Assembly (NCBI GenBank): GCA_021797745.1
Contig: JAJZZD010000002.1
Location: forward strand, 1 to 64,000
Length of the DNA stretch: 64,000 nucleotides
Direction: 5' to 3'
Source: Microcaldota archaeon
Lineage (GTDB): Archaea > Micrarchaeota > Micrarchaeia > Micrarchaeales > CABMGC01
Notes under the pieces: generated by a model
Seen by the model: the letters and a program-made list of their open reading frames with translations, nothing else
The model's database searches: none
What the model was told of the DNA's origin: nothing
Shown here: positions 1-64,000 of the stretch, piece by piece
Numbering within the stretch: the first letter of the stretch is position 1
Layout: each line of letters begins with the position of its first letter
Translations under genes and position numbers: made by a program

Positions 1-435
1 ACCAGGGAACGTAATGCCCTGAGACAGCTCCCATTCGTTGTCCCCTGCGCCTCCGAGAGCTGTTGTAGCCTCTGCTGACGGTACATCGGTCATCTTCTCC
101 ACCCCTCCTACTACTGCTATGTCGTGCACCCCGCTTGCTACTGCAAGATATCCCTGCCTGAGAGCAGTGCCGCCGCTTGCACACGCGTTCTCCACCCTCA
201 CTGCAGGCACGTTTTTCAGGCCCAGCTGGTCTGACATCAGTGCGGCAATGTGCTCCTGCTGCATGAACCTTCCGGAAGCCATTATGCCGCCATAGATTAT
301 GTCTATGTCATCGCTTGATATGTTGGCGTCTTCTATGGCAAGCAATCCGGCTTCTGCCATCAATTCTTTTAATCCGGATTCCCACCTTTCTCCGAACTTA
401 GAAAGGCCGGCGCCTATTATCGCAACATCCCTCAT
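1..435 (-). CDS. Thiolase (acetyl-CoA acetyltransferase family), 5' part
   Basis: The 145 codons present read [16 protein letters not shown] onward, and the gene runs off the window edge. The nucleophilic cysteine of thiolases is seen in NACASGG (C85). The enzyme would condense two acetyl-CoA to acetoacetyl-CoA, the first step of the mevalonate pathway. It lies 14 nt behind the HMG-CoA synthase gene, as in many archaea where thiolase, HMG-CoA synthase and a DUF35 OB-fold protein form one complex; a DUF35 gene would be expected just outside the window. The ATG at 435 is preceded by GTGAT and a 3-nt spacer, a strong archaeal ribosome binding site. The assignment to thiolase is firm; a non-catalytic SCP2-like member cannot be excluded because the C-terminal half is missing. 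Confidence 0.92.
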
Positions 436-449
436 GTAATCACTAATCA

Positions 450-1499
450 CTAAACTATTTTTATAGAACCCCTGTTCTTCAAATACATGGCATAATCGAT
501 GTACTTTTTGCCTTTGTCAATCATCTCCCTGACTTTTTTCACTCTTTTCCTTTTATCGTTTATTTTTTCAGTAACTTCTATTGCGAACGAGTCGCTGCCC
601 GCCCCGCTGCCGAAGCTTGTCACTAATATTTTTTCTCCGGGCTTCGCGATGTCCAAAACGGCAGCAAGCCCTAACGGCGAAGCTCCCGAATATGTGTTTC
701 CTATTATGGGAGTAAGCAGCCCAGTTTCCACCTTCTTTTCCTCAAACCCCAGCCTTTTCGCCGCGAGCAATGGAAACTTGCCGTTTGGCTGGTGGAAAAC
801 TGCATAATCGAAATCCTTTGCATTGAATCCTGTTTTTTCAAAAAGCATGTTTGTCGCGTTTATAACGTGCTTGAAATATGCAGGTTCGCCAGTGAATCTG
901 CCTCCGTGGGAAGGGAAATCCGCACCTTGCCTTCTCCAGAAGTCAGGCGTATCTGACGTATAGCTGACGGTGTCAATTATTTCGGCAATTATTTCCTCTT
1001 TCTTATTTCCTATTATGTACGCTGCTCCACCGGCGCTTGCAGTGTATTCAAGCGCATCGCCTGGCCTGCCCTGAGACGTGTCTGCACCTATTGCCATGCC
1101 GTATTTTATCATGTCGCTTTTTACGAGTCCCATTGCCATCTGTATTCCTGCGGTTCCTGCCTTGCATGCAAATTCAAGGTCAGCACACATCAGTTTGTTT
1201 CCGGCGCCGATCGCCTCTGAAACCATAGTTGACGTTGGCTTTACTGCATACGGATGAGATTCAGAGCCTACGTATATTGCACCTATCTCCTTTGCATCTA
1301 TGCCGGAATGATAGACGGCCTGCCTACCTGCCTCAACGGCTATTGTAGTTGTATCCTCGTCTAATCCAGGCACAGATTTCTCTTTTATGTTGAGCCCTTT
1401 TTTAATGGATTCAGGGTCTTCCTCCCATATGCGCGCTATGTCCTCTACTTTTATGCGGTATATAGGCACGTATGCCCCGTATCCCACGATTCCTACCAT
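450..1499 (-). CDS. Hydroxymethylglutaryl-CoA synthase
   Basis: This 349-residue protein has the archaeal HMG-CoA synthase length and layout. The likely catalytic residues are visible: E80 in [13 protein letters not shown]112 in FACKAGT and H236 in VFHQPNG. It would condense acetoacetyl-CoA with acetyl-CoA. It sits between the oxidoreductase beta gene (4 nt away) and the thiolase gene (14 nt away), so all four genes probably form one transcript and channel acetyl-CoA into mevalonate. The ATG is preceded by GTGAT with a 3-nt spacer. Confidence 0.95.
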
Positions 1500-1503
1500 A
1501 TTA

Positions 1504-2394
1504 TCACAAATATTCTTCCATTATTTTGTCAAGCTGCTCTTTTGAAGGCGAAGGCTGGTTTATCAGCGGCCCAAGTTTAAGAACAGGGTCGAGGTCTTCA
1601 TAAGTAGGCCGATTTTCCTCGTAAAAAAGTCCTATTGGTACCTTCTCCCAGCCACTCGTATCGGCTTCTAATGACTTTTCAAGCGCAGCAATTTTATTTT
1701 TCGGGTCGTGGCCGCTTTGCTCCAGTTTGTAGACCCTTCCTCTGAACCAGTCGTATGTGTTAAGGTCGTTGAATGTTACGCAGGGGCTGAAGACGTCTAT
1801 CAGCGAGAAGCCGTTGTGCCTTATTCCGTTTTTTACCAGCTCTGCCATATGCATAGGGTCGCCTGAAAATGCGCGTGCAACGTATGTCGCGCCTGCGCTT
1901 ATAGCGAGAGCAATAGGGTTCTCGGGAACTTCCAGGTTGCCATGCGGCGTTGATTTTGTTTTTGCACCTTGCATGCTTGTGGGTGATGCCTGACCTGTTG
2001 TCAGGCCATATATCTCGTTGTTCATCACTATGTATGTTATGTTTATGTTTCTTCTAGCTGCATGAAGCATGTGACCGAGGCCTATTCCGTATGCGTCTCC
2101 GTCTCCGCCAGTTCCTATTACTGTCAGATCACTGTTTGCGAACTTCACGCCAGTAGCAACTGGAATCAGCCTACCGTGAAGGGAATGTACGCCGTATGTG
2201 GAAAACGTATGCGGCATTGCCGAACTGCAGCCTATGCCAGATACAATCATGACGTTGCTTTTCTGCAGGCCCAAATCAGAGAGCGCTTTGTTTATTGCCG
2301 CGTTTACGCCAAAGTCTCCGCAGCCGGCGCACCATATCGGCTTGACGTTTGACTTATAATTTTGTTTTTGAACCTGCTTGATTTCTTCTGCCAT
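1504..2394 (-). CDS. 2-oxoacid:ferredoxin oxidoreductase, beta subunit
   Basis: The 296-residue protein has the thiamine-diphosphate binding signature GDGDAYGIG followed by [12 protein letters not shown], and early cysteines WCAGCGDFG plus GIGCSS that would hold a 4Fe-4S cluster. It lacks an added ferredoxin domain, as in two-subunit archaeal enzymes. With the alpha subunit it would oxidise pyruvate or another 2-oxoacid to the acyl-CoA with ferredoxin as acceptor. The genes are 8 nt apart. Substrate (pyruvate versus 2-oxoglutarate) cannot be told from sequence, but the mevalonate genes behind it suggest acetyl-CoA supply. Confidence 0.93.
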
Positions 2395-2402
2395 GCATAC
2401 AC

Positions 2403-4139
2403 CTATTTATTCTGGATTATTTTCTGCGCTTCTTTTGCTATCTGCTCCGCAGTTATTGCCTCTCCGTCGTATTTCAGTATCCTGTTTTGTATGTCAATTC
2501 CAGTATTTGACTTTATTATCTGCGCCAGCTGCGCAGTGAAATTCACTTCTACGTCTATCAGGCTTTTGCCTTCGAGCAGCTTTTTAGTCTTGTCTGCGTC
2601 AAGCGGCATCAGATAATTGAACGAGATAACGCCAAAATCCATACCCTGAGAATTAAGTATCTGCGCCGCTTCGAGAGCAGCGCCGGTTGTCGAGCCGAAT
2701 GTGACAAGAAAATTTTTTGCGCTTTCGTTAGTTATTGCAGGATGGAATACATCTTCGTTTTTTAGCATGGTTTCTATCTTATTCATTCTCTTTCGCATCA
2801 TTTTTCTCCTTGTTTCAACGTACTCGTCTATGCCTGAAAATGCATCGCTTACCAAATCCCCGTATTCATCGTGCTCATCGCTGCCGGCTATGAACTCCAG
2901 CCCGGGAGTGCCGGGAATTGAGCGAGGCGATACGCCGTCATCGGTGTACAAGTATCTCTTAAAGCGCTCTGCGGGATTTGCCTGCCAGGCTATTTTCCCT
3001 CGGTCTATTTTTATAGAGTCAAAATTGAATGCATCTGTAGTCTCCGAATGCTCAGACATGTAAAGGTCCATGAGAATTATCACAGGGCACTGGTATCTGT
3101 CTGCAAGGTTGAATGCGTCAGAAGAAAGTTTGAAACACTCTTCTATGTTTCTCGGCGCCACGACTATCCTGGGAAATTCGCCCTGCGATGCGTGCATCGC
3201 GAAAAGCACGTCGCCCTGTTCTGTCTTTGTCGGCAATCCGGTGCTTGGTCCTGTTCTCTGTGAAAGAACTACAACTATAGGAGCTTCGATCATGCCTGCC
3301 AGCCCCAAACCTTCTACCATAAGAGAGAATCCACCCCCGCTCGTTCCGCACATAGCCCTTATGCCTGCAGACGCAGCTCCGATTGTAACGTTTATGGCTG
3401 CTATCTCGTCTTCAACCTGCTTGTATGTTACGCCGTTCCCCTCGTGTTCAGCGAACCAGTGCAATATCGTGCTCGCAGGAGTCATGGGATATGCGGAGTA
3501 AAGCTTGCAGCCGCTAGCATATGCGCCCAAAGCCAAAGCCGCATTTCCTTCTATAACATGCCTGTGGATTTTGTCGCCTTTAATTACAAACATCTGCTTA
3601 ACTTCGCTGTTCTTGTATCCCTCACTGCCCACTTTTATGTTTTCCGAAACCACTTTTTCCCCTTTTTTCGTGAACATGCGTGTTATCGCGCTTTCGAAAA
3701 TGCTTATGTCAATCCCAACGAGACCAAGGACTGCGCCTATCGCCGCGACGTTCCTCATTATCGGATTGCCGCTCTCCTTCATGGCAATGTCGAGCATGGG
3801 CAACTTGACAAACCTAAGGTTCCTGCCCTGCAAAATCTCAGTGTTTGTTTTTGTAGGGTCATAAACAACTACTGCGTTTTCTCGGAGATGGCTTTTCTGA
3901 TTGTTGATGGCGTCCTGGTTCAGCGCGACTAGGATATCTATTCCTTCCTGATGCGAAAGCAACTTTTCTTCGCTTATGTCGATTTGGTACCAGACGTGCC
4001 CTCCGCGTATTATTGACTGATAGCCTCTGTATCCGAAGACATGCAACCCGCTCCTTGCAGAAATCTTTGCCAGCAACGCGCCGCTTGACTCGACTCCATC
4101 GCCGTTTGCACCTGCAATGCGTATTCTAACTGTTGTAAT
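2403..4139 (-). CDS. 2-oxoacid:ferredoxin oxidoreductase, fused gamma-alpha subunit (probable ATT start)
   Basis: The N-terminal part (about residues 1-170) is the gamma domain, followed by the pyrimidine-binding alpha domain with GNAALALGAYASGCKLYSAYPMTPAS and a C-terminal domain. The first conventional start in frame is a TTG at 4076 inside the gamma domain; it would remove the family's N-terminal glycine motif. The frame stays open upstream and encodes TTVRIRIAGANGDGVESSG, which is the expected family N-terminus. No ATG, GTG or TTG lies there, but an ATT at 4139 is preceded by GTGAT and a 3-nt spacer, the same arrangement as for neighbouring genes. I therefore place the start at 4139 (578 residues). 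A TATA-like element (CTTAAAAG, about 4200) fits a leader of some 30 nt. Confidence 0.9.
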   Translation of the reverse strand: MTTVRIRIAGANGDGVESSGALLAKISARSGLHVFGYRGYQSIIRGGHVWYQIDISEEKLLSHQEGIDILVALNQDAINNQKSHLRENAVVVYDPTKTNTEILQGRNLRFVKLPMLDIAMKESGNPIMRNVAAIGAVLGLVGIDISIFESAITRMFTKKGEKVVSENIKVGSEGYKNSEVKQMFVIKGDKIHRHVIEGNAALALGAYASGCKLYSAYPMTPASTILHWFAEHEGNGVTYKQVEDEIAAINVTIGAASAGIRAMCGTSGGGFSLMVEGLGLAGMIEAPIVVVLSQRTGPSTGLPTKTEQGDVLFAMHASQGEFPRIVVAPRNIEECFKLSSDAFNLADRYQCPVIILMDLYMSEHSETTDAFNFDSIKIDRGKIAWQANPAERFKRYLYTDDGVSPRSIPGTPGLEFIAGSDEHDEYGDLVSDAFSGIDEYVETRRKMMRKRMNKIETMLKNEDVFHPAITNESAKNFLVTFGSTTGAALEAAQILNSQGMDFGVISFNYLMPLDADKTKKLLEGKSLIDVEVNFTAQLAQIIKSNTGIDIQNRILKYDGEAITAEQIAKEAQKIIQNK

Positions 4140-4331
4140 AAAATCACTTGCCGTCGAATCTTGGTTCGCCGGTTAACTTTGGAAAAGCATTGCATGCTTT
4201 TAAGGCTAACTACATGCTTAACCATTTGTCGTTTTTTATGCTTTCTGAATTTCAGAATCTTATAGGCAAGTAAATCAATGTCACATCCGAATAAACGTTT
4301 CCCGTGGGCTTCCTATGAGTTTGTGGGTTGA

Positions 4332-5582
4332 TTACCCTCTTTTTACTTTTGAATGACTTCTTGCAAGGTCCAAGCCGGACTCGGCAGCCAGCAGGTTTAG
4401 CTCGCCAGCAAGGCACGCGCCTGCAACAACCTCGGCAAACTTTTTCCTTGTTATTCCCTCATTATCGTTTTCGCCATAAAGCCCAATAAGCTCAAGTATT
4501 TCTTTCTGTGTTTCGCGTTTTGTTCCGCCGCCATACGTGCCCACCTCAATGGCAGGCAAGTACAGGGAAATGTAAAGCCCGCTGCCTTTCACTGCCATTG
4601 ATGTCATGGCCTGCGAGCCTTCGACTATCTGGGCAACATCCTGTCCGTGTGCAATATACATCGCAGCCAAAACGTTTGCCACATGCGCATTGTAGCCGTG
4701 CGAGCCCGCAAGCGCAGAGCCCTGCAAATTTTTAGAAACATTTATTTCGGCAATTGCCTCTGGTTTAACTCCGAATGCCTTTTGCACAACTCGGTTAGGC
4801 AGGTATGCATCGGCAATCACTGAAACTCCCCTTCCTTCGATGAAATCTACCAGCGCTGGCTTTTTGTCTGCGCACATGTTGCCGGATTCGCTCAGTATTC
4901 TGATTTTTATCTTGCGCCTTTTCTCGAATAACGCAGCCATCTCCTCAGTCGCGTGGGATGCGGCGATCGTCAGCATGTTCATGCCCATCGCAGAACCTGT
5001 ATCTGCCCTGAAACGCAAATGTATTTCCCTGCCTATTGCGTACGGCTTCACTTCATTCAATGATCCGTGCTTTGTGCTAACCGCAAAAGCGCCTTTCAGA
5101 AATTCAAAGCCATCTTTGCTGTTCACCCATTTTGTTACCTGGCTAGCCTCATTTGCATCTTCGACGCGTATAAGTATGTCACGTGTCATGCCGTCCTTGA
5201 CTACATACGCGTTTACGCCGTTTGACTCATTGAGCGCCTTTATGCCGCGCGATATTCCCGCTACGAGTTTTCCTTCGGTAGTGGCAAGAAATATGGGATA
5301 TGCCCCGTTTGCAAAATCTCCGCGTATCTTTAATTCTCCGGAATAGCCCAGCGGAACCTGCGTCGCGCCTATCGGATTTTCTATGTTCCTGTTTATGGCG
5401 TCAGAAAAATCTATCGCATGCGAACCTACAAGTGCCAGCTTTTTGCCGAATTTCTTCTCAATGAATGTGCGCCTTATTTTTGCAGCCTCGTTGGCGTCTT
5501 TCACATGCTTTTCTATCTCGTGCATTTTGAGTTTGCCCTGTTCTAAAAGCCTCAGTATTTTTTGTTCTTCCATATGCTTCAT
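4332..5582 (-). CDS. hmgA: Hydroxymethylglutaryl-CoA reductase
   Basis: The 416-residue protein carries the HMG-CoA reductase motifs in order: ENPIGA (about 68-73), TTEGKLVAG (catalytic Glu), TGSAMGMNM, DKKPA (catalytic Lys), GQDVAQ (catalytic Asp) and GTYGGGT, with a histidine near the C-terminus (RSHSK). It reduces HMG-CoA to mevalonate with NAD(P)H. The usual TGDAMGMNM reads TGSAMGMNM here, a small change. Its TATA box (TTTATATT, about 5600) lies close to the first ATG, so the message is probably leaderless; the second ATG three codons in is an alternative start. It is separated from the oxidoreductase operon by about 190 bp. Confidence 0.95.
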   Translation of the reverse strand: MKHMEEQKILRLLEQGKLKMHEIEKHVKDANEAAKIRRTFIEKKFGKKLALVGSHAIDFSDAINRNIENPIGATQVPLGYSGELKIRGDFANGAYPIFLATTEGKLVAGISRGIKALNESNGVNAYVVKDGMTRDILIRVEDANEASQVTKWVNSKDGFEFLKGAFAVSTKHGSLNEVKPYAIGREIHLRFRADTGSAMGMNMLTIAASHATEEMAALFEKRRKIKIRILSESGNMCADKKPALVDFIEGRGVSVIADAYLPNRVVQKAFGVKPEAIAEINVSKNLQGSALAGSHGYNAHVANVLAAMYIAHGQDVAQIVEGSQAMTSMAVKGSGLYISLYLPAIEVGTYGGGTKRETQKEILELIGLYGENDNEGITRKKFAEVVAGACLAGELNLLAAESGLDLARSHSKVKRG

Positions 5583-5681
5583 TTCTTATATGTAAATTAA
5601 TATAAAGAAATCCGCAAGAATAGCGTTAAGACGAAGTCGGAACATTTTAAAAGGATTGATACTTTAATCATACTTGATTGA

Positions 5682-6584
5682 ATGCCGACGCAACCAAAGG
5701 TAAGCGTTGTTATCCCAACTATCGAAGAGCAGGCAGTCTTCAGGATAATAAAGGACATAAGGAACCTGCTGGGAAAAGATACCGAGATAATAATCGTGGA
5801 CAAGAGCAGCGAAGCATACTACCGCAGGCTTGTCAACGAAGGGGTAACTGTAATAAGGCAGAAGGACAGGGGCGTGGAGCGCGCAATAATGCACGGCCTG
5901 TTGGCGGCCCACGGAAAAATACTTGCAAACATAGACGGCGACGGCACGCACGACGTGCATGCGCTTCTGGACGCAGTCAAAATGATAGAAACCGACAAGG
6001 CCGACCTGGTTCTTGGCAACAGGCTTGACTCGCTTGAAAAGGGTTCTATGACCCTTTACATAAAAACAGGCAACAAAATGCTCAGCTGGCTCTTTAGCAG
6101 AATGCACCACGTAAAAGTACATGACATACTAGTGGGTTTGTTCGCGATGCGGAGGAGCGCATTCGATGAAGTTAAAAACATAGAGCCATACAGGGCTGGC
6201 AATGTAACCACATATGCGATAGAATTTGCAGACCGCGGTTACAGAATAAGCGAAGTGCCTGTAAAATACTATAAACGGTCAGAAGGCAAATCGAAGCTTT
6301 CGCGGTACAAATTTTCATATGCACTGCAAGCAGGTGCAAACATAATAAGGCTGGCAAGGGATTACAGCCCGCTGTTAGTATTCGGGCTCATAGGCATGAT
6401 ATTGCTAATCTCAGGGTTCGTGCTTGGCGCATTCGTCCTCTGGAACTTCCTGCACACAGGCCTGTTCAACGAGGTGGGAAGGGCGCTCCTGGCGTTCATG
6501 CTGGTGGTCTTAGGGCTCTTGTCGATATTCGTGGGAGTGATACTCGACCTTCTGCTTGAAATAGAAAGAAAGCTGAATAGGTAG
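5682..6584 (+). CDS. Membrane GT2 glycosyltransferase, dolichyl-phosphate sugar synthase type
   Basis: The N-terminal 220 residues form a GT-A fold: VSVVIPTIEE, then the acidic motif NIDGDGTHD that would bind the metal and sugar nucleotide, then a DILVGLFAMRRSAF region. Two C-terminal membrane spans follow (about 225-290), as in polyprenyl-phosphate mannose or glucose synthases with an added anchor. It would transfer a sugar from a nucleotide donor to a lipid phosphate on the cytosolic side, supplying N-glycosylation or membrane glycosyltransferases such as the one at 48943-50679. A TATA box (CATTTTAAAAGG) lies about 35 nt upstream of the ATG. Confidence 0.88.
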   Translation: MPTQPKVSVVIPTIEEQAVFRIIKDIRNLLGKDTEIIIVDKSSEAYYRRLVNEGVTVIRQKDRGVERAIMHGLLAAHGKILANIDGDGTHDVHALLDAVKMIETDKADLVLGNRLDSLEKGSMTLYIKTGNKMLSWLFSRMHHVKVHDILVGLFAMRRSAFDEVKNIEPYRAGNVTTYAIEFADRGYRISEVPVKYYKRSEGKSKLSRYKFSYALQAGANIIRLARDYSPLLVFGLIGMILLISGFVLGAFVLWNFLHTGLFNEVGRALLAFMLVVLGLLSIFVGVILDLLLEIERKLNR

Positions 6585-6591
6585 ACGTAAT

Positions 6592-6846
6592 TCAGCGTTT
6601 TAGCAATTTTACTGCCGCACGCATTATGCCATCTCTCAGTCTTTCTGCAAGAGTGCGCTTCGGCTCTGCTGGTTGCCTTGTATCTGCAACTGGTTTTTCA
6701 TAAGCCTGACTCGCCGGTTTTTCTGCAGTTAACTGACCGTCATTTCCGTACATCCCTGAACCTGGATTTTCTTTTTCTTCCTGCCATGTTTCCATCGAAT
6801 CACAAAAAACATGTGGCGTTTCTGATTGATTAACCTTTTCCTGCAA
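6592..6846 (-). CDS. Small basic protein of unknown function
   Basis: The open frame runs to 6930, but the first part would overlap the VKOR gene by 59 nt. A TTG at 6846 gives an 84-residue product that begins 25 nt after that gene. The product is hydrophilic with a proline- and glutamate-rich middle and an amphipathic basic tail (RTLAERLRDGIMRAAVKLLKR without its last residue pair is the core of a predicted helix). I do not recognise a family. It follows the DUF929 and VKOR genes on the same strand, so it may belong to their transcript. Start and even coding status are uncertain. Confidence 0.4.
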   Translation of the reverse strand: MQEKVNQSETPHVFCDSMETWQEEKENPGSGMYGNDGQLTAEKPASQAYEKPVADTRQPAEPKRTLAERLRDGIMRAAVKLLKR

Positions 6847-6871
6847 TTTGGCAACTGCGGCATTATGGAAA

Positions 6872-7309
6872 TTATGGCAAGGCAGTTGTGTCGGTTTCAA
6901 AGCGGTACAAAAAGATAATGAACAAGGCAATTACTATGATGTGCACCGCAGAGCAGTACGCGCATATGTGCCCAAGCATGTATTCGGCGTACAAGAAATA
7001 CATCACGAACCCTATGCCGAAACACGTTACTACAAACCTTGCGATCTGCATTCCCAAAAAAGTTAATATTAAATAAATCAAAAAGAAGGCCAAGCCGAGC
7101 ACTGCGACAGGTATCCCGAATAGCACGGCATACTGGCTGGACAGCACTGCATCGCAGTTTAATACGCCTGATGTCGGACAGGCGACTTGTATATTGGTAT
7201 AGTGCGCCACAGTAAGGTAAATGGAAATTATTAGCCCGATTGCCGCCAAAAGCAATTCTATCCTAGATAACCGGTCGAAATCGCGCCATGTTTTTAATTT
7301 TATGTTCAC
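6872..7309 (-). CDS. VKOR-family disulfide reductase (DsbB-like)
   Basis: The 145-residue protein has four or five membrane spans, the loop cysteines C44 and C52 ([11 protein letters not shown]) and the active-site pair C116-x-x-C119 ([10 protein letters not shown]), which is the full VKOR set. Homologues reoxidise extracytoplasmic thiol oxidases and pass electrons to quinone. The preceding gene encodes a secreted thioredoxin-fold protein and overlaps it by 4 nt, so the two very likely form a disulfide-bond relay for exported proteins. The window has many secreted cysteine-containing proteins that could be clients. Confidence 0.93.
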
Positions 7310-8151
7310 TTAATCTCGTTTTCTATAATCTTTACGTAATTGGCGGAGCACACGCTAGCGGGCTCGTTGCCTGTTATCTTGCATATCTGGGCAGTGAACA
7401 TGTTGGCGCTTCCTACAATCGCCTGCGCCTGCAATGAAGACGTGTTGTATAACGATGCCGCTATCTGGCTCCAGTTGAGTGGATCCAATATGCCTGGGTC
7501 ATCGTACGTGACTCCGACGAGCGCGCTCTGATTAGCGAAATCGATGAAAGGTATACCGCCTCTGGAACTTGAAGGAATCTGCAGGTTGTGCAGGTCGAAC
7601 GCCGAGAAAACGCTGGCTTGAAGCGCATCCGGAGCCTGGAGCGGAACATAGCTTCCCGGACCATTAGGCTTGTTTGTAGTTTCTTCCACGCTTTGGAAAG
7701 AGATGTAATTGCTTGTGTATGAGGAATTGTAGAATGAAAACGTGGGCGTGTTCGCAAAAACGTCGCTTGAACTAGATGTCATATAATGCAGGCCTGTGAA
7801 ATTACCGAACCGGAGCAGGGCCACAATCATCGCCCATCTTTCGAACGCGCAATATGGGCAGTACTCGGCACCTACGTAGATTATAAGCGGTTTTCCATCA
7901 GATGTAAGGCTGGCGTTTGAGCCTATGCCGAGGAGCGAAGATGCTCTTGCGCTTCCTATGCCTATTGCCGCGCTTATGTTGGCAGGCACATGAAGCATAT
8001 TGATCACGTTTGCAGGTACCTGCTGGCCATCAAACCTAGTAAGATTCAGATCACCCGAAGTACTATTGCCGGAAAGCTGTATGAGCGCAGCGGCGCTGAC
8101 CAGCACTATGGCGATTGCGAACAAGTAGATATGCGATTTGCGCATAGTCAT
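7306..8151 (-). CDS. Secreted thioredoxin-fold protein, DUF929 family
   Basis: Of 281 residues, the first 25 form a signal anchor. The fold begins with [18 protein letters not shown], giving a CPYC active site (C98, C101) typical of thiol oxidoreductases, and a second pair of cysteines near the C-terminus ([14 protein letters not shown]). This matches the archaeal DUF929 family. It would act outside the membrane as the disulfide donor or isomerase and be recharged by the VKOR protein encoded 4 nt downstream (overlapping). Several N-glycosylation sequons are present. Confidence 0.85.
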
Positions 8152-8391
8152 ATTTCTAAATAAAGATTTAAAACCTGATTGGTCTGCTAAGCACTGCAGG
8201 GGAATGTTACCGCAAATGCGAAAAAGGCATTGCAGAAATACGGCTGATACTGAAATGCAAAAGAAAGCAGCAATAAACTGCTGTTAACATAGAGAACATA
8301 CTATAGAACGTACAAATGCGGTTAGTACTGCTTAGAGTTTGCGCTAGCGGCATTCCATTCTAACCGCGACACTAGAAAATCCTGACAGCGC

Positions 8392-8679
8392 TTATCCTTG
8401 CAGCATTTCAAGCATCGACACTGCCATGACTGTAGCGGCTGCCTTGCTTGCTATCATGCCCCTGGCGCTGCCCTTCTGGGCACGCGCATACCTGTCTAGT
8501 ATAGCTACTATGCGCTCCCTTTTCTCAGGATCCTCTATTGCCTGCTCCTTCAGTTCCCCGATTTTGCCCACGTCAGCCAGCTTGACGACCGGCAACGCCT
8601 CCTCGACGAGGCGTTCCCTTCCGTCCGTGACTTCACGTGGCGTGTCGTTTTTCCCCACCAACACCACCCGTTTGCCCAT
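8392..8679 (-). CDS. Hypothetical 95-residue protein
   Basis: The product reads MGKRVVLVGKNDTPREVT and then a helical segment ending in MIASKAAATVMAVSMLEMLQG. No known motif is recognised. It is probably real: a good TATA box (CTATAAATAT on the minus strand, about 8706-8715) lies about 30 nt before the ATG, which predicts a leaderless message, and codon use resembles its neighbours. It is divergent from the uL30 gene. Confidence 0.6.
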   Translation of the reverse strand: MGKRVVLVGKNDTPREVTDGRERLVEEALPVVKLADVGKIGELKEQAIEDPEKRERIVAILDRYARAQKGSARGMIASKAAATVMAVSMLEMLQG

Positions 8680-8703
8680 GTCTATCTATATATTTAGTTT
8701 TCC

Positions 8704-8718
8704 AGATATTTATAGGTT
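8704..8718 (-). promoter_or_regulatory. TATA box of the 95-residue gene
   Basis: On the minus strand the element CTATAAATAT is centred about 32 nt upstream of the ATG at 8679. Archaeal transcription begins some 25 nt after the TATA centre, so the message would start a few bases before the start codon and be almost leaderless. Confidence 0.55.
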
Positions 8719-8955
8719 GTTGTTTTTTACGCAGTTAATACGCACTGCGATGCGCGCGAATGCGCGCATATGCATGCATATTGTCAAAATCAGTCATTCA
8801 ACGGCACATTATTTCTGGCATTGATGTGCACTTCCGGGATTTTGTTTTGCCTGCATGCTGCGGCGCGGGCCTCATGAAAGACATTTAAACCTTTTTCACT
8901 TATATGTTTCTGTAATTTTTAATTCACAGCTAGAAGCACAGACGCGGATGTTCTT

Positions 8956-9375
8956 ATGAAAGAAAATAAATTGATGGCAGTGATAAGAGTCAGAGGCAGG
9001 GTCAGGACAAGAAAAGATATTAACGAAACTCTTAGGAGGCTTAACCTCGGTCACGTGAACAATCTTGTGCTGATAAATCCAACGCCTTCGGTTGCAGGCA
9101 TGATTAAAAAATGCAACAGCTACATCACCTACGGCGAGATAGACAAGAAGGTTCTGCAGGAAGTGCTTGACAAGAAGCTGGGCAAGGTATCAGAATCAGA
9201 TGCCAGCGGTTTGTTTGAATGCAAGAAGAAGGCCGAGGAAGTGGGAATAAAGATGCCGATAAAGATGAAACCGCCGAAGCATGGCTACGAGTGGACAAAG
9301 CTCATGTACAAACAGGGCGGCGCGCTCGGAGACCGCGGAGAGGAAATAAATGCAATAATAAAGAGAATGCTGTGA
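8956..9375 (+). CDS. rpl30: Large ribosomal subunit protein uL30
   Basis: The protein matches archaeal L30: MAVIRVRGRVRTRKDINETL, then the RLNLGHVNNLVLI core and a C-terminal extension of the archaeal/eukaryotic kind, 139 residues in all. Archaeal L30 usually begins at the MAVIRV methionine, so the ATG at 8974 is a strong alternative start; the upstream ATG adds six residues. It precedes uL15 by 18 nt, the conserved tail of the spc ribosomal operon, but uS5 is not upstream here, so the pair has been separated from the main cluster. Confidence 0.95.
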   Translation: MKENKLMAVIRVRGRVRTRKDINETLRRLNLGHVNNLVLINPTPSVAGMIKKCNSYITYGEIDKKVLQEVLDKKLGKVSESDASGLFECKKKAEEVGIKMPIKMKPPKHGYEWTKLMYKQGGALGDRGEEINAIIKRML

Positions 9376-9393
9376 GTTATTAGTAGTGATTAC

Positions 9394-9798
9394 TTGGTAT
9401 TGAGAAACAGGAAAAGGGTCAGGAAGTATCTTGGCAACAGAAGATGGGGAGTAGGAAACATAAAGCACAATAGAGGTGCGGGAAGCCGCGGAGGCGTCGG
9501 AAAAGCAGGCTGGAAGCACAGGCAGTCATACCGTGTCGTTTATGAAAAAGACGCTTTCACATTGCATAAAGGTTTTTTCAGGTTCAGGAAGGAAAAGCGC
9601 GGAGAAATAAATCTAGATTTGATTTCAAAGAAAATATCAGAAAGCAAGGAAGGTAAACCTGAGATAGAGCTTGGTGGCTACAAGGTCCTCGGCAGCGGTA
9701 CGCTTGCAAAACCTGCAGTGATAAAAGCTGACGCTTTTTCGAAGAAAGCGCTGGAGAAAATCAAGCAGGCCGGCGGAGAGGCCGTGGTCAAGGAGTAG
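9394..9798 (+). CDS. rpl15: Large ribosomal subunit protein uL15
   Basis: The 134-residue product has the glycine-rich N-terminus KRVRKYLGNRRWGVGN and GAGSRGGVGKAGWKHR that threads into 23S rRNA, and the C-terminal ELGGYKVLGSGTLAKPAVIKA core. The start codon is TTG with GTGAT three nt upstream. It lies between uL30 and a glycosyltransferase gene 8 nt downstream. SecY, the usual next gene, is absent here. Confidence 0.95.
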   Translation: MVLRNRKRVRKYLGNRRWGVGNIKHNRGAGSRGGVGKAGWKHRQSYRVVYEKDAFTLHKGFFRFRKEKRGEINLDLISKKISESKEGKPEIELGGYKVLGSGTLAKPAVIKADAFSKKALEKIKQAGGEAVVKE

Positions 9799-9806
9799 AT
9801 GATTTT

Positions 9807-10961
9807 TTGCGCATCGCCTTTTATTCTGATACATACCTGCCAGCGATAGACGGCGTTGTCACATCAATGCTGAACGCTAAAAAGGGTCTCGAGGCCAGGG
9901 GGCATGAAGTATTCATATTCGCGGCGTGCAAACCCGGCGAAAAAAAGAAGTACAGTGACAGGCATACTTTCCTCTTCACCGGCTTCAAGTTCCGGCCGTA
10001 TCCGCAGTACAGCGTGGCTGCATTTCCTTACCATTCAATGATTCATCTTAAATCTCTGAAAGTAGACATCATACACGTACAGACGCCGTTCGTGATGGGA
10101 TTTAACGGCATGCTGGCTGCGAAGCTCGGAAGGTATCCGCTTGTCGGATCTTTCCACACGCTGTACAACAGCAAATCGCTGTCGGTTTACTATCCAAGAT
10201 TCCTGAGAAATCTGTCGCAGAAAGGCGTATGGCGCTACATAAAATTTTTCTTCAGGAGATGCAACACGACAGTCGCGCCCACAGGCGTAATCGCAAACCA
10301 GCTGAGAAAAGCGAGGATACCTAATGTGGTAACCGTGCCAAACAGCGTGGATCTGTCGGTGTTCAACCCAAAAGTTAGCGGCGATGCAGTTAGAAAGCAG
10401 CTGAACGTAAAGAGCAGGGAAAAGCTCGTCCTTTATCTGGGAAGAGTGAGCAAGGAAAAGAGGATCGAAGTGTTCATCAAGGCGGCGCATGTGATAGTGA
10501 AAAAAAGAAGCGACGTAAAATTTTTGATAGGAGGGACGGGCCCCATGCTTAAGCACTATGAAGACTACGCGAAGAGACTGGGAATGAGCTACAGCATGCA
10601 CTTCATGGGCTTCGTCGACCCTAAGGTCCTTCCGAACGTATACGCTGCATGCGACGTGCTGTGCATACCGTCTACATTCGAGACGCAGGGTGTCGTTTCG
10701 CTCGAGGCCATGGCGTGCGGCAAGCCGGTAGTGGGCGCTAATGCGGTAGCGCTGAAAGAGCTGATAAAAAATAGGTTCAACGGTGAAAAGTTCAAGGCTG
10801 ATAGCTACAGTGACTGCGCCAAAAAGATAGAAAAGGTTTTAAATGATTGCCAGTCATATAGAAAGGGAGCTTTGAAAACTGCTCAAGATTTTTCGATAGA
10901 AAAGGTAACGGATAAGTTAATCGAAGTGTATAAGAGCACTATCGCAAACGATGGGACATGA
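9807..10961 (+). CDS. GT4-family glycosyltransferase
   Basis: This 384-residue GT-B enzyme begins MRIAFYSDTYLPAIDGVVTS, the typical nucleotide-sugar glycosyltransferase start with a glycine loop, and has the C-terminal donor site LYLGRVSKEKRIE and PSTFETQGVVSLEAMACGKPVVG (the E-x7-E pattern). Members resemble diacylglycerol glucosyltransferases and other lipid or glycan alpha-glycosyltransferases; the acceptor here is unknown. The TTG start is preceded by GATGAT and a 3-nt spacer, and the gene begins 8 nt after uL15, so it is likely co-transcribed with ribosomal proteins. Confidence 0.92.
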   Translation: MRIAFYSDTYLPAIDGVVTSMLNAKKGLEARGHEVFIFAACKPGEKKKYSDRHTFLFTGFKFRPYPQYSVAAFPYHSMIHLKSLKVDIIHVQTPFVMGFNGMLAAKLGRYPLVGSFHTLYNSKSLSVYYPRFLRNLSQKGVWRYIKFFFRRCNTTVAPTGVIANQLRKARIPNVVTVPNSVDLSVFNPKVSGDAVRKQLNVKSREKLVLYLGRVSKEKRIEVFIKAAHVIVKKRSDVKFLIGGTGPMLKHYEDYAKRLGMSYSMHFMGFVDPKVLPNVYAACDVLCIPSTFETQGVVSLEAMACGKPVVGANAVALKELIKNRFNGEKFKADSYSDCAKKIEKVLNDCQSYRKGALKTAQDFSIEKVTDKLIEVYKSTIANDGT

Positions 10962-11135
10962 GAGCAAATCCTGAAACTAAAAAAGCATGAGCAAGAGCGT
11001 TTCGACAAATCAGCAAACCGATTGACGTGTCACGCTATTAGTTGATTGCAAACCGAATAAATCAAAAACGAAAAAGATTAGGGCGATTTAATAGCTGAAC
11101 CGAAAAATGACGCTAGAGAAAAGGAAGAGAATTCG

Positions 11136-11780
11136 ATGAACAACGCTGAAAATACAAAAAAGCCCGCCGGACAACCGCTGGCGCCAACACAGGAAAAGCC
11201 TGCCGAAACAGAGCTCGACAAGCTGAGAAAGGAGATTGATGAAACGCAGAAAAAGCGTTCCATGCTTGTTTTTGACACTAACAGGCTAAGGCACAGGCTT
11301 GCTTACAAAAAGGAGGAATACGAGGCAGTAAGAAAATTAGTCGACCTGAACACGGACAGGGGGAAGAACGCCGGCAGATTGAGGCGCATGAAAGAGGAGC
11401 TTGAGTTCAGAATAAGCACAGAAACTGCAACAGTGAACCAGGAAAAAGAGCTGCTTAAAAAATTGGGCTCGATACAAAATGAGCTCGAGGAAGCCAACAA
11501 GTTCTACAGGCTCAGGAAGAAAACAGAACTTGTGGAGAAGGACATAGTCGGCTTGAGCAAGGTAGTAGACGAACAGAGTGTCAAGATAAAGGAAATCGAC
11601 AAGACGCTAGACGCACTTTTTGACAGGCTCAGGAAAAGCACTGGCGGGGCTAGGCAGCATGCGCACGTGGAGCATGAAAAGAAAATAAATGTCAAGAAGC
11701 CGTTCGAGATAAGCCTTGAAGACATCGCCGTGATAAAGAAGACGGGCAATAAAGACAAGGTAAATAGAGATAATGAATGA
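11136..11780 (+). CDS. Long coiled-coil protein
   Basis: After a proline-rich start (residues 1-25), about residues 27-180 are heptad-rich with many Lys/Glu/Leu positions such as ELDKLRKEIDETQKKRSM and KELLKKLGSIQNELEEA. The tail is basic and charged. It resembles the coiled-coil proteins found near RNA-processing genes in archaea, but no enzyme domain is seen. It is upstream of the beta-CASP RNase gene, separated by an A-rich repeat. Function unknown. Confidence 0.8.
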   Translation: MNNAENTKKPAGQPLAPTQEKPAETELDKLRKEIDETQKKRSMLVFDTNRLRHRLAYKKEEYEAVRKLVDLNTDRGKNAGRLRRMKEELEFRISTETATVNQEKELLKKLGSIQNELEEANKFYRLRKKTELVEKDIVGLSKVVDEQSVKIKEIDKTLDALFDRLRKSTGGARQHAHVEHEKKINVKKPFEISLEDIAVIKKTGNKDKVNRDNE

Positions 11781-11895
11781 AAAAGCGAATGAAAAAAAAA
11801 CAGAAACGGCAATTGGCCGGCTATCCTGTGGATGCAAGCGCATATGCCTGCATGCGAAATTTGGGAAACTTGATAAAGAATAGGATATGGGCGAA

Positions 11896-12028
11896 CTAAA
11901 CAGAAAATAAACAGAAAACGAACAGAAAATAAACAGGAAATAAACAGAAAACAAAATAAAAAATAAAAACAGAAAAATAAAAACATAATAAAAAAACAGA
12001 AAACAAAATAAAAAATAAAAATAATGAA
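11896..12028 (+). repeat. A-rich tandem repeat upstream of the beta-CASP RNase gene
   Basis: The segment is built from variants of an 11-12 bp unit (consensus AAACAGAAAAT), for example at 11898, 11909, 11920 and 11931. It then passes into a 51-bp spaced duplication whose copies start at 11944 and 11995. The plus strand is nearly free of T except in the AAT steps. It immediately precedes the TTG start at 12038, so it would form the 5' untranslated part of the RNase message if transcription starts upstream. Confidence 0.8.
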
Positions 12029-12037
12029 GGTAATTGA

Positions 12038-13351
12038 TTGAGAATAACTTTTTTTGGAGCAGCACGCGAAGTAGGAAGGAGCTGCATAATGGTAGAAAGC
12101 AGAAATACGCGAATTTTATTGGACGCCGGCGTTAAGCTTGGCGAAAAGGACGAATATCCTCTGATAGAGGACTCTGAACTTAAGCACATAGATGGAATCG
12201 TGATAACCCACGCCCACCTGGACCACTGCGGATATCTTCCGCACGTATTTTCGCACGGCTACGAGGGCAAGGTCTATGCAACAAAACCTACAGAGGAACT
12301 GATCAACATAGCGGCGAGCGACTACATGCGCATCTCGAAGCCACAGGGCATAGGGAAAGGGGCGATTCCTAAGATGATGAAGCATTACGTACAGCTTGAA
12401 TATCATCAGCAGGTACCGCTCAAGGACATGAAGATAAAGCTTGTGCCTGCGGGTCATATACTCGGAAGTGCGATGGTCGAGGTAACAGAACAGAACGGCA
12501 ATGCCGCCCTTTACACAGGAGACATCAACCTCAAGACTACGAGGCTTCTTGACCCCGCATATACCGAATATCTTAAGGCTAAAACGCTCATAACGGAAAC
12601 GACATATGGCGGCAACAACGACACATTCCCTGCTGAGCACACCGTACTCAGCGAGCTTGTGAAGACCATAAAGGAAACGATAGCAAGGGGAGGCAAGGTT
12701 ATTGTGCCAAGTTTCGCAGTTGGAAGGGCGCAGGAAGTGCTCTTTGTCCTCGATGACTATATGCGTTCAGGAATTCTTCCTAAAGTGCCTATTTACATAG
12801 ACGGTTCTATTGATAGAGTCATGCGCATATACAGGCACAATGTCATAAACTGCAAGAGCGAGCTGCAGAAAAGAATCCTTATGAGTGATGAAGACCCATT
12901 CAAGAGCGTCAATTTCCATTTTGTGGAAGGAAGGCAGGAGCGCAGCAAGATAATGAAAAGCCCGGAAAGCGCGATAGTAGTAACTACGAGCGGGATGCTT
13001 AAAGGCGGCCCTATCGTGCATTACCTGAAGGCGCTCTCGGGAAGGGAAGAGGACAAGCTTATTCTTGTAGGCTACCAGGCGCATGGGACGCCAGGAAGGG
13101 AGATACAGGAAGGCAAGAAAGATGTCGAGTTCGACGGCAAGAAGCTCGACATAAAGATGAAAGTGGAAACGTATCATCTGTCGGCGCACGCCGACAGGCC
13201 GCAGCTTATGAAGCTGATAGGAGAGATAAAAGGATTGGAAAACGTTTTTGCAGTGCACGGGGAAGAGACAAAGATAATGGAGATGACGGACTCGTTGAAA
13301 AAAAATTATTACGCTAAGGCGCCCGTGCTCAAGGAAACATTTGAAGCATGA
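12038..13351 (+). CDS. Beta-CASP metallo-beta-lactamase RNase (archaeal CPSF2-like)
   Basis: The 437-residue protein has all catalytic motifs: HAHLDH (58-63), AGHILGSA, GDIN, the beta-CASP motif region VPSFAVGRAQE, TTSGML and LSAHAD. It lacks N-terminal KH domains, so it fits the short archaeal aCPSF2 class rather than the KH-bearing aCPSF1. It would act in the cytoplasm as an endo/exoribonuclease in RNA processing. The start is a TTG with GGTAATTGA directly before it; the long A-rich repeat upstream might serve in self-regulation. Confidence 0.92.
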   Translation: MRITFFGAAREVGRSCIMVESRNTRILLDAGVKLGEKDEYPLIEDSELKHIDGIVITHAHLDHCGYLPHVFSHGYEGKVYATKPTEELINIAASDYMRISKPQGIGKGAIPKMMKHYVQLEYHQQVPLKDMKIKLVPAGHILGSAMVEVTEQNGNAALYTGDINLKTTRLLDPAYTEYLKAKTLITETTYGGNNDTFPAEHTVLSELVKTIKETIARGGKVIVPSFAVGRAQEVLFVLDDYMRSGILPKVPIYIDGSIDRVMRIYRHNVINCKSELQKRILMSDEDPFKSVNFHFVEGRQERSKIMKSPESAIVVTTSGMLKGGPIVHYLKALSGREEDKLILVGYQAHGTPGREIQEGKKDVEFDGKKLDIKMKVETYHLSAHADRPQLMKLIGEIKGLENVFAVHGEETKIMEMTDSLKKNYYAKAPVLKETFEA

Positions 13352-13478
13352 AACGCAGATTGAAGTGCGCTTTCTGTCGAAGCGCGTCAACCGCCTTATT
13401 TTCGCTTGACAAAATCATGCAAAATGCTAAATACCTGCAAATAGACAGTCAAAGGCACCGAAATTCGATGGCGGTCAT

Positions 13479-14363
13479 ATGACATCACTAGAATTTGGCA
13501 AAAAGCCGGGCATCGACGTGTATCGCGGAGTTGACTGGGTAGCAGATGTCATGAAAAATGCGCCAGCTGAAAGAGAGATGACATATAAGTATGCACACAT
13601 AAAGCCGCATAAAGCAAGGGAAGCTGTGCTAGCAATGGCCGAATTGATGCGCGCGCACTTTCCGCGGCTTACCCCGAGCATGCTTGACGGGAGAAGGCAT
13701 AGCGATATCATAATTAAAGCAGCAGGAAAGTTCACAATTACCACGCCACCAAGGCCTTACAAACAATGGATTTACGACTGCGCAAAATCAGATATAATTG
13801 TTACTGGCGCGGCAAGCCAAAGGAAAAACATAATATCGGAGTTTGAATTCAAGAAGCGTGTCGCTTTGAAACTGAAGGCCGAAAGAGACAGCAGAATTGA
13901 GCTTTTTAAGCCGACACTTGAAAAGCTAGTAAAGCAAGGTTTGGTCAATGGCGTAATAGGGCGGGGCTCTTACTTCGACGCAAACGGCTATCCCAGAAAA
14001 GGCAATGACATAGACCTGATATTCTTAGTAAAGGAGATGACTGACGAGAAAAAGCAGTTAATATTGAAAGCATTGAAGCGTGCGCCAGATAGTGTCACAG
14101 TAGGGGTAACTGAGAAGAAAGATCGTGTAATAAAAAAAGGCGCAGAAGATTCACAGGAATTCAGCATAATAATAGGAAGCGAAACTGCTGCAAGAAAATC
14201 ACTTGGAGTGAAATATGAAAGATATGTGCTTGAAACAGGCATTGGAATAAACCTGAGAAGCCTGAGAAAAAATGGTTCTGAAAAAATTGCAAAAGAGTTT
14301 GCGGCACTGCTGCCAAAGAAAGACATGCGGCAAAAGATGCACATTTCAAGCTTGCCGAGCTAA
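13479..14363 (+). CDS. Putative nucleotidyltransferase-fold protein
   Basis: Residues about 155-185 read IGRGSYFDANGYPRKGNDIDLIF, a form of the GS...DxD signature of the polymerase-beta nucleotidyltransferase fold, with a hydrophobic strand before it and NDIDLIFLV as the metal site. The first 130 residues and the C-terminal part do not match anything I recognise. The product could be a transferase of the minimal or CCA-adding type, or an inactive relative; a third carboxylate was not located with certainty. It is 294 residues long and stands alone on the plus strand. Confidence 0.6.
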   Translation: MTSLEFGKKPGIDVYRGVDWVADVMKNAPAEREMTYKYAHIKPHKAREAVLAMAELMRAHFPRLTPSMLDGRRHSDIIIKAAGKFTITTPPRPYKQWIYDCAKSDIIVTGAASQRKNIISEFEFKKRVALKLKAERDSRIELFKPTLEKLVKQGLVNGVIGRGSYFDANGYPRKGNDIDLIFLVKEMTDEKKQLILKALKRAPDSVTVGVTEKKDRVIKKGAEDSQEFSIIIGSETAARKSLGVKYERYVLETGIGINLRSLRKNGSEKIAKEFAALLPKKDMRQKMHISSLPS

Positions 14364-14418
14364 CTGAAAATGTAGAAATGCTTATAAACAGGAAAAGAAG
14401 AAAAGGATTCGTGATAAA

Positions 14419-15144
14419 ATGGGCGGATATGCATATGGATCCTCAGGTTTTCGAAGTGCTGAACATAAAAACAAACCTGAAATTAAAACTATAATAATAA
14501 ATTCTCAAAAAGTTGAAATTCCGAAAATGACAGAACGCGATAAAGAATTTGATACAGAAGCAGGTAATGACGAAAGAACAAATTTGCATATAACAATGGC
14601 GGGAGCTGGGGCGGTATTTTTAGGTGCATTCTCTGACAAAACAGAGCAGGAAAAAGATGCTGAGACGGAAAGCGCGTCAAAGTATATTGATGGAACCGCA
14701 AAATCAAGATACATTTTAGATAAGCTAAAAAGTAGTATAGAAAATAGGACATTTCTTCTTGAATTAGGAAACGATAGATACTCAGAAGATAAATCGGATT
14801 TTATTGCCAAACTGATGAAAAATGTTAAAGACGAGGATAAAATATTTAATAATGCAGAAGGTTTACTTTCAGATACTGAAAAAGAAATTGGGGACATGGC
14901 TTGGTATATAGTTAGAAAAATTGCAAACTCATATTCTTTTAATGAAACATTCAACAAGAGCCAAGAAGAGCTATTAGGAGATCTTTTGAAATCGCTGAAA
15001 GAATCAAAAATGTTCTTGTTAGAACGAGAAATAAAAGAGTATGTAGTAAAACTTTTCCCTAATTTAGACGACGCGATTAAAGAAATCCCTAAATATGGAT
15101 TATTTGACCGCGTTACTTCTGCACTAAAAAACATTACAAGATAA
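14419..15144 (+). CDS. Hypothetical 241-residue protein
   Basis: The product starts MGGYAYGSSGFRSAEHKNK and is rich in charged residues, with one short less polar stretch (ITMAGAGAVFLGAFS). No known family is recognised. A clear ribosome binding site (GTGAT, 3-nt spacer, ATG) supports the start and the coding status. The gene lies between the nucleotidyltransferase-like gene and eL40. Confidence 0.65.
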   Translation: MGGYAYGSSGFRSAEHKNKPEIKTIIINSQKVEIPKMTERDKEFDTEAGNDERTNLHITMAGAGAVFLGAFSDKTEQEKDAETESASKYIDGTAKSRYILDKLKSSIENRTFLLELGNDRYSEDKSDFIAKLMKNVKDEDKIFNNAEGLLSDTEKEIGDMAWYIVRKIANSYSFNETFNKSQEELLGDLLKSLKESKMFLLEREIKEYVVKLFPNLDDAIKEIPKYGLFDRVTSALKNITR

Positions 15145-15229
15145 ACCAAGTGCGCTGCCATGCGCTTGCCACATCTTTTTATATATCTTCCTGAGTAACT
15201 ATTAATCCTTAAATTATAAAGTGTTTGAA

Positions 15230-15382
15230 ATGGGAAAGTTTCCTTTGGCCGACGAGGCATTGAGCAGGGTATGGATCTGCAGGAAGTGCAAGACCAGAAA
15301 CCACGCCGGAGTTGGCATGTGCAGGAAATGCGGCTCTAAATTCCTCAGGCCCAAGAAGAAAGAGGTAAAAGCAAAGAAGTGA
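15230..15382 (+). CDS. rpl40e: Large ribosomal subunit protein eL40
   Basis: A 50-residue protein: MGKFPLADEALSRVWICRKC, then a second pair in MCRKCGSKFLRPKKK. The four cysteines (C17, C20, C31, C34) form the zinc ribbon of archaeal L40, and the basic tail is typical. It is a standalone gene with a TATA box (TTTTTATATATC, about 15176-15187) some 45 nt upstream. Confidence 0.93.
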   Translation: MGKFPLADEALSRVWICRKCKTRNHAGVGMCRKCGSKFLRPKKKEVKAKK

Positions 15383-15514
15383 TGCTAAGCAGCATATGGA
15401 CCTGATTTTAGTAAGATTTATTAGTATTCTTGTACAAGCATACTATGCTAATTTATTGTTAAATTCCGGCGGTACGCAAAATGTGGCTTTTGATTTATTA
15501 TGTTAAGTGATACT

Positions 15515-15739
15515 ATGGTAGAACTTTCACCTATAGAACAATTGGTGGTAAAGGCAATGCAGGAGATAGGAGCGACAAAGGAAGATTCGCTCAAGACAGC
15601 GGATGACATAGCCAAGAAGGCAAACAGGCCCAAGAGCATGGTGACTAATACGCTTGTCACGCTATCGCAGAAGGGGGTTGCAAAGAGGGTCGCGAGGGAA
15701 AAGGCAGCAGGCTATTATCTTGTAAAGGTAGACGCCTGA
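15515..15739 (+). CDS. Small winged-helix DNA-binding protein
   Basis: The 74-residue product reads MVELSPIEQLVVKAMQEIG, then TADDIAKKANRPKSMVTNTLVTLSQKG, a classical helix-turn-helix, and a wing ending KAAGYYLVKV. I place the start at the second ATG, because GTGAT with a 3-nt spacer lies before it; the upstream ATG at 15500 would put that site inside the gene. It precedes the next gene by 22 nt and is probably a transcription factor in the same unit. Confidence 0.82.
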   Translation: MVELSPIEQLVVKAMQEIGATKEDSLKTADDIAKKANRPKSMVTNTLVTLSQKGVAKRVAREKAAGYYLVKVDA

Positions 15740-15761
15740 AAAATCTATTTAGGGTTAATCC

Positions 15762-16211
15762 ATGGCCGAGGAAGACGCAGTAGAGTTCTTCGCGAAGTAC
15801 AAGAACTGGGTAGCTGTTAAGAAAATAAGCATAACAGAAAATACGAAGCCTGAGGAAATAGCGCTTCAGTTATCATCAATAAGGCAGAGCATAGACAGGA
15901 AATCTTTCGAGATACTGGGCATAAACGTAAAGGCGTTGGACGAGTACGCCGAATTCATAACAAAAGGCAAGAGGAAGAGCTGGCCTGCGCTTGCAGAAGT
16001 ACTGCAGAACCTAGGCAAGCAGGAAGCCAAGGAGAAAATAACAGAAGCAACAGGAAATGTGGCTGAACTGCAGGAGCTTGGAGCCACGTATTTGTTCAGG
16101 ACAGTCGCTCAGAAGATGCAATTCGATTTTGACGTAAACCCGGAGCTATTGCAGAAGGCATATCCTGACTTGAAAATACCAAAGCCTCTGGGCAGGAAGC
16201 CTAAAGGCTGA
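15762..16211 (+). CDS. Conserved archaeal protein, possibly DUF2666
   Basis: The 149-residue protein is largely helical and contains KNWVAVKKISI near its start, reminiscent of the archaeal DUF2666 family; I hold this only loosely. A positively charged tail ends GRKPKG. It lies 22 nt behind the winged-helix gene and ends 20 nt before the convergent EF-Tu-domain-2-like gene. Function unknown. Confidence 0.7.
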   Translation: MAEEDAVEFFAKYKNWVAVKKISITENTKPEEIALQLSSIRQSIDRKSFEILGINVKALDEYAEFITKGKRKSWPALAEVLQNLGKQEAKEKITEATGNVAELQELGATYLFRTVAQKMQFDFDVNPELLQKAYPDLKIPKPLGRKPKG

Positions 16212-16231
16212 AGAAATACACAATTAGTAAA

Positions 16232-16489
16232 CTATTCGTTAATCTTATAGACTTTAGCTCCTTCAGTGACTCGCTCGTTTATCTTAAGGCCTATCGCATC
16301 CCCTTTCTTCGCTTCGGCCACTTCCTTATGTTCAATCTGCATGCTTTCTACTATCTGCTCGAACGATTGAGACTCGTGCTCTACACTTATTTTGTCTCCT
16401 TTTTTGACCGGCGCCGACAATTCGACTATGGCTACACCTATATTTGAAAAGTAGTGCGTAATTTTTCCTACGAGTTGTTTTTCAGTCAT
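16232..16489 (-). CDS. Small translation-factor-like beta-barrel protein
   Basis: I start the gene at the inner methionine MTEKQLVGKITHYFSN, giving 85 residues. The longer frame adds a stretch unlike the rest and would run into the tRNA gene. The product has the pattern of EF-Tu domain 2: GKITHYFSNIGVAIVEL, then VKKGDKISVE and GDAIGLKINERVTEGAKVY. Such single-domain proteins are widespread in archaea and are related to the C-terminus of U32 peptidases. The role is unknown; RNA or tRNA modification is possible. Confidence 0.85.
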   Translation of the reverse strand: MTEKQLVGKITHYFSNIGVAIVELSAPVKKGDKISVEHESQSFEQIVESMQIEHKEVAEAKKGDAIGLKINERVTEGAKVYKINE

Positions 16490-16548
16490 ATCCGTCAAGT
16501 GTATTAAACATGCAAGATTAACAAGGCTTGCGTCGAAACCCAAGAAAT

Positions 16549-16560
16549 ATAATATAAATA
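16549..16560 (+). promoter_or_regulatory. TATA box for tRNA-Pro
   Basis: ATAATATAAATA lies about 45 nt upstream of the tRNA 5' end. Transcription would start some 20 nt before the mature tRNA. Confidence 0.45.
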
Positions 16561-16599
16561 CCAAATAGCAATAAAAACAAACAAAGGAAAACAATGAAA

Positions 16600-16672
16600 G
16601 GGGAGTTAGGCTAGCTTGGTAGGCTTTAAGGTTTGGGACCTTAAGACCCGTGTTCAAATCACGGACTCCCCG
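16600..16672 (+). tRNA. tRNA-Pro(TGG)
   Basis: The acceptor stem pairs GGGGAGT (16600-16606) with ACTCCCC (16665-16671). The anticodon stem TAAGG/CCTTA encloses the loop TTTGGGA with anticodon TGG (16634-16636). The T arm is CCGTG, TTCAAAT, CACGG. No CCA is encoded. The 3' end is the integration site of two elements: the last four bases belong to the casposon target duplication, and 16643-16673 is repeated at 29041-29071. Confidence 0.95.
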
Positions 16673-16673
16673 A
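16643..16673 (+). repeat. Attachment repeat, left copy (3' end of tRNA-Pro)
   Basis: A 31-bp segment starting in the anticodon stem's 3' side and running to one base past the discriminator is repeated exactly at 29041-29071. Such a direct repeat, full tRNA at one end and only its 3' part at the other, is the footprint of a site-specific integration into a tRNA gene. Confidence 0.88.
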
Positions 16674-16682
16674 GCTAATCAA
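16669..16682 (+). repeat. Casposon target-site duplication, left copy
   Basis: CCCGAGCTAATCAA flanks the left inverted repeat and recurs directly after the right one (27436-27449). Fourteen bp is the length known for casposon integration. The first four bases are the end of tRNA-Pro. Confidence 0.92.
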
Positions 16683-16713
16683 GGGGTATAGTATATAAGA
16701 TGGAAATGTCACC
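16683..16713 (+). repeat. Casposon left terminal inverted repeat
   Basis: It starts GGGGTATAGTATATAA and ends GGAAATGTCACC; 29 of 31 positions match the reverse complement of 27405-27435, with differences only at positions 17 and 19. Confidence 0.93.
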
Positions 16714-16772
16714 CCTACCTTTATAAAAGCCGATTCTGTCGTCAGAGATAGCGAAGGAAAATCATCTCCAAG

Positions 16773-16904
16773 CTATTTTATAGCAATTTTAAACTTATCA
16801 CAAGAGGAACATCTCCACCTAGACTTGAATTTACCTCCATGTAAAGTTTCATATCCACCTACCTGACTCCATTTATGCAGTCCAACTAAACATAGTATAG
16901 ACAT
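16773..16904 (-). CDS. Small zinc-ribbon-like casposon protein (43 residues)
   Basis: The short frame reads MSILCLVGLHKWSQVGGY, then a linker, then RWRCSSCDKFKIAIK. The arrangement C-x4-H-x-W and C-x2-C is common in small archaeal and viral zinc-binding proteins (a CLxGxHKW start with a distal CxxC). It is the last gene of the leftward casposon operon, 47 nt after the 311-residue surface protein, with AGGT about 7 nt before the ATG. Evidence is the motif and position only. Confidence 0.6.
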   Translation of the reverse strand: MSILCLVGLHKWSQVGGYETLHGGKFKSRWRCSSCDKFKIAIK

Positions 16905-16951
16905 AATGTTACCTAGATACACTTCCACTTAAAGCTTAAAAAAGAGGTAGA

Positions 16952-17887
16952 TTATTGATCTAAATAATCTCCATTGGAGCTTCCTGAAACTAAGAGTCCC
17001 TTAGAATTAGGTAATAGCGTTCCTTCTGCGTTACACAAAACAGGCAACACTATAGAATAACTCTGACCATTATTATTTCCAGCTATTCTTACAACTTCAC
17101 CAACTGCAATAGTATCATTACTCTGTGCTATTTCTTCAAGGTCTTTACATACGTAGCTTCCTGCTCGAGTTTCATTTTGATAGCAGTTAATCCCACCTTG
17201 CTCCCCCGTTTCAAAAGCCCAATAGTTTATCCACTGATTAATTACTATTGTCAGATTATTTTTTACAATGGCCATTCTGTTACTAGACTGCTCTGAACTT
17301 ATATTCTTATAGGCATAGGAATACAATGCGTATGAATACGCCCCATTTACGGGTAATGTAGTGTTATAACTGAACGAAGAGGCATTAAAGGTCTTGTCCA
17401 ATACCTGTTGGGTATTTCCGAGCACATTAGTCGAATTATATACCAGTAGTACATACTCATAAGTAAGCTGGCTTGGATCACTTGCAGCACAGGTGAGCTT
17501 CCATGGATTAGTATTTTCATTCAGGTTACATCCTCCAGTCACGTTTGTCTTGGAATAGACTACGGCCGAGGTAGGCTCTGATATTAAGACTGCTACTCTC
17601 TGACCGGTATTGTTAACACTAAATATTGAAGTATTTACGATGCTTAATTGGGCATCAGGAAACCATTTATCTGACAATACAGTCATAGCACTACTCACTT
17701 GCGCAGTACAGTTTGATACGGCTCTGTTTTGAGCTGTTGGAGCCGCTATTGATTTCACATTAGCACCGATGTTTGTTAAAGCCGTTTCTAAATTACTCAT
17801 AGAGAGCGGATTGAAAATAACTTGCACTATACTTAATGCTATTACTAAAACTATCACCAAGATTATAATGTTTGTAATAAACCCCAT
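16952..17887 (-). CDS. Casposon surface protein with N-terminal membrane anchor
   Basis: A hydrophobic segment (residues 4-27) precedes a roughly 280-residue extracytoplasmic part rich in Asn, Ser and Thr with about a dozen N-x-S/T sequons and several paired cysteines (for example NCTAQ, GGCNL, LTCAA, NCYQN, YVCKD, VLCNA). The product resembles archaeal glycosylated surface or virion proteins in composition, but I recognise no family. It lies 9 nt after the next membrane-protein gene in the cas1 operon. Confidence 0.82.
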   Translation of the reverse strand: MGFITNIIILVIVLVIALSIVQVIFNPLSMSNLETALTNIGANVKSIAAPTAQNRAVSNCTAQVSSAMTVLSDKWFPDAQLSIVNTSIFSVNNTGQRVAVLISEPTSAVVYSKTNVTGGCNLNENTNPWKLTCAASDPSQLTYEYVLLVYNSTNVLGNTQQVLDKTFNASSFSYNTTLPVNGAYSYALYSYAYKNISSEQSSNRMAIVKNNLTIVINQWINYWAFETGEQGGINCYQNETRAGSYVCKDLEEIAQSNDTIAVGEVVRIAGNNNGQSYSIVLPVLCNAEGTLLPNSKGLLVSGSSNGDYLDQ

Positions 17888-17896
17888 ATTACTACA

Positions 17897-18259
17897 TCAG
17901 ACATGTAATATATAAATAATAATGAGCAGTAAAATAACAATCCCTATGATTCTAATTACCGACCATATAAGTTTCCTGATCAATTTAACTATTCCGTAGC
18001 TTGGGTATCTAAATCTATTCTTATAGTTTACCTTGAGGGGTCTCTTGAAAGTTACATCATACCTAGCTAATTCTGCCTTGCTATATTCTACAAGTTGCGC
18101 CCTTATGCTCTGGCGTACGTTATGGCCTCGTTGGCTGTGTGACTTGTATACTCTGTGAGATAGATTGATTATAGCTCTATTGAGCTTGTTTTCATCCAGA
18201 TTATTGTGATTGTACTTGATGTACTTCTTGAGCCACAGTTTTGCGTATATAAGTTTCAT
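17897..18259 (-). CDS. Casposon protein with C-terminal membrane anchor
   Basis: A 120-residue, very basic protein (many Lys, Arg, Tyr, His in the first 90 residues) ending in one hydrophobic span (VIRIIGIVILLLIIIYILHV). A tail-anchored protein with the basic part in the cytoplasm is the simplest reading; it might bind DNA at the membrane. No family recognised. It is 15 nt from the polytopic membrane gene upstream. Confidence 0.78.
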   Translation of the reverse strand: MKLIYAKLWLKKYIKYNHNNLDENKLNRAIINLSHRVYKSHSQRGHNVRQSIRAQLVEYSKAELARYDVTFKRPLKVNYKNRFRYPSYGIVKLIRKLIWSVIRIIGIVILLLIIIYILHV

Positions 18260-18274
18260 TCTATCTCACATAAT

Positions 18275-19360
18275 CTATATTTCTTTATCTCTTTTTTTCT
18301 TTTGTTTTTCCTTTCTTACTAGTATTACCTTTTGGGTTTTTGGTTCCAAAAAGCTTACTTTAACATAATAGATAAACGCCCCTACCAATGTGTACATAGA
18401 TAAAATCGCAAAATTTAGAAACGTCAATATAAATATTAATTGGACATTAAACGAAATCCATTCTAAAACAATGATAGAAGAAGCAATACCTATAAGAAGT
18501 AAATAAAATAATCCAAAACTCTTATTTTTTATTTTCCCTAACATAGTAGCTATCAAAGCAACAAATATGCTTTCTCCAACCATTATGCTCATGGCAACAT
18601 TAGAAAGCGAAGAATAATCAATATTTGAAATTTGTGCATTTGTAAAAGGTTGATATATCCAAAAAGTTAGGTAAATAGTAAATATAGTAATTATCCAACC
18701 TATTCCTAAATGCACATTTAATGATTTTGTATTTGATGGGAATTTCTTTGTATGTGTTATGAGCTGATTAATTAACCCCGATAAAAATTCCTTACCAGAT
18801 CGAGAAAATAGATAGGTTAGAAGTCCGATCAGGATTATTATAAGATATATTAGGTGAGCTATTGGTGCACTTGGATATAATCCAGTTAAATAAAATCCTA
18901 AACTTATGAGTAAGATGCTCAGGCTAGCATTTTTAATAAAATCTTCAATTGCATCGTATTCTATCCTTGCTTTACTTTTTCTCTTTGGCTCCGCAAAAAG
19001 TTCAGATATTATCTTTTTTGCAGAATAAACTAAGCAGAAAATAAATACTATGGCTAAGAATAGAAAATATAAGGCTGACCAGATCAGATATCCCTTAAAA
19101 AATAAGTTTTCAGCAGAAATTAAATCTGCAATAGACACAAAAAATACAATTATAAAAGAAATTATCCTGTGATCTGCAAATATTTTGAAATTAAAGAAAA
19201 GCACAGTTAGGAATACATATATGAAAGCTAGGAACATTATCAATCCTAAGAAAGAATTTGTCAAAACATTGTTTTGGATAATAGATGATATACTAGCACA
19301 GAAAACACTAATTAAGATGATCCCAAGAATTATTTTGTCCATCAGACCAAATTTAAACAA
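18275..19360 (-). CDS. Casposon polytopic membrane protein
   Basis: The 361-residue product has about nine or ten hydrophobic spans separated by short charged loops, a basic loop near residue 130 (AEPKRKSKARIEYD) and a strongly basic tail. No transporter motif is recognised. It directly follows the Cas1-family integrase gene (6 nt), so it is co-transcribed with it. It is cargo of unknown role. Confidence 0.82.
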   Translation of the reverse strand: MFKFGLMDKIILGIILISVFCASISSIIQNNVLTNSFLGLIMFLAFIYVFLTVLFFNFKIFADHRIISFIIVFFVSIADLISAENLFFKGYLIWSALYFLFLAIVFIFCLVYSAKKIISELFAEPKRKSKARIEYDAIEDFIKNASLSILLISLGFYLTGLYPSAPIAHLIYLIIILIGLLTYLFSRSGKEFLSGLINQLITHTKKFPSNTKSLNVHLGIGWIITIFTIYLTFWIYQPFTNAQISNIDYSSLSNVAMSIMVGESIFVALIATMLGKIKNKSFGLFYLLLIGIASSIIVLEWISFNVQLIFILTFLNFAILSMYTLVGAFIYYVKVSFLEPKTQKVILVRKEKQKKKRDKEI

Positions 19361-19366
19361 ATCAAT

Positions 19367-20536
19367 TCACCTTGATATTTTCTGTATCGTTTTATCATAA
19401 ATCTTAATCCGCTTTCCTTCTTTAATGTTCTTTTTCATATACCACAGTGTGTTTCGCTTAATGCCCAGCATACGCCGTTCCTCTGGCGTCATGTCGGCTA
19501 TCCTATGTCGAATCTTAGTGTTATCTACTCTGTTAATCTCAAGTTTTGGAATATCAAAAGACAACCTAACAGACTTGCCTATAACATAATCTGCTAGGAG
19601 CCTAACGTTTTCATAAAGAACATTCTGATAACTATGGTATTTATCATTATATAGAACTCTAGAATTGAAGTTCAACTTTATCTTCTCAATTAGCATCTTT
19701 GCAGTGGTCTCTCTGAGTCTAATATTGTAGCTCTCAGTTACAATAAAGCTACTTGCCTTAAGCTTCTTCTCTTCGAGTAATTGTATAACTGATAGGTCAA
19801 CTATCCACCTAAAAAGCTCTTGCAGATCGTATACTAAAGACGCTCTGCCATCTTTTAGCTCGTGCAAGAAACCTATTGACGAGTCTAGGCCTATGGCGTT
19901 GATATCTCTAAGCACCTCTGCTTCTAGTATGGCATAACCATAATTCAGTAGCGCATTGATCGGATCGCTTGCATTCATATTCCAAGACTGTCTTCTGCCA
20001 TTCCTATCTGTAAATCTAAATTCTGGAGCTAGCTTGTTGAATACCTTACCTATCTCATGCCAGTATGCAATAGCTATATTACCCTCATAGGTTAGTACAC
20101 TTTCTGCTATAGTTCGCTCTTTGAATGCTGTAGGCTTTACTTCTAGATAGTACTTCGATAGCTCTGCAAGTAAGCTTATTGAGTGCTTAACCTTCTCCTT
20201 GACTATAGTCTCGGCTATTAGGCGTTTCTTTGCTTGGTCTGAGTAAGCTGCGTACTGTTTTATCTTGAGGTTAGCTGATGCTGGCTCTTTTGGCAAGGTA
20301 ACGCTTAGCAGATTGCCGTTCCAGTTCAAGAATATCAGAGATACATCATGTTTGATTAGCCAGCGCATAGCTTCAAACGTGATATTGCCAGTATGGCCAT
20401 CTATGATTATTGAATCATATGGTATCTGGTGTGGATAGAACTCAAATTTGTAGTTGTCAAGTTTATTTACAATAACTAGTCTACGTTTATCTACACGGAT
20501 GTGATTTCCAAATCCTGAGATTAGTAGCGGGTTCAT
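19367..20536 (-). CDS. cas1: Casposase (Cas1-family integrase)
   Basis: The 389-residue protein has the Cas1 fold signatures: an N-terminal beta domain, then YEGNIAIAYWHE with catalytic E151, then DSSIGFLHE with H225 and SLVYDLQELFR with D237 and E240. A C-terminal helix-turn-helix-like extension (TPEERRMLGIKRNTLWYMKK) is a mark of casposases. It would cut or join the element ends at the inverted repeats and insert them into the tRNA-Pro 3' end, leaving the 14-bp duplication seen here. The start overlaps the stop of the HTH gene upstream by 4 nt. No other cas gene is present. Confidence 0.95.
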   Translation of the reverse strand: MNPLLISGFGNHIRVDKRRLVIVNKLDNYKFEFYPHQIPYDSIIIDGHTGNITFEAMRWLIKHDVSLIFLNWNGNLLSVTLPKEPASANLKIKQYAAYSDQAKKRLIAETIVKEKVKHSISLLAELSKYYLEVKPTAFKERTIAESVLTYEGNIAIAYWHEIGKVFNKLAPEFRFTDRNGRRQSWNMNASDPINALLNYGYAILEAEVLRDINAIGLDSSIGFLHELKDGRASLVYDLQELFRWIVDLSVIQLLEEKKLKASSFIVTESYNIRLRETTAKMLIEKIKLNFNSRVLYNDKYHSYQNVLYENVRLLADYVIGKSVRLSFDIPKLEINRVDNTKIRHRIADMTPEERRMLGIKRNTLWYMKKNIKEGKRIKIYDKTIQKISR

Positions 20537-21426
20537 TTTTTCACCTCATTCATTTGCTTTTCTATAGCTTTTAGCGTCCTCTTCTCTTCCCTAGTCCCGT
20601 GTTTCTTTATATGTGAAAGGTCTCTTTTGTATTTTCCTCTAATATACTCAGTATAATGCAGTGATGGTTCTATTGTAAAACCCAATACATCATACCAAAT
20701 ATTCGGTGAAGTGGTAATAGATATTTTCGAATCTCTTATTCGCTGTACAAGTATATCAATTTTATCAAATTTCCTATCATTTCCATCTTTTGCTATCTTT
20801 TTTAATTCTGATTCGTAATTTTTGAACTCTTCTTCACTTTCAGCAAGATTTGAATAGACAAACTTGAAACTTTCAGGAGTTAATATCTGAACTTTTTGCT
20901 CTACAGCCTTCTGATTTCTAGTTTTTTTATCTGGAAAGATTTTGCCCCCTAAAAAGTTACCAAAAAGTGAATCGACAAACGCAAGAGAGGTTTTTGTATC
21001 ATCAGCAATATGGTAGCGCAATACACCTATTAACAAAACGGTCAAAATTGTCTTAGTTATTGCTGTTTCTATGGTCTCATTACCCTTGATTATTATAGGG
21101 TTTATCTTTTCGTTTTCAACTATACTCTTTAATGTAGATTTTTGATCCTCATCTAGGCCTAACTTTTGGCCTAAATAGTCAGATATTATTGCACTTTTTA
21201 GCTTGAATGGTTTTCCTTTAACTTTTGGCGACCACTTATTAGGAACTTCGATATATTGCTCTATTTTACTAAATTGCTTTAGGATAGTTTGCCTAGATAC
21301 TCCGCTTTTCTCTTCAACATCTAATGCGATTCTTGGTTTTTCCAAAAAATATGGTGCAAATATCCTAAACGCCTCACTTTGGAAAACAGATTCCAAGCTG
21401 TTAATTTCTTTGGTCATAATAATCAA
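20533..21426 (-). CDS. Casposon HTH protein, probable regulator
   Basis: The first 70 residues read like a winged-helix domain (ALDVEEKSGVSRQTILKQFSKIEQYI). A middle part with one hydrophobic stretch (ITKTILTVLLIGVLRYHIADD) and a highly charged C-terminus follow. It is the first gene of the leftward operon and faces a control region with repeated CAATTGTAA boxes, so it may bind them and regulate both operons, or take part in replication. It overlaps cas1 by 4 nt. Family not recognised. Confidence 0.8.
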   Translation of the reverse strand: MIIMTKEINSLESVFQSEAFRIFAPYFLEKPRIALDVEEKSGVSRQTILKQFSKIEQYIEVPNKWSPKVKGKPFKLKSAIISDYLGQKLGLDEDQKSTLKSIVENEKINPIIIKGNETIETAITKTILTVLLIGVLRYHIADDTKTSLAFVDSLFGNFLGGKIFPDKKTRNQKAVEQKVQILTPESFKFVYSNLAESEEEFKNYESELKKIAKDGNDRKFDKIDILVQRIRDSKISITTSPNIWYDVLGFTIEPSLHYTEYIRGKYKRDLSHIKKHGTREEKRTLKAIEKQMNEVKK

Positions 21427-21540
21427 TTGTAAACGGTTTTGTATTTACTTAACAATTGTAAATTCGTCTAATACTTTATCCAATTGTAACTATTTCATTC
21501 GTCAATTATCATTTGTGTAAACCTATACAACAATTGTAAT
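21424..21540. repeat. CAATTGTAA iteron-like repeats in the divergent control region
   Basis: CAATTGTAA occurs exactly at 21424, 21453, 21481 and 21531, all in the same orientation, with steps of 29, 28 and 50 nt; a degenerate copy (CAATTATC...GTGTAA) lies near 21502. Each core CAATTG is palindromic and two copies extend towards TTACAATTGTAA. They occupy the gap between the divergent operons, where operators or replication iterons would be expected. Confidence 0.8.
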
Positions 21541-21610
21541 ATGAATTAACTATTAAGAATTATAAAGGTTACTATAATATGCGCTTACCAAAAGCGCAGA
21601 GGAATATAAG

Positions 21611-22279
21611 ATGAAATTCTCGAAAAGATTCGGGTCATTCAGCGAATGGCTTCAGAGCCAAGATAAGAGGACGGGGTACGTCCAGCGCATTACTAGACTT
21701 CATAACCTATATCCCCATGCGTCGCTTGATGCGCTACGTGGCCATACAGCAAGTAGCAAAGCACTTAGGATGGCCAGTTCAGTTCCATTGTACAAAAGAT
21801 CATGGTCTACGCTCACCGTACGTGAAAAGGTAGCTAGGCAGAGAAGCTTGGACATCTTAAGCTTAGCTAGGCGTATAGGTGCCAGCTTAAGTCAGCTAGC
21901 TAAGGAGCGTGGCATACCTTTAGATACAGTACTAAAAAACACACATGCCTTTAAGAAAGTCAACGGACGCTGGAAAGCTATCGAGTACGACAGAATACCA
22001 AGAACGCTGCTTATTTACGAAAATAGACGTGAAGCGTTCGTAGAGATTACAGATAGCAGATATGCCAGCTTGATTGGTAAGTACCACAGCACAATCAAAG
22101 AATATTTGGAAAATGGCAGCCTTGAGGCTTTGGCTGAGTTCAAGAATAAGACGGTTAGGGATAGCAACGGGAATTATCATCTTCTTGAAACTGATCCTGA
22201 CACCATACGTGACATAGTTGAGAGCAAGGAGACAGAGTTCAACGAACCTATTTATGAGGGATTAAATGAGACAATGTAA
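21611..22279 (+). CDS. Casposon basic HTH protein
   Basis: The 222-residue protein is rich in Arg and Lys in its first 60 residues, and contains a helix-turn-helix-like segment about residues 90-118 (SLSQLAKERGIPLDTVLKNT). It is the first gene of the rightward operon and probably binds DNA. I recognise no named family. Its last 14 nt overlap the zinc-finger gene. Confidence 0.78.
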   Translation: MKFSKRFGSFSEWLQSQDKRTGYVQRITRLHNLYPHASLDALRGHTASSKALRMASSVPLYKRSWSTLTVREKVARQRSLDILSLARRIGASLSQLAKERGIPLDTVLKNTHAFKKVNGRWKAIEYDRIPRTLLIYENRREAFVEITDSRYASLIGKYHSTIKEYLENGSLEALAEFKNKTVRDSNGNYHLLETDPDTIRDIVESKETEFNEPIYEGLNETM

Positions 22280-22610
22280 TGAATGTGGTAAGGAATTTGT
22301 GAGTGGCAACTCATACAGGGTACATAAGTATCGTTTTCACAGAGTGCCTAAGCAAGATAAGTTGGCTGAGATAAGGCAGTTTGTGGAAACAACAGAACTA
22401 ACACCACAACATGAACCTGAACCAAAATTTGAGACAGTATCAGAACCAAAAACAACTACTACAGAGCAAAGCACTCAGAACGATGACCGTTGGGGTAGAA
22501 GAGAGATTACACGTAATAGTGGCAGTGACGATCTTGGTAGCCTGTTGGCCATAGGTGGAGCCGTAGCTGGCCTTATCTTATTGCTACTATTTGGTGGCAA
22601 GAAACAGTGA
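22266..22610 (+). CDS. C2H2 zinc-finger protein with C-terminal membrane span
   Basis: Residues 4-25 form one C2H2 finger (CNECGKEFVSGNSYRVHKYRFH; C4, C7, H20, H25), followed by a Gln/Thr-rich linker and a single hydrophobic span (LLAIGGAVAGLILLLLFGG) with a short basic tail. C2H2 fingers are rare in archaeal chromosomes but common in their viruses and plasmids. The protein could tie element DNA to the membrane. Confidence 0.82.
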   Translation: MRQCNECGKEFVSGNSYRVHKYRFHRVPKQDKLAEIRQFVETTELTPQHEPEPKFETVSEPKTTTTEQSTQNDDRWGRREITRNSGSDDLGSLLAIGGAVAGLILLLLFGGKKQ

Positions 22611-22795
22611 TTTTAATGGATGACAGCAAGCTCAACGATAAGCTCCTTGCACAGATGACAGACAAACTGCTAGAAACTGGAGAGCGTGAGCATCTTGACA
22701 TGAAGATAGTCAACAAGTTCGTGGCGTTACTTCAGTACATTTTCAGGAAAGACCCTAAGAAGAAAGATGAAAAGTGTATACTATGTCCAGACTAG
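22607..22795 (+). CDS. Small casposon protein, 62 residues
   Basis: The product is helical and charged, with a terminal KDEKCILCPD containing C-x2-C. It overlaps the zinc-finger gene by 4 nt and the HNH gene by about 20 nt, consistent with translational coupling. The start may be the inner ATG (MDDSKLNDKL). Function unknown. Confidence 0.65.
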   Translation: MILMDDSKLNDKLLAQMTDKLLETGEREHLDMKIVNKFVALLQYIFRKDPKKKDEKCILCPD

Positions 22796-23061
22796 AATTG
22801 CACCATGTGGCTGGCAAGTGCAGTTCAGAGCTTACATGTACACTGTGTGTCGGACACCACATGCCAATCAGCAACCGGCAGTGGTGCTGGGATGTTCGCT
22901 GGAATAGTCAAAGCAATTCAGAGAGTCTAAGAGCATCATTCATTGTACAAGGAGTGCAAGAGCTTCTAGTGGAGTTGCACGCTAGTACTGGTTTACATGA
23001 CTACAGGGTGCTAGCAGACTCTTTAGCCCCTACTATTCGAGGCTACAGAGAGCGTGGTTAA
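22774..23061 (+). CDS. Putative HNH endonuclease
   Basis: The N-terminal region LELHHVAGKCSSELTCTLC followed by VGHHMPIS resembles the HNH motif (His-His, then a Cys-x2-Cys-like metal site and a distal His). HNH nucleases are frequent casposon passengers. At 95 residues it is small, and the second metal pair is incomplete, so activity is uncertain. The ATG at 22783 (MSRLELHH) is an alternative start. It abuts polB directly. Confidence 0.55.
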   Translation: MYTMSRLELHHVAGKCSSELTCTLCVGHHMPISNRQWCWDVRWNSQSNSESLRASFIVQGVQELLVELHASTGLHDYRVLADSLAPTIRGYRERG

Positions 23062-25818
23062 ATGGAAAATGTAGACATATTCCTACGGTGCTATCTCAGC
23101 GAACCAAAAGTGAAAGGAGAAGACCCTTTTGAGCGCAACTTCAACCAAAATTTACTGTTCGTTTTCGACACCGAGACAAAAACCACATTAGATAAGGAGT
23201 ACCAAACGCTCTTGTTTGGTTCGTGCAGCATATATGAACGGTTTAGTGGTTGGGAACTGGTTCGTAGGATTATTTTCTACCCAAAGAGCATACGTGAAAG
23301 CGAATTGGACATACTCAAAGCAGTAGCGAAGAAGGAAAGGATAGAACTTCTACCAGTTGACGGGTTTATTGCGCTCTTCTTCATGTATGTTTACAAAAGG
23401 CGAGCATTATGCATAGGATTTAACTTGCCATTTGACCTGTCACGCATAGCAATGCACATAGGAACCTCAAAGAACGATAGGACTTCTTTCTCGTTGCAGT
23501 TATCCGATAGGCTATACCATCCAAGAATCTTCATAAAACACATAAGTTCCAAGAGTGCTTTTATCGGATTTTCAAGGCCGTTACTGCGAAATAAGAAGAG
23601 AAGTGACAGGAAAAAGTACTATGCTGGTGCATTCCTTGACCTCAAAACATTGGCGTTTTCCCTAACTAACAAGAGCTTTTCACTGGAAACTGCATGTGAT
23701 TACTTCAAAGTCGAGCACAAGAAGCTCAAAGCAGAAGAATTTGGGAAGATAACTGTAGATCATGTTGAGTACAATCTGCGAGATGTACTTGCTACTTACG
23801 AATTGTATCTTGCACTGGCAAGAAAATTTGATAGTTATGGGTTGAAAATAAGAATAAATTCGCTCTTTTCTCCAGCTTCGCTGGCGAAGGCATTCTTAGA
23901 CTCAATGAACATAAAATCTTTTGGTGAACAAAACCCTGAATTCAGAAAAGATACGCTAGGATATGTTATGACTACCTACTTCGGAGGTAGGTCAGAGGTG
24001 CATATACGTAAACGACATGTGCAAGTCTCGTATTTAGACTTCACTTCCATGTATCCATCACAGTTTGAACTACAGGATTTGTGGCCTTTTGTTGTTGCGA
24101 ATAAGATAAACATTATCAAAGACGACAAATTTCATGATTTACTGGACAAAATAACGTTATCCGACCTGAAAAATAAGGAAACATGGAAAAAATTGACAGG
24201 TATAGCTAAGGTGGATGCTAAAGACGACATATTCCCAGTAAGATCAGGATATGGAAGGGAAAATGGTCACAATATTGGTGTAAATCACGTCACAGGGCAG
24301 CTATATTATACGTATGCAGACATTATCGCCTCAAAACTTTTGACTGGAAAGACACCTCAAATCATAGAAGCTTACAGATTTGAGCCAGTTGGAGTACAGG
24401 ACGATCTCAAGAGGATAATGCTGTTTGGTAGAGAGGTAGACCCGTCAAAAGAAAGTTTTGTCAAAGTGCTAATAGAGCATAGGCTTGACATAAAGAAACA
24501 GCTTGATAGCGATAAGGATAATGCAGACTTAGATAACCAACAAAACATACTCAAAATAATAGCCAATTCTATTTACGGCATAAACGTTCAGATAGATACG
24601 GTTCCAGTGGACAAGTCAAAACATCCTGACGGAAAGGTAACAAAAGATGTTTACGGCCTTAGACACCTCTATGCTAGGGTTGGCAAGAATGAAGAGCAAG
24701 GCAAGGCGTTTAATCCTCTCATAGCAACGTGGCTTACCTCTGGTGCTAGGTTGATACTAGCTATGGCAGAAGCCTACCTTAAGGAAACTAGTGGGTATTA
24801 CACATATATGGACACGGATGGGATATTCGTTGATCCTAGTTCGGTTAAAGGTCTACAAGCGCTTGTAAAAGACCTAAATCCATACAACAGACACCTTGCT
24901 ATGTTCAAAGTAGAGGCAATAAAGGACAAGGATGGAGATATACCACTAGATAACGTTACTTTCTTTGGGATTTCTGCAAAAAGATACGGTTTATACACGA
25001 AAGATAACGTTACTGGCAAGATAAAGATACTGAAATGCTCGTCCAGTGCCATAGGACATATGTGCAGTATGCCGAAAGGATGGGAAAATGATTTCTGGGT
25101 AGACATACTACGATACGATAATGGTGAGATAACGAATCAGTATATAGTAGATAGATATGGTAAGATACCTGTTGCAGTACAGATATCTATCAGTTCACCG
25201 CTTATTCGTAACCAGTTCATAAAGTATTACAACGTTACTGCCTTCAATTTCATGATAATTGGTACGGGATATAACGTAGATAGCGTTACTGGTGAGCCTG
25301 TCATACCGATGATACCATATACAAAGGACTTGTCATCCATTATCTACACATCGTTTATAGACAAGATAACGGGTAAGTTATATACAAATAACACCGAATT
25401 CTATTGGAAACCGCTGTCAAAACTGTTTTTTGAGTATATAAAACATGAAGAAACTAAGTACGAAGGCAGTATAGGCACGTTAAAACGTAAACATCTACGT
25501 GTGGGTAGCGTTATCTACACTGGAAAAGAGTCAAATAACCTAGAAGAAAGCGAAATAATAGGTGTACAAGATGACGATAACGTTATCTACGATGACAAAG
25601 TAACAGATAAAAACGTGTTAAAACAGGGTAAAAATAGTGTTAAAAACAAGGAAATAATACGTATCATAATGCAAATGACCTACAAGCAAGCTGCCAGCGT
25701 AAGATTATCAAAAAGGCAACTACTTAGACTACGTAAGAAACTCAGAAACCATGAGCTGATAACGCTTAGGAATAAGACGATTAGGAAACTGTTAAATACC
25801 TCTTCAAATAACTCATAA
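23062..25818 (+). CDS. polB: Family B DNA polymerase, probably protein-primed
   Basis: The 918-residue polymerase has the three exonuclease motifs (DTE at 36-38; GFNLPFD about 119-125; YNLRD about 237) and the polymerase motifs A (YLDFTSMYPS, about 324), B (IIANSIYG, about 500) and C (YMDTDG, D584 and D586). The first exonuclease motif near the N-terminus and the gap of about 170 residues between A and B fit protein-primed polymerases with TPR insertions. Motif C ends in Gly instead of the usual Ser. About 330 residues after motif C, much more than in phi29-type enzymes, match nothing I know. It would replicate the casposon DNA. Confidence 0.92.
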   Translation: MENVDIFLRCYLSEPKVKGEDPFERNFNQNLLFVFDTETKTTLDKEYQTLLFGSCSIYERFSGWELVRRIIFYPKSIRESELDILKAVAKKERIELLPVDGFIALFFMYVYKRRALCIGFNLPFDLSRIAMHIGTSKNDRTSFSLQLSDRLYHPRIFIKHISSKSAFIGFSRPLLRNKKRSDRKKYYAGAFLDLKTLAFSLTNKSFSLETACDYFKVEHKKLKAEEFGKITVDHVEYNLRDVLATYELYLALARKFDSYGLKIRINSLFSPASLAKAFLDSMNIKSFGEQNPEFRKDTLGYVMTTYFGGRSEVHIRKRHVQVSYLDFTSMYPSQFELQDLWPFVVANKINIIKDDKFHDLLDKITLSDLKNKETWKKLTGIAKVDAKDDIFPVRSGYGRENGHNIGVNHVTGQLYYTYADIIASKLLTGKTPQIIEAYRFEPVGVQDDLKRIMLFGREVDPSKESFVKVLIEHRLDIKKQLDSDKDNADLDNQQNILKIIANSIYGINVQIDTVPVDKSKHPDGKVTKDVYGLRHLYARVGKNEEQGKAFNPLIATWLTSGARLILAMAEAYLKETSGYYTYMDTDGIFVDPSSVKGLQALVKDLNPYNRHLAMFKVEAIKDKDGDIPLDNVTFFGISAKRYGLYTKDNVTGKIKILKCSSSAIGHMCSMPKGWENDFWVDILRYDNGEITNQYIVDRYGKIPVAVQISISSPLIRNQFIKYYNVTAFNFMIIGTGYNVDSVTGEPVIPMIPYTKDLSSIIYTSFIDKITGKLYTNNTEFYWKPLSKLFFEYIKHEETKYEGSIGTLKRKHLRVGSVIYTGKESNNLEESEIIGVQDDDNVIYDDKVTDKNVLKQGKNSVKNKEIIRIIMQMTYKQAASVRLSKRQLLRLRKKLRNHELITLRNKTIRKLLNTSSNNS

Positions 25819-25821
25819 TTC

Positions 25822-26163
25822 ATGGCTAAACGAAAGAGGTCTAACAGTTTAAATTCTGTGATCAGATTTCTATCAGAGTGGATTGACAAAGCAGTACATA
25901 GCCTCATACAGCTTGTTACTGTAATTGCAATTATCGCAGGGACACTCTTAATAGTTTCACAGTTGCTTAAGGGGCAAGTCAGCTTAGTCTATAATTTGAT
26001 CCAAGTATGTGGTGTTATCGTTGCTTTATTACCTATTTTGATAACTGGTTTGATTAAGGAGAAGGCTAAAATTTTCCAAGAGTTTATTATAGCCGTTTTA
26101 CAGATAGAATATATTCTTCTTTTTTCTTTGCTCAGCGGTGTAATCTTTTTATATACTTGGTGA
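25822..26163 (+). CDS. Casposon small membrane protein (three spans)
   Basis: The 113-residue protein has a basic N-terminus and three hydrophobic spans (about 27-52, 60-82 and 90-112). It follows polB by 3 nt. No family recognised. Confidence 0.75.
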   Translation: MAKRKRSNSLNSVIRFLSEWIDKAVHSLIQLVTVIAIIAGTLLIVSQLLKGQVSLVYNLIQVCGVIVALLPILITGLIKEKAKIFQEFIIAVLQIEYILLFSLLSGVIFLYTW

Positions 26164-26185
26164 TACTGGGATTACTACGTCGAAT

Positions 26186-26335
26186 ATGGGATGGACAAGT
26201 GTGATCTATGGCTTCTCAGGATTACTATTTGGGTTTATGTTCTTATTCGGAATTGGTAGCTTTGTATATGCAATAAACGATTTTAGAACTGTTTTAGCCA
26301 AAAAATTCAAAATAAAATTAGATGAAGATGAATAA
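26186..26335 (+). CDS. Casposon very small membrane protein (49 residues)
   Basis: An ATG-led frame gives MGWTSVIYGFSGLLFGFMF onward, one long hydrophobic span (about 6-31) and an acidic end (KIKLDEDE). It fills the gap between the neighbouring membrane-protein genes and overlaps the next one by 14 nt, which supports coding. Function unknown. Confidence 0.55.
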   Translation: MGWTSVIYGFSGLLFGFMFLFGIGSFVYAINDFRTVLAKKFKIKLDEDE

Positions 26336-26516
26336 AATGTCACATAAAATAATGATTATGGTAGGAGAAATATTGAGGGATTTAGGCATCGGGATAGTTG
26401 GTGGTGCTATTGTATCTTATTTTGCGATATCTAACTCTCAATATGGCGTATTCATAGTAATGGGTGCAATATTTACTGCTATTGGGAACGGTATAAAAAT
26501 GCATTATTCAGAGTAA
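26322..26516 (+). CDS. Casposon small membrane protein (two spans)
   Basis: A 64-residue protein with two hydrophobic segments (about 20-36 and 41-57) separated by a short polar turn (SNSQYG). The start could be any of several early methionines. Size and layout resemble the two-helix coat proteins of spindle-shaped archaeal viruses, but sequence identity cannot be judged here. Confidence 0.65.
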   Translation: MKMNKMSHKIMIMVGEILRDLGIGIVGGAIVSYFAISNSQYGVFIVMGAIFTAIGNGIKMHYSE

Positions 26517-26523
26517 GGATAGA

Positions 26524-27351
26524 ATGGGATTCTTCGATAGATTTAGAAAATCAGATAACAAGAATGAATCTGCGAAAGATAAATCAACTTCGATACCCAA
26601 AGATAATAACATTGAAGAACCAATTATCAGAGAGGAACCAAGTGGTTCAGGTACTTACATTTACAGGGTTGATGAAAATAAGACTATTAACGAGCATCTT
26701 CAAATAATTGCGAACGAACTTTTAATCAAAAATAGGGCAATAAAAATTATATTAAAAGCAAAAGGCAATATGATATCTAGAACAATAGATGTTTCAGAAA
26801 TACTGCACATTCGTTCAAGGCCTCGATTTGACATATGTGCAGAAGATATCAAAATAGGCAAAGAAGAGAATAAGGTTGGAAATGCCATAACTGTAATCTC
26901 AAATATCGCTATTATACTCAGAATAAGGGAGACAATAACGGCAACTCAAACACCATGGACTAAGAAAAATACGTCAGAAGAAAAGAAGAAACCTGATTCG
27001 GAAAAAATTAAGAAAGTTGCTAAATTAGATAATACAATAGAGATAAAGTCAAATTCAGATAAAGACTTTGCAAATTCTGTATTGCAGACCATAACGTATC
27101 TTGTTAATTATAAAAGTGCAATTATTAGTGGGAAAAAAGAATACTCAACTAAAATTTTAGAGCTGAGAGACCTATTGGTAAATAAAGGGATGAAAAGTTA
27201 TTTAGATACTTTCTGGGACAAAAAAGCTGAGGAAATAGAGAAAACAACTGGAAAGAGAGAAATTAGATTGGTAAGTGATATTATGCCTACAGTCATAGTC
27301 GATTATACCAAAAGTAATACTGATAATATAGAAGTAGGTTTACATGTTTAA
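26524..27351 (+). CDS. Casposon Alba-domain protein
   Basis: Residues about 45-137 match the Alba fold. AIKIILKAKGNMISRTIDV aligns with [17 protein letters not shown] of the chromosomal Alba protein at 39854-40177, followed by SEIL, RSRPRF and a beta-hairpin with IGKEENKVGNAITVISNIAI. A charged N-terminal segment (1-40) and a roughly 135-residue C-terminal extension of unknown fold flank it. It would bind element DNA or RNA. It is the last gene before the right inverted repeat, 8 nt after the two-span protein. Alba fused to extra domains inside a casposon is unusual. Confidence 0.82.
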   Translation: MGFFDRFRKSDNKNESAKDKSTSIPKDNNIEEPIIREEPSGSGTYIYRVDENKTINEHLQIIANELLIKNRAIKIILKAKGNMISRTIDVSEILHIRSRPRFDICAEDIKIGKEENKVGNAITVISNIAIILRIRETITATQTPWTKKNTSEEKKKPDSEKIKKVAKLDNTIEIKSNSDKDFANSVLQTITYLVNYKSAIISGKKEYSTKILELRDLLVNKGMKSYLDTFWDKKAEEIEKTTGKREIRLVSDIMPTVIVDYTKSNTDNIEVGLHV

Positions 27352-27404
27352 AATAGTATAATTGTGAATTCCCTTGCTCTATATACTAAAATAGTTATAG
27401 AATA

Positions 27405-27435
27405 GGTGACATTTCCCTATTATATACTATACCCC
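27405..27435 (-). repeat. Casposon right terminal inverted repeat
   Basis: Reverse complement of the left repeat with 29 of 31 matches, ending CTATACCCC just before the second copy of the 14-bp duplication. Confidence 0.93.
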
Positions 27436-27449
27436 CCCGAGCTAATCAA
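27436..27449 (+). repeat. Casposon target-site duplication, right copy
   Basis: CCCGAGCTAATCAA is identical to 16669-16682. The run of seven C shared by the repeat end and the duplication leaves one base of uncertainty about the exact border. Confidence 0.9.
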
Positions 27450-27478
27450 CAGCAAGCATTTCTGATTGGCAATCTAGG

Positions 27479-28270
27479 TTATAAGTTCATTAGTTCAGTA
27501 AGCTGTTTTATGACTTCGCCGTTTTCAGGCAGAGGATTCACAGTATACGCCAATTCAGACCTCCATTTCATTTTATCTCTTGCAGTTTCTATTTTTTTCT
27601 TTAGTGTTTTTTTGTCGAATTTTTCGTTTCTCTTCCCGACCTTTTCTTTTATCAGTTTTTCGTCATAATTTATTTTCTTTATTACTAAAAGGTAATAAAC
27701 ATCGTAAATATCTCTCATCTTTGACCTTTCTAATACTGCCGACACCTTTTCAGCAAGTATTTCTTCAATATTCATCACCTGCAATGAAAAAGTACCTATG
27801 TCTTGGTAGATTGGTGATATGTACTTCAGCTCAGATTTAAGCAGAATATCATTTCTCAGGCTTAAGTCTATATTTATGTTCTGCAACTGACTGCTTCTTG
27901 GATTTAATGGACCTCTTACTCTTATCATATAATTTAATCCTATCGTTTTATTGCCTTCTTTCCTGGTTCTGTGCTCGCTGCTCACCACCTGATATTGTCT
28001 TCCTAAATTAAGTATCACAGATTCGATGGTTTTTGCCAATGCTTTCACATCTGTCGGATTTCTGTCCGGCATATATGAAAAGTCCAAATCTTCAGAAAAT
28101 CTGTTTAAGTTATAGAAATATTTGAGTGCGGTGCCGCCCTTGAAAATCAACTCGTTTGCGAATTTCGAAGATATTTCATGAAGGAGCAAAGTTAGCAAGT
28201 AGTCTCTTTCCAACTGCCTCATATCTCTGAACTTCCCTAAGTTTTCCATCAGCTGATGCTCATCAATCAC
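27479..28270 (-). CDS. AbiEii-type nucleotidyltransferase toxin
   Basis: The 263-residue protein has the signature FKGGTALKYFY then RFSEDLDFSY of the AbiEii/AbiGii nucleotidyltransferases, plus the later EEILAEKVSAVLERSKMRDIYDVYYL motif (third catalytic carboxylate and Lys). Family members act as toxins, in some cases by adding nucleotides to tRNA, and provide abortive phage immunity. It overlaps the AbiEi gene by 4 nt, the normal order for this toxin-antitoxin pair. Confidence 0.9.
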   Translation of the reverse strand: MIDEHQLMENLGKFRDMRQLERDYLLTLLLHEISSKFANELIFKGGTALKYFYNLNRFSEDLDFSYMPDRNPTDVKALAKTIESVILNLGRQYQVVSSEHRTRKEGNKTIGLNYMIRVRGPLNPRSSQLQNINIDLSLRNDILLKSELKYISPIYQDIGTFSLQVMNIEEILAEKVSAVLERSKMRDIYDVYYLLVIKKINYDEKLIKEKVGKRNEKFDKKTLKKKIETARDKMKWRSELAYTVNPLPENGEVIKQLTELMNL

Positions 28271-28905
28271 TCATACACCTCGTTGCCTTTTGCCTTTGGC
28301 CTTACTAATTCCCGCACTTTTTTCAATAAACTTGCAGAGTGCATCATTTTTGCATATTCCACCAGGGTGGCTTTCTTAAGCATTTTATGTCTTAAGGCAT
28401 CTAAATATGCTTCCTTGACAGAGGCTTTTTCCGGAGAACCGAGATATAACGAGTCTATTATGGCTTTTTCCACAGAAGCCATGAATGCATTCCCTATTTT
28501 TTTGTATCCGAAGAACCTATTGCGATTTAAAGTAATGAACTCTATTTCGTTTCCATCAATTGCGGCTGCCCTGTGCCTTTTTAGGGTAATTACGCTATAT
28601 TTTATCACGGATTGGTCAGTCAACGAGTAATATTGAAATGCTGCAAACATGCTTACATATGATGGATAAACGATATTCGATGCTATTTCATATATGTCGG
28701 CGCCGTCTATGCCGGTTATGTAATACAGACCCTTTATGGCCCGTTTGACCTTCTTGTTGTGAGAGAGCATCTTCGATACATAGGCCGGTTTCTTTCTGGT
28801 AATTTTGACAACATCAAGTACGCTGAAAACGCGCATGTTGCTTTGAATTAGCCGATCAAGGACATCTTGCATTTTTAAGTAACGTGACATACACACCACA
28901 TTCAT
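28267..28905 (-). CDS. AbiEi-type antitoxin/regulator
   Basis: The 212-residue product begins with a winged helix (VFSVLDVVKITRKKPAYVSKML then a wing GLYYITG) followed by the AbiEi C-terminal domain (YPSYVSMFAAFQYYSLTDQ). It probably represses its own operon and neutralises the nucleotidyltransferase. The start could be the second methionine (MSRYLKMQ, 28890). It lies inside the tRNA-Pro island, where a toxin-antitoxin pair stabilises retention. Confidence 0.87.
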   Translation of the reverse strand: MNVVCMSRYLKMQDVLDRLIQSNMRVFSVLDVVKITRKKPAYVSKMLSHNKKVKRAIKGLYYITGIDGADIYEIASNIVYPSYVSMFAAFQYYSLTDQSVIKYSVITLKRHRAAAIDGNEIEFITLNRNRFFGYKKIGNAFMASVEKAIIDSLYLGSPEKASVKEAYLDALRHKMLKKATLVEYAKMMHSASLLKKVRELVRPKAKGNEVYE

Positions 28906-29040
28906 AATATTACTGCATGTATGTTTTTAAGCTTTTGTATCGTTATCACCATATTTGTGGTAATATAGTTACACAAGTTCCTTCTATTTGTATAATTATT
29001 GGCCATACAGCAAGGGCAAACGAAAAAACAAACGCCGCTA

Positions 29041-29071
29041 AAGACCCGTGTTCAAATCACGGACTCCCCGA
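29041..29071 (+). repeat. Attachment repeat, right copy (partial tRNA-Pro)
   Basis: An exact 31-bp copy of the tRNA-Pro 3' end (anticodon-stem 3' side, T arm, acceptor 3' strand). The rest of the tRNA is absent, so it is not a gene. It marks the chromosomal right border of the older insertion. Confidence 0.88.
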
Positions 29072-29095
29072 ATTTAATTTTTAAATGCTATGTGT

Positions 29096-30178
29096 TCAAA
29101 TCTTATTCGGCACGTACGCAGTGTCATTTTTCCCTATGAAAATCGTATAAGTAGAGCCAACGAAATTATTTCCTTTTGTGCCGTTCAGCCACACGAACAC
29201 AGTATATTCCCCGGGTCCGTTTTTGATTACAGTATTATGCAGGTTGAATGCCACTTTGAATGAATCACCGTTAATCAGGTACTTGTCAGCAACTATTGTT
29301 GATATGCCGTTATAATATGTATTTGGGCTGCTTACGACCCCTGCAATCTGGTTTCCGTAGCTGTATGAAGAGGTATTGTTCAGCTGCGCGACTGACATGT
29401 TTTGAACTGGCGCGTCGAACCCTATTGTAATGGAAGAAAGTGTATAGCCATTTTGGAGGGTTCCAAAAAGGTACATCTCGTTGTTTGAGGGGTCGAAACC
29501 GTAGCTGTTCGCATTCCAAGTAATGTAATTGTCTATGAAATCTTCAACTAGATAGATTTTGCTTGCGTTGTAGGCGATTCCTATACTTACTTGGTTATGT
29601 TCAGGGTCAAGTATATTGTCCCTGTGGCCATTGTTGCAGCACAGGGAATCGTTGTACATCATGCTGTATTCCATCTTCTGCAGATCAACTCGAGGGTTCA
29701 CTGTGCCTGTGCAACCTAGGGCAGTGCACTCTGAGCTGCGGTAATACGCTATATTCTCATCGACAGCGCCAGTCCCGCCAAACAGCGTGTAGCGCATGTA
29801 AGGCTTCATGCCATATATGTCCCAGTGGCTGAAATAACCGTATTCGAACATGCTCTGCGCATGCTGCTGCCCGGAAGGCTCGTTGGAGAGCGTTACGTTC
29901 GTCAATCCGTATTTTTGCCTGTCTTTGTTGATCAGAGAAAGCATGTAGTTATCCAGACTGAGATTAGAGGCCGTTTGATTAAACGAACTCACTATTGTTG
30001 TTGTCAGGTTTGGATTTGAACCGCTGAAATTGTTTGAAGGCGAAATGAACTGGTTCCAGTAATGTAGTATGATTTCATATGCGATATACCCAATCGCAGC
30101 GAGCAAAATAAGCGTTATCGCCATGGCAATAAGCTGCCCTCCTGCATTCCCTCGTTTGTAGGCAGTATACCTCGCCAT
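29096..30178 (-). CDS. Secreted CAP/SCP-domain protein
   Basis: After an N-terminal membrane segment (about 15-40), residues about 75-215 form a CAP domain: NKDRQKYGLTNVTLSN, QQHAQSMFEYGYFSHWD (first His), DENIAY (Glu) and NNGHRDNILDPEHNQVSIGI (second His). The C-terminal 140 residues look like a beta-sandwich with many sequons. CAP proteins are extracellular and of varied roles. The gene has its own TATA-like element (GTTAAATAC, about 30205). Confidence 0.88.
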   Translation of the reverse strand: MARYTAYKRGNAGGQLIAMAITLILLAAIGYIAYEIILHYWNQFISPSNNFSGSNPNLTTTIVSSFNQTASNLSLDNYMLSLINKDRQKYGLTNVTLSNEPSGQQHAQSMFEYGYFSHWDIYGMKPYMRYTLFGGTGAVDENIAYYRSSECTALGCTGTVNPRVDLQKMEYSMMYNDSLCCNNGHRDNILDPEHNQVSIGIAYNASKIYLVEDFIDNYITWNANSYGFDPSNNEMYLFGTLQNGYTLSSITIGFDAPVQNMSVAQLNNTSSYSYGNQIAGVVSSPNTYYNGISTIVADKYLINGDSFKVAFNLHNTVIKNGPGEYTVFVWLNGTKGNNFVGSTYTIFIGKNDTAYVPNKI

Positions 30179-30289
30179 ACTTGAATTCTGAATAAAACGT
30201 ATTTAACACTTCACTGAACATCAAGGATAAACGCGGCACAGGCAAGCCTGCAGAAAGTTTATTTAAATTAGTTTGAACAATAAAAGATT

Positions 30290-30427
30290 ATGAAAGACCC
30301 AGTATGCAAAATGGAGGTCCTAAATGAAAATCTCAGAAGCATGTACAAAGGCAAAAAATACATTTTCTGCTCAGTCAACTGCAAAGAAATTTTTGACAAG
30401 AACCCTGAAAGATACGCAGGAAAATAA
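30290..30427 (+). CDS. Small YHS-domain metal-binding protein
   Basis: The 45-residue product (MKDPVCKMEVLNENLRSMYK, then YIFCSVNCKEIFDKNPERYAG) is a complete YHS domain with the pattern DPVCKMEV and FCSVNC. It resembles the N-terminus of the P-type ATPase encoded next, and probably handles copper or another soft metal. A TATA box (TTTATTTAAATT, about 30258) lies 20-30 nt before the ATG. The reading frame continues after the TAA stop (see next entry). Confidence 0.75.
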   Translation: MKDPVCKMEVLNENLRSMYKGKKYIFCSVNCKEIFDKNPERYAGK

Positions 30428-30541
30428 AAAGACATCATTACGAATTACCACTGCAGCATGTGCAGACTGCGCCATAAAAGCAATGAAATGGCCGATAAGT
30501 GCTATGCATGGTGCTCCATGCATAAAAAAACTGCAATTTAA
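30428..30541 (+). other. In-frame continuation of the YHS gene: Cys/His-rich tail after a stop codon
   Basis: Directly after the TAA at 30425-30427 the same frame reads KDIITNYHCSMCRLRHKSNE, then MADKCYAWCSMHKKTAI, and stops at 30541. The HCxxC and CxxxCxxH spacing looks like a metal site. The only ATG inside would start after the first cysteine. So this is either a separate cistron with an unusual start, a stop-codon readthrough product, or a gene broken by one substitution (AAA to TAA). Confidence 0.45.
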
Positions 30542-30608
30542 ACATAATAAACATAACTAAAAACTCGCTTGAGGCACAGTAGTCTAAGAAAAAAGGGATG
30601 GAAAATAA

Positions 30609-32699
30609 ATGGCAACGGATCCCGTATGCGGAATGCAAGTGGATGAAGGAACTACACTGACCGGCACAAGGGACGGAAAAAAATACTATTTCTGCAGCAC
30701 AACGTGCAAACTGCAGTTCGAGAAACCTGAAAGGGAGCTAAAGAGCATAAGGAATAGTCTGCTCATTTCATGGCCTATCACAATCCTAGTCATATTGCTT
30801 ACTTACCTGTTCCGCGTAAGCTACGGAAGCTATATTATGCTAATACTTGCAGGCATAGTCCAGTTCTATTCCGGCCGAAGATTCTACGCCGGCACCATTG
30901 ACGCTATAAAAAACAAATCTGCGAACATGGAAATGCTCATAGCAATCGGAACAACTGCAGCATATGCGTACAGCGCAGTCGTGGCGCTGTTTCCCTACAT
31001 CATGCCTTCTGGCGGCTTGTACTTTGACACATCTACAATCATAATATCCTTGATACTTACCGGAACTTACATGCAGAGGCTTGCAGAGTCGCAGGCATCA
31101 AATGCAGTATCTGCACTCATCGCTCTGCAGCCCAAAGTGGCACATATCGTGAAAGGAAATAAGATAGTCGACAAATCGATTGAAGAAATAAAAGTAGGAG
31201 ACATTTTGCTTGTTAAACCGGGCGAAAAGATTCCTACAGATTCAGTAGTTGCAAGCGGCACAAGCTCTGTTGATGAATCAATGATAACCGGCGAGAGCAT
31301 GCCCGTTACGAAAAGAAAAGGCAACAAAGTAACCGGTGGTACAATAAGCTTAACGGGCGCGCTCAGAGTAAGAGCCACGAAAGTAGGCGAAGACACGGCC
31401 CTTGCACAGATAATCAAGATAGTCCAGGAAGCTGCATCGAGCAAAGTTCCTGTTCAGAAACTGGCAGATATAATCTCATCGTATTTTGTACCTGTAATCA
31501 TTGCCGTGGGGGTAACTGCCTCTGCTTTCTGGTATATTTTCGGCGGGGTAGGTCCGAACATTGCAGTACTCGTTTTCGTAAGTGTGCTGATAATAGCATG
31601 CCCATGCGCCCTTGGCATAGCAACGCCAGCTGCGTTGCTGGTGGCTTCGGGAAGGGCCGCTAAAAACGGCATACTGATAAAAAGTGGCGAGAGCCTTCAG
31701 ATGGCCAGCAGGGTGAGTGATATAGTACTTGACAAGACGGGGACGCTTACAAAAGGTCGGCCCGAAGTGACAGACATATTTACAGTCTTTCCTTCGAAGC
31801 ACAGCGAAAAAGACGTATTGAGGTTTGCTGCAATCGCAGAAATGAATTCGGAACACATACTGGGAAAAGCCATAGTTGAAAAGGCGAAAAAATCCGGGAT
31901 AAAATTGGAATTCCCGAAGAAATTCGTTTACAAGCAGGGCATTGGAGTAATGGCCATCGACGAAAAAGGAGATAGGATAAGCGTTGGAAACAGGTACTTG
32001 TTTGGCAAAAACCAGGTTTCGGGCATAGAAAAAAGAATTATTGATTTTGAAACAAAAGGCAAGACCACTCTGGCAGTAGAAGTCGGAAAACAGGTAATTG
32101 GTCTAATAGCGCTCGCAGATGTGGTCAAAATTGACAGCAAAGAAGCAATACGCGCCTTTGAACGTGCAGGAAAGGAAGTATGGCTGATTACAGGAGACAA
32201 CGAAAGAGTCGCCGAGGCGGTGGCAAAACAGCTTGGGATAAGGCATGTAATCTCCAGTGCAAAACCAAAGGACAAGATGAAAAAAATCGCCGAGCTGCAG
32301 AAAAACGGGAAGATAGTTGCCATGATAGGCGACGGCGTAAATGACGCGCCGGCGCTGGCAAAAGCCAACGTCGGAATCGCAATAGGCGCAGGAACTGACG
32401 TGGCAGTGCAAACGGGCAGCATAATACTGATAAGAAACAGCGTTTACGATGCTTTCGTGGCACTCGAGCTGGGAAAACAGACCATGAGAAAAATAAAGCA
32501 GAATCTTTTCTGGGCGTTTGGTTACAACATAGTTCTTATTCCTATAGCGGCAGGCGCACTGATACCTTTTTTTACGGTATCGGTTTACAATTTCTTGCCT
32601 GTGCTTGCCGCAGTTGCAATGGCATTTAGCTCTTTCACAGTTGTCGCAAACTCGCTTCTGCTCGCAAAAGCAAGAATAGATAGCCGACCGCAAAAGTAA
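30609..32699 (+). CDS. Copper-type P1B ATPase with N-terminal YHS domain
   Basis: The 696-residue pump has an N-terminal YHS domain ([15 protein letters not shown], then YYFCSTTC) in place of the usual HMA domain, eight membrane spans, the ion-site motif CPC ([16 protein letters not shown], about 330), the phosphorylation site DKTGTLTKG (D375), TGES in the actuator domain and [20 protein letters not shown]. It exports Cu(I) or a similar ion. The nucleotide-domain SEHPLG motif reads SEHILG (H416-I417). The small YHS protein upstream may deliver the metal. Confidence 0.93.
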
Positions 32700-32892
32700 T
32701 TAGACTTGGAAGCTTAACAACGCTGTTATTTGTATTAGGGAGTCGGCGCTTTTTATCGCATCGAGTTTCAGACGTCGCACGAACTAACTCGGCTTCATTG
32801 CATATTGTTTCCTATCGGCATAAAGCGGTAATTGACGTACACAGAAGAAATTTTAAAATATCTGAAATGCGCATTTAAATTAGATAAGAAAA

Positions 32893-34140
32893 ATGGACTC
32901 AACAATCGTAGCTAAACAGAAAGACGGACATGGTTCTAATCAGGATACCGCGTCTAACGTGCCAAATTATATGAGGGCGCTTGTGGAGCTGGCTAGAGCT
33001 GAGGCAAACGCCACCCCGGAAATTAGAAGGAAGCGCGAATTAGATAGGCTTTGGCTAGAAATTACCAACCTACTTACCAACGCATACAAAGACAAAGGAC
33101 TTCCAGGAGATACTGCAAAAAAATTAGCTGGTCTTGCTGTTGCATTGAAACGATCAGATGCCCTGCTTAATCCAAAGAACAAAACAAAGAACTTAGAAAA
33201 TGCAAACGTGCACATATACGATTCAAGAGGCGACGCAGAAAAGGCAGTCATAAAAGACAATATAGCGCATTTGAAATTCTCACAGCAAATACAAATAGCA
33301 AAGCGTGCACTTGAAACTTCGCCTCTGTCTGGGGCTCGTCAGGCAATAGCTAATATAAGATTCTTGAGAGCCAGTGAAAAAAGTCAAATAAGGATGACGA
33401 AAGAGGAGATACGTTCTGCCATAGCTGCCAATATAATGCACGGGTTGGCAAGTTCCGTTTTAGATTCAGCAGATTTCGTTTTTGATGAAATAATGCTGAA
33501 AACCACGTCTCTTGTTTCATTGATATTCAAGCTATCCATTCCTTCGTTAATAGGTCCTACAAAACTGTTCGCGGCAGTAAACCAGATTCGGCAGAAACAA
33601 AAGTCAGAGGAAGAAGAATTCAAAGACAAGTTAATAAGAAGCAGGCATTCTGAAATACAAAAAATAGAAGAAATGATAGAAAAAACAGATAAAAGCCAAA
33701 AAGGCAAGATACTTGAAACTGCGGATATGTTTTGGGAATTAGCAAAAAACAAATTTTCCAACAGCGTATATGAAAATCCGTATTTTTATAAGAAAGCGAG
33801 CATGGAAATAAACAGGAGGTTAGAGCTGTGGAAATACGGAAGGCACATTAGCCAGGCACGCAAGGAGGAAGACGACTTTGAAACTGATGTCTATATTTAT
33901 GCGCTTCTTATTGCTGCTGAGCATGTGATAGGAAAGGAGAAAGATTACAAAGACATGCTCGAGAGCAAGAAAAGTGATGTTGAAGCATGGCTAGAGTCAG
34001 GCCATGCTGTATACGCAAACGCAAACAAAAAGCAGTATCTGTATAAAAGTTCAGCAAACCTTCCGAAGTCAGAAAACGCAACGGAAAAAGGCGGAAAAAA
34101 TGAAGTAAAACAGCTGATGCGCAAGGACAATAAATTTTAA
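32893..34140 (+). CDS. Hypothetical helical protein, 415 residues
   Basis: The product is mostly alpha-helical and charged, with one less polar stretch (LKTTSLVSLIFKLSIPSLIG, about 197-216) and possible coiled coil around 230-265. No known motif is recognised. An AT-rich promoter (CATTTAAATT, about 32872) lies just upstream of the ATG. Codon use resembles nearby orphan genes. Function unknown. Confidence 0.7.
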   Translation: MDSTIVAKQKDGHGSNQDTASNVPNYMRALVELARAEANATPEIRRKRELDRLWLEITNLLTNAYKDKGLPGDTAKKLAGLAVALKRSDALLNPKNKTKNLENANVHIYDSRGDAEKAVIKDNIAHLKFSQQIQIAKRALETSPLSGARQAIANIRFLRASEKSQIRMTKEEIRSAIAANIMHGLASSVLDSADFVFDEIMLKTTSLVSLIFKLSIPSLIGPTKLFAAVNQIRQKQKSEEEEFKDKLIRSRHSEIQKIEEMIEKTDKSQKGKILETADMFWELAKNKFSNSVYENPYFYKKASMEINRRLELWKYGRHISQARKEEDDFETDVYIYALLIAAEHVIGKEKDYKDMLESKKSDVEAWLESGHAVYANANKKQYLYKSSANLPKSENATEKGGKNEVKQLMRKDNKF

Positions 34141-34333
34141 CAAAAAAATACGGTAAAGATACCGCACATAGTTTTGCATACACTGGTTTTGCATACATAA
34201 TAGTCAAACACGGCATATATTCGGGAAAGATTTTTGACAAAAAGCCTGAATGCAATGCAAAGTATTTGGCATATGGCAATAACCTTTTATTCTTAATCAG
34301 CATGTTACTTACCGGCATGGTACAGGCGCTGCG

Positions 34334-35152
34334 ATGGCAACAAGGGAAATATCACAAAGGCCATTAGGACAAGAAACTCATGGCACTGGCGAAACGAAAC
34401 AATTAGAAATCCGCGGCATGCTGCGCACGCAGGAAATGGATGCCAAAACTGAAACAGCGGCCGCAAAGTCGGCAGTTACACATGAAATTTATGCGATTGA
34501 TGAAACGGCTCGGCTTGTCGAAAAGATAGTAGGATCGCTAAACAGAGGCGACCGTGTCGCACTCCTAGTGTTCGGCAAGAAATTGGATAGAAAGGGCAGC
34601 ACAAACGAAGAAACCGCAAAATCTGACGAGGGCAGGCAGGTGGTTGCCGGTCTTGCGCAGCTGTATGAAGAAATTGAGGCACGCGGTGGAAACATGAATA
34701 ACTTAGAGGTCGTTTTGAGCGGTGGACATTTTCACCGCTATGTGCTCAGCGGCAATTCCAAAAATATGACTACTGAGGCAGTACTCATGAAAAGATATTT
34801 GCATGAACTTGGCGTTGACCCCAAGAACCTAGTCCTTGAAAAGAAATCCTATGATACAGTAACGAATATACTTTTCTCGAAGCCATTGATAGAGAAATTC
34901 GGCGCAAAAACTGTTGTTGTAGTTTCGGAGGAGTTTATGGCACAGCGAGCGATGGAAACCACGGAAAGAATCATGGGAAACGAAATAAGCATATATGTAA
35001 AACCTGTTAAGCTGGAGATAAATCAGGCAGTAAAGGCGTATTACATGTTCAAGGAATGGTTCGTCAGGCGCATGGTCCCGATTCTGATAGCAACTAGAAG
35101 GCGGGAAAACAATATGCATGAACAGAAGCGGCGAATGCAAGCAGTTGCATAA
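34334..35152 (+). CDS. DUF218 (YdcF-like) protein
   Basis: Residues about 70-215 follow the DUF218 pattern: VALLVFGKKLDRKG, VVLSGGHFHRY, TEAVLMKRYLHELGVDPKNLVLEKKSYDTVTNI (the E-x-S/K-x-T-x-N block) and VVVVSEEFMAQRAMETTERI. The N-terminal 65 residues are polar and specific to this protein. DUF218 proteins bind nucleotide or isoprenyl-phosphate substrates, but no reaction is established. The gene ends 36 nt before the HtrA gene. Confidence 0.8.
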   Translation: MATREISQRPLGQETHGTGETKQLEIRGMLRTQEMDAKTETAAAKSAVTHEIYAIDETARLVEKIVGSLNRGDRVALLVFGKKLDRKGSTNEETAKSDEGRQVVAGLAQLYEEIEARGGNMNNLEVVLSGGHFHRYVLSGNSKNMTTEAVLMKRYLHELGVDPKNLVLEKKSYDTVTNILFSKPLIEKFGAKTVVVVSEEFMAQRAMETTERIMGNEISIYVKPVKLEINQAVKAYYMFKEWFVRRMVPILIATRRRENNMHEQKRRMQAVA

Positions 35153-35188
35153 CAGACAAATTTCAAGGCAATTTTATTTGATGGCATC

Positions 35189-36133
35189 ATGAATCCGGCA
35201 GAATTCGAAGAAAAAATAACAGACGCTGTAAACAAGCTGAGCAAAAGCGTTGTGACAATAAGGAGCGAAGGCGCTGCCAGAACCTCGTTTTTCGAAACCA
35301 CACCGACTAAAAACGCAGGTTCAGGCTTCATAATTGATTCTAACGGCAATATAGTTACCAATTACCACGTAATAGAGAATGCAAGCAAGGTCGAGGTGAT
35401 ACTTAATGATGGAAGGTCGTTCAGTGGCAGCGTAGTAGGGGGAGACAAACCGACAGATGTTGCAATAGTTAAGATAGAGGGCACAAACCTTACAGTAGCC
35501 GAGCTCGGAGATTCCGAAAAGCTGAAGGTAGGCCAAATTGCGCTAGCAATTGGCAACGCACTTGATTTGCCGGGAGCACCGACTGTTTCAATGGGGGTGG
35601 TAAGCGCACTGCACAGGCCCCTTCCGTGGTCGAACTTCATATTTGAGGGCTTAATACAAACGGATGCTGCGATTAACCCAGGCAACAGCGGCGGTCCCCT
35701 TGCAGACATTGAAGGCAGAATAATTGGAATTAACTCGGCAATTGTTCCTTTTGCGCAAGGTGTTGGATTTGCCATACCGGTTAACACCGCGAAATGGGTT
35801 ATGGAGCAAGTACTAGAAAAGGGCAGGGTCACCAGGCCTGCGCTTGGCGTTCTTGTTATGGACATGAATCCTGCAATTGCAACAAGGTTCAATTTGCAGT
35901 CAAAGGATGGTGTCATAATAACCAGGGTGATTCCCAACAGTCCTGCACACCGCGCAGGGCTTCATGAGCTTGACATAATAGAAGGAATAGGGAATTATGC
36001 AACAAAAAACAGCAAAGACTTGCTCATAGCACTTTCGAAATTCAGCATAAACGAAACAGTAGCGATAAAATTCGCACGGGGAAATAGGCTGCAGGAAACA
36101 ATGCTGAAACTGGTAGAGGCTCAAGGGAGATGA
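35189..36133 (+). CDS. HtrA/DegP-type serine protease without signal peptide
   Basis: The trypsin-like domain has the triad H60 (TNYHVI), D90 (TDVAIVK) and S167 (GNSGGP), followed by one PDZ domain (about 215-310: RPALGVLVMDMNP, GVIITRVIPNSPAHRAGLHELDII). There is no signal peptide or membrane anchor, so it is predicted to act in the cytoplasm, unlike most bacterial HtrA proteins. It would degrade or chaperone misfolded proteins. Confidence 0.93.
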   Translation: MNPAEFEEKITDAVNKLSKSVVTIRSEGAARTSFFETTPTKNAGSGFIIDSNGNIVTNYHVIENASKVEVILNDGRSFSGSVVGGDKPTDVAIVKIEGTNLTVAELGDSEKLKVGQIALAIGNALDLPGAPTVSMGVVSALHRPLPWSNFIFEGLIQTDAAINPGNSGGPLADIEGRIIGINSAIVPFAQGVGFAIPVNTAKWVMEQVLEKGRVTRPALGVLVMDMNPAIATRFNLQSKDGVIITRVIPNSPAHRAGLHELDIIEGIGNYATKNSKDLLIALSKFSINETVAIKFARGNRLQETMLKLVEAQGR

Positions 36134-36164
36134 ACTTCGGCGTGCGCTGTTAGTAAATATGAAA

Positions 36165-37202
36165 CTAAATGAACAGAATGGCTCCGATTGCAAACAACGC
36201 TATTCCAAGAACAAATGATATGCGCGAGAGTAGTTTGTCGCTGCCGGACACTGCCGATTTACTTTCAGAAGTGAAAGAGAGCATCCTGCTTTCTCTGTCG
36301 AATACCATGGCCTTTACGGGTTTGCCGTTGAATGTCTTGCCAGTATCGATTACTCTTCCCATTGCAAAAACAGTTTCGCCTACGGGGATGATCCTCTCGA
36401 AAAGGGATAGTTCTCCGCCTCCAAATAAACTGAATTTAGACATTGAAGTAGTGTACTGTGAAGAAAGAGATATGCCATTGTATGAAGGGTCAAAACTGTC
36501 CGGAGATCCTCCGATATATTCGGCGAGTTTCTTCCCTAGTTCATCACGTTCGTAAACAATTTTATTCTGTTTATCAGTAGGATATACGCGGTTGGGAGAG
36601 GAAAATAACGAAGTATCAGAAATTTTATCCATATTTGCATGCTCCAAGTCTATTGCCAGGTAGCCAGTTCCGTCAGTCAGCAGTAACGGAATTCCTTTTG
36701 CGTATTTCTGTATAGTTACCCAGTAGGATCCGTTGCGCGACGTTACGAGATGCTGAAGTTCTACCTGATAAAATACGCAGTATTTTTTACCTATGGGGCT
36801 CATTAACTGCGCCGTGTCATACTGCGGGACCACTGACGCTTGAATCTCATTCAGACCGTTTGCTGCGCCGTCTATTTTTACAGTAGGCGTATTTTCTATA
36901 GATTCCAGCAAAGAAAGCTCGGACCAGCCGAGGACAATGAACACGATTCCAAATATGATTGCAACGGCCAAAAATGGAAGTGCAGTTACGCGCAGCGGTG
37001 CAAAAGATAAGTTAAAAGGCATCAGCGCAAAAACAGAGACCAAAACAAACGCGGCCAAAGCAGTTATGACCCTTCCATTAAGGTTCCTGCCGTTACCGTT
37101 AACTATCATGTCATCTGTCAAGAAGGTGCTTTTAGTTTTTGAAAGGTCTTTAGAATAGAAAGGATGGTCGTTGCGGGCATAACTAAAACGGGAAAGGCTC
37201 AA
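36165..37202 (-). CDS. GIDE-domain membrane protein
   Basis: Two membrane spans near residues 47-62 and 75-92 and one at the C-terminus frame a region with GKKYCVFYQVELQHLV, VYERDELGKKLAEYIGG, and LFERIIPVGETVFAMGRV. This is the GIDE domain related to MULAN-type E3 ligase membrane domains, without a RING finger. In prokaryotes it is commonly encoded beside LemA, as here (4-nt overlap). The biochemical role is unknown. Confidence 0.8.
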   Translation of the reverse strand: MSLSRFSYARNDHPFYSKDLSKTKSTFLTDDMIVNGNGRNLNGRVITALAAFVLVSVFALMPFNLSFAPLRVTALPFLAVAIIFGIVFIVLGWSELSLLESIENTPTVKIDGAANGLNEIQASVVPQYDTAQLMSPIGKKYCVFYQVELQHLVTSRNGSYWVTIQKYAKGIPLLLTDGTGYLAIDLEHANMDKISDTSLFSSPNRVYPTDKQNKIVYERDELGKKLAEYIGGSPDSFDPSYNGISLSSQYTTSMSKFSLFGGGELSLFERIIPVGETVFAMGRVIDTGKTFNGKPVKAMVFDRESRMLSFTSESKSAVSGSDKLLSRISFVLGIALFAIGAILFI

Positions 37203-37819
37203 AGTATCACATTTATTTTATCAGTAGAACCTGCGGGCGGCTGAAAGAACGGCAGCGGCTTGTATTCAAGAAGTGATGAAAATAAAACGAACGGAAATAT
37301 TTGTATCTTAATGTTGTATGTGTTTACCGTGTCGTTGTAAAATTCTCTCCTGTCGGCTATCTGATTCTCCATTTCGGTTATCGCTTGCTGAAGCTCGAGG
37401 AAAGTCCGGTCGGCTTTGAGGTCTGGATAATTTTCTACATCTGCGAACAACGATTTAAGCGCCTGAGATATTTGATTAGAAGTTTTCATTTTTGCTTTTA
37501 CATCAGGAACGTTCTGGATCTGCATCCATTCGGTTCTCATAGCTGTAACCTGCACAAGGACTGTCCGCTCATATTTTTCATATCCTTTTACTACGTCTAC
37601 GAGTCTGCTGATCAAATCATGCCTTTTTTCTAACAATACATCTATGTTTGCCCAGGCTTTTCGCACATTATTTCTGAGCGCAACGAGAACGTTGTAAATG
37701 ATTATGGCTATTCCCAGAATGACTATCGCAATTGCGGCCACTACGTAGATAATGAGATTAAATAATGGCATAATCATCATTATGCCCATAAATTTAAAAT
37801 CATCTCTGTTATAGGCCAA
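37199..37819 (-). CDS. lemA: LemA-family membrane protein
   Basis: After an N-terminal span (about 20-43), the product shows the LemA core: YNVLVALRNNVRKAWANIDVLLEKRHDLISRLVDVVKGYEKYE reduced here to its hallmarks NxVxxAWANIDVxLxxRxDLI and the later IADRREFYNDTVNTYN (LemA signature). It is helical and faces the cytoplasm or outside on a single anchor. It pairs with the GIDE gene. Confidence 0.9.
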   Translation of the reverse strand: MAYNRDDFKFMGIMMIMPLFNLIIYVVAAIAIVILGIAIIIYNVLVALRNNVRKAWANIDVLLEKRHDLISRLVDVVKGYEKYERTVLVQVTAMRTEWMQIQNVPDVKAKMKTSNQISQALKSLFADVENYPDLKADRTFLELQQAITEMENQIADRREFYNDTVNTYNIKIQIFPFVLFSSLLEYKPLPFFQPPAGSTDKINVIL

Positions 37820-37837
37820 AACAACAAAACTAAAATT

Positions 37838-38353
37838 TCAAGTATAGCCTGACAGCACATCCCCTGCAGAAATGTTCACGCCGCTAATGTTCCTGTTGAG
37901 CTCCAGTACAAGTTTTCCGTAGTGGCATACTGATGCTGTGCTTTCTGGCGTGGCATAATAAATATTAGTTATAGTGCCATTGCCATCAATCCATATCTGC
38001 ATCAAAGGCTCCGGCGTGTTTTCCATCCAGAAGCATTGCTCGGAAGAGGTGTTTGAAACAAACAGCATTCCATTTATGCATTTACCGGCAACATTGCAGG
38101 TAAAATTGTAATACATCAGGCCTCTTTCCTGCTCGCCTGTCGTTACCGCTAGATAGACTTCAAAAACAGTTTGCGCGTGGTTTGAATTTGACGTCACAGT
38201 GATATTCGCTATTTTTAAACCGGCTAATGGATTTGCTAAAAATACTGAATAAATAATTATTACGAGCAAAGTTGCAGCCATTATGAAAATAAGCGAAAAG
38301 AACACAACGTTCAGGCCGACAAATCTCATAAAAACACAGCCAGAAGTCATCAT
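37838..38353 (-). CDS. Membrane-anchored DUF192 protein
   Basis: One N-terminal span (about 15-37) precedes a DUF192 domain: EQERGLMYY, NGMLFVSN, CFWMENTPEPLMQIWID, and VLELNRNISGVNISAGDVL. The family is small, extracytoplasmic and of unknown function. Extra cysteines (NCTCN-like region, C in SEQCFWM and SVCHYG) could form disulfides with the VKOR system. The start overlaps the preceding gene's stop by 4 nt. Confidence 0.85.
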   Translation of the reverse strand: MMTSGCVFMRFVGLNVVFFSLIFIMAATLLVIIIYSVFLANPLAGLKIANITVTSNSNHAQTVFEVYLAVTTGEQERGLMYYNFTCNVAGKCINGMLFVSNTSSEQCFWMENTPEPLMQIWIDGNGTITNIYYATPESTASVCHYGKLVLELNRNISGVNISAGDVLSGYT

Positions 38354-38775
38354 TTATTTGCATTTTCTTCAAAATAGTGCTTGCCTCTCAGTATGAACTG
38401 CTTGTCTATTTTACGAGGCTTGAAGAATTTATTCGTGAATTCGGCCACTTTTTCGGGGTCGTATTTTCTGCAGCTGTAAACGTCTATGCTCACGAAGCTG
38501 TTTTTTGTCAATGTGTGGATCACTATCGAAGAATCTGCCAAAGGAACCCAGCCACTCAGGCCGGTCTTCTCGGGAAATTCCTTCCTGTCAGTCCTGAAAA
38601 TAGATGGCGGAGCCTGCTTCTTCATGCCTATGAAATCAACAATCGCACTCAGGAAGTGGTAGCAATGGTCTAGACTGTCTACAAATTCCGGGTCGCAGTC
38701 GTAGCAATCGAGAAGGAGTTCGTAACCGAAAACTTCTTTTTCTGCTTTTTCTAATTTTTCTACTTTTTTTGGCAT
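38350..38775 (-). CDS. AdoMet decarboxylase (SpeD)-like proenzyme
   Basis: The 141-residue protein shows the SpeD layout. ADSSIVIHT aligns with the family's AESHISIHT, giving D81-S82 as the self-cleavage bond, H87 (S+5) and C102 (S+20, in DVYSC), the exact spacing of S63, H68 and C83 in the Thermotoga enzyme. The cleavage-site Glu is Asp and the following His is Ser. It could be a true AdoMet decarboxylase for polyamines, or one of the SpeD-derived arginine/ornithine decarboxylases. No aminopropyltransferase gene lies in the window. Confidence 0.78.
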   Translation of the reverse strand: MPKKVEKLEKAEKEVFGYELLLDCYDCDPEFVDSLDHCYHFLSAIVDFIGMKKQAPPSIFRTDRKEFPEKTGLSGWVPLADSSIVIHTLTKNSFVSIDVYSCRKYDPEKVAEFTNKFFKPRKIDKQFILRGKHYFEENANK

Positions 38776-38802
38776 TAAACCACAAAATACAGTAACATAT
38801 AG

Positions 38803-39606
38803 TCACATAAGCAATACTCCGCCGTCTACTACTATCTGCGAACCAGTCATGTAAGATGACATATCTGACGCAAGGAAAAGCGCGACCTTTCCAATGTCGT
38901 CAGGCTCTCCCAGCCGTTTCATCGGTATCTTCGCAAGAAATCCTTGAAGCATCTGATTCATATCCACTCCTTGCGGCAGGGGCATTGATTGCTGAAGCTT
39001 TTGAACCCCTGGCGTGAGTATCCCGCCGGGGGCTATGGCATTTACCCAAATCTTATTGGGTGCAAGCTCAAGCGCTATATTTTTTGTAAACCCCCAGACT
39101 CCGTGTTTTGACGCATCGTAATGCGCCAAGCCTATGGACGACGGATGCAATGCGTCTATGGACGTGACATTGATTATCCTTCCTCCGTGTCCTTGCTTGA
39201 TCATTTGCGCTGATGCATATTTGGTGCAGAGAAACACGCCCTTCAGGTTTATCGAAAGGACATTGTCGAAATCCTGCAGTGACATCTGGCTCAGCGGCAT
39301 TGCAGGATATACGCCTGCGTTGTTTACCAGTATGTCTATAGAACCGAATCTGTTCACTGTTTCGTTGACCATATTTCTTACCGACTGTTCCGAGGAAACG
39401 TCGGTTGTGACAGACATCACCTTAAAACCCTTTCCTGAAAGCTCTGTTGCAGCCTTATCGCCGGTCTCTTTTGTCCTGTTTGCGATAACGACGTTTGCCC
39501 CTGCTTCGGCAAGCCGGTATGCAATCCCGTACCCTATTCCCGCTGCGCCGCCTGTAACAATTGCGGTCTTGCCTGAGAGATTGAGAAGAGAATCCAATGA
39601 TTGCAT
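38803..39606 (-). CDS. Short-chain dehydrogenase/reductase
   Basis: A classical 267-residue SDR: cofactor motif TGGAAGIGYG, NNAG, catalytic Ser region NVTSIDAL and YDASK (Tyr-x3-Lys). The Arg/Asn after the second strand (IANRTK) suggests NADP(H). It resembles 3-oxoacyl-ACP reductase and glucose dehydrogenase types; substrate unknown. Confidence 0.93.
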   Translation of the reverse strand: MQSLDSLLNLSGKTAIVTGGAAGIGYGIAYRLAEAGANVVIANRTKETGDKAATELSGKGFKVMSVTTDVSSEQSVRNMVNETVNRFGSIDILVNNAGVYPAMPLSQMSLQDFDNVLSINLKGVFLCTKYASAQMIKQGHGGRIINVTSIDALHPSSIGLAHYDASKHGVWGFTKNIALELAPNKIWVNAIAPGGILTPGVQKLQQSMPLPQGVDMNQMLQGFLAKIPMKRLGEPDDIGKVALFLASDMSSYMTGSQIVVDGGVLLM

Positions 39607-39853
39607 AGCCTATTACAGAACGGAAAATAATAAATTTGTGTGCATTTTGAAAGCAATTGATGCAGTAAAAATATGCAGTATCAACTTCGCAACAATCGGA
39701 TTTAAATATTATTGCGCCAAAATCTCTTCAACACAGCAAGGTAAAGAATCAGCAAATAAGAAAAGCTTAATGAAACAAACTTGGCAGAAAACAAAAGGCC
39801 AAAAACGAAATAGACAAAACAAAAAAAAGTCCGATTTATGCTAAGGTGAAACA

Positions 39854-40177
39854 ATGGCAGACATGAACGAGGAAAAACAAGAGAACCAAGTACAGAGGAG
39901 CAGCTCAATACCGGAAAATGTGGTGTACATAGGAAAAAAGCCCGCCATGAACTACGTGCTGGCCGTTGTGACACAATTCAACAATGGGGCAAAAAGCATA
40001 AAGATAAGGGCCAGGGGAAACACAATAACTAGGGCTGTGGACGTTGCTGAAATATCTAGAAACAGGTTCTTGCAGGACGTTAAGGTGGAGAACATAGCCA
40101 TAAACTCCGAAGAGCTTCAGAACGAGGACGGCACTAAGTCAAAAGTAAGCACGATAGAAATAAGCCTTGCAAGATAA
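39854..40177 (+). CDS. albA: Alba chromatin protein
   Basis: The 107-residue protein has the full Alba pattern: [52 protein letters not shown] and a final strand. It binds DNA and RNA as a dimer. The N-terminal 15 residues are acidic. GGTGA lies 4 nt before the ATG. The casposon encodes a distant relative (26524-27351). Confidence 0.95.
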
Positions 40178-40292
40178 TACTGTTTTTCTTTGTTTTATTT
40201 TTATTCTTATTTTTATTCCTATTTTTATTTTTAGTTTCCTACGTTTTTATGTTTTCGCATTATTCTGTGAATTTGGTTATCCTGCACGCAGC

Positions 40293-40661
40293 TTACAATA
40301 TTTTCTTCTTTATGCGCCTGGCAATTTCAGTTGCGGTTATCATGCCTGTGCATTGCATACTAAGACCGTCTTTAACAACTGGTATGCGACTCAAAACATT
40401 TTCCTCCATCACTTTTGCCGCTTTATTTATGCTGTCGCTTTCCAGCAGGTAGACTTTTTTCAAGCGCACCGACTTTATGGCATCTTTTGAGTCATTCTGT
40501 TCCGCCACGTCTTTTGTAAGTACTCCTGCTAGCCTGCGGCCATTTAGCACTGGCAGCGAACTTACATTTGCGCTGCGCATAAGTTTAAGCGCAGAGCCTA
40601 AGCTTGCAGCCGATGATATGCCAACTATGTTCTTGTGCATTATGTCGCTGACCAATTTCAT
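40293..40661 (-). CDS. Two-CBS-domain protein
   Basis: A 122-residue CBS pair: VSDIMHKNIVGISSAASLGSALKLMRSANVSSLPVL is the first domain and the second ends in VVKDGLSMQCTGMITATEIA. Such proteins bind adenosine nucleotides and regulate partners. No partner is evident nearby. Confidence 0.9.
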   Translation of the reverse strand: MKLVSDIMHKNIVGISSAASLGSALKLMRSANVSSLPVLNGRRLAGVLTKDVAEQNDSKDAIKSVRLKKVYLLESDSINKAAKVMEENVLSRIPVVKDGLSMQCTGMITATEIARRIKKKIL

Positions 40662-40722
40662 GCTTAAACATATGAATCAAGTTTTTTAAGGGTTTATTGC
40701 CAAGTAATAACCGGGTATTTTC

Positions 40723-41211
40723 GTGAGGTTTGACGCGGAAGTGATAGACATTGAAAAAGACGCAGACACGCAGGTAATCCTAGGACACGCAGGATTCATC
40801 AAAACAGCAGAGGATCTGTATGAAGCAATGGTAAATGCAGTTCCTGGAGTGAAGTTCGGCGTGGCTTTCGCGGAGGCGAGCGGCCCTTGCCTCGTTAGGA
40901 GCGAAGGAAACGACAATGGCTTGCGGGGGCTTGCCGAGAAGAACATGCTGAAAATAGGCGCCGGACACTCTTTCCTAATTCTTTTCAAATCGGCTTACCC
41001 GATAAACGTGGCAAATGCTGTGAAAAACGTGAACGAAGTTTCCAGGATATACTGCGCGACAGCGAATAAGCTACAGGTGCTAATCGCAAGCACAAAATTG
41101 GGAAGGAGCATAATAGGAGTAGTGGACGGAGAATCGACGAAAGGCGTAGAAAAGGAAACCGACAGGGCAACGAGAAGGAAGTTTATACGCGACATAGGTT
41201 ACAAATTGTGA
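40723..41211 (+). CDS. Adenosine-specific kinase family protein
   Basis: The 162-residue product matches the compact archaeal family annotated as adenosine-specific kinase (PF04008): DTQVILGHAGFIKTAEDLYEA, VPGVKFGVAFAEASGPCLVR, AGHSFLI and IIGVVDG. The real activity of the family is not well established. The start is a GTG. Endonuclease III begins 4 nt later. Confidence 0.85.
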   Translation: MRFDAEVIDIEKDADTQVILGHAGFIKTAEDLYEAMVNAVPGVKFGVAFAEASGPCLVRSEGNDNGLRGLAEKNMLKIGAGHSFLILFKSAYPINVANAVKNVNEVSRIYCATANKLQVLIASTKLGRSIIGVVDGESTKGVEKETDRATRRKFIRDIGYKL

Positions 41212-41215
41212 TTTT

Positions 41216-41887
41216 TTGGCATTCAAACTGTTAAACGACAGGGACGCAGGGGAGGTAGTTACAATATTGGAGCGCGAGTACAAGGATGCGCACTACTATC
41301 TGAATTTCAAAACGCCGATAGACCTTGTTGTTGCCGCCATACTCTCGGCGCAAACTCATGATGATGTAGTAAATGCGACAACGCAGGTACTTTTTTCTAA
41401 ATATAAAACGGCAAAGGACTATGCAAACGCAAAGCCTGAAGACGTAATAAATATCGTGAAGAAGGTAAGTTTCGCAGGCAATAAAGCCAAGAACATAATA
41501 AACACGTGCAAGGCCATTGAAAAAAATTATGGGGGAAAGGTACCTGACAGAATGGAGCAGCTTGTAGAGCTGCCAGGCATAGGCAGGAAGACTGCCAATA
41601 CAATACTGATAAACGCGTATGGAATTGTTGAGGGAATACCGGTTGACACATGGGTGATAAAGCTTTCCTATAGGATCGGCCTAAGCGGCAATAAGGACCC
41701 TGAGAAGATAGAACAAGACCTTATGAAAACAATAGTCAAGAAATATTGGCACAATTGGGCTTACGTGATGAAAGCCCATGGGAAAAAGATATGCCAGTCC
41801 ATTGTGCCCGTATGCAGCAAATGCCCGATAGGTCCCAACAGCACAAACAAAATATGCCCAAGGAACGGGGTCACAAAAAGTGCTTAA
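41216..41887 (+). CDS. nth: Endonuclease III-type DNA glycosylase/AP lyase
   Basis: The protein (223 residues) has the helix-hairpin-helix LPGIGRKTAN with the catalytic Lys and VDTWVIKLSYRIG with the catalytic Asp. The cluster loop has C-x6-C-x2-C as usual (CQSIVPVCSKC), but ten residues instead of five separate the last two cysteines. It removes oxidised pyrimidines. The TTG start is preceded by GTGAT with a 3-nt spacer. The stop codon overlaps or abuts the endonuclease Q start. Confidence 0.93.
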   Translation: MAFKLLNDRDAGEVVTILEREYKDAHYYLNFKTPIDLVVAAILSAQTHDDVVNATTQVLFSKYKTAKDYANAKPEDVINIVKKVSFAGNKAKNIINTCKAIEKNYGGKVPDRMEQLVELPGIGRKTANTILINAYGIVEGIPVDTWVIKLSYRIGLSGNKDPEKIEQDLMKTIVKKYWHNWAYVMKAHGKKICQSIVPVCSKCPIGPNSTNKICPRNGVTKSA

Positions 41888-43174
41888 ATGGAGTACATAG
41901 CCGAATTGCATACCCATTCTAAATATGCAGGTGCGTGCAGCGAGCAGCTGACTTTGGAGAATATGGACGCTGCTGCCCTTACCAAGGGATTAAATATATT
42001 GCTCACAGGAGATTTCACCCATCCGCTCTGGTTCAAGGACATAAAGAATAGGTTAATTCCAAGCGAAGAAATGGGGCTTTACAGACTAAAGGGTTCAAAA
42101 ACAGGAACAAAATTCATAATCGGAGGAGAAATAGCTACCATATTCAACAAGAGCGGTTCCGGCAAGGCCGGCGTTTTCGACGCCACTGGAAACGTCAGTA
42201 AGGTGCACCATGTTGTGCTTGTTCCGAACATTGAAACTGCAGAGCAGATAAATGAGACGCTTGGCAAACTGGGCAACCTTGCAATTGACGGTCGCCCGCA
42301 GCTGAACATGAGCGCCTCTGATTTGGTAGAAACGCTGCGCAAAGTAAGCAAAGAAGTTTTCGTGTTTCCTGCCCACGTGTGGACTCCGTGGTTCGGGGTC
42401 CTTGGGTCATTTTCCGGTTATGATTCGATAAAGGAGGCATATGAAGACCAGGCACAGCACATACATGCGTTGGAAACTGGGCTAAGCTCAGACCCTGTAA
42501 TGAATTGGCGCGTTTCTGAACTTGACAATTATGCGCTTCTTTCAGGAGGCGATGCTCATTCAATTCCAAAGCTTGGCAGGGAGGCGACTTTATTTGACAT
42601 TGCTGAGAAAAATCTGTCGTACGATTCGATAATCTATGCGATAAAAAACAAGCAGATAAAGGGAACGGTGGAATTTTATCCTGAAGAAGGAAAGTACCAT
42701 TATGACGGTCACAGGAAATGCAGCGTTTCGCTCTCCCCCGAGCAGGCCAGAAAGTACAATGGCATATGTCCTGTCTGCAGGAAGCGACTGACAATAGGCG
42801 TTCTTCACAGAGTGGAAGAGCTTGCCGACAGGGAGGAAGGATTTGTTCCTGACGGAGCTGCTCCGTTTGTGCATGCGATACCGTTAATCGAAGTAATTGC
42901 GTTTGTAAAAAAGAAAAGCACAGGTTCGGTTTACGTGGCGAAGACGTACAATGAACTGGTCAAGAAGTTTGGAAACGAAATGAATGTTTTGCTTAAAAGC
43001 ACAGTTGACGACATAAAGCACGTGGACAAGGAGCTTGGAAGAGCCATTGAAAACATGCGCGAAGACAAGGTACACGTAGTGCCGGGATATGACGGCGTTT
43101 TCGGAATAATAGACATTGCAAACAGCGTAAAGGAAGCAAGAAGTCCTGCTCAGAGAACTATGTCTGAATTCTGA
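41888..43174 (+). CDS. Endonuclease Q (PHP-domain DNA repair nuclease)
   Basis: The 428-residue protein starts with a PHP domain (ELHTHSKYAGACSEQLTLEN, LTGDFTHPLW, GGEIATIF, FPAHVWTPWFG, SGGDAHS), followed by a zinc-finger region (CSVSLSPEQARKYNGICPVC) and a C-terminal domain. Length and order match archaeal EndoQ, which cuts 5' of deaminated bases and abasic sites. It follows endonuclease III without a gap, so both repair enzymes are made together. Confidence 0.88.
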   Translation: MEYIAELHTHSKYAGACSEQLTLENMDAAALTKGLNILLTGDFTHPLWFKDIKNRLIPSEEMGLYRLKGSKTGTKFIIGGEIATIFNKSGSGKAGVFDATGNVSKVHHVVLVPNIETAEQINETLGKLGNLAIDGRPQLNMSASDLVETLRKVSKEVFVFPAHVWTPWFGVLGSFSGYDSIKEAYEDQAQHIHALETGLSSDPVMNWRVSELDNYALLSGGDAHSIPKLGREATLFDIAEKNLSYDSIIYAIKNKQIKGTVEFYPEEGKYHYDGHRKCSVSLSPEQARKYNGICPVCRKRLTIGVLHRVEELADREEGFVPDGAAPFVHAIPLIEVIAFVKKKSTGSVYVAKTYNELVKKFGNEMNVLLKSTVDDIKHVDKELGRAIENMREDKVHVVPGYDGVFGIIDIANSVKEARSPAQRTMSEF

Positions 43175-43261
43175 ACTCTGGCGCACAGAAAATTCTAATG
43201 AAATTGCGTGCAAATTAATTTATATTTTAATGGGCTTGTATATGTTAGTCAAAGTGACAGC

Positions 43262-45097
43262 ATGATATCCAAACTGATAATTCCACTTCTGCTTTCGGCG
43301 TTTGTAATCGCGTCAGGATTCGGCTCTGCGTACGTTACATCAATAAGGGCGCCTGCCGTTTTGCAGAACCAGAACACAGGAGCTCTTACCACATTCACGC
43401 TCAATCTTACCGCAGGAAACGGAAATGTGACAGTAACAGGGCCCGCTCAGGTAGCCCAGGACACGCTCCAGTCTGCGCAACAGGCAGTTTCTTTTGCCAG
43501 CTCCTACTTGGGCAAGAACGAGTCGCATTACAACTTCGCGTTCACGATATCCGACAATGAATCAAACGTTTCGGGCCCTAGCGGAGGAGTGGCGTTTACA
43601 CTGCTTACAATATCCGCATTCGAAGGCAGGCAGCTTCCGGACAATTTTACTGTTTCCGGAGTCATAGAACAGAACGGAAGCGTAGGGGCAATAGGCGGAA
43701 TGTATGATAAAGTGGGAGCAGCCAAGCGGTCAGGGCTGAAATACGTGATACTGCCGTATGTGCCAAACGACAGCGAGCAATATTTCATATACTACATTTC
43801 GCAGCAGGTATATGGAATACCTATAGTCGAGGCACAGAACATATCGCAGGAATTGCAGTATGTTTTCAACGGCCGCAAAGTTATTCCAATCGTTTTAAAT
43901 GCATCACAGCATGAAAACGTAAATTCGCTGATGAATGCACAAATAAACTGCACTGAATGCAATCTATCTGCATTCGGAGAGCTAAGCTCAGGAATAATCT
44001 CGGCAGGCAATGCTACTGCGAAAACAATACAGGGCAATTTCAGCACTTTGAAGCAGGAATGGCTTAATAACCTCAAGCAAGATGGCGCGATTGCGGCAAA
44101 AGGCTACTTTTACACCTCTGCAGACTTGGCGTTTCTGCAGTATATTGACGAGTTCGTAGTGGCAAATATTAAAAACCTAACAGTGGCAAACGCCACGGAA
44201 TCGATAAACAGCGTTAACGCGTACTGCTCTTCCCTAGTCATTCCGCAGATGAACAGCGGGAATTACGAATTCATAATAGGCGGCAACCTGAGGGCATTAT
44301 GGGCAAACCAGACTCTCGGCATTGCGGCGCAGCTACTGAATCAGACAGAATCGACAGACGGCATAATAGAAAGTTACAGCTACATTGCGCAGGCATATGG
44401 ATGGTGCCAGGGCGCGGGCCAGCTGTACCAGATTGCCACGACCATCAACGGCACAGACGTATCAATTTCCGAAAATTCCCTGAAGTCTGCCGCGGCATAC
44501 GAGATAAACAAGGCCAAAATGTTCGGAAACGCGGATTCACTTTACCTGAATGCGTCGCTTAGCAGCTACAATTCAGGAGACTACGCCACATCGCTTTATT
44601 CTGCCGTTTACGCAGATGTATTCGACAATCAATCGCTCGGCAGGAATATGACTACTGCGCAGCTACTGAATCAGACCCTGCAGAACATGAACAAAACCAA
44701 CATCGGGAACTGGCCTTCTGAATTCGGAGCGAGTGCCGAATTCTACATAAACCAGGCAAATTCAGAAACAAACATCAGCCAGAAAAACAGCTCTGTTTTC
44801 GAGGCATATGTATTTTCAGAGCTTGCCCTGGGGCTGCAGGCTGCCAACTCGCAGATAAAGGGCGCATTTGCATATCCGAGCCTTACAGGCGCAACACAGC
44901 TCAACAGTCTTTCGAATGCCGTTAACAGAGTGTCATACGAAATCAAACTGCTCGGCTCCTTGCTTGTCGCAGTAGTGATACTGTTGATAGTGATATTCAT
45001 TGTGCTAGCAATTGTACTCTACGAAATAAGGATGCACAGATACGGAAAAACTTTGGCAAACAGGCAGAGAAGGACAATGCGCAGAGGCAGAAGATAA
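43262..45097 (+). CDS. Membrane-anchored Lon-like protease (archaeal COG1750 type)
   Basis: I begin at the ATG giving a signal anchor (MISKLIIPLLLSAFVIASG). The S16 domain follows: APAVLQNQNTGALTTF, SNVSGPSGGVAFTLL with catalytic Ser107, and GAIGGMYDKVGAAKRSG with catalytic Lys150. Their 43-residue spacing is that of Lon (S679/K722). There is no ATPase domain. A 400-residue helical, sequon-rich region and a C-terminal span with a basic tail complete it. The protease therefore acts outside the membrane, anchored at both ends. Confidence 0.88.
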   Translation: MISKLIIPLLLSAFVIASGFGSAYVTSIRAPAVLQNQNTGALTTFTLNLTAGNGNVTVTGPAQVAQDTLQSAQQAVSFASSYLGKNESHYNFAFTISDNESNVSGPSGGVAFTLLTISAFEGRQLPDNFTVSGVIEQNGSVGAIGGMYDKVGAAKRSGLKYVILPYVPNDSEQYFIYYISQQVYGIPIVEAQNISQELQYVFNGRKVIPIVLNASQHENVNSLMNAQINCTECNLSAFGELSSGIISAGNATAKTIQGNFSTLKQEWLNNLKQDGAIAAKGYFYTSADLAFLQYIDEFVVANIKNLTVANATESINSVNAYCSSLVIPQMNSGNYEFIIGGNLRALWANQTLGIAAQLLNQTESTDGIIESYSYIAQAYGWCQGAGQLYQIATTINGTDVSISENSLKSAAAYEINKAKMFGNADSLYLNASLSSYNSGDYATSLYSAVYADVFDNQSLGRNMTTAQLLNQTLQNMNKTNIGNWPSEFGASAEFYINQANSETNISQKNSSVFEAYVFSELALGLQAANSQIKGAFAYPSLTGATQLNSLSNAVNRVSYEIKLLGSLLVAVVILLIVIFIVLAIVLYEIRMHRYGKTLANRQRRTMRRGRR

Positions 45098-45110
45098 AAA
45101 AGGCTGAACC

Positions 45111-45569
45111 ATGGAGCTTCAGGACCCTTTTTGCGACGAAGGAATATACAGGCAGGTCTTCTACGAAAGTGACAAATTCATAGTTGTGTATAACATACAT
45201 CCAATTTTGCCCGGGCATTCCCTGATAATATCAAAGAGGCACGTGCTGCAGATGACGGAATTGAATGAGGAAGAGTTCATCGACTTCGCAAAGGTGCTGA
45301 AAACAGTCATACCCAAGCTGCTAAAAGTTTATGGCGCAGACTCTTATAATCTATCTGTAAATTCGGGCGAAAAATCAGGAGCGAAGGTATTCCATTTTCA
45401 CATGCACATAGTGCCGAGAGGGCGTGTAAAAAATTTCTTAGAAGGGAACTCTGAATTCTACGAAACGCTAGAAGAGGAAAAATCAATTTTCAAGTCAGAT
45501 TCAAACGACATAGAAAGGAACCTGCAACTTCTCAGGAAAGCCTTCAAATATTCGCAAAAGAGGAAATGA
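45111..45569 (+). CDS. HIT-family nucleotide hydrolase/transferase
   Basis: The histidine triad is HFHMHIVPR (H95, H97, H99), with the N-terminal NIHPILPGHSLIISKRH block. Family members hydrolyse dinucleotides or AMP-lysine/AMP-amide bonds. It starts 13 nt after the protease gene. Its end overlaps the convergent prenyltransferase gene by 26 nt. Confidence 0.92.
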   Translation: MELQDPFCDEGIYRQVFYESDKFIVVYNIHPILPGHSLIISKRHVLQMTELNEEEFIDFAKVLKTVIPKLLKVYGADSYNLSVNSGEKSGAKVFHFHMHIVPRGRVKNFLEGNSEFYETLEEEKSIFKSDSNDIERNLQLLRKAFKYSQKRK

Positions 45570-46413
45570 GTATCGCCAAGAGCGCAATGGTCATAGCAAG
45601 CAGAGAAATGTTCCTGGAAAGGTCGTAAAAACCGCTTTTTTTGCTTTTGACAAGAACATATCCTATTCCAGAATATAAAATCAATATGTCGCTCGCTGCC
45701 ATCATGCTCAGGAATACAAGGTTGTAGGAGAAAGGAGCTACGTAAAGGAACAGGTACACGCTAAGGGATATGGCAATCAGATATAAAATGAGCGCCAAAT
45801 ACGAAGAACCTCTGGTGCCAACAAGCTTTGGCAGATTCACTGATTCTCTTTCTTTTATATCTCCCCGATAGTCGCGTATAGTTCCGTGTATCTCCCTTGC
45901 GAGTCCACTTAAAAACACCATAATGGATATTGCAATAATCGCATACGGCAAAACATTTGACACCACATAGCTTCCATATATGAATGGTATCACCATTGCC
46001 AGCGCTATGTAAATGTTCCCGACAAGCAGGATTTCCTTGAGCTTATAGCTGTAAAGAAACGCGAGTGCCGCAAATACTAGCGCTATTGCAAATGCGTAAA
46101 GGTTAATCATGGCGCTTGCGATTATTCCAAGGGAAAAGGCAAGCACAGCAGTATACAGCGCAGTTTTGGGCTTAAGGGCGCCGCTGACAAGCGGCCTGCC
46201 CATTTTCTTGTTCAGCCTGTCGACTTTTATGTCGAAATAGTCGTTTATCGCAAAAGAGCCCATGCTTATCAAAATTGGAGTGAGAAGGCTTAATACGAGA
46301 ATGTACATTGATGGAATTCCGAAAGCTATCCGTTCGGCAGCAAGAACCGCTATGACAAGCATCATGCTGTGTTCTATCCTTGTCAGCTTGAGCAGCTCGA
46401 TGATTTTGTTCAT
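45544..46413 (-). CDS. UbiA prenyltransferase, probably digeranylgeranylglyceryl phosphate synthase
   Basis: I start at MNKIIELLKLTRIEHS because GGAG lies at the right distance and the family starts there; a longer frame exists to 46530. Eight or nine spans are seen, with the two Asp-rich motifs NDYFDIKVDRLNKK and RDYRGDIKERES. Archaeal members attach the second geranylgeranyl chain to make the diether lipid core, the end use of the mevalonate genes at 1-5.6 kb. Another UbiA role is less likely. Confidence 0.9.
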   Translation of the reverse strand: MNKIIELLKLTRIEHSMMLVIAVLAAERIAFGIPSMYILVLSLLTPILISMGSFAINDYFDIKVDRLNKKMGRPLVSGALKPKTALYTAVLAFSLGIIASAMINLYAFAIALVFAALAFLYSYKLKEILLVGNIYIALAMVIPFIYGSYVVSNVLPYAIIAISIMVFLSGLAREIHGTIRDYRGDIKERESVNLPKLVGTRGSSYLALILYLIAISLSVYLFLYVAPFSYNLVFLSMMAASDILILYSGIGYVLVKSKKSGFYDLSRNISLLAMTIALLAILISSFANI

Positions 46414-46530
46414 GCCAACTCCGATCATTTCATGCAAATTAACCAATAAAAAGCCCGCCGTTAAGCGCAATTCCATTGCAATAGATAAGCGTATAAAGGA
46501 AAAAATGCATAATGATAGTGATGACTGCAA

Positions 46531-47085
46531 ATGCAGATATTACATGGGTTGCCGACCCAATGTGATTTTGAAAGACGCGTCATTATAAGTGCAGGAGAGC
46601 TAAGTCCTAACGAATTAGACAGGCTAGTTGAAACAATTGGCGAAATTCCTAATTTTACAATAGAAAAACCTGAAAAAGACCCGATTTTAGGTTTACGCAG
46701 GGATGAGCAAGTACGTTCGCATGAGCCGCCGAGATATAATAGATGCACGCTGGATGGCGCGCCGGCATTAGAGTTTTACGTGGTAATAAAAAGGCCTTGG
46801 GAAAAGTATGGAGAACAGACGCGCGAAAAATACTGCGTAATTTTGGCTGCCAGAGAGGCATTAATATTGCCGATAATGAGCGACGATAAGTATGATTCTG
46901 AGTCTCATAGGCTGGTGGCTACAATAAATAAAGTATACGAAAACGCCGGTTACAAACGGTATGAGCGTATCCTCGAAGAAGCTCGAAACGAAGAGTGTAA
47001 GAGACTACTTAGGCACACAGGCGACGCGGACCTGAAATTGCCTGATGGACTTGAGCCGATAGACGGCGAGGCAGAATGGCTATGA
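46531..47085 (+). CDS. Hypothetical 184-residue protein
   Basis: A mixed alpha/beta, soluble product with a beta-rich centre (LEFYVVIKRPWEKYG, KYCVILAAREALILPIMS). No family recognised. A TATA element (GTATAAAGG, about 46490) lies 40 nt before the ATG. The gene is divergent from the prenyltransferase. Confidence 0.68.
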   Translation: MQILHGLPTQCDFERRVIISAGELSPNELDRLVETIGEIPNFTIEKPEKDPILGLRRDEQVRSHEPPRYNRCTLDGAPALEFYVVIKRPWEKYGEQTREKYCVILAAREALILPIMSDDKYDSESHRLVATINKVYENAGYKRYERILEEARNEECKRLLRHTGDADLKLPDGLEPIDGEAEWL

Positions 47086-47204
47086 GCATATGCATGAAGA
47101 AATGTGGCGACACGCAATCAGAAAGCGGAAAAGTGCACTGTGCAGGTTCAATCAAAAAGCCGCTCTTTAATCGCAATATGAGAAAATTTACAAAATAATA
47201 AAAG

Positions 47205-48056
47205 ATGCAAAATATGGGAAACGCAGAAAAAGCACCTTCTGGATGTAACGACCAAAAGCAGTTGGGAACATCCACAAGAACAGTAGTTTATTCAATTGCT
47301 TATTCGGGCGAGGCAGAAAAATTCTCCCAGGATTCTTTCATTAACAGGCTAATACAAAATTTCGTATCGAATGATTTCAAATCAGGTCATGCAACCCCTG
47401 GCGAGTCTGCCAAGATCATTCTGGTAAATAAGGATTATGACGTGATGATAGACAACGGAAATGTATGCGCACGCTTTGCTGTTAGCAGCAAATTCGGTGA
47501 TTTCGAAGTGCAGGTCATGCCTAAAGCAGGAGATGGGATAATAAACATAGAATCAGCCTGTGAAATTTCACCTGATCTGAAAAATTTCATAAACGAAATT
47601 GTCGAAAATACAGAAAGCGTTAACGAGCCTATCAGCGAAAACACATATTCGATACAGAGTGATGACGAAAACACATTCGACATGCTGCTTAGGCTAAACG
47701 ACACTGAATTTGACACATTTGCCGAACTTGTTAGCAATGGCGGATTTTCAGATGCAATAAAATCGTCCTTGGAAAAAGCCGGTTTTAAGGAGGAAAAGTT
47801 TCAGGGCGAACCAGTTGCATCGCCGGCTTTCTCTTTTCTTGCTTTTTCTTTAGGCAACGATAAATATGAGTGCATAATATCGATAGACAGCAAAAATGAA
47901 GAGTTGCGCTTAGAGATTATCGGAAATCAGTACAAATCGATGCAGATAATAGACTGCGTAAAAGAGGCTACGCAGAGGCTTAGGCGCTACATTGAATACG
48001 ATTTTAGCGCAGGCACGAACACAATGGATGACCTGTGCAAGATAATGAAACGCTGA
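47205..48056 (+). CDS. Hypothetical 283-residue protein
   Basis: An acidic, soluble protein that may hold two related halves: each has a strand-rich stretch (TVVYSIAYSGEAEKFSQDSF and FSFLAFSLGNDKYECIISI) followed by a helix. The internal similarity is weak and judged by eye. No family recognised. Confidence 0.68.
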   Translation: MQNMGNAEKAPSGCNDQKQLGTSTRTVVYSIAYSGEAEKFSQDSFINRLIQNFVSNDFKSGHATPGESAKIILVNKDYDVMIDNGNVCARFAVSSKFGDFEVQVMPKAGDGIINIESACEISPDLKNFINEIVENTESVNEPISENTYSIQSDDENTFDMLLRLNDTEFDTFAELVSNGGFSDAIKSSLEKAGFKEEKFQGEPVASPAFSFLAFSLGNDKYECIISIDSKNEELRLEIIGNQYKSMQIIDCVKEATQRLRRYIEYDFSAGTNTMDDLCKIMKR

Positions 48057-48112
48057 AAGCAGCAAGCATTATTTAATTTTCCAATTCTCAGATAGTAGTG
48101 TTTTGTGGTTGC

Positions 48113-48925
48113 TTGAAATACGTCGCACTATACTTCATCATATTTCTTGCAGTTATTGGCATTTCGCATGCGGGCACTGTCACGCTTACCGGCACGTGCC
48201 AGGGTGCAGTACGCAACAACACTCTATCTTTTAGTCTTTCGAACAGCGGCAACGATACTGCAATAGATTTCAGCGTGGTGCCAGTAGTGCAGGACGCCAC
48301 TGTTTCAGGAGCATATTCGATAAATTCACTGGGTCCCGGTGAAACTTATCCTTTGCAAATCAAACTTGCTAACATAACTGCAAAGGGCACCTATGACGAT
48401 TACATAAAGGCATCCTATACGCAGGGAGGTTCGGTGTTTAGCGCGGTATTCCCCTGCCAGCTCGTTTTTGGTATGCCGACGCGTTCGGTTCTGGCGCTTA
48501 CGGCGCAGGTAAGCAACCAGAGCAACGGCGATAAAAACATCAGCATAAACCTTTACAATTCAGGCAATTCAAGCGTGCTTGCGAACGTGTCATTGATAGC
48601 GCCGCCGTCGTTTGAATTCGCAGGTAAAAACAGCCAAATGGTTTCTATTCCGCCATTCGAGTATGGCCAGCTGTCTTTCGATGTTCGGATACCAGAAACA
48701 GGCACCAATGCAACATATGAGGTTGCGGCGACAGCCGGCTATTTTGCAGGCGGTTTGCATTATGCAACATTATTGAACATAGCAGTAAGCGAAACGGGCA
48801 GCAGGGCAAATTCCGGCGATTTGCTGCTTTATATGTCAATTGCCGCAATACTGATTTTATTGGCATTGGCGTTTATTGCCGCTTTGCGAAAAAGGCGAAA
48901 AAAGCAGATTCTTCTTACTGCATAA
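48113..48925 (+). CDS. Secreted CARDB/Ig-like protein with C-terminal anchor
   Basis: The TTG start gives an excellent signal peptide (MKYVALYFIIFLAVIGISHA); a GTG at 48098 is an alternative but adds a polar segment. Two beta-sandwich-like repeats follow, with sequons (LSNSGNDTAIDFSV and LYNSGNSSVLANVSL patterns, typical of CARDB-type adhesive domains). It ends in a span (LLLYMSIAAILILLALAFIA) and a basic stop-transfer tail. It would be a surface protein. Confidence 0.78.
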   Translation: MKYVALYFIIFLAVIGISHAGTVTLTGTCQGAVRNNTLSFSLSNSGNDTAIDFSVVPVVQDATVSGAYSINSLGPGETYPLQIKLANITAKGTYDDYIKASYTQGGSVFSAVFPCQLVFGMPTRSVLALTAQVSNQSNGDKNISINLYNSGNSSVLANVSLIAPPSFEFAGKNSQMVSIPPFEYGQLSFDVRIPETGTNATYEVAATAGYFAGGLHYATLLNIAVSETGSRANSGDLLLYMSIAAILILLALAFIAALRKRRKKQILLTA

Positions 48926-48942
48926 TATTGCGTTGCAGCATT

Positions 48943-50679
48943 TCATGAAAATCCGAAAATACGGTAGAATGCCACTGTTTCCCCGTTTCCTGCTCCTGCA
49001 GAAGCTATTGTTGAAATAGGATACGCGCTTTTGGCCTGGGCGCATGTCGTGCTTTCATATGGCGGCACCACGCACCAGTATCCGTAATCCACGACTACGC
49101 ATGAATAATTTTTGAACGTGCTTTCCAAGCTCTGGTTGGCACCGAACAGGTAGTTGATTTCAGCAGATGTTCTGTTTACGTTATACCAAATTTCAGGAGT
49201 AAACGAAAACACCAGGCAGTTTGACGGCACTTTGCTATAGTTTGCGTAGAAGAAATTCATAGCGTTAAGTATGACGCTCTGCTGCGGCATGTTTTGCGGC
49301 AGGATTGTCACATTGGGGATGAGCATGGCAAACGGAAACAACACAAATATTATTGCGAACGCAGAAAAAATGATTGCCTTGTAAACTGGCTTTCTGCCCG
49401 GGCTCTTGGATTCGCCGGATTTCGAATCTTCAATTTTATCGGTTATTACAAGTAGCGGAAGCGCGGCCAGCAGTGCGATGCATGGCATCAGTGAAAGCAT
49501 GAACCTGACGTCAACCCCGTATGTTGCGGCGCCTGCGTAGAACGCAGTATAGAATATGAAGTATGTTGCGAACCAGAAAACCAGAAGCAAGAGGATACCA
49601 AATCTATTTTCGCGGCGTGAAAACAGCGCAACGGCAGCTATACCTGCCAGTGCCAACGGAAACACGAGAACAGGAAAAGCCGTTGGATAATTGCCAATAG
49701 AATTGAATTCGCCAAGCAGATAGCCAGCGTTTATTGGAAAGTTATGCATGAAATTATTCAAAGATATCACAGACTGGTTTGAGGGCTGGCCGTAAGACGG
49801 CTGACTTGACTCTATCGAGAAATAGTAGATTGCGGGCATCAGAAGAAGCAGAACAAGCACAAGCAGCAACAGCAGCTTAATGTCGTTCAGCAGGGCGTTT
49901 GCCACAAGTTTCAGCCGTTCCTTGATGGTTTTTAGTATTCCCGAGTCTCCGAAAGCGAAAAACAGAATAAGAAACAGGGGTATGAGCAAAATTCCCTCTA
50001 TGCGCATGTAAACTGCCAGCACAGCGCTGAAAGAAAACATTGCAAAAGTCTTCTTGTTGGGTTTCTGCGAGAATACAACAAAGAAAAAGAATGCAAACAC
50101 TGTAAGCATCATGAACGGCAGGTCTATGTCTGCCTGGGTTCTGGCCCATATGAAAAGCTCAGGCATCAGCGCAAAAACGGCAGTTGAAAAAACAGCTGCA
50201 TACTTGTTTTTTAACAATATACTAGATAGAAGGAATACGCCTGCTATTGAGAGAATGCCTACAAGCAGTTCGAGGGCGTATGCGGTAGACGTGGTTGTTC
50301 CGAAAACACCGAAAGCCATAGCTATGAATACCGACCATGCCGCAGGGTCATGGTAAAGTGAATCCACATAGCACACGTTCAAGTTGCCGGTTCCGTACTG
50401 GCACCACAGCGCCTGGCCGCTGTGCAGTATGTTCACTGCAATGCCCTGGTATATGTTCTCGTCGAAATACAGCTGCTCGGCAGGGTGCACGAAAAGCAGC
50501 GAGAACATGAGAAAAAATCCGGCAATCACGGCAAAAGACAGAAGCGAATGCCTGTTCACATTGCCTTTAATAAGCTGTGAAAGCTCGTGCCTTCCCTTGA
50601 TTATAGAAAAAACCAGAAGGATGAATGAAGAAAGAACGGCAGCTGTTATTGCATATCCAATTATCATATCGTCAGCCAA
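48943..50679 (-). CDS. Membrane glycosyltransferase, GT39/ArnT-like
   Basis: The 578-residue protein has about 12 spans and the loop FDENIYQGIAVNIL (D73-E74), the acidic catalytic motif of lipid-linked-sugar glycosyltransferases of the PMT/ArnT fold, plus HDPAAW further on. It would transfer a sugar from a polyprenyl phosphate (made by a GT2 enzyme) to a protein or glycan outside the membrane. It follows the carbamoyltransferase gene by 8 nt on the same strand. Confidence 0.85.
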   Translation of the reverse strand: MADDMIIGYAITAAVLSSFILLVFSIIKGRHELSQLIKGNVNRHSLLSFAVIAGFFLMFSLLFVHPAEQLYFDENIYQGIAVNILHSGQALWCQYGTGNLNVCYVDSLYHDPAAWSVFIAMAFGVFGTTTSTAYALELLVGILSIAGVFLLSSILLKNKYAAVFSTAVFALMPELFIWARTQADIDLPFMMLTVFAFFFFVVFSQKPNKKTFAMFSFSAVLAVYMRIEGILLIPLFLILFFAFGDSGILKTIKERLKLVANALLNDIKLLLLLVLVLLLLMPAIYYFSIESSQPSYGQPSNQSVISLNNFMHNFPINAGYLLGEFNSIGNYPTAFPVLVFPLALAGIAAVALFSRRENRFGILLLLVFWFATYFIFYTAFYAGAATYGVDVRFMLSLMPCIALLAALPLLVITDKIEDSKSGESKSPGRKPVYKAIIFSAFAIIFVLFPFAMLIPNVTILPQNMPQQSVILNAMNFFYANYSKVPSNCLVFSFTPEIWYNVNRTSAEINYLFGANQSLESTFKNYSCVVVDYGYWCVVPPYESTTCAQAKSAYPISTIASAGAGNGETVAFYRIFGFS

Positions 50680-50687
50680 ATGCCTCT

Positions 50688-52406
50688 TCAGGCGTTTTTA
50701 TTCTCCACATAGAAATTGCCGAGAAACATGTACTTTGTCCTTGTCGCTTTCATTGTGTTTATTGCGTCCTCTGGGCTCAAGACTATCGGCATACCGTGAA
50801 TGTTGAAGCTCGTGTTCAAAACAATCCCATAGCCCTGTTTTTTCCTTATGCGCTCCAGTACGTCGCGGTACCCGGAATTCTGGTCTGATACTATGTGGGG
50901 CCTTGCAGTCATGTCCACATGCATGACCGATTTCATCTCGCTCGCTTTGTCTTCTTTGACTTTGTAAGCCATTGTCATGAAGCTGTCGTATCCTTTTACG
51001 CTGTCGAAAAGTTTCCTGGCATCTTCCTTTAGCACGCTTGGAGCGAATGGCTGGTACCACTCGCGCTGCTTAACATAAAGATTAAGCCTGTCCTTTACGT
51101 GTTCTGAATCTGCTTTTGCGATTATGCTTCTGTTCCCTAGAGCACGGGGCCCGTATTCCATGCGATCCTGGAACCAGAATACGTAATTGTCACTTGCAAT
51201 CAAATCTGCGGCATGAGAACCCTTGTTGCTATCGCGTTCGAACTCGATATGTTTCTCCGTTTTAAGCACTGTCTTTATTTCGTTATCGGAATAAGAATTG
51301 CCGAAATAAACATTCTTGAAATCGTAGCTGCTTACTCCGTTCAACGCGTAATTTGCATACATGGCCGAGCCAAGGGCTATTCCGCCATCGCCCATGTGCG
51401 GGAACACAAACCAGTTCCGCACACTTTTCATATTCCTGACTTCCATGTTTGCCTTGACGTTTGAAAATACGCCGCCTGCAAATGCAATGTCGTGTATTCC
51501 GAATCGCTCTATTGCGTTGCCTATGTACTTTGTAAGTGTGTTTTCTAGAAGCTGCTGCGCAAAATACGCAAGCTGCTCTCTTGGAGTCGACCATGAAATG
51601 GCTTCGAGCTTGCCGTACTGCGCGACAGGTCCGTATTTAGCAGACATGTCTATCCCGTTTACCGCAATGAAGTCCTTCAGCTTGTTTTTCTCGAATGCAA
51701 ACGGAAAGGAATAGTCGGCCATGGCCATCACTTTTCCCTCGTCCTCTAGTTCTCTCATGCCCACCAGATTCGTGACCTGCTCGTATAGGATTCCGACAGA
51801 GTCCCTCGCTTTTATCTCATGTTTCCTCTCCAATTTTCCCTTGTTCAGCAAGCTTATTGTGCTGCATAGCCCGTCTCCGTAACCGTCGACTGTTACCACA
51901 AGCGCCTTTTTGAAGCCGCTAGCAAACGCGGCCGATGCCGCATGAGCGGCATGATGATTCACTACATGAAGCTTGAAATTCCTGAATCCTAAATGCCTGA
52001 GATGCCTTGCAACAACCGCCTTGCTCAGCATATTTCCAAGCGGGAGTACTCCGACAAGATTTTCCGCGTATTTAAGCCGGTACTGGAAACCACGCGTTCT
52101 GTACATGAGCCCTTCGAATCCGCTGTTCGACAGCTTCCTCCTTCTCAGCTTGTAGTATTTCTCCATCTGGAACGGGAAAACCCGCGACACAGTCTTGGCG
52201 AATTCTGTTGTTGAGAACGCAATGTCGTGTATGTCGGCCGGTTTTATCCCAGCATATGAAAGCGCTGCGTTAATCGCGTTGTAAGGAAACTGTATTTCAA
52301 GCTTTCTCTTGGTGTACCTTTCTTCGTTGGCAGCGAACAATATCTTGTTGTCCTCTATGAGCGCGGCTCCTGAGTCATGTCCATCCCATACGCCCAAAAC
52401 ATACAT
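50688..52406 (-). CDS. NodU/CmcH-family carbamoyltransferase
   Basis: The 572-residue protein begins MYVLGVWDGHDSGAALIEDN, with an N-terminal Kae1-like domain including NHHAAHAASAAFASGF (iron-binding histidines) and the C-terminal signature YGPRALGNRSIIA. Family members use carbamoyl phosphate and ATP to carbamoylate sugars or small molecules. The start at 52406 is chosen because of GGAGTGA upstream and fit to the family. Its glycosyltransferase neighbours suggest carbamoylation of a surface glycan. Confidence 0.92.
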   Translation of the reverse strand: MYVLGVWDGHDSGAALIEDNKILFAANEERYTKRKLEIQFPYNAINAALSYAGIKPADIHDIAFSTTEFAKTVSRVFPFQMEKYYKLRRRKLSNSGFEGLMYRTRGFQYRLKYAENLVGVLPLGNMLSKAVVARHLRHLGFRNFKLHVVNHHAAHAASAAFASGFKKALVVTVDGYGDGLCSTISLLNKGKLERKHEIKARDSVGILYEQVTNLVGMRELEDEGKVMAMADYSFPFAFEKNKLKDFIAVNGIDMSAKYGPVAQYGKLEAISWSTPREQLAYFAQQLLENTLTKYIGNAIERFGIHDIAFAGGVFSNVKANMEVRNMKSVRNWFVFPHMGDGGIALGSAMYANYALNGVSSYDFKNVYFGNSYSDNEIKTVLKTEKHIEFERDSNKGSHAADLIASDNYVFWFQDRMEYGPRALGNRSIIAKADSEHVKDRLNLYVKQREWYQPFAPSVLKEDARKLFDSVKGYDSFMTMAYKVKEDKASEMKSVMHVDMTARPHIVSDQNSGYRDVLERIRKKQGYGIVLNTSFNIHGMPIVLSPEDAINTMKATRTKYMFLGNFYVENKNA

Positions 52407-52516
52407 AATTTCACTCCGAGAATGCCTCTGAAACACAGTGCGGTATTACTTAGAAATGCACGTCTAATTTAAAATATTGCTTGCTTAAAGTTAAAAAAAC
52501 AATCTCGAATGATAAG

Positions 52517-53212
52517 ATGCGGAATAGCAAAGAGTTTCGTGCAAAGCCCATTTCTGTCGTAATTCCGACCCTTAACGAAGAAGGCAATATAGCAAACGTG
52601 ATTAGCGGGATAGGAAAAGTGCTGAGAAATTACAAGTACGAGATAATAGTAGTGGATGGCCATTCAAAAGACAAGACAGTAATGATTGCAAAGAGGCTTG
52701 GAGCAAGGGTAATCTACGACAATCTGGGAAAAGGAAGCGCACTGGTCAGAGGTTTAAACAAAGCTGGCGGAGACGTCCTTATTTCAATGGACGCCGATAT
52801 GTCCAACGAACCGAAAGAACTCATAGCGCTCATAACTAACATAGAAAAAGGCTATGACATGTGCGCAGGCTCGCGCTTCATGAAAGGCGGCGGCTCAGAA
52901 GACATTCCTTTCATAAGGAAAATAGGCAACAAGTTTTTTGTGCATCTAGTAAATGCGATATTCCGCGCGCAATTCACCGACATGTGCTATGGATACCGGA
53001 GCTTCAGCAGAACGGCATTCGGAAAACTGCGATTAAAAGAAAAAGGATTCGGGATAGAAACTGAGATAAACATACAGGCCGTGATGGCTGGGCTGAAAAT
53101 AAAGGAAATACCGAGCTTTGAAAAGAAAAGAGAGTCAGGCCAGGGCAAGCTAAGTACTGTAAGAGACGGGTACGTGATACTCAAAACAATAATGAAAAAC
53201 ATGGGAAGATAA
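52517..53212 (+). CDS. GT2 glycosyltransferase, polyprenyl-phosphate sugar synthase type
   Basis: The product (231 residues from the ATG, 243 from an upstream TTG) reads ISVVIPTLNEEGNIANVI, MDADMSNEP (metal site) and TDMCYGYRSFSRTAF. It lacks a C-terminal membrane segment, so it is the short, soluble DPM1 form. It is divergent from the carbamoyltransferase and shares a short AT-rich promoter (AATTTAAAATATT, about 52467). Confidence 0.9.
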   Translation: MRNSKEFRAKPISVVIPTLNEEGNIANVISGIGKVLRNYKYEIIVVDGHSKDKTVMIAKRLGARVIYDNLGKGSALVRGLNKAGGDVLISMDADMSNEPKELIALITNIEKGYDMCAGSRFMKGGGSEDIPFIRKIGNKFFVHLVNAIFRAQFTDMCYGYRSFSRTAFGKLRLKEKGFGIETEINIQAVMAGLKIKEIPSFEKKRESGQGKLSTVRDGYVILKTIMKNMGR

Positions 53213-53223
53213 TCAAGAGGGCC

Positions 53224-53364
53224 TTATTCGTCTGCATAGACGATGCGCCATACATTGTGCCTTTCCGGAACCAATTTCACCGGCCTTTTATCATTCCTTA
53301 CTGCTTCTTCGCGCATTTTTTCGATGCTTTTCCTGTTCATCACTTCTTCCAGCCAATTTCTCAT
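53224..53364 (-). CDS. Small hypothetical protein (46 residues)
   Basis: The frame reads MRNWLEEVMNRKSIEKMREE, then RPVKLVPERHNVWRIVYADE. The start overlaps the stop of the preceding gene as ATGA, and GGTGATTGC precedes the ATG, so translation is probably coupled. No family recognised. Confidence 0.62.
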   Translation of the reverse strand: MRNWLEEVMNRKSIEKMREEAVRNDKRPVKLVPERHNVWRIVYADE

Positions 53365-53642
53365 GCAATCACCTTTGCATTCTTGAAAGTGTAATGACTT
53401 TCACACGCAGAGCAGCAGTTTGAATTTTTTGCATATATTTCCTTCACGAATTTTTCCGCAACAGCTTCATCGTTTGATTCGGCAACTACGACAAATCCGA
53501 AATCGCCGCTTGTTATGTTCACCTCCTTCACTCCGCTTATCATTGAAATCCTCATGGCAAAGTCCTTTGCATTCAGTTTTTCCTTCGGTTTGAGAAGGAA
53601 AAAGACTCGATGCTTATGTTTGTTGTTTTTCTTGCTGCGCAT
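53361..53642 (-). CDS. Small protein with ACT/Lrp-like fold features
   Basis: The 93-residue product, after a basic start, reads FFLLKPKEKLNAKDFAMRIS, GVKEVNITSGDFGFVVVAES, AEKFVKEIY, and ends with a cluster of two close cysteines (CCSAC). The beta-alpha-beta-beta pattern is that of ACT/RAM ligand domains of Lrp regulators without the DNA-binding part; this is an inference. It is preceded by a structured leader region and a TATA box (53869-53876). Confidence 0.7.
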   Translation of the reverse strand: MRSKKNNKHKHRVFFLLKPKEKLNAKDFAMRISMISGVKEVNITSGDFGFVVVAESNDEAVAEKFVKEIYAKNSNCCSACESHYTFKNAKVIA

Positions 53643-53848
53643 CAGACCACATCGGATCTATCAAAACTGCAATCACTAAACTGGCGCACAGGGTGGGTGT
53701 GGGGACAGAATAACCGCTGTGCGCCAGATAAGCAGGAAGTGGGTGGGATGGTGGGAACTGGAAAATTTGGTAATCTTATGCAAAAGGAGTGAGGGAAACG
53801 AATAACGTGTATTTCGTTTTTCAAACCGTTCATCTTCCCACCATCTAA
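53643..53848 (-). ncRNA. Candidate structured leader RNA of the 93-residue gene
   Basis: A minus-strand TATA box TTTAAATA (53869-53876) predicts a start near 53847. The transcript would begin with an arm (53835-53845) that pairs over 11 bp with 53747-53757, enclosing about 77 nt. It is followed by a perfect 11-bp hairpin, 53717-53727 with 53681-53691, with a 25-nt C-rich loop. The distal arm ends about 40 nt before the ATG. Two long perfect stems in a 200-nt leader suggest a riboswitch-like or other structured RNA. No known class is recognised. Confidence 0.5.
53767..53780 (-). repeat. CATAAGATTACCAA repeat, copy 1 (inverted)
   Basis: Exact copy on the minus strand, inside the loop enclosed by the 11-bp stem of the candidate leader RNA, preceded on that strand by CTCCTTTTG. 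Confidence 0.65.
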
Positions 53849-53868
53849 ATGTATTATGACTTTTGTTT

Positions 53869-53876
53869 TATTTAAA
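53869..53876 (-). promoter_or_regulatory. TATA box upstream of the structured leader
   Basis: TTTAAATA on the minus strand, preceded by a purine/pyrimidine BRE-like stretch. Its distance of about 25 nt to the first stem at 53845 fits archaeal transcription start rules. Confidence 0.5.
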
Positions 53877-54082
53877 AAGGAGAGGAAATAACAGTCAGGA
53901 AAAGATCGACTGTCTGAAAAATTATGATTTATTTCTGCATAAAGCTGTAAAGTCAGAAGTTTAACCCGTTGCGTTTACCCTCCGCGTAAATAACGTGTTT
54001 GACGAGAGAAAACGATGTCTATTTTCATGACAATGCTTAAATAGGCAAAAATTCACAATATATGTTGTAAGGTGGGAATACG
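53877..54082. other. Intergenic stretch with promoter of the Lrp-like regulator
   Basis: No coding frame is convincing here. A TATA-like element (CTTAAATAG, about 54036) and a GGTGG site about 8 nt before the GTG start serve the downstream regulator gene. Nothing else is seen. Confidence 0.5.
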
Positions 54083-55519
54083 GTGGATTTGCCTGCGGGG
54101 ATATCGAATAAACTGCATGAGCTGAAAGGCCAATACGACCACTACATCGAGGTCAAGAAAATACACAACAGCTACTGCGTGTTCCAGTCCATTACCAAAT
54201 ACGACAGGAAAAAGAAGAAGTCGAAGAAGGTGACCCATTATCTCGGCACGATACACGAAAGCGGCGAATTTGTTCCTGCAGTTCACAGGTCGAAGTTCGA
54301 GAATGTGGAGAACGGCAGCGGAAATGAAACCGCAGAAGAAGGTACCGTTAAAATAAAAGACAACGCCGAAGAGAGAGAACTTGATAACAAGATACTCACA
54401 GCATTGAGCATGAACGCAAGAATCGAGATGCCAAATCTTGGCAAACTTGTCGGCGTGAGTGAAGGCACGGCGAGGAACAGGGTCGAGAAACTAAAGAAGA
54501 AGTACGGTATTTCTTCTACTGCATTCATTGATAGGTCAAAACTTGGCTATTTTACCTTTATCTCATTAATAAAATTTAAAGACAGCGTCCCGAATCTAGG
54601 CGGATTAAAGGAGGCATTGGAAAATGAACCGAGAATTCTGCTTGCCATGTTCACAAAAGGTGACTATGACTTGATGCTACTTTTTATTGCCGAAGATAAT
54701 AACGCAGTATCTGATTTTACCTGGCATTTAAGGAAGGATACTGTCCTTGCGAAATACAACATGAAATTCTACACATCGTCATTTTTCAAGCAGTACGGCA
54801 ATATACCGATACGACAAAAAACGTTTGAACTTCTGAGTGATAAGGCATGGCATAGAACAAAGGAAAATCCAAGGCCGTTGCCAGGAGAATTAACACAAAG
54901 AGAAGTGAATGTGCTGAAAGAGCTTGCTTATGATGGTTTTGCAAAATTCATAGATATAGATAGAAAATATGGGTACGAACCTGGCGCGGCATACCACACA
55001 TACACAAAGTTAAGAGAAAGAAACGTGATACGGAGGATGACTATAACCATACGTAATTTGCCGATAAAATACTGCTCTGTACTGTTAATGGAAGACTCAA
55101 ATGGAGTGGAAATGCTAGAAACTAGGGCAAATCTTCTTAAAGAGATAATAGACGAGACAGAGCATGAAATTAATAAGTATGCACTTGTAGGAGAGGTAGA
55201 ACTGCCTAAAGGCTTTATTTTCATAATGCCCATCTTCGATGAAAATGAACTCATGCATACACAAGAAGAACTTCAGATAAAAATAAAAGGCAGAGAGATA
55301 AAAAGCCTAATTGCAACAAATATATTTGTTGGAACTCTCTGCTATGAAAGATATGACAATACTGATATTTTATGTAGCCAGTATCAGATATTGGCAAATG
55401 AGTATAAGGAAGTGCCCTGGATAGAGCCCAAAAACTACTTTGATAAGTTTGCCTTTAAGAAAACTGAAAAATTTGACCTTATTAAGCCACCAAAACCTGT
55501 GAAGCACATAATTAACTGA
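54083..55519 (+). CDS. Large Lrp/AsnC-like regulator with transposase-like N-terminus
   Basis: Three parts can be seen in 478 residues. Residues about 20-70 (NSYCVFQSITKYDRKKKKSKK, THYLGTI) resemble the N-terminal domain of IS4/IS1634 transposases. Residues about 95-145 form an Lrp-type HTH (LDNKILTALSMNARIEMPNLGKLV then GVSEGTARNRVEKL). The rest holds a ligand-like domain (about 150-250), a second HTH-like region (TQREVNVLKELAYDGF) and another alpha/beta domain. It is probably a transcription factor. The start is a GTG with GGTGGG upstream. A truncated second copy follows at 55662. Confidence 0.78.
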   Translation: MDLPAGISNKLHELKGQYDHYIEVKKIHNSYCVFQSITKYDRKKKKSKKVTHYLGTIHESGEFVPAVHRSKFENVENGSGNETAEEGTVKIKDNAEERELDNKILTALSMNARIEMPNLGKLVGVSEGTARNRVEKLKKKYGISSTAFIDRSKLGYFTFISLIKFKDSVPNLGGLKEALENEPRILLAMFTKGDYDLMLLFIAEDNNAVSDFTWHLRKDTVLAKYNMKFYTSSFFKQYGNIPIRQKTFELLSDKAWHRTKENPRPLPGELTQREVNVLKELAYDGFAKFIDIDRKYGYEPGAAYHTYTKLRERNVIRRMTITIRNLPIKYCSVLLMEDSNGVEMLETRANLLKEIIDETEHEINKYALVGEVELPKGFIFIMPIFDENELMHTQEELQIKIKGREIKSLIATNIFVGTLCYERYDNTDILCSQYQILANEYKEVPWIEPKNYFDKFAFKKTEKFDLIKPPKPVKHIIN

Positions 55520-55573
55520 TGCTATCGCTAACCTAAAACAAGATTAGCCGTTCCCATTTCCTCCTTCTCCTAC

Positions 55574-55587
55574 CATAAGATTACCAA
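55574..55587 (+). repeat. CATAAGATTACCAA repeat, copy 2
   Basis: The 14-bp sequence CATAAGATTACCAA occurs downstream of the regulator gene (55574-55587), downstream of its truncated copy (56151-56164) and inverted at 53767-53780 in the candidate leader. All are preceded by CTCCT within a few bases. They could be regulator binding sites or shared RNA elements. Confidence 0.65.
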
Positions 55588-55661
55588 TGATATTTCAACG
55601 TAACAGTTTAAAAAGGTATTGAAGACGCTTTTGTTGTAGAATAAACACTGCATTATGCCTC

Positions 55662-56093
55662 ATGATTGTTGAAACGCATATCAATCTTCTTCGGGAGATA
55701 ATAAGCGATACAGAGCAGGGAATCAACAAATACGCGCTTGTCGGTGATATTGAAGTTCCGAAAAGGGTCATTTTCTTCATGCCTGTATTCGATGAAAACG
55801 AGCTTGCACAAACACAAGAAGAAATGCAAAGAAAGCTAAAGGGCAGAGAAATAAGAAGCTTGATAGCTACAAATGTAATTGTAGGGGACTTTTGCTATAA
55901 AAGATTCGACAATACGGATATTTCTTGCAGTCAGTATCAGATACTGGCAAATGAGTACAAGATAGTTCCATGGGTGGAACCAAAAAGTTATTTTGACAAA
56001 TTCGATGCATTAATGCATAAAAGCTCAGAACCGATAGAATTACCTAAATTAAACATAAAGAGTAAATTAAATTACAAAATTAGCGAGATTTGA
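55662..56093 (+). pseudogene. Truncated tandem copy of the Lrp-like regulator
   Basis: The 143 residues align closely with the C-terminal part (about residue 350 onward) of the preceding protein. HINLLREIISDTEQGINKYALVGDIEVPK matches ANLLKEIIDETEHEINKYALVGEVELPK, and the block NTDISCSQYQILANEY is almost identical. The HTH and N-terminal parts are absent. The 3' flank is also duplicated (CTCCT and CATAAGATTACCAA after each copy). It may be a decayed duplicate, or a surviving ligand-binding half that modulates the full-length protein. Each quoted run is split here by its matching; see positions for full alignment. Confidence 0.65.
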
Positions 56094-56150
56094 ACACTTT
56101 GCTCTGACGTTTTAGCCTCCGGAGGCGCCGCCTGCTTCTCCTTCTCCTAG

Positions 56151-56164
56151 CATAAGATTACCAA
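56151..56164 (+). repeat. CATAAGATTACCAA repeat, copy 3
   Basis: Third exact copy, after CTTCTCCTTCTCCTAG. A perfect 12-bp palindrome GCCTCCGGAGGC lies just upstream at 56115-56126. Confidence 0.65.
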
Positions 56165-56223
56165 TTATACATGGAAAAGTAGGCTTTTAAACCTTGCCTT
56201 ACCCCTCGGCAACCGTTATTTTT

Positions 56224-56715
56224 TTACCTGTTTAAAGGTTTTTCCCAGACATAAACACGTCGCATCCTGATTTTTCTTCTTAGCATTCTTATACGCTTAT
56301 ATCCGAGTTTTTTGAACATATCGTTTGATATGACATTACCTACCCTTACTCTGCACTGTATCTTGTCCCAGCGCCTGGCTGGCTCGATTTCGAAGCTTCT
56401 AACAAGCAGTGTCCCGATTCCTTTGTGCCTATAGCTTTTTTTTACGGCAATCCATGTGATCCAGCACACGCTGGGTATGGACGGATAAAGATCTGCTACA
56501 GCAATGCCGGCCATCGTGCCGCCGACCGTCGCTATCCTAAAGATAGACCCGCCGCGTCTCATCAAACGTTCTATATTTTCTGGAGAGTAGTCCTCTTTGT
56601 TTCTGAGTATATCACGCGGCGTATAATATGCCGCTAATCCTTTTATGACATTTAGCAGTAGCGAAGAGGCCGCCTTGACCTCAGATTGCTTAAGTTCTCT
56701 TATTGCTACTTTCAC
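56224..56715 (-). CDS. GNAT-family N-acetyltransferase
   Basis: I start at a GTG giving MKVAIRELKQSEVKAAS, because a TATA box (TTTTAAAC, about 56745) sits 30 nt upstream; the longer frame to 56790 would begin before it. The acetyl-CoA binding motif A is ITWIAVKKSYRHKGIGTLLV, and motif B contains NVISNDMFKKLGYKR. It resembles RimI-like and other small-molecule acetyltransferases; substrate unknown. Confidence 0.85.
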   Translation of the reverse strand: MKVAIRELKQSEVKAASSLLLNVIKGLAAYYTPRDILRNKEDYSPENIERLMRRGGSIFRIATVGGTMAGIAVADLYPSIPSVCWITWIAVKKSYRHKGIGTLLVRSFEIEPARRWDKIQCRVRVGNVISNDMFKKLGYKRIRMLRRKIRMRRVYVWEKPLNR

Positions 56716-56891
56716 GCAATCAATACCTACTTCGCCATAAAAGTTTAAAAGTGTAGCAAGTAAGATTTTGCAGTATACTAAGCGCTGCATTATGCCTCAT
56801 TTTTCAGCCAGAGCCAAAGGCAGACTGATAGGCGGATATTTCTGTATTTGAAACTAGAACTGAGAAAAATACACAAGGCATTGCTGCTGAA

Positions 56892-58106
56892 TCAGTCGAC
56901 GAACAGCTTCGCGAAGACCTTTGCGTCAGTCAGCATGTCATCGATATGCGCGTATTCATTCGGGCTGTGGGCAACCTCCTCTATCTTTGCCCACACAACT
57001 GCTGGCCAGCCCTTGTACCTGAAAAATGCAGCAACTGTGCCCCCGCCTATTCCCACAAATTTTGCCTTTGTTCCATTTACCGATAAAATGGATTTTTTAA
57101 GCAGCTTTGAAATTTCTGATTTTGGACTTGTAGGTTTGGCTGAATCTGCCCTGTTAAAAACGTCTATACTTATTTTAACGCCTTTGAAATCCTTTCCTTT
57201 CGCAATCCTTTGTACATCGGAAAGCACGCTGTCGAGGCTATATTCGGGCAACACCCTGCAGTCTATGTAAAATACCTCAGTACCTGGAATTATGTTGACA
57301 CTGTCGACGTTTTTCTCATGCTTGGTCATTTCAAATGTAGAACCTGGCGCAATCTTGAACAACTTATTTCTCTTAGTATATTTCTTGTGCAGGTAAGCGT
57401 CTACTTTTTCGAGGAACTTTACAGAATACCTGAAGGCATTCTTCCCCATATGCGGTATGCTTGCATGCACCTGTTTTCCGTGAACTGTTATTTTCAGCCA
57501 AAGCGCGCCTTTTTCTGCTATTTCTATTTCGTCTCCTTTTGAATTTCCAGAGTCTGGCACAAGGTACATATCATTCTGCTTGAATATGCTTTCCTTAATA
57601 AGTTTCTTTACCCCGTATTCGCTTCCGAGTTCTTCGTCAGCAACAAGCGCGATACCGTAATTGTATTTTATATTGGCTCTTGCTTCCTTTAGCGCCTTAA
57701 GCGCGAACATTGCAGAGATTACGTCCTGCCCGTTGTCGCTCGTGCCCCTGCCATATACCTTTCCTCCAATTACCTTGGCTTGGTATGGATTGGTCTTCCA
57801 CAACTTTATGTCTCCTTCAGAAACGGTATCTATGTGCGGCATTATCCACAATGTTCTTTTTTTATCACCGAAAACTCCGATTACGTTTGAACGGTCCGTT
57901 TTTGTAGAATCTTTGTAAGAGTATATTTTAGTGTGCAGACCCCAGCCTTCAAGTACCTTCTTCAGGAATTCGGCGCGCTTCTTTTCCCCCGTACCACCAC
58001 TTAGCGGAGAAACTGATTTTATGGCTATCATTTTTGACATGGTATTTATCATTTCTGGCTTGTAACCGTCTATTTTCTTAATTATTCGACTAAACTCTTT
58101 TCCCAT
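56892..58106 (-). CDS. M20-family metallopeptidase
   Basis: The 404-residue protein has the two-zinc site of M20 peptidases: MPHIDTV (H and catalytic Asp), GTSDNGQD (bridging Asp), VADEELGS (catalytic and metal Glu), PDSGN (Asp) and AHSPNEYAHIDD (distal His). A lid dimerisation domain lies between. Relatives are ArgE, DapE and diaminoacyl or peptide hydrolases; the actual substrate is unclear. Confidence 0.9.
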   Translation of the reverse strand: MGKEFSRIIKKIDGYKPEMINTMSKMIAIKSVSPLSGGTGEKKRAEFLKKVLEGWGLHTKIYSYKDSTKTDRSNVIGVFGDKKRTLWIMPHIDTVSEGDIKLWKTNPYQAKVIGGKVYGRGTSDNGQDVISAMFALKALKEARANIKYNYGIALVADEELGSEYGVKKLIKESIFKQNDMYLVPDSGNSKGDEIEIAEKGALWLKITVHGKQVHASIPHMGKNAFRYSVKFLEKVDAYLHKKYTKRNKLFKIAPGSTFEMTKHEKNVDSVNIIPGTEVFYIDCRVLPEYSLDSVLSDVQRIAKGKDFKGVKISIDVFNRADSAKPTSPKSEISKLLKKSILSVNGTKAKFVGIGGGTVAAFFRYKGWPAVVWAKIEEVAHSPNEYAHIDDMLTDAKVFAKLFVD

Positions 58107-58196
58107 GCAGGTACATTCAAAATAAGACTTTTAATCATTTGCCTGTCTTGCCGAAATTTCAAGCCAAAATTTAAATAGGGCCTATGCTGAAATTAT

Positions 58197-58910
58197 TTGA
58201 AAGGCATGACAAAACTTAGCGCTGATACTTCAATATTTCAAAGGACGTATTATGATAAGCAGGATAATGATTCAGTAGGCGTAAAATCCCTTCACGTTTT
58301 GCTGCGGGAATTTTACAAAAGGGAAAAATTAAACAGCAAGGGGACTCTGATCATCGGAGCAAATGATGGATCTGAGACTGAAAACACTTTTGATGGTACG
58401 CTGCTGGATATTAATTTTGAAGCATGCCAGAAAGCAGCTGCTATCAGGCCGCTTGCGCGCGTAAAATGCGCAAATGCCATCGAACTGCCTTTCAAAGATA
58501 ACGAATTTGATTATTCAGTTTTGTCATTGGTCCTATCGCAGATAAATTCAGAAGAGCCCGCGTGTGTCACAGAAGCGTATGCGGAGGCGCTGCGCGTTTC
58601 TAAATACGCGGTTTGGATAGTAGATACTACTGAACGCATCACAATAAGCAGCTACGAAGACAAAAATAAAGACACCAAAGAAACAGAAAAATATTTTTCG
58701 CCAATATATCTCGACCCAGTAAACATAAGGAAAATAGGCGGTTCTTTCGAATGGGAAAAGGTAGCACCTATTTTGCAGACAAGCTTTCCTGGCAATTGCG
58801 GAATCACAAGGGATCCTACCGGAATAAGTTATACTGTAGAGATATTCGCGGTCATGAAAGATAGCAAGGCTATCTCGCGCTCACAATCTTTATCACGTCG
58901 TTGTCCTTAA
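58197..58910 (+). CDS. Class I SAM-dependent methyltransferase-like protein
   Basis: Residues about 40-125 show a Rossmann methyltransferase order: TLIIGANDGSE (motif I-like), LLDINFEACQKA (acidic end of strand 2), VKCANAIELPFKDNEFDYSVLSLVLSQI (motif for SAM-binding and strand 4). Motif I lacks the usual GxGxG, so binding is uncertain. The start could be the ATG at 58206. Its end overlaps the YchF-type gene by about 40 nt. Confidence 0.7.
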   Translation: MKGMTKLSADTSIFQRTYYDKQDNDSVGVKSLHVLLREFYKREKLNSKGTLIIGANDGSETENTFDGTLLDINFEACQKAAAIRPLARVKCANAIELPFKDNEFDYSVLSLVLSQINSEEPACVTEAYAEALRVSKYAVWIVDTTERITISSYEDKNKDTKETEKYFSPIYLDPVNIRKIGGSFEWEKVAPILQTSFPGNCGITRDPTGISYTVEIFAVMKDSKAISRSQSLSRRCP

Positions 58911-60036
58911 GCACGTAGTCCTTTCCTATCCTTGTCTTCCTCTTTGCGTCGATTGCATAGAGCATGCCTTTTGCAAGTTCTGTATGTATCTTTGCAGCAA
59001 GGTCCTGCGCGTTCGACCCGATCTGCAAAAGTATGGCATCTGGCAAAACGTTTCCGTTATGGTCAGTATACTTGTTTTCATCCTCTACAGGATACACGAC
59101 CATGTTTTTCAAGAGGTCGAATGTAGCAGCATTGATGAGCTCCTGAATGCCCGTAGTTTTATGCACATTAAGATAGCCTGAAATATAATCAAGGGCTTTT
59201 TTCTGACCGCCCGATACCTCTTTTTTTATCTCGAACGAGGAAGAGCCTGGCACATAATCGATTATGCCGCTCTTAGCCGCTTTTACCAGCGTAAGTTCTA
59301 TCGCGCCCGAACACCCTATCACGATATTGTCCTTGAGCCTTGATTTCAGCGCCTCCAACGCGCCATCTTTTGCGGCATCCTGCTTGTTCGCAGCCACTAT
59401 TATGGGCTTGTTTATTTTTATGAGGCTGTCGGCGAACGCGTATATGTCTTCCTTCTTCCATTTTATCTCAGATGTCCTAAGATAGCTCATGTCTGCAGCT
59501 TTGCGTATCTGCTCGAGCGAAATGTTAAAGCCTGCAAGTATTTCCTTCAAAGCCGCATCGCCATCCGGCCTTCTGTAAATGTTTGCCATGTGCTTTTCGA
59601 GTATGCTGCCTAGCCAATTGGCAATCTCTTTTTTTACCATTAACACCTCGTCGGCGGGGTCTGAATGCTCGCAGTGGTTCCCTTGCATGTCTGTCTTGCT
59701 GGTCAAATCCACCACCTGTATGAGAGCGTCTGCCTGCATGAGGTCGTTCAGGAACTGGTTGCCCATGCCTTTTCCAGAGCTTGCATCCGGCACGAGCCCG
59801 GCAACGTCGACTATGTTTATGGGCATTCTTCTTATTCCATTAATGCACATCGAGTTCCTGGGATTGCACTTGACATTCAATTCCTGGTCTACGCAGGGTT
59901 TGTTTGCATACGCGACTCCGAAATTCGGCTTTATTGTCGTGAACGGGTAGTCGGCTATGTCCACATCTGTTTTCGTGACAGCAGAGAAAATCGTGGACTT
60001 GCCCTTGTTGGGCGCCCCTACCAATCCTATTATCAT
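58870..60036 (-). CDS. OBG/YchF-type GTPase with TGS domain
   Basis: G1 is GAPNKGKSTIFSA, G3 is DVAGLVPDASSGKGMGNQF and G4-like is AANKQDAAK. A cysteine-bearing insert (NVKCNPRNSMCINGI) and helical domain follow, with a TGS domain at the end (KDYVLKDNDVIKIV). The archaeal form of this ribosome-associated nucleotide hydrolase fits well. GGTGCGTTA precedes the ATG. Confidence 0.93.
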   Translation of the reverse strand: MIIGLVGAPNKGKSTIFSAVTKTDVDIADYPFTTIKPNFGVAYANKPCVDQELNVKCNPRNSMCINGIRRMPINIVDVAGLVPDASSGKGMGNQFLNDLMQADALIQVVDLTSKTDMQGNHCEHSDPADEVLMVKKEIANWLGSILEKHMANIYRRPDGDAALKEILAGFNISLEQIRKAADMSYLRTSEIKWKKEDIYAFADSLIKINKPIIVAANKQDAAKDGALEALKSRLKDNIVIGCSGAIELTLVKAAKSGIIDYVPGSSSFEIKKEVSGGQKKALDYISGYLNVHKTTGIQELINAATFDLLKNMVVYPVEDENKYTDHNGNVLPDAILLQIGSNAQDLAAKIHTELAKGMLYAIDAKRKTRIGKDYVLKDNDVIKIVSAR

Positions 60037-60128
60037 TAACGCACCTGCAGGTCAGTTTTAGGAAGCAATTAATAAAAATATGAGAGTAAGAAACAATACT
60101 GCATGGTGCCAAGCCTATGCGGCATAAA

Positions 60129-60214
60129 GCAGGGGTGACAGAGTTTGGCCAAATGTGACAGGTTCAGGGCCTGTTCTCTTTGTGAGTGCGTGAGTTCAAA
60201 TCTCACCCCCTGCA
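60129..60214 (+). tRNA. tRNA-Leu(CAG)
   Basis: Acceptor GCAGGGG pairs with CCCCTGC (60207-60213), discriminator A. The anticodon stem ACAGG/CCTGT encloses TTCAGGG with anticodon CAG. The long variable arm (TCTCTTTGTGAG region) marks a class II tRNA, and the T arm is GTGAG, TTCAAAT, CTCAC. Mobile-element remnants lie directly downstream, as after tRNA-Pro. Confidence 0.94.
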
Positions 60215-60295
60215 CATTATATTTACTTTTCAACATTCATTCTTTTGAAATGTGAAGCACTTAATGTATTTAATAATTAACTGACTAATTTCGCT

Positions 60296-60639
60296 ATGGA
60301 ATTACTGAATGATGCAGACATCGTAGAAATTAATAAAAAGGTTGGCGAAAAGGGAGTGGTATTGAATAAAGCCAACCTCGAATTTGTTGTATATGCTTTA
60401 AGCAAAAATGCCCCGCTTGAGAAAAAGGCCGGCGATTGCTATACAATATCATAAGTTCGCATATTTTTCTGGATGGAAATAAGAGAACTGCTTTTGTTTG
60501 TGTAGCCACATTTCTTGAAATAAACGGCAAAAAATTCAATCTAAAAGATGACGACGTTCTCAATCTTGTGTATGGCGTAGCTAACGGCAAGTATAATATA
60601 TCTGAAATTGAAGATATTATAAAGGGTCACGTAAAATGA
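60296..60639 (+). pseudogene. Fic/Doc-family toxin, frameshifted
   Basis: The first frame (from 60296) gives MELLNDADIVEINKKVGEK and ends early at 60454. The next frame continues LLYNIISS and then HIFLDGNKRTA, the Fic/Doc active-site motif. Joining them needs one extra base near 60438. Doc proteins kinase-phosphorylate EF-Tu and are toxins of small TA pairs. A single-base lesion has probably inactivated it, unless it is a sequencing error. No Phd-like antitoxin lies before it. Confidence 0.78.
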
Positions 60640-60746
60640 GAACTTTTGTTGAAAAGGTCGTAGATAAGTTGATTCGTGAAAGGAAGAAGTTACTTGAAGA
60701 AATGGCTAGCGAAACTTACGCGAAAAAACTTCGCAAGGCACAGTGA
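60636..60746 (+). CDS. Small charged peptide after Doc, possibly chimeric
   Basis: The 36-residue frame (MRTFVEKVVDKLIRERKKLL, then EEMASETYAKKLRKAQ) overlaps the Doc stop by 4 nt. Its final codons run into an integrase fragment in another frame, so the original C-terminus may have been lost by recombination. Function unknown. Confidence 0.35.
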   Translation: MRTFVEKVVDKLIRERKKLLEEMASETYAKKLRKAQ

Positions 60747-60864
60747 TCCCAGCACCACGATGACCTACATAAGCACTAGGAAAGAAGAACTATACAAGGA
60801 AATAAACAACGCTTTCGGAATTAACGAAGCAGTCGGCCTGAAAGCAAGGCTGTCAAGAGTATAG
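60735..60864 (+). pseudogene. Tyrosine recombinase fragment (C-terminal end)
   Basis: The frame contains ARHSDPSTTMTYISTRKEEL, then YKEINNAFGI. This is the end of an archaeal phage-type integrase (the H-x-D-x-S-T-T region with the catalytic Tyr in TYISTR). Everything upstream of the His motif is missing. It is probably the remnant of the element that once used the neighbouring tRNA-Leu gene. Confidence 0.7.
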
Positions 60865-60867
60865 AGC

Positions 60868-61266
60868 CTACCGTTTTCTATAGCCGAAGATTTTGTCGTA
60901 TTCTTCATGATCTATTATATCCAGTACATCAAGCCAGATTGAGAGTATCTCAACTTCTGTGTCCTCTCTCTGTGGCTGCTTTATAGTGTATATCATGCGC
61001 CAAGCTCCTGAGAGATTGACCTTCCATAAGTTTGTAACTTCATAGAGCGAGATGTATTTCTGAGCTACATTCTTCTTTGGTATGTGGATTCCGTAGTCAT
61101 AATCAACCTTCAATATGGCTATCTTGTTATCTATTGATTTCAGGAGCGTCTGGTGGAAGGAGTCAGTTATGCCTTTTGACGTATCCTCCGCAACTTTCTT
61201 CTTTATGGCTAGGTAAGCGTCTTTTGCATCCCCTAACAGCTTTATCGAAACTCGTTTCTCTACCAA
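60868..61266 (-). CDS. RelE/ParE-like toxin candidate
   Basis: From the TTG at 61266 the 132-residue product reads MVEKRVSIKLLGDAKDAYL, LYEVTNLWKVNLSGAWRMIYTI (the RelE-fold block with R and Y), and a C-terminal basic YRKR. It resembles archaeal RelE-superfamily mRNA interferases. The frame extends upstream in the antitoxin gene but that part is a shadow. The gene starts 5 nt after the antitoxin's stop codon. Confidence 0.65.
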   Translation of the reverse strand: MVEKRVSIKLLGDAKDAYLAIKKKVAEDTSKGITDSFHQTLLKSIDNKIAILKVDYDYGIHIPKKNVAQKYISLYEVTNLWKVNLSGAWRMIYTIKQPQREDTEVEILSIWLDVLDIIDHEEYDKIFGYRKR

Positions 61267-61270
61267 GTCA

Positions 61271-61537
61271 TCACACCGGTAAGCCTTCCTGCTCGGCCTT
61301 CTCCAGCTTCTTGCTGGGGTTGAATGTCCAGATGAAGCCCTTCTTGGTCTCAAGCACCATGCCACGCTTCTCCATGTAGTCAAGCGCAAGGTTAAGGGTC
61401 GAGCGCATTACACCAGTCTGCAATCTAGCCAATATCTGGTTCCGGCTGACTGGGTTGTTGGCCTTCTTGACTACCTCCTCTATTGCCAATATTGTCTTAA
61501 GTGTGGGATAATGAACGACCTCTTTCTGTAGCTGCAT
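61271..61537 (-). CDS. Winged-helix antitoxin candidate
   Basis: The 88-residue protein is a winged helix: TILAIEEVVKKANNPVSRNQILARLQ, then STLNLALDYMEKRGMVLETKKGFIW. It is encoded directly before the RelE-like gene, so a toxin-antitoxin role with autoregulation is likely. A TATA element (CTTATATATC, about 61573) and GGTG before the ATG support expression. Confidence 0.7.
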   Translation of the reverse strand: MQLQKEVVHYPTLKTILAIEEVVKKANNPVSRNQILARLQTGVMRSTLNLALDYMEKRGMVLETKKGFIWTFNPSKKLEKAEQEGLPV

Positions 61538-61540
61538 AAT

Positions 61541-62182
61541 TTAACACCTAATAAGTATATACCCTAATAGATATATAAGCCTTTCTACAAATTTAGAGGC
61601 CTCTCTACATGCCTTCGATTCCTCTACACGACTTTTCCAATCCATGTGGAGAAAAGTCTCAACGAAAGTCTCAAAACGAGCTTTTTTGTTGAGGAACTTA
61701 TGCACATCAATATTAGAGCCGTCCATGTAGAGTTTCATGTAGAGAAACTCCCGCCTTGCAGCCGCCGCCCGTCCAAAAGACACCTTCGGTGTCGCACGGC
61801 GGGCTGCGGCGGCTGCGGCTACTTTGTAGGACATGGGCTGCGTTAAGACTGATTTTGACCCCCACGCAAAATCAGCCGCTTGCTAGGTTGCTAGTTTAAA
61901 GTCCGTTGGGACGTCAGGGAGCCACCTCGCGAGCTTGCGCAAGCAAGCGATAGAGATTGGCGAACCAAGGAAGGAGATTAGTTTGAATTCAATGTATAAC
62001 GTAAACTGATAGAGATAGTATAGTGAATAAACCAGCAAAAATCGGCCACAACAAGAAAGCTCATACAAATGTGCCTAGGAAGCTAGAAGCGCAGCTAGAA
62101 TTATTGGAGTATACTATTGAAGTATTAAGTTTAAGACTGACATATATAACCACTTACTTCTAGTGAGCTTTTCATACTTTCA
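61541..62182. other. Gene-poor remnant with GC-rich inverted repeats
   Basis: I see no convincing gene. A minus-strand frame (61541-61834) exists, but its start is an alanine-rich stretch produced by a GC-rich inverted repeat: GCAGCCGCCGC near 61757 against its complement near 61808, with an inner GACACC/GGTGTC hairpin. Copies of CTCTACATG or its complement recur at about 61601-61750. A 9-bp hairpin CTGATTTTG/CAAAATCAG (about 61847-61874) could be a terminator. The stretch looks like a recombined scar between the TA pair and the IS element. Confidence 0.45.
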
Positions 62183-63236
62183 CTAGGAACTTGACAAATT
62201 ATTAACTTTTTTGCATAATAAAGAAACTAACTGTTTTCTCTTCTCTTTTACTGCCGTAAATTTGTAAGAACAGAGCTCCTGTGGGCGACATTATGAATGT
62301 CGTCCGCCTTGCCAGGAGATAATGCAATGAAAATATACGAGATAAGAAATAAAATAGTAGAGGTTTGGGCAGCTGCACGCATAATAGTGCAAAGATACGG
62401 TCATACAAAGAAGTTTGCAAAACATTTTGTTGCATTTGCATTAAAACAAATGTTGCATTTTACAGATAATGAACTTGCAGAATTTCTTGGAAAAGACGAA
62501 ATCGGTAGGGAATTAGGATATGCAAAGGCACCGCATATTTCTACATTCTCGAAAGTGCGCAAGAGATCAGACATAAGAATAATGCAAGAATTGACTGATT
62601 GGCTCGTAATCAATCATTTCAAGGGCAAACAAATATCCCTGATTGCGCAGGACAGCACAGATATATCTGCATATGCACATAAAGATAAATCTGCAAGATA
62701 CGGACACAGGACACCTTCGAAAAAGGAGCAAAGAACTCTTAAGGAATTTACTAAAACATTGTTCTTTGGCTTCAAAGTACACATGATTGCAGAAGTGAAT
62801 GAGGAAGTGCCACTATGTTTTTCTGTAGAACCGGCGAATATACATGATAAGAAATTATTCACAGGATTGTTTGCAAATGTAAAAGAAAAATTTGTTTTGC
62901 AGTATATGGCAAAATACCTTGCCGATTCTGCATATGATTCTACAGACATAAAAATGGAATTAAGAAACAGCAATGCAGCACAGGTAATTTCAACGAGCAG
63001 TAGAGGTCATTTCAAATCAGAAGTGCCTAAGGACAAGGATTATGAGAAAAGATGGGCAATTGAAAGAATTTTCTCAAGACTAAAAGAGGTGTTTGGTCTT
63101 GCAAAAAACAGGTTCGTCGGCATAAAGAATATCGCAATGCATGTTCATGCCTGCATCCTCGCATACATGATAAAATACGTGCTGTGATGGGTTTTGTATT
63201 TGACGAGGTGACGAAATGTAAATGTCAAGTGCCTAG
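62183..63236 (+). mobile_element. IS4/IS5-superfamily insertion sequence
   Basis: About 1.05 kb with imperfect ends: left CTAGGAACTTGACA (62183-62196) and right TGTCAAGTGCCTAG (63223-63236), which match at 13 of 14 positions when inverted. One transposase gene fills it. I found no clear target duplication. A hairpin (GGCGACATT/AATGTCGTC) lies upstream of the gene. Confidence 0.8.
62327..63187 (+). CDS. DDE transposase
   Basis: The 286-residue protein carries the DDE triad of IS4/IS5-type enzymes: first Asp in AQDSTDISAYAH, second in LADSAYDSTDI, and Glu in KRWAIERIFSRLKEVFGL (the Y-x2-R-x3-E-x6-K region). I choose the ATG at 62327 because AGGAGAT lies 6 nt before it. The frame is intact, so the element could be active. 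Confidence 0.92.
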   Translation: MKIYEIRNKIVEVWAAARIIVQRYGHTKKFAKHFVAFALKQMLHFTDNELAEFLGKDEIGRELGYAKAPHISTFSKVRKRSDIRIMQELTDWLVINHFKGKQISLIAQDSTDISAYAHKDKSARYGHRTPSKKEQRTLKEFTKTLFFGFKVHMIAEVNEEVPLCFSVEPANIHDKKLFTGLFANVKEKFVLQYMAKYLADSAYDSTDIKMELRNSNAAQVISTSSRGHFKSEVPKDKDYEKRWAIERIFSRLKEVFGLAKNRFVGIKNIAMHVHACILAYMIKYVL

Positions 63237-63294
63237 CCATATGCCAAATACCTACACTTTTAAACCTTGCATAATAATATTATTCGGTGAATTC

Positions 63295-63543
63295 ATGGCA
63301 AGAGAAAAGGAAACTTTTGATAGATACTTGAAGTACAAGGCAAAACACACGGGATGGTACATATTCAGGTCCCTCTACTGGGCAATATACTTCATAGCAA
63401 TAGGGATTGTACAGATAGCATACGGAAATGTTTTTCCAGCACAGGACTATCTGGGCTTTGTGCTGGTTCTTTTCGGGCTGATGCTCGCAATTTATGGACT
63501 GGTGGAAAACCTTCACCACAAGCTGATGGAAAGATATGCCTGA
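63295..63543 (+). CDS. Small two-span membrane protein
   Basis: From the ATG at 63295 (GGTGA 4 nt upstream, TATA TTTTAAAC about 63258) the 82-residue product has a basic start (MAREKETFDRYLKYKAKHTG) and two spans (about 26-46 and 52-70). The upstream part of the longer frame belongs to the IS end and is not coding. Function unknown. Confidence 0.78.
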   Translation: MAREKETFDRYLKYKAKHTGWYIFRSLYWAIYFIAIGIVQIAYGNVFPAQDYLGFVLVLFGLMLAIYGLVENLHHKLMERYA

Positions 63544-63643
63544 ATGCATAATTGCCTAATTGACTGCGGCTTAACCCCGCATTACAGAATTGGCATGGAT
63601 GTGCCACAGGCAGGAGATACTTTGAAACGTGCAGCTGGATTAG

Positions 63644-64000
63644 ATGCGAATACCTAACATATACGAGTCGAAAAACCTCAAGCTATTCATAGCTATACCC
63701 ATAGCGTTGCTCTTGTTCGGGCTGTACTTCTCGACGCGCATAAACCTTGACAGCTCACTAAGCGGCGGTGTGGCGATAACGCTTCAGACAAACACTACTG
63801 TGCAGATATCGCAGATAGCAAGCCAGGTAAGCTCTGTTTTGCACGTCAGCAACCCGCAGATACAGACCGCCCCAGGTGGCATACAAGTAACGCTTTCGGC
63901 CAACAAGACTCTTGTAAGCGCCTACAATTATCAGATAAACTTTTTTGAGTACCTCAACAACTACTCAACCGGCACTTACGACCAGGCGATAGCAGCGGCG
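63644..64000 (+). CDS. SecD/SecF-family protein-export membrane protein, 5' part (probably SecF)
   Basis: The 119 codons present read MRIPNIYESKNLKLFIAI, a first membrane span, then INLDSSLSGGVAITLQTNT, which is the conserved glycine-rich start of the SecD/SecF periplasmic domain. The gene continues past the window. SecDF uses the proton gradient to help pull proteins through SecYEG. SecF is preferred from the short loop before SGGV, but SecD is possible. Confidence 0.75.
   Translation, partial: MRIPNIYESKNLKLFIAIPIALLLFGLYFSTRINLDSSLSGGVAITLQTNTTVQISQIASQVSSVLHVSNPQIQTAPGGIQVTLSANKTLVSAYNYQINFFEYLNNYSTGTYDQAIAAA

Follow-up and report, generated by a model that had tools for sequence, protein, structure and literature searches.

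Results

Ends of the element and insertion site

The window (the whole stretch of DNA analysed, 64 kb) contains at positions 16683–27435 an element of 10.8 kb bounded by terminal inverted repeats (TIRs) of 31 nt each, the left one, GGGGTATAGTATATAAGATGGAAATGTCACC, at 16683–16713 on the plus strand and the right one at 27405–27435 on the minus strand, which are complementary at 29 of 31 positions (94%). The TIRs are flanked by two identical copies (14/14) of the 14-bp sequence CCCGAGCTAATCAA, at 16669–16682 and 27436–27449, which form a target-site duplication (TSD); the 15th base beside it (C) is also identical but is part of the TIR tip, and the length of 14 bp compares with a median of about 15 bp for casposons. 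The target is a tRNA-Pro gene (anticodon TGG), found by ARAGORN at 16600–16672 on the plus strand: its last 4 nt lie within the TSD, the tRNA is unaltered, and its T-loop carries at 16654–16660 the motif TCAAATC, the target motif of the Aciduliprofundum boonei casposase. When the window was scanned for a 12-bp direct repeat around an inverted repeat, this element was the only pair found (28/31 in that register), and none of 300 first-order Markov windows reached at least 24/31 in the same scan, the best scoring 21/31. The GC content of the element (0.33–0.42) is below that of most of the window.

Casposase and DNA polymerase

The casposase gene (19367–20536, minus strand) is an intact frame encoding a Cas1 protein of 389 amino acids (AA) with a C-terminal helix–turn–helix (HTH) domain. 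It matches Pfam Cas_Cas1 with an E value of 6e-57 and keeps all three catalytic residues, E151, H225 and E240. The closest PDB entry is the Methanosarcina mazei casposase 6opm (1e-75), followed by a CRISPR Cas1 (1e-28), and the alignment with 6opm is near full length, running through the HTH to residue 411. In a tree without family 3 and family 4 casposon references, casposases are separated from CRISPR Cas1 proteins with a support of 98/93; the Cas1 of the element falls in the HTH-bearing clade with 6opm and the thaumarchaeal HTH casposases (99/96), within which Micrarchaeota casposases form a separate group (82/90). Searches of viral contigs gave no relative of Cas1 or PolB, and plasmid records gave distant matches only, those listed all being CRISPR Cas1.

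The second large gene (23062–25818, plus strand) encodes a B-family DNA polymerase (PolB) of 918 AA with 3'-5' exonuclease motifs and a C-terminal HTH. The exonuclease and polymerase motifs are present, the fold is that of the B family and Pfam DNA_pol_B matches at 6.8e-07; no PolB relative was found in phage records. The fold matches RNA-primed and protein-primed polymerases alike, and neither fold nor profile searches separate the two modes. The HTH of the element's Cas1 matches the PolB C-terminus of a related casposon, L044 (E 9e-05), to which the element's own PolB aligns. Family 2 casposons carry a PolB of the PolB3-related/CDTDS group; motif C reads YMDTDG in the element and YCDTDS/A in its relatives. 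The first-pass annotation had described a complete casposon with an intact Cas1-family integrase and an intact PolB, and all three claims are upheld by the properties of the two proteins, the TIRs, the TSD and the chance simulation.

Other genes of the element

To the left of cas1, three genes lie on the minus strand. They encode an element-specific protein of 311 AA (16952–17887), with no match in Pfam or PHROGs, whose hydrophobic N-terminus predicts a secreted or surface location; a 120-AA protein with a hydrophobic C-terminus (17897–18259), which has a relative of 75% identity in a decayed casposon of genome G245; and a 361-AA hydrophobic, probably multi-pass membrane protein adjoining cas1 (18275–19360), weak relatives of which are found next to cas1 in L123 and L124. 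On the other side of cas1, and apparently in an operon with it, a 297-AA protein (20533–21426, minus strand) has an N-terminus that looks HTH-like by inspection; its slot is filled by unrelated HTH-like proteins in L044 and L045.

The remaining genes are on the plus strand. A putative DNA-binding protein of 222 AA (21611–22279) is a core protein conserved in Micrarchaeota and thaumarchaeal casposons; its model (pLDDT 83) contains an HTH-like segment, a fold search gave no significant match, and neither this nor the 297-AA protein matched a curated family. It is followed by a 114-AA protein with a C2H2 zinc finger (Pfam 0.0013, under the cut-off) and a C-terminal hydrophobic segment (22266–22610), by a 62-AA protein (22607–22795), both core proteins of Micrarchaeota casposons, and by a putative HNH-type nuclease of 95 AA (22774–23061) with the motif LELHHxxG...CxxCH. 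The HNH assignment, which has no Pfam match, rests on the HH...CxxCH motif conserved beside PolB in relatives, and the element's copy lacks the second conserved cysteine. Downstream of PolB are membrane proteins of 113 AA (25822–26163) and 64 AA (26322–26516), and a 275-AA Alba-domain protein (26524–27351; Pfam 2.9e-06, which passes the Pfam cut-off, and TIGR00285). The 113-AA frame is shorter than a 170-AA version in genome G062, which points to a probable frameshift. The earlier description of the cargo as unusual holds in part: by sequence comparison, the Alba and small flanking membrane proteins are mostly element-specific, but the HNH and C2H2-membrane genes belong to the conserved core of the Micrarchaeota casposon group.

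Relatives and tRNA sites

The host belongs to a GTDB family that includes genomes deposited as Candidatus Micrarchaeota, which bears out the supposition of a Micrarchaeota-like host. Six intact Micrarchaeota casposases were found, the element's own included, and five relatives in the same order (L044, L045, L122, L123 and L124) are complete, with exact 14-bp TSDs, GGGGTTATATATA tips and a conserved gene order. The majority of relatives within the order have decayed, and non-autonomous derivatives also occur. Lone C-terminal pieces of Cas1 or PolB, found in many genomes, were at first considered separate genes; where they adjoin tRNA sites with TIR tips, they are better read as the ends of internally deleted casposons. 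Relatives share the genes upstream of the element and the tRNA-Pro gene, and the TIRs are absent from a number of the corresponding tRNA-Pro sites; their presence at empty sites was an outcome that the first-pass annotation had named as refuting its reading. A precise empty copy of the element's own site was not found among relatives; the nearest is in G033, where the same tRNA-Pro block is directly followed by another gene and the surrounding gene order differs.

A search of the phylum located the TIR tip at about 119 tRNA sites, in 78 of the 164 sampled genomes of the order and in none of 137 genomes outside it, and the reversed pattern gave none. These are many independent insertions, and sites at different tRNA genes share a fixed spacing: the gap to the T-loop is exactly 22 nt in 108 of the roughly 119 sites, and the target spacing is 29 nt in 69 of the 74 sites with sequence examined. 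The A. boonei casposase experimentally requires TCAAATC at −15 to −9 and CC at +1/+2 (PMC6614799), and the site of the element matches this target at all of these positions. Sites at tRNA-Glu genes begin with AG, which suggests that the CC dinucleotide is not a general requirement. The natural sites thus agree with a T-arm ruler derived from one A. boonei site, and, being spread over different tRNA genes, provide a ready data set on casposase targeting.

At a few sites, one of them in the host's own genome, the duplicated target is retained around a tip footprint of 15–18 bp; extending the search to footprints that lack a recognisable tip yielded no further sites.

Discussion

We conclude, with a probability of about 95%, that the locus is a complete, site-specific casposon of the family 2 type inserted at the 3' end of a tRNA-Pro gene in a Micrarchaeota chromosome. 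The element is a casposon of a known type in a host group for which the literature searched gave no earlier report, and it widens the range of casposons to include a DPANN order whose genomes are very small. By analogy with the casposases of A. boonei and M. mazei, the enzyme would bind the excised element by its tips (GGGG.../...CCCC) and recognise the tRNA gene by its T-arm (TCAAATC). Both 3' ends would then be joined to the target with a 14-nt stagger, at distances of 15 and 29 nt downstream from the first T of TCAAATC. Gap repair would duplicate these 14 nt as a direct repeat without altering the tRNA, and the element is expected to be copied by its own PolB, by a priming mode that we can only infer. 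Three features count against this reading: the apparent frameshift of the 113-AA frame relative to G062, the YMDTDG motif of PolB and the cysteine missing from HNH.

The alternative that survives best is a recent fossil, an element whose sequence is complete but which has lost its mobility in this host. The probable frameshift in a cargo gene, the departures of PolB motif C and of the HNH motif from those of relatives, and the decay of most relatives in the order speak for it. We consider it unlikely, since the Cas1 and PolB frames are long and intact with their catalytic residues kept, the TIRs and the TSD are nearly or fully matched, and positions 25758–27251 are 96.8% identical in DNA to G062, a member of another genus, which argues for recent movement or horizontal spread. 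The casposon is probably still mobile.

Far less probable is a thaumarchaeal casposon mis-assembled or mis-binned into a Micrarchaeota bin. The host assembly is in 9 contigs and, Micrarchaeota aside, the closest Cas1 records with a named source come from Thaumarchaeota (51–53% identical), but Micrarchaeota casposases group on their own. In addition to the upstream genes and tRNA-Pro shared with relatives, intact relatives sit within long contigs of 95–97% complete genomes of the order, and a decayed casposon is present in a genome assembled as a single contig (928,770 bp).

A chromosomal CRISPR adaptation gene lying beside an unrelated polymerase would account for the strong match to general Cas1 profiles, but this reading is refuted by the Cas1 tree, in which the protein falls among casposases and not with CRISPR Cas1 proteins, the grouping that the first-pass annotation had named as refuting its reading, and by the ends of the element, which bracket the genes exactly; the host genome has no Cas2 and no second Cas1, and neither the element nor the window contains a CRISPR or other regular repeat array. 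Equally implausible is an integrative element moved by a tyrosine recombinase, with Cas1 as a passenger: tRNA 3' ends are typical sites of such enzymes, but, for the frames of the element that were searched, Pfam, NCBIfam and PHROGs gave no other recombinase or transposase family, recombination at att sites would imply a sequence common to the element and the tRNA, and a 14-bp duplication outside matched TIRs, with a fixed spacing across different tRNA genes, is transposase-like.

The footprints bear on the open question of casposon excision. Krupovic et al. reportedly predicted an excision that leaves both target copies around fused TIR tips, an outcome said not to have been seen in M. mazei. 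We tentatively propose, as a rather doubtful extension of the casposon reading, that, among the mobile elements that target tRNA genes in this Micrarchaeota order, casposons are the main kind, in autonomous, non-autonomous and footprint forms, and that some may excise leaving both target copies around a 15–18-bp fusion of the two TIR tips; the resulting natural units of 14-bp repeat, 15–18-bp spacer and repeat might serve as a model of the first step to a CRISPR array.

Comparison with known casposons

Several properties place the element with family 2: the C-terminal HTH of Cas1, a similar domain at the same end of PolB, an HNH gene (by motif only) and the grouping of Cas1. Family 2 casposons also encode two distinct HTH proteins, one of them with HEAT repeats; the candidates here are the 297-AA protein, HTH-like by inspection, and the putative HTH protein of 222 AA. 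As judged from its published description, AciBoo-C1 of A. boonei (family 2) shares the tRNA-Pro 3' end target, TCAAATC at −15 to −9, CC at the start of a 14–15 bp TSD and the Cas1 C-terminal HTH, and differs in host phylum (PMC6614799, PMC4046053). MetMaz-C1 and the M. mazei casposase 6opm, also of family 2, share near full-length Cas1 homology including the HTH, the same catalytic triad, a 14-bp target, 31-bp TIRs and CCC-ending tips; they differ in host and in their CGCA-motif target, and the Cas1 of the element branches apart from theirs, with the thaumarchaeal HTH casposases. The casposons of the latter (L003, L159, L161–L163; NitNCS1-C1 in the literature) are the sister group by Cas1 and share the gene order cas1, 222-AA protein, HNH, PolB; L003 further resembles the element in its GGGG tips, in targeting a tRNA and in its spacing of 29 nt. 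Their identity to the element is about 51–54% for Cas1 and 35–39% for PolB, and the zinc-finger/62-AA pair was not found in them. Family 1 casposons, which by definition have a protein-primed PolB, belong to the same casposase superfamily, but their compact Cas1 has no HTH, and the thaumarchaeal L165, which we take as family 1-like, forms a separate long branch, distinct from the HTH-bearing Cas1 described here.

Boundaries and insertion site

The casposon is 10,753 bp long (16683–27435). As the first-pass annotation had claimed, it carries 31-nt terminal inverted repeats (TIRs; left, 16683–16713; right, 27405–27435) that are 94% complementary and abut two exact copies of the 14-bp target-site duplication (TSD) CCCGAGCTAATCAA (16669–16682 and 27436–27449). 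With up to two mismatches permitted, no further copy of CCCGAGCTAATCAA occurs elsewhere in the window, and in none of 300 Markov-simulated windows did a direct repeat enclose an inverted repeat scoring at least 24/31. The left TSD copy covers the final 4 nt of a tRNA-Pro(TGG) gene (16600–16672), which, like the genes upstream of the insertion, is common to relatives. The contig is 112,623 bp long, in a genome of 806 kb that is 91% complete, and two genomes of the host's GTDB family (G076 and G077) match records deposited as Candidatus Micrarchaeota. An AbiEi/AbiEii toxin–antitoxin pair (27479–28905; PADLOC E 3e-28 and 2e-76) lies in low-GC DNA starting 30 bp beyond the right TSD. It is not part of the casposon and could be a further insertion at the tRNA-Pro gene.

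In its target, the A. boonei casposase requires TCAAATC at positions -15 to -9 together with CC at +1/+2 (PMC6614799), and the window matches this target exactly (TCAAATC, 16654–16660; CC, 16669–16670). In 69 of 74 fetched sites, the distance from the first T of this T-loop motif to the start of the TIR is 29 nt; these sites fall at tRNA-Pro, tRNA-Glu and tRNA-Lys genes and, in thaumarchaeal loci, at tRNA-Ser and tRNA-Glu. CC is apparently not a general requirement, because the duplicated segment at tRNA-Glu sites begins AG. When 301 Micrarchaeota genomes were searched with this pattern, about 119 sites (as counted from the search listing) turned up in 78 of the 164 genomes of the host's order and none in the 137 outside it, while the reversed pattern gave no sites in the 301. 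Five gap lengths were permitted, and one identical gap was found in 108 of the sites.

Casposase, polymerase and gene content

The 389-aa protein of the element matches Cas1 (6e-57). Compared with all solved structures, it scores best against the M. mazei casposase (6opm, E 1e-75), in an alignment that extends through the C-terminal helix–turn–helix (HTH); the best CRISPR Cas1 scores 1e-28. The M. mazei active site, E162/H232/E247 (PMC6977970), has its counterparts in E151/H225/E240, invariant in 10 aligned casposases. A Cas1 tree had been proposed at first pass as a check: by maximum likelihood all casposases, that of the window included, split from 16 CRISPR Cas1 proteins (support 98/93). 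The window protein has other Micrarchaeota as its closest group (82/90); the thaumarchaeal HTH casposases join next (98/99), followed by the M. mazei casposase (99/96), whose row was taken from its structure-search alignment with the window Cas1; family 1-like proteins fall outside this clade. The host genome contains no second Cas1 and no Cas2. In a Nitrosarchaeum genome, two family 1-like cas1 genes that lack the HTH are separated by 1.1 kb (L165, G302:C2), and HTH-type casposases are present at other places in that genome.

The polymerase is intact, as first annotated: its 918 aa include ExoI (FDTET), ExoII (NxPFD), ExoIII (YNxxD), motifs A (DFTSMYP) and B (KIIANxxYGI) and a C-terminal HTH, with motif C reading YMDTDG compared with YCDTDS/A in relatives. 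The cargo had been called unusual, which holds for Alba and the small membrane proteins, confined to this element or a few others. It does not hold for the HNH and C2H2-membrane proteins, which are core genes, since every intact Micrarchaeota relative has a 222-aa protein–C2H2/membrane–62-aa protein–HNH–PolB block that runs divergently from cas1. Of this block, the thaumarchaeal relatives have 222-aa protein–HNH–PolB. One membrane-protein ORF (25822–26163) encodes 113 aa, compared with 170 aa in nearly identical DNA of genome G062, and a single alignment gap suggests a frameshift in the window.

Relatives and probable horizontal spread

Intact casposases occur in 6 of the 301 Micrarchaeota genomes (the window's own, G049, G010, G267, G202 and G270), all of one order, and partial copies in about ten more. 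Five loci from relatives (L044, L045, L122, L123 and L124) have exact 14-bp TSDs and GGGGTTATATATA at the outer TIR ends (tips). Cas1 identity is about 89% between G049 and G267, which are of different families, whereas G049 and the window, whose hosts share a family, reach 62%. DNA of G062, from another genus, is 96.8% identical to 25758–27251, and a PolB fragment in G043 is 91% identical while the adjoining chromosomal gene is just 70% identical. These sequence comparisons point to recent horizontal spread.

A 5.3-kb decayed casposon in a one-contig genome (G245; L125, 6680–11983) has TIRs that share a 13-bp tip and otherwise belong to two different types, as if two elements had recombined. 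In Micrarchaeota MAS1.bin30, a tRNA-Pro end plus TIR forms an inverted pair flanking a broken casposon (L006, 99–130 and 3345–3376), which suggests inversion or tandem insertion. At a casposon right end in G051:C8 (L052, 2999–3060) the TIR end is present in two tandem copies (31-nt direct repeat, 94%), an array-like arrangement.

Derivatives and footprints

Neither a 4,151-bp element in G063 (L249, G063:C11, 9900–14050; identical TIRs, 30/30) nor an 899-bp element in G027, each with an exact TSD, has a cas1 or polB match. By inspection, the former has ORFs resembling a transposase and a methyltransferase, and its surface protein is similar to one encoded by the L045 casposon.

According to a prediction by Krupovic et al., excision leaves the target duplicated, with a footprint, whereas clean single sites were seen in M. 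mazei (PMC10359463). In G041 we found TSD–GGGGTTATATATAACCCC–TSD, and at a tRNA gene of the window's own genome (L207, G000:C2:2001–2039) a TSD around a similar 15-bp tip footprint; G036 has a weaker, 16-bp footprint and G049 one adjoining a casposon. Within the order, the 18-bp palindrome GGGGTTATATATAACCCC is confined to three genomes, and each occurrence is at a TSD-footprint site. At up to three mismatches, footprints were found at 4 of 74 sites (one probably by chance) versus 9 of 1465 in a random-TSD control. Deletion between the two TATATA stretches accounts for these products as well, and excision is therefore a lead rather than a result. At another tRNA gene of the window's own genome (L208, G000:C4:48185–48223) lies a TIR of a different type, for which no right end was found within 13.8 kb.

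Probable mechanism and comparison with known casposons

The casposase, alone or with putative core DNA-binding proteins, would most likely join the element 3' ends to both strands at two points 14 nt apart, in a position fixed by the T-arm, and repair would then produce the duplication. PolB would copy the element, as its presence and conservation suggest. In the literature searched, which lay largely outside subscription journals, casposons were not found described from Micrarchaeota or any other DPANN archaea; this is not proof of absence. The A. boonei casposon polymerase was assigned to the 'PolB_CDTDS' group, related to main and protein-primed polymerases (PMC7544198); in fold comparison the window PolB likewise matches both RNA-primed and protein-primed polymerases. 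All features of casposon membership open to test are present, and family 2 is the best-fitting class for the element, although two of its traits (two distinct HTH proteins, one with HEAT repeats, and a PolB of the CDTDS group) point neither way here, and family 4 is possible as well.

Follow-up and report, generated by a model that had tools for sequence, protein, structure and literature searches.

The window, i.e., the whole stretch of 64,000 nucleotides that was analyzed, contains a complete casposon whose last gene encodes an Alba-domain protein of 275 amino acids, here named AlbaC (26524..27351, plus strand, an open frame with an ATG start), and this identification is almost certain. Casposons are mobile elements related to the CRISPR machinery, the adaptation part of which is proposed to have descended from them. 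To our knowledge, little is known about the functions of casposon accessory genes. What is new here is a known type of element with a new sort of cargo: no earlier report of an Alba-domain gene on a casposon was found in the open-licence papers searched. AlbaC, whose three-gene module moves between genera, offers a well-defined and testable example in which a transposon bears a derived form of a host DNA-packaging fold.

The Alba domain comprises residues 43-137 (26650..26934, plus strand), as delimited by Pfam, a host-Alba profile, structure prediction and Foldseek. It is the sole Pfam domain in the protein, with PF01918 matching at E 2.9e-6 and 27.4 bits where the gathering cut-off is 25; in the whole-genome Pfam search, the same site scored 23.8 bits, under the cut-off. 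A profile made with the Alba domains of related host genomes (15 domains, query left out) gave AlbaC 26.6 bits, against 10.7 for the highest-scoring of 5000 shuffled copies, and a BLASTP comparison with the chromosomal Alba of the host (107 aa, 39854..40177, plus strand, recognized by genome search and NCBIfam) showed 46% identity over 48 aa, overall identity being ~30% in the alignment. PDB Alba chains matched at E 1.2e-4 and weaker. When AlphaFold was run with an alignment of 17 rows, host Albas among them, residues 43-136 were modeled with block-mean pLDDT of ~83-95 over nearly the whole domain, in the order b-a-b-a-b-b (b1 44-48, a1 55-69, b2 74-80, a2 81-97, b3 102-118, b4 121-136). The top Foldseek matches of this model in the PDB were all archaeal Alba proteins, with TMt of 0.82-0.87 for most of them; since the alignment included Albas and a prediction from the sequence alone was poor and uninformative (pLDDT 42), these structural values and the profile scores are not fully independent of each other. 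The sequence-only reading had proposed an Alba domain resembling that of the host, to be checked by a PF01918 profile search and by structure prediction, and both analyses bear it out.

Seven core residues of AlbaC (L59, A79, G81, I84, D89, E92 and I93) are invariant with the 15 host-type Alba rows, and its b2-a2 motif reads K78-A-K-G-N-M-I-S-R86. NCBIfam TIGR00285 matched at E 6.4e-6 and 26.1 bits, far under its equivalog cut-off of 88.25; thus, AlbaC belongs to the Alba superfamily but is not an ordinary Alba. Compared with the Alba/Sac10b family (PF01918, including archaeal DNA/RNA-binding proteins and eukaryotic relatives), it shares fold, core sequence, Pfam score and nearest structures, and differs in being encoded by a mobile element, in falling under that equivalog cut-off, and in carrying extensions of 42 residues at the N-terminus and 138 at the C-terminus, close to the approximately 40 and 135 residues estimated earlier. 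Within the known Alba superfamily, a domain architecture such as that predicted for AlbaC was not found elsewhere in our searches.

The N-terminal extension, residues 1-42 (26524..26649, plus strand), is a low-confidence tail starting with MGFFDRFRKS, with a short predicted helix at residues 3-7 and pLDDT <50 at residues 8-40; an amphipathic N-terminal helix was considered and discarded, the hydrophobic moment being no higher than that of permutations. Behind the Alba domain, residues 138-168 (26935..27027, plus strand) form a lysine-rich linker with a net charge of +5 that is predicted to be disordered, followed by a C-terminal domain of 107 residues (169-275; 27028..27348, plus strand) with three predicted helices and a low-confidence end, for which sequence and structure searches yielded no significant relative or recognized family. 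The closest candidate was Dim2/Pno1, in which the stretch before the second KH domain resembles this region (35% over 54 aa; E 9.6e-4 per genome, picked from a 301-genome search); a kinship to the Dim2/Pno1 KH proteins is kept as a lead only, a 30-sequence profile giving 11.5 bits, rank 2/5001, with one shuffle scoring higher, which does not set it apart from shuffles. The remaining matches, to a ribosomal-protein region and to PDB entries at E >1, were weak.

The element enclosing AlbaC is a complete family-2-type casposon at 16683-27435. It is bounded by 31-nt terminal inverted repeats (TIRs) that are 94% complementary, the left at 16683..16713 (plus strand) and the right at 27405..27435 (minus strand), the latter beginning ~53-54 nt past the AlbaC stop codon. 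Identical 14-nt copies of the target-site duplication (TSD), CCCGAGCTAATCAA, flank the element at 16669..16682 and 27436..27449 (plus strand), and no third copy occurs within the window. The integration target was a tRNA-Pro gene (TGG; 16600..16672, plus strand, by tRNA detection), whose 3' end is overlapped by the left TSD, and a TCAAATC motif precedes the TSD by exactly 8 bp. The same spacing from TCAAATC to the TSD was mapped for the Aciduliprofundum boonei casposase, and the A. boonei casposon likewise has a 14-15 bp TSD at the 3' end of tRNA-Pro (PMC6614799). The features that define a casposon, cas1 outside a CRISPR locus and polB between TIRs with TSDs, are therefore present, together with the integration pattern of family 2 casposons, and the earlier proposal that AlbaC is encoded by a casposon is confirmed. 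A hallmark of family 2 is that Cas1 carries, at its C-terminus, an HTH resembling one of PolB (PMC9939771). The tail of the Cas1 in the window matched the PolB C-termini of related casposons at E 7e-7 to 4e-5; compared directly with the PolB tail of the window, it gave no match. The element resembles the family 2 casposons (Krupovic et al., 2014; A. boonei) in this likeness of the Cas1 tail to PolB C-termini, in PolB, TIRs, TSD and the tRNA-Pro target, and differs from them in its AlbaC module and in its Micrarchaeota host.

The plus-strand genes run from 21611 to 27351, and as far as the first membrane-protein gene they overlap or are only a few bases apart. This run starts with a conserved casposon protein (21611..22279), homologues of which are encoded by almost every related casposon; a small protein with a C-terminal hydrophobic segment (22266..22610), which is C2H2-zinc-finger-like (zf-C2H2 E 0.0013, under the cut-off) and has homologues in Micrarchaeota casposons; and a further small protein (22774..23061), conserved ahead of PolB at most of the related loci, which had no Pfam match and whose homologues in relatives are HNH-like, with an LELHH..C..CH motif in two of them (L028 and L029). 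An HNH endonuclease and a pair of HTH proteins are further characteristics of family 2. PolB (918 aa, 23062..25818; PF00136, 28.9 bits; 46-49% identical to other Micrarchaeota casposon PolB proteins) is followed by two small membrane-protein genes, and AlbaC is the last gene of this polB operon. Membrane gene 1 (25822..26163, plus strand) starts right behind the PolB stop at 25818, and membrane gene 2 (26322..26516, plus strand; 64 aa, hydrophobic, probably with two segments by eye, the hydropathy threshold of 1.6 not being reached) ends 7 nt before AlbaC. An extra T near 26146, in a run of T, shortens membrane gene 1 to 113 aa, compared with 170 aa and four hydrophobic segments in the intact copy of a second genome; it represents either a real mutation or a MAG assembly error, and the module may be partly broken in the window. 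On the minus strand are the Cas1 casposase with its C-terminal tail (19367..20536; PF01867, E 5.9e-57), a gene overlapping cas1 (20533..21426) with an HTH-like N-terminus by eye and no Pfam match above the cut-off, and two left-end cargo genes, one for a protein with one N-terminal hydrophobic segment (16952..17887), with a homologue at the same end of the element in another genome (G017), and one for a multi-pass membrane protein, as read by eye (18275..19360).

Related casposons were collected by scanning the contigs of 84,980 species (genome_contigs) with a PolB alignment, which gave 29 loci, several of them cut short, from Micrarchaeota, Nanoarchaeota, Aenigmatarchaeota, Nitrosopumilus, Methanolobus, Methanococcoides and others. 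None of the 29 contained a relative of AlbaC by phmmer, nor an Alba-like ORF by the host-Alba profile (0/29 each), in agreement with the earlier remark that casposons do not usually include chromatin proteins. The absence of AlbaC from these PolB-related casposons indicates that it is accessory and dispensable for casposition. In two relatives (G066 and G006), polB is followed by other genes instead (a 164-aa ORF and a 56-aa ORF), and the opposite end carries a set of methyltransferase genes or a secreted, transglutaminase-like protein, as read by eye. A protein search of the viral_contigs collection returned no AlbaC, and none was present in the phages and plasmids searched; a 15-mer TIR scan of viral_contigs gave 85 matches, about the chance level in so large a collection. 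Searches in the Aenigmatarchaeota phylum and in the class of Methanolobus returned no AlbaC; run without a positive control, they carry little weight. In the phylum of a Nanoarchaeota locus (L046), Alba matches were short, as judged by open-frame length, and the single long-frame match proved to be an ordinary Alba; long-ORF matches in the related genomes G003 and G038 were tandem host Albas. Tandem double-Alba chromosomal genes of two related genomes lie at L005 1402-2013 and in L013. Methanosarcinales genomes with related casposons (L056-L058, L060, L062, L063 and L066) lacked any Alba match, so that an Alba on a casposon would have no counterpart in them, and none was found.

Among the 301 genomes of the host phylum, AlbaC occurs in two only, that of the window and one of a different genus in the same family (G027). 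Window positions 25758-27251 are 96.8% identical to G027 over 1494 bp, and 141 bp including the right repeat are 95.7% identical, whereas chromosomal matches between the two genomes reach ~67-79%. The 97% identity of the module end against ~67-79% for host DNA shows a recent horizontal movement of this element end between genera. In G027, membrane genes 1 and 2 overlap, AlbaC starts 7 nt after gene 2, and its frame is readable up to a contig break inside the gene; the module adjoins a tRNA-Pro(CGG) gene, with the opposite element end facing the tRNA. No full Cas1 or PolB match was present in G027 at the thresholds used, and fragments resembling the PolB and Cas1 tails were found at 1436-1651 and 4146-4307 of the same locus (L026). 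This copy looks like a rearranged relic, to be read with the limit set by the contig break within AlbaC. Both AlbaC frames are open, and the proteins are 93% identical. Single changes between them comprise 9 synonymous and 14 nonsynonymous ones (p 0.03, or 0.085 if codons with multiple hits are counted as nonsynonymous), which, in a comparison of two near-identical copies, weakly suggests purifying selection on AlbaC. Beside the module, genes for an HNH endonuclease (type-IV-restriction-like), MazG, a NUDIX protein, a PIF1-like helicase and a PD-(D/E)XK nuclease stand in a row (L026 1648-6744).

With the integration of these findings, we propose that this family-2-type casposon carries AlbaC as optional cargo, outside the transposition machinery. 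AlbaC would bind nucleic acid through its Alba-fold domain, by analogy as a dimer, with the lysine-rich flexible linker joining this domain to the C-terminal helical domain. The two small membrane proteins would be co-expressed with it from the end of the polB operon as a three-gene module, which would benefit the element by acting, perhaps close to the membrane, on nucleic acid of the host or of competitors. That the membrane genes travel with AlbaC makes such a module the best-supported guess, to which we assign a probability of roughly 0.4; in this reading, AlbaC would co-operate with the membrane proteins and have a host-facing role. The Alba fold with its kept core residues and b2-a2 motif, the tight operon, the module shared with G027, the readable AlbaC frame there, its absence from 29 casposons, the weak sign of purifying selection and the HNH, MazG and NUDIX neighbors in G027 speak for the cargo reading; the frameshift in membrane gene 1 of the window, the family-less C-terminal domain and the existence of only two near-identical copies count against it.

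As for the molecular activity, nucleic-acid binding by AlbaC is likely, judging from the predicted fold, the kept core and the basic b2-a2 motif, and the protein may form dimers as other Albas do. The positions of the Alba lysine pair and phenylalanine (Lys16/Lys17 and Phe60 in Sso10b numbering) are altered: in the alignment with host Albas, D-E-N-K replaces G-K-K-P, with E51-N52 at Lys16/Lys17, and H-I-R-S replaces R-N-R-F, with S98 at Phe60, although a one-residue shift of the alignment would set K53 at Lys17. The sequence-only reading had suggested that AlbaC might coat or silence element DNA, take part in replication with PolB or compete with the host Alba. That AlbaC coats or silences the casposon DNA as a second, element-specific Alba agrees with the Alba fold, with a domain charge of +4, near the +3 of the host Alba and supplemented by the +5 linker, and with the apparent co-transcription of albaC with polB. 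The chromatin reading is weakened, however, because the DNA-contact lysine pair and the dimer-dimer Phe positions are not conserved, changes that would argue against an Alba1-like coat, and because a large extra domain and two co-encoded membrane proteins accompany the fold; further, Alba1-type chromatin proteins measure ~90 residues, compared with the 275 aa of AlbaC and its score under the TIGR00285 equivalog cut-off, and 29 related casposons manage without it. We thus consider an element-specific coat unlikely, and the function "chromatin protein" is not supported for AlbaC.

The same substitutions, with the Alba core kept, are the pattern expected of a modifier of host chromatin, in which AlbaC would form heterodimers with the host Alba and break up or re-target its filaments. 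Sulfolobus Alba2 acts in this way on Alba1, forming heterodimers that break up filaments; it is an Alba-fold paralogue that behaves differently from Alba1, but short and chromosomal, unlike the longer, casposon-borne AlbaC. A host Alba is encoded in the same genome; on the other hand, AlbaC is only ~30% identical to it and the membrane genes are left unexplained, and this modifier reading appears quite unlikely. A broader form, in which AlbaC remodels host chromatin either through mixed dimers with host Alba or by membrane tethering of Alba-bound DNA/RNA via the partner proteins, is rather unlikely as well; if true, a transposon would manipulate archaeal chromatin directly. A precedent for a casposon gene possibly touching Alba chromatin is found in the Sir2-like genes discussed by Krupovic et al. 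(2014); these encode an enzyme that possibly deacetylates Alba, unlike the Alba-fold AlbaC, and no Sir2-like protein was recognized in the present element.

AlbaC might instead help Cas1 to pick or reach the tRNA-Pro target, in an IHF-like manner, or PolB to copy the element. It shares the operon with polB, and archaeal Cas1-Cas2 gain specificity from host factors (PMC5815122). Nevertheless, an IHF-like role becomes less likely because Alba1 did not confer specific integration on Sulfolobus Cas1-Cas2 (PMC5815122) and the A. boonei casposase needs no help to reach its tRNA-Pro target in vitro (PMC6614799). A core replication role with PolB is unlikely too, since the gene is missing from related casposons whose PolB, as well as Cas1 and TIRs, are homologous, and we regard the accessory function as improbable overall. 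Equally improbable is that AlbaC is a mere passenger that stems from a captured Alba-like gene of a host and is slowly eroding under little selection: the narrow distribution (2/301 phylum genomes), the frameshift in membrane gene 1 and the marginal selection test would fit such a fate, but the AlbaC frame is open in both copies, at 93% protein identity, and the module is common to two genera. The optional-cargo reading is the one that we retain.

Further traces of mobile elements were observed around tRNA-Pro genes. The inverted-repeat start of the casposon recurs in a third element, located behind a tRNA-Pro(CGG) gene in G017 (contig C26, L202 9418-9987), where the contig ends after 486 nt; the G017 element is also the one carrying the homologue of the left-end cargo gene at window positions 16952-17887. 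Just outside the casposon, the window contains an AbiEii/AbiEi-type toxin-antitoxin pair (27479-28905), followed by a second copy of the tRNA-Pro 3' end (34 nt, 97% identical, 29038-29071), and, to judge from this arrangement, pair and copy look like the remains of an older element at the same tRNA.
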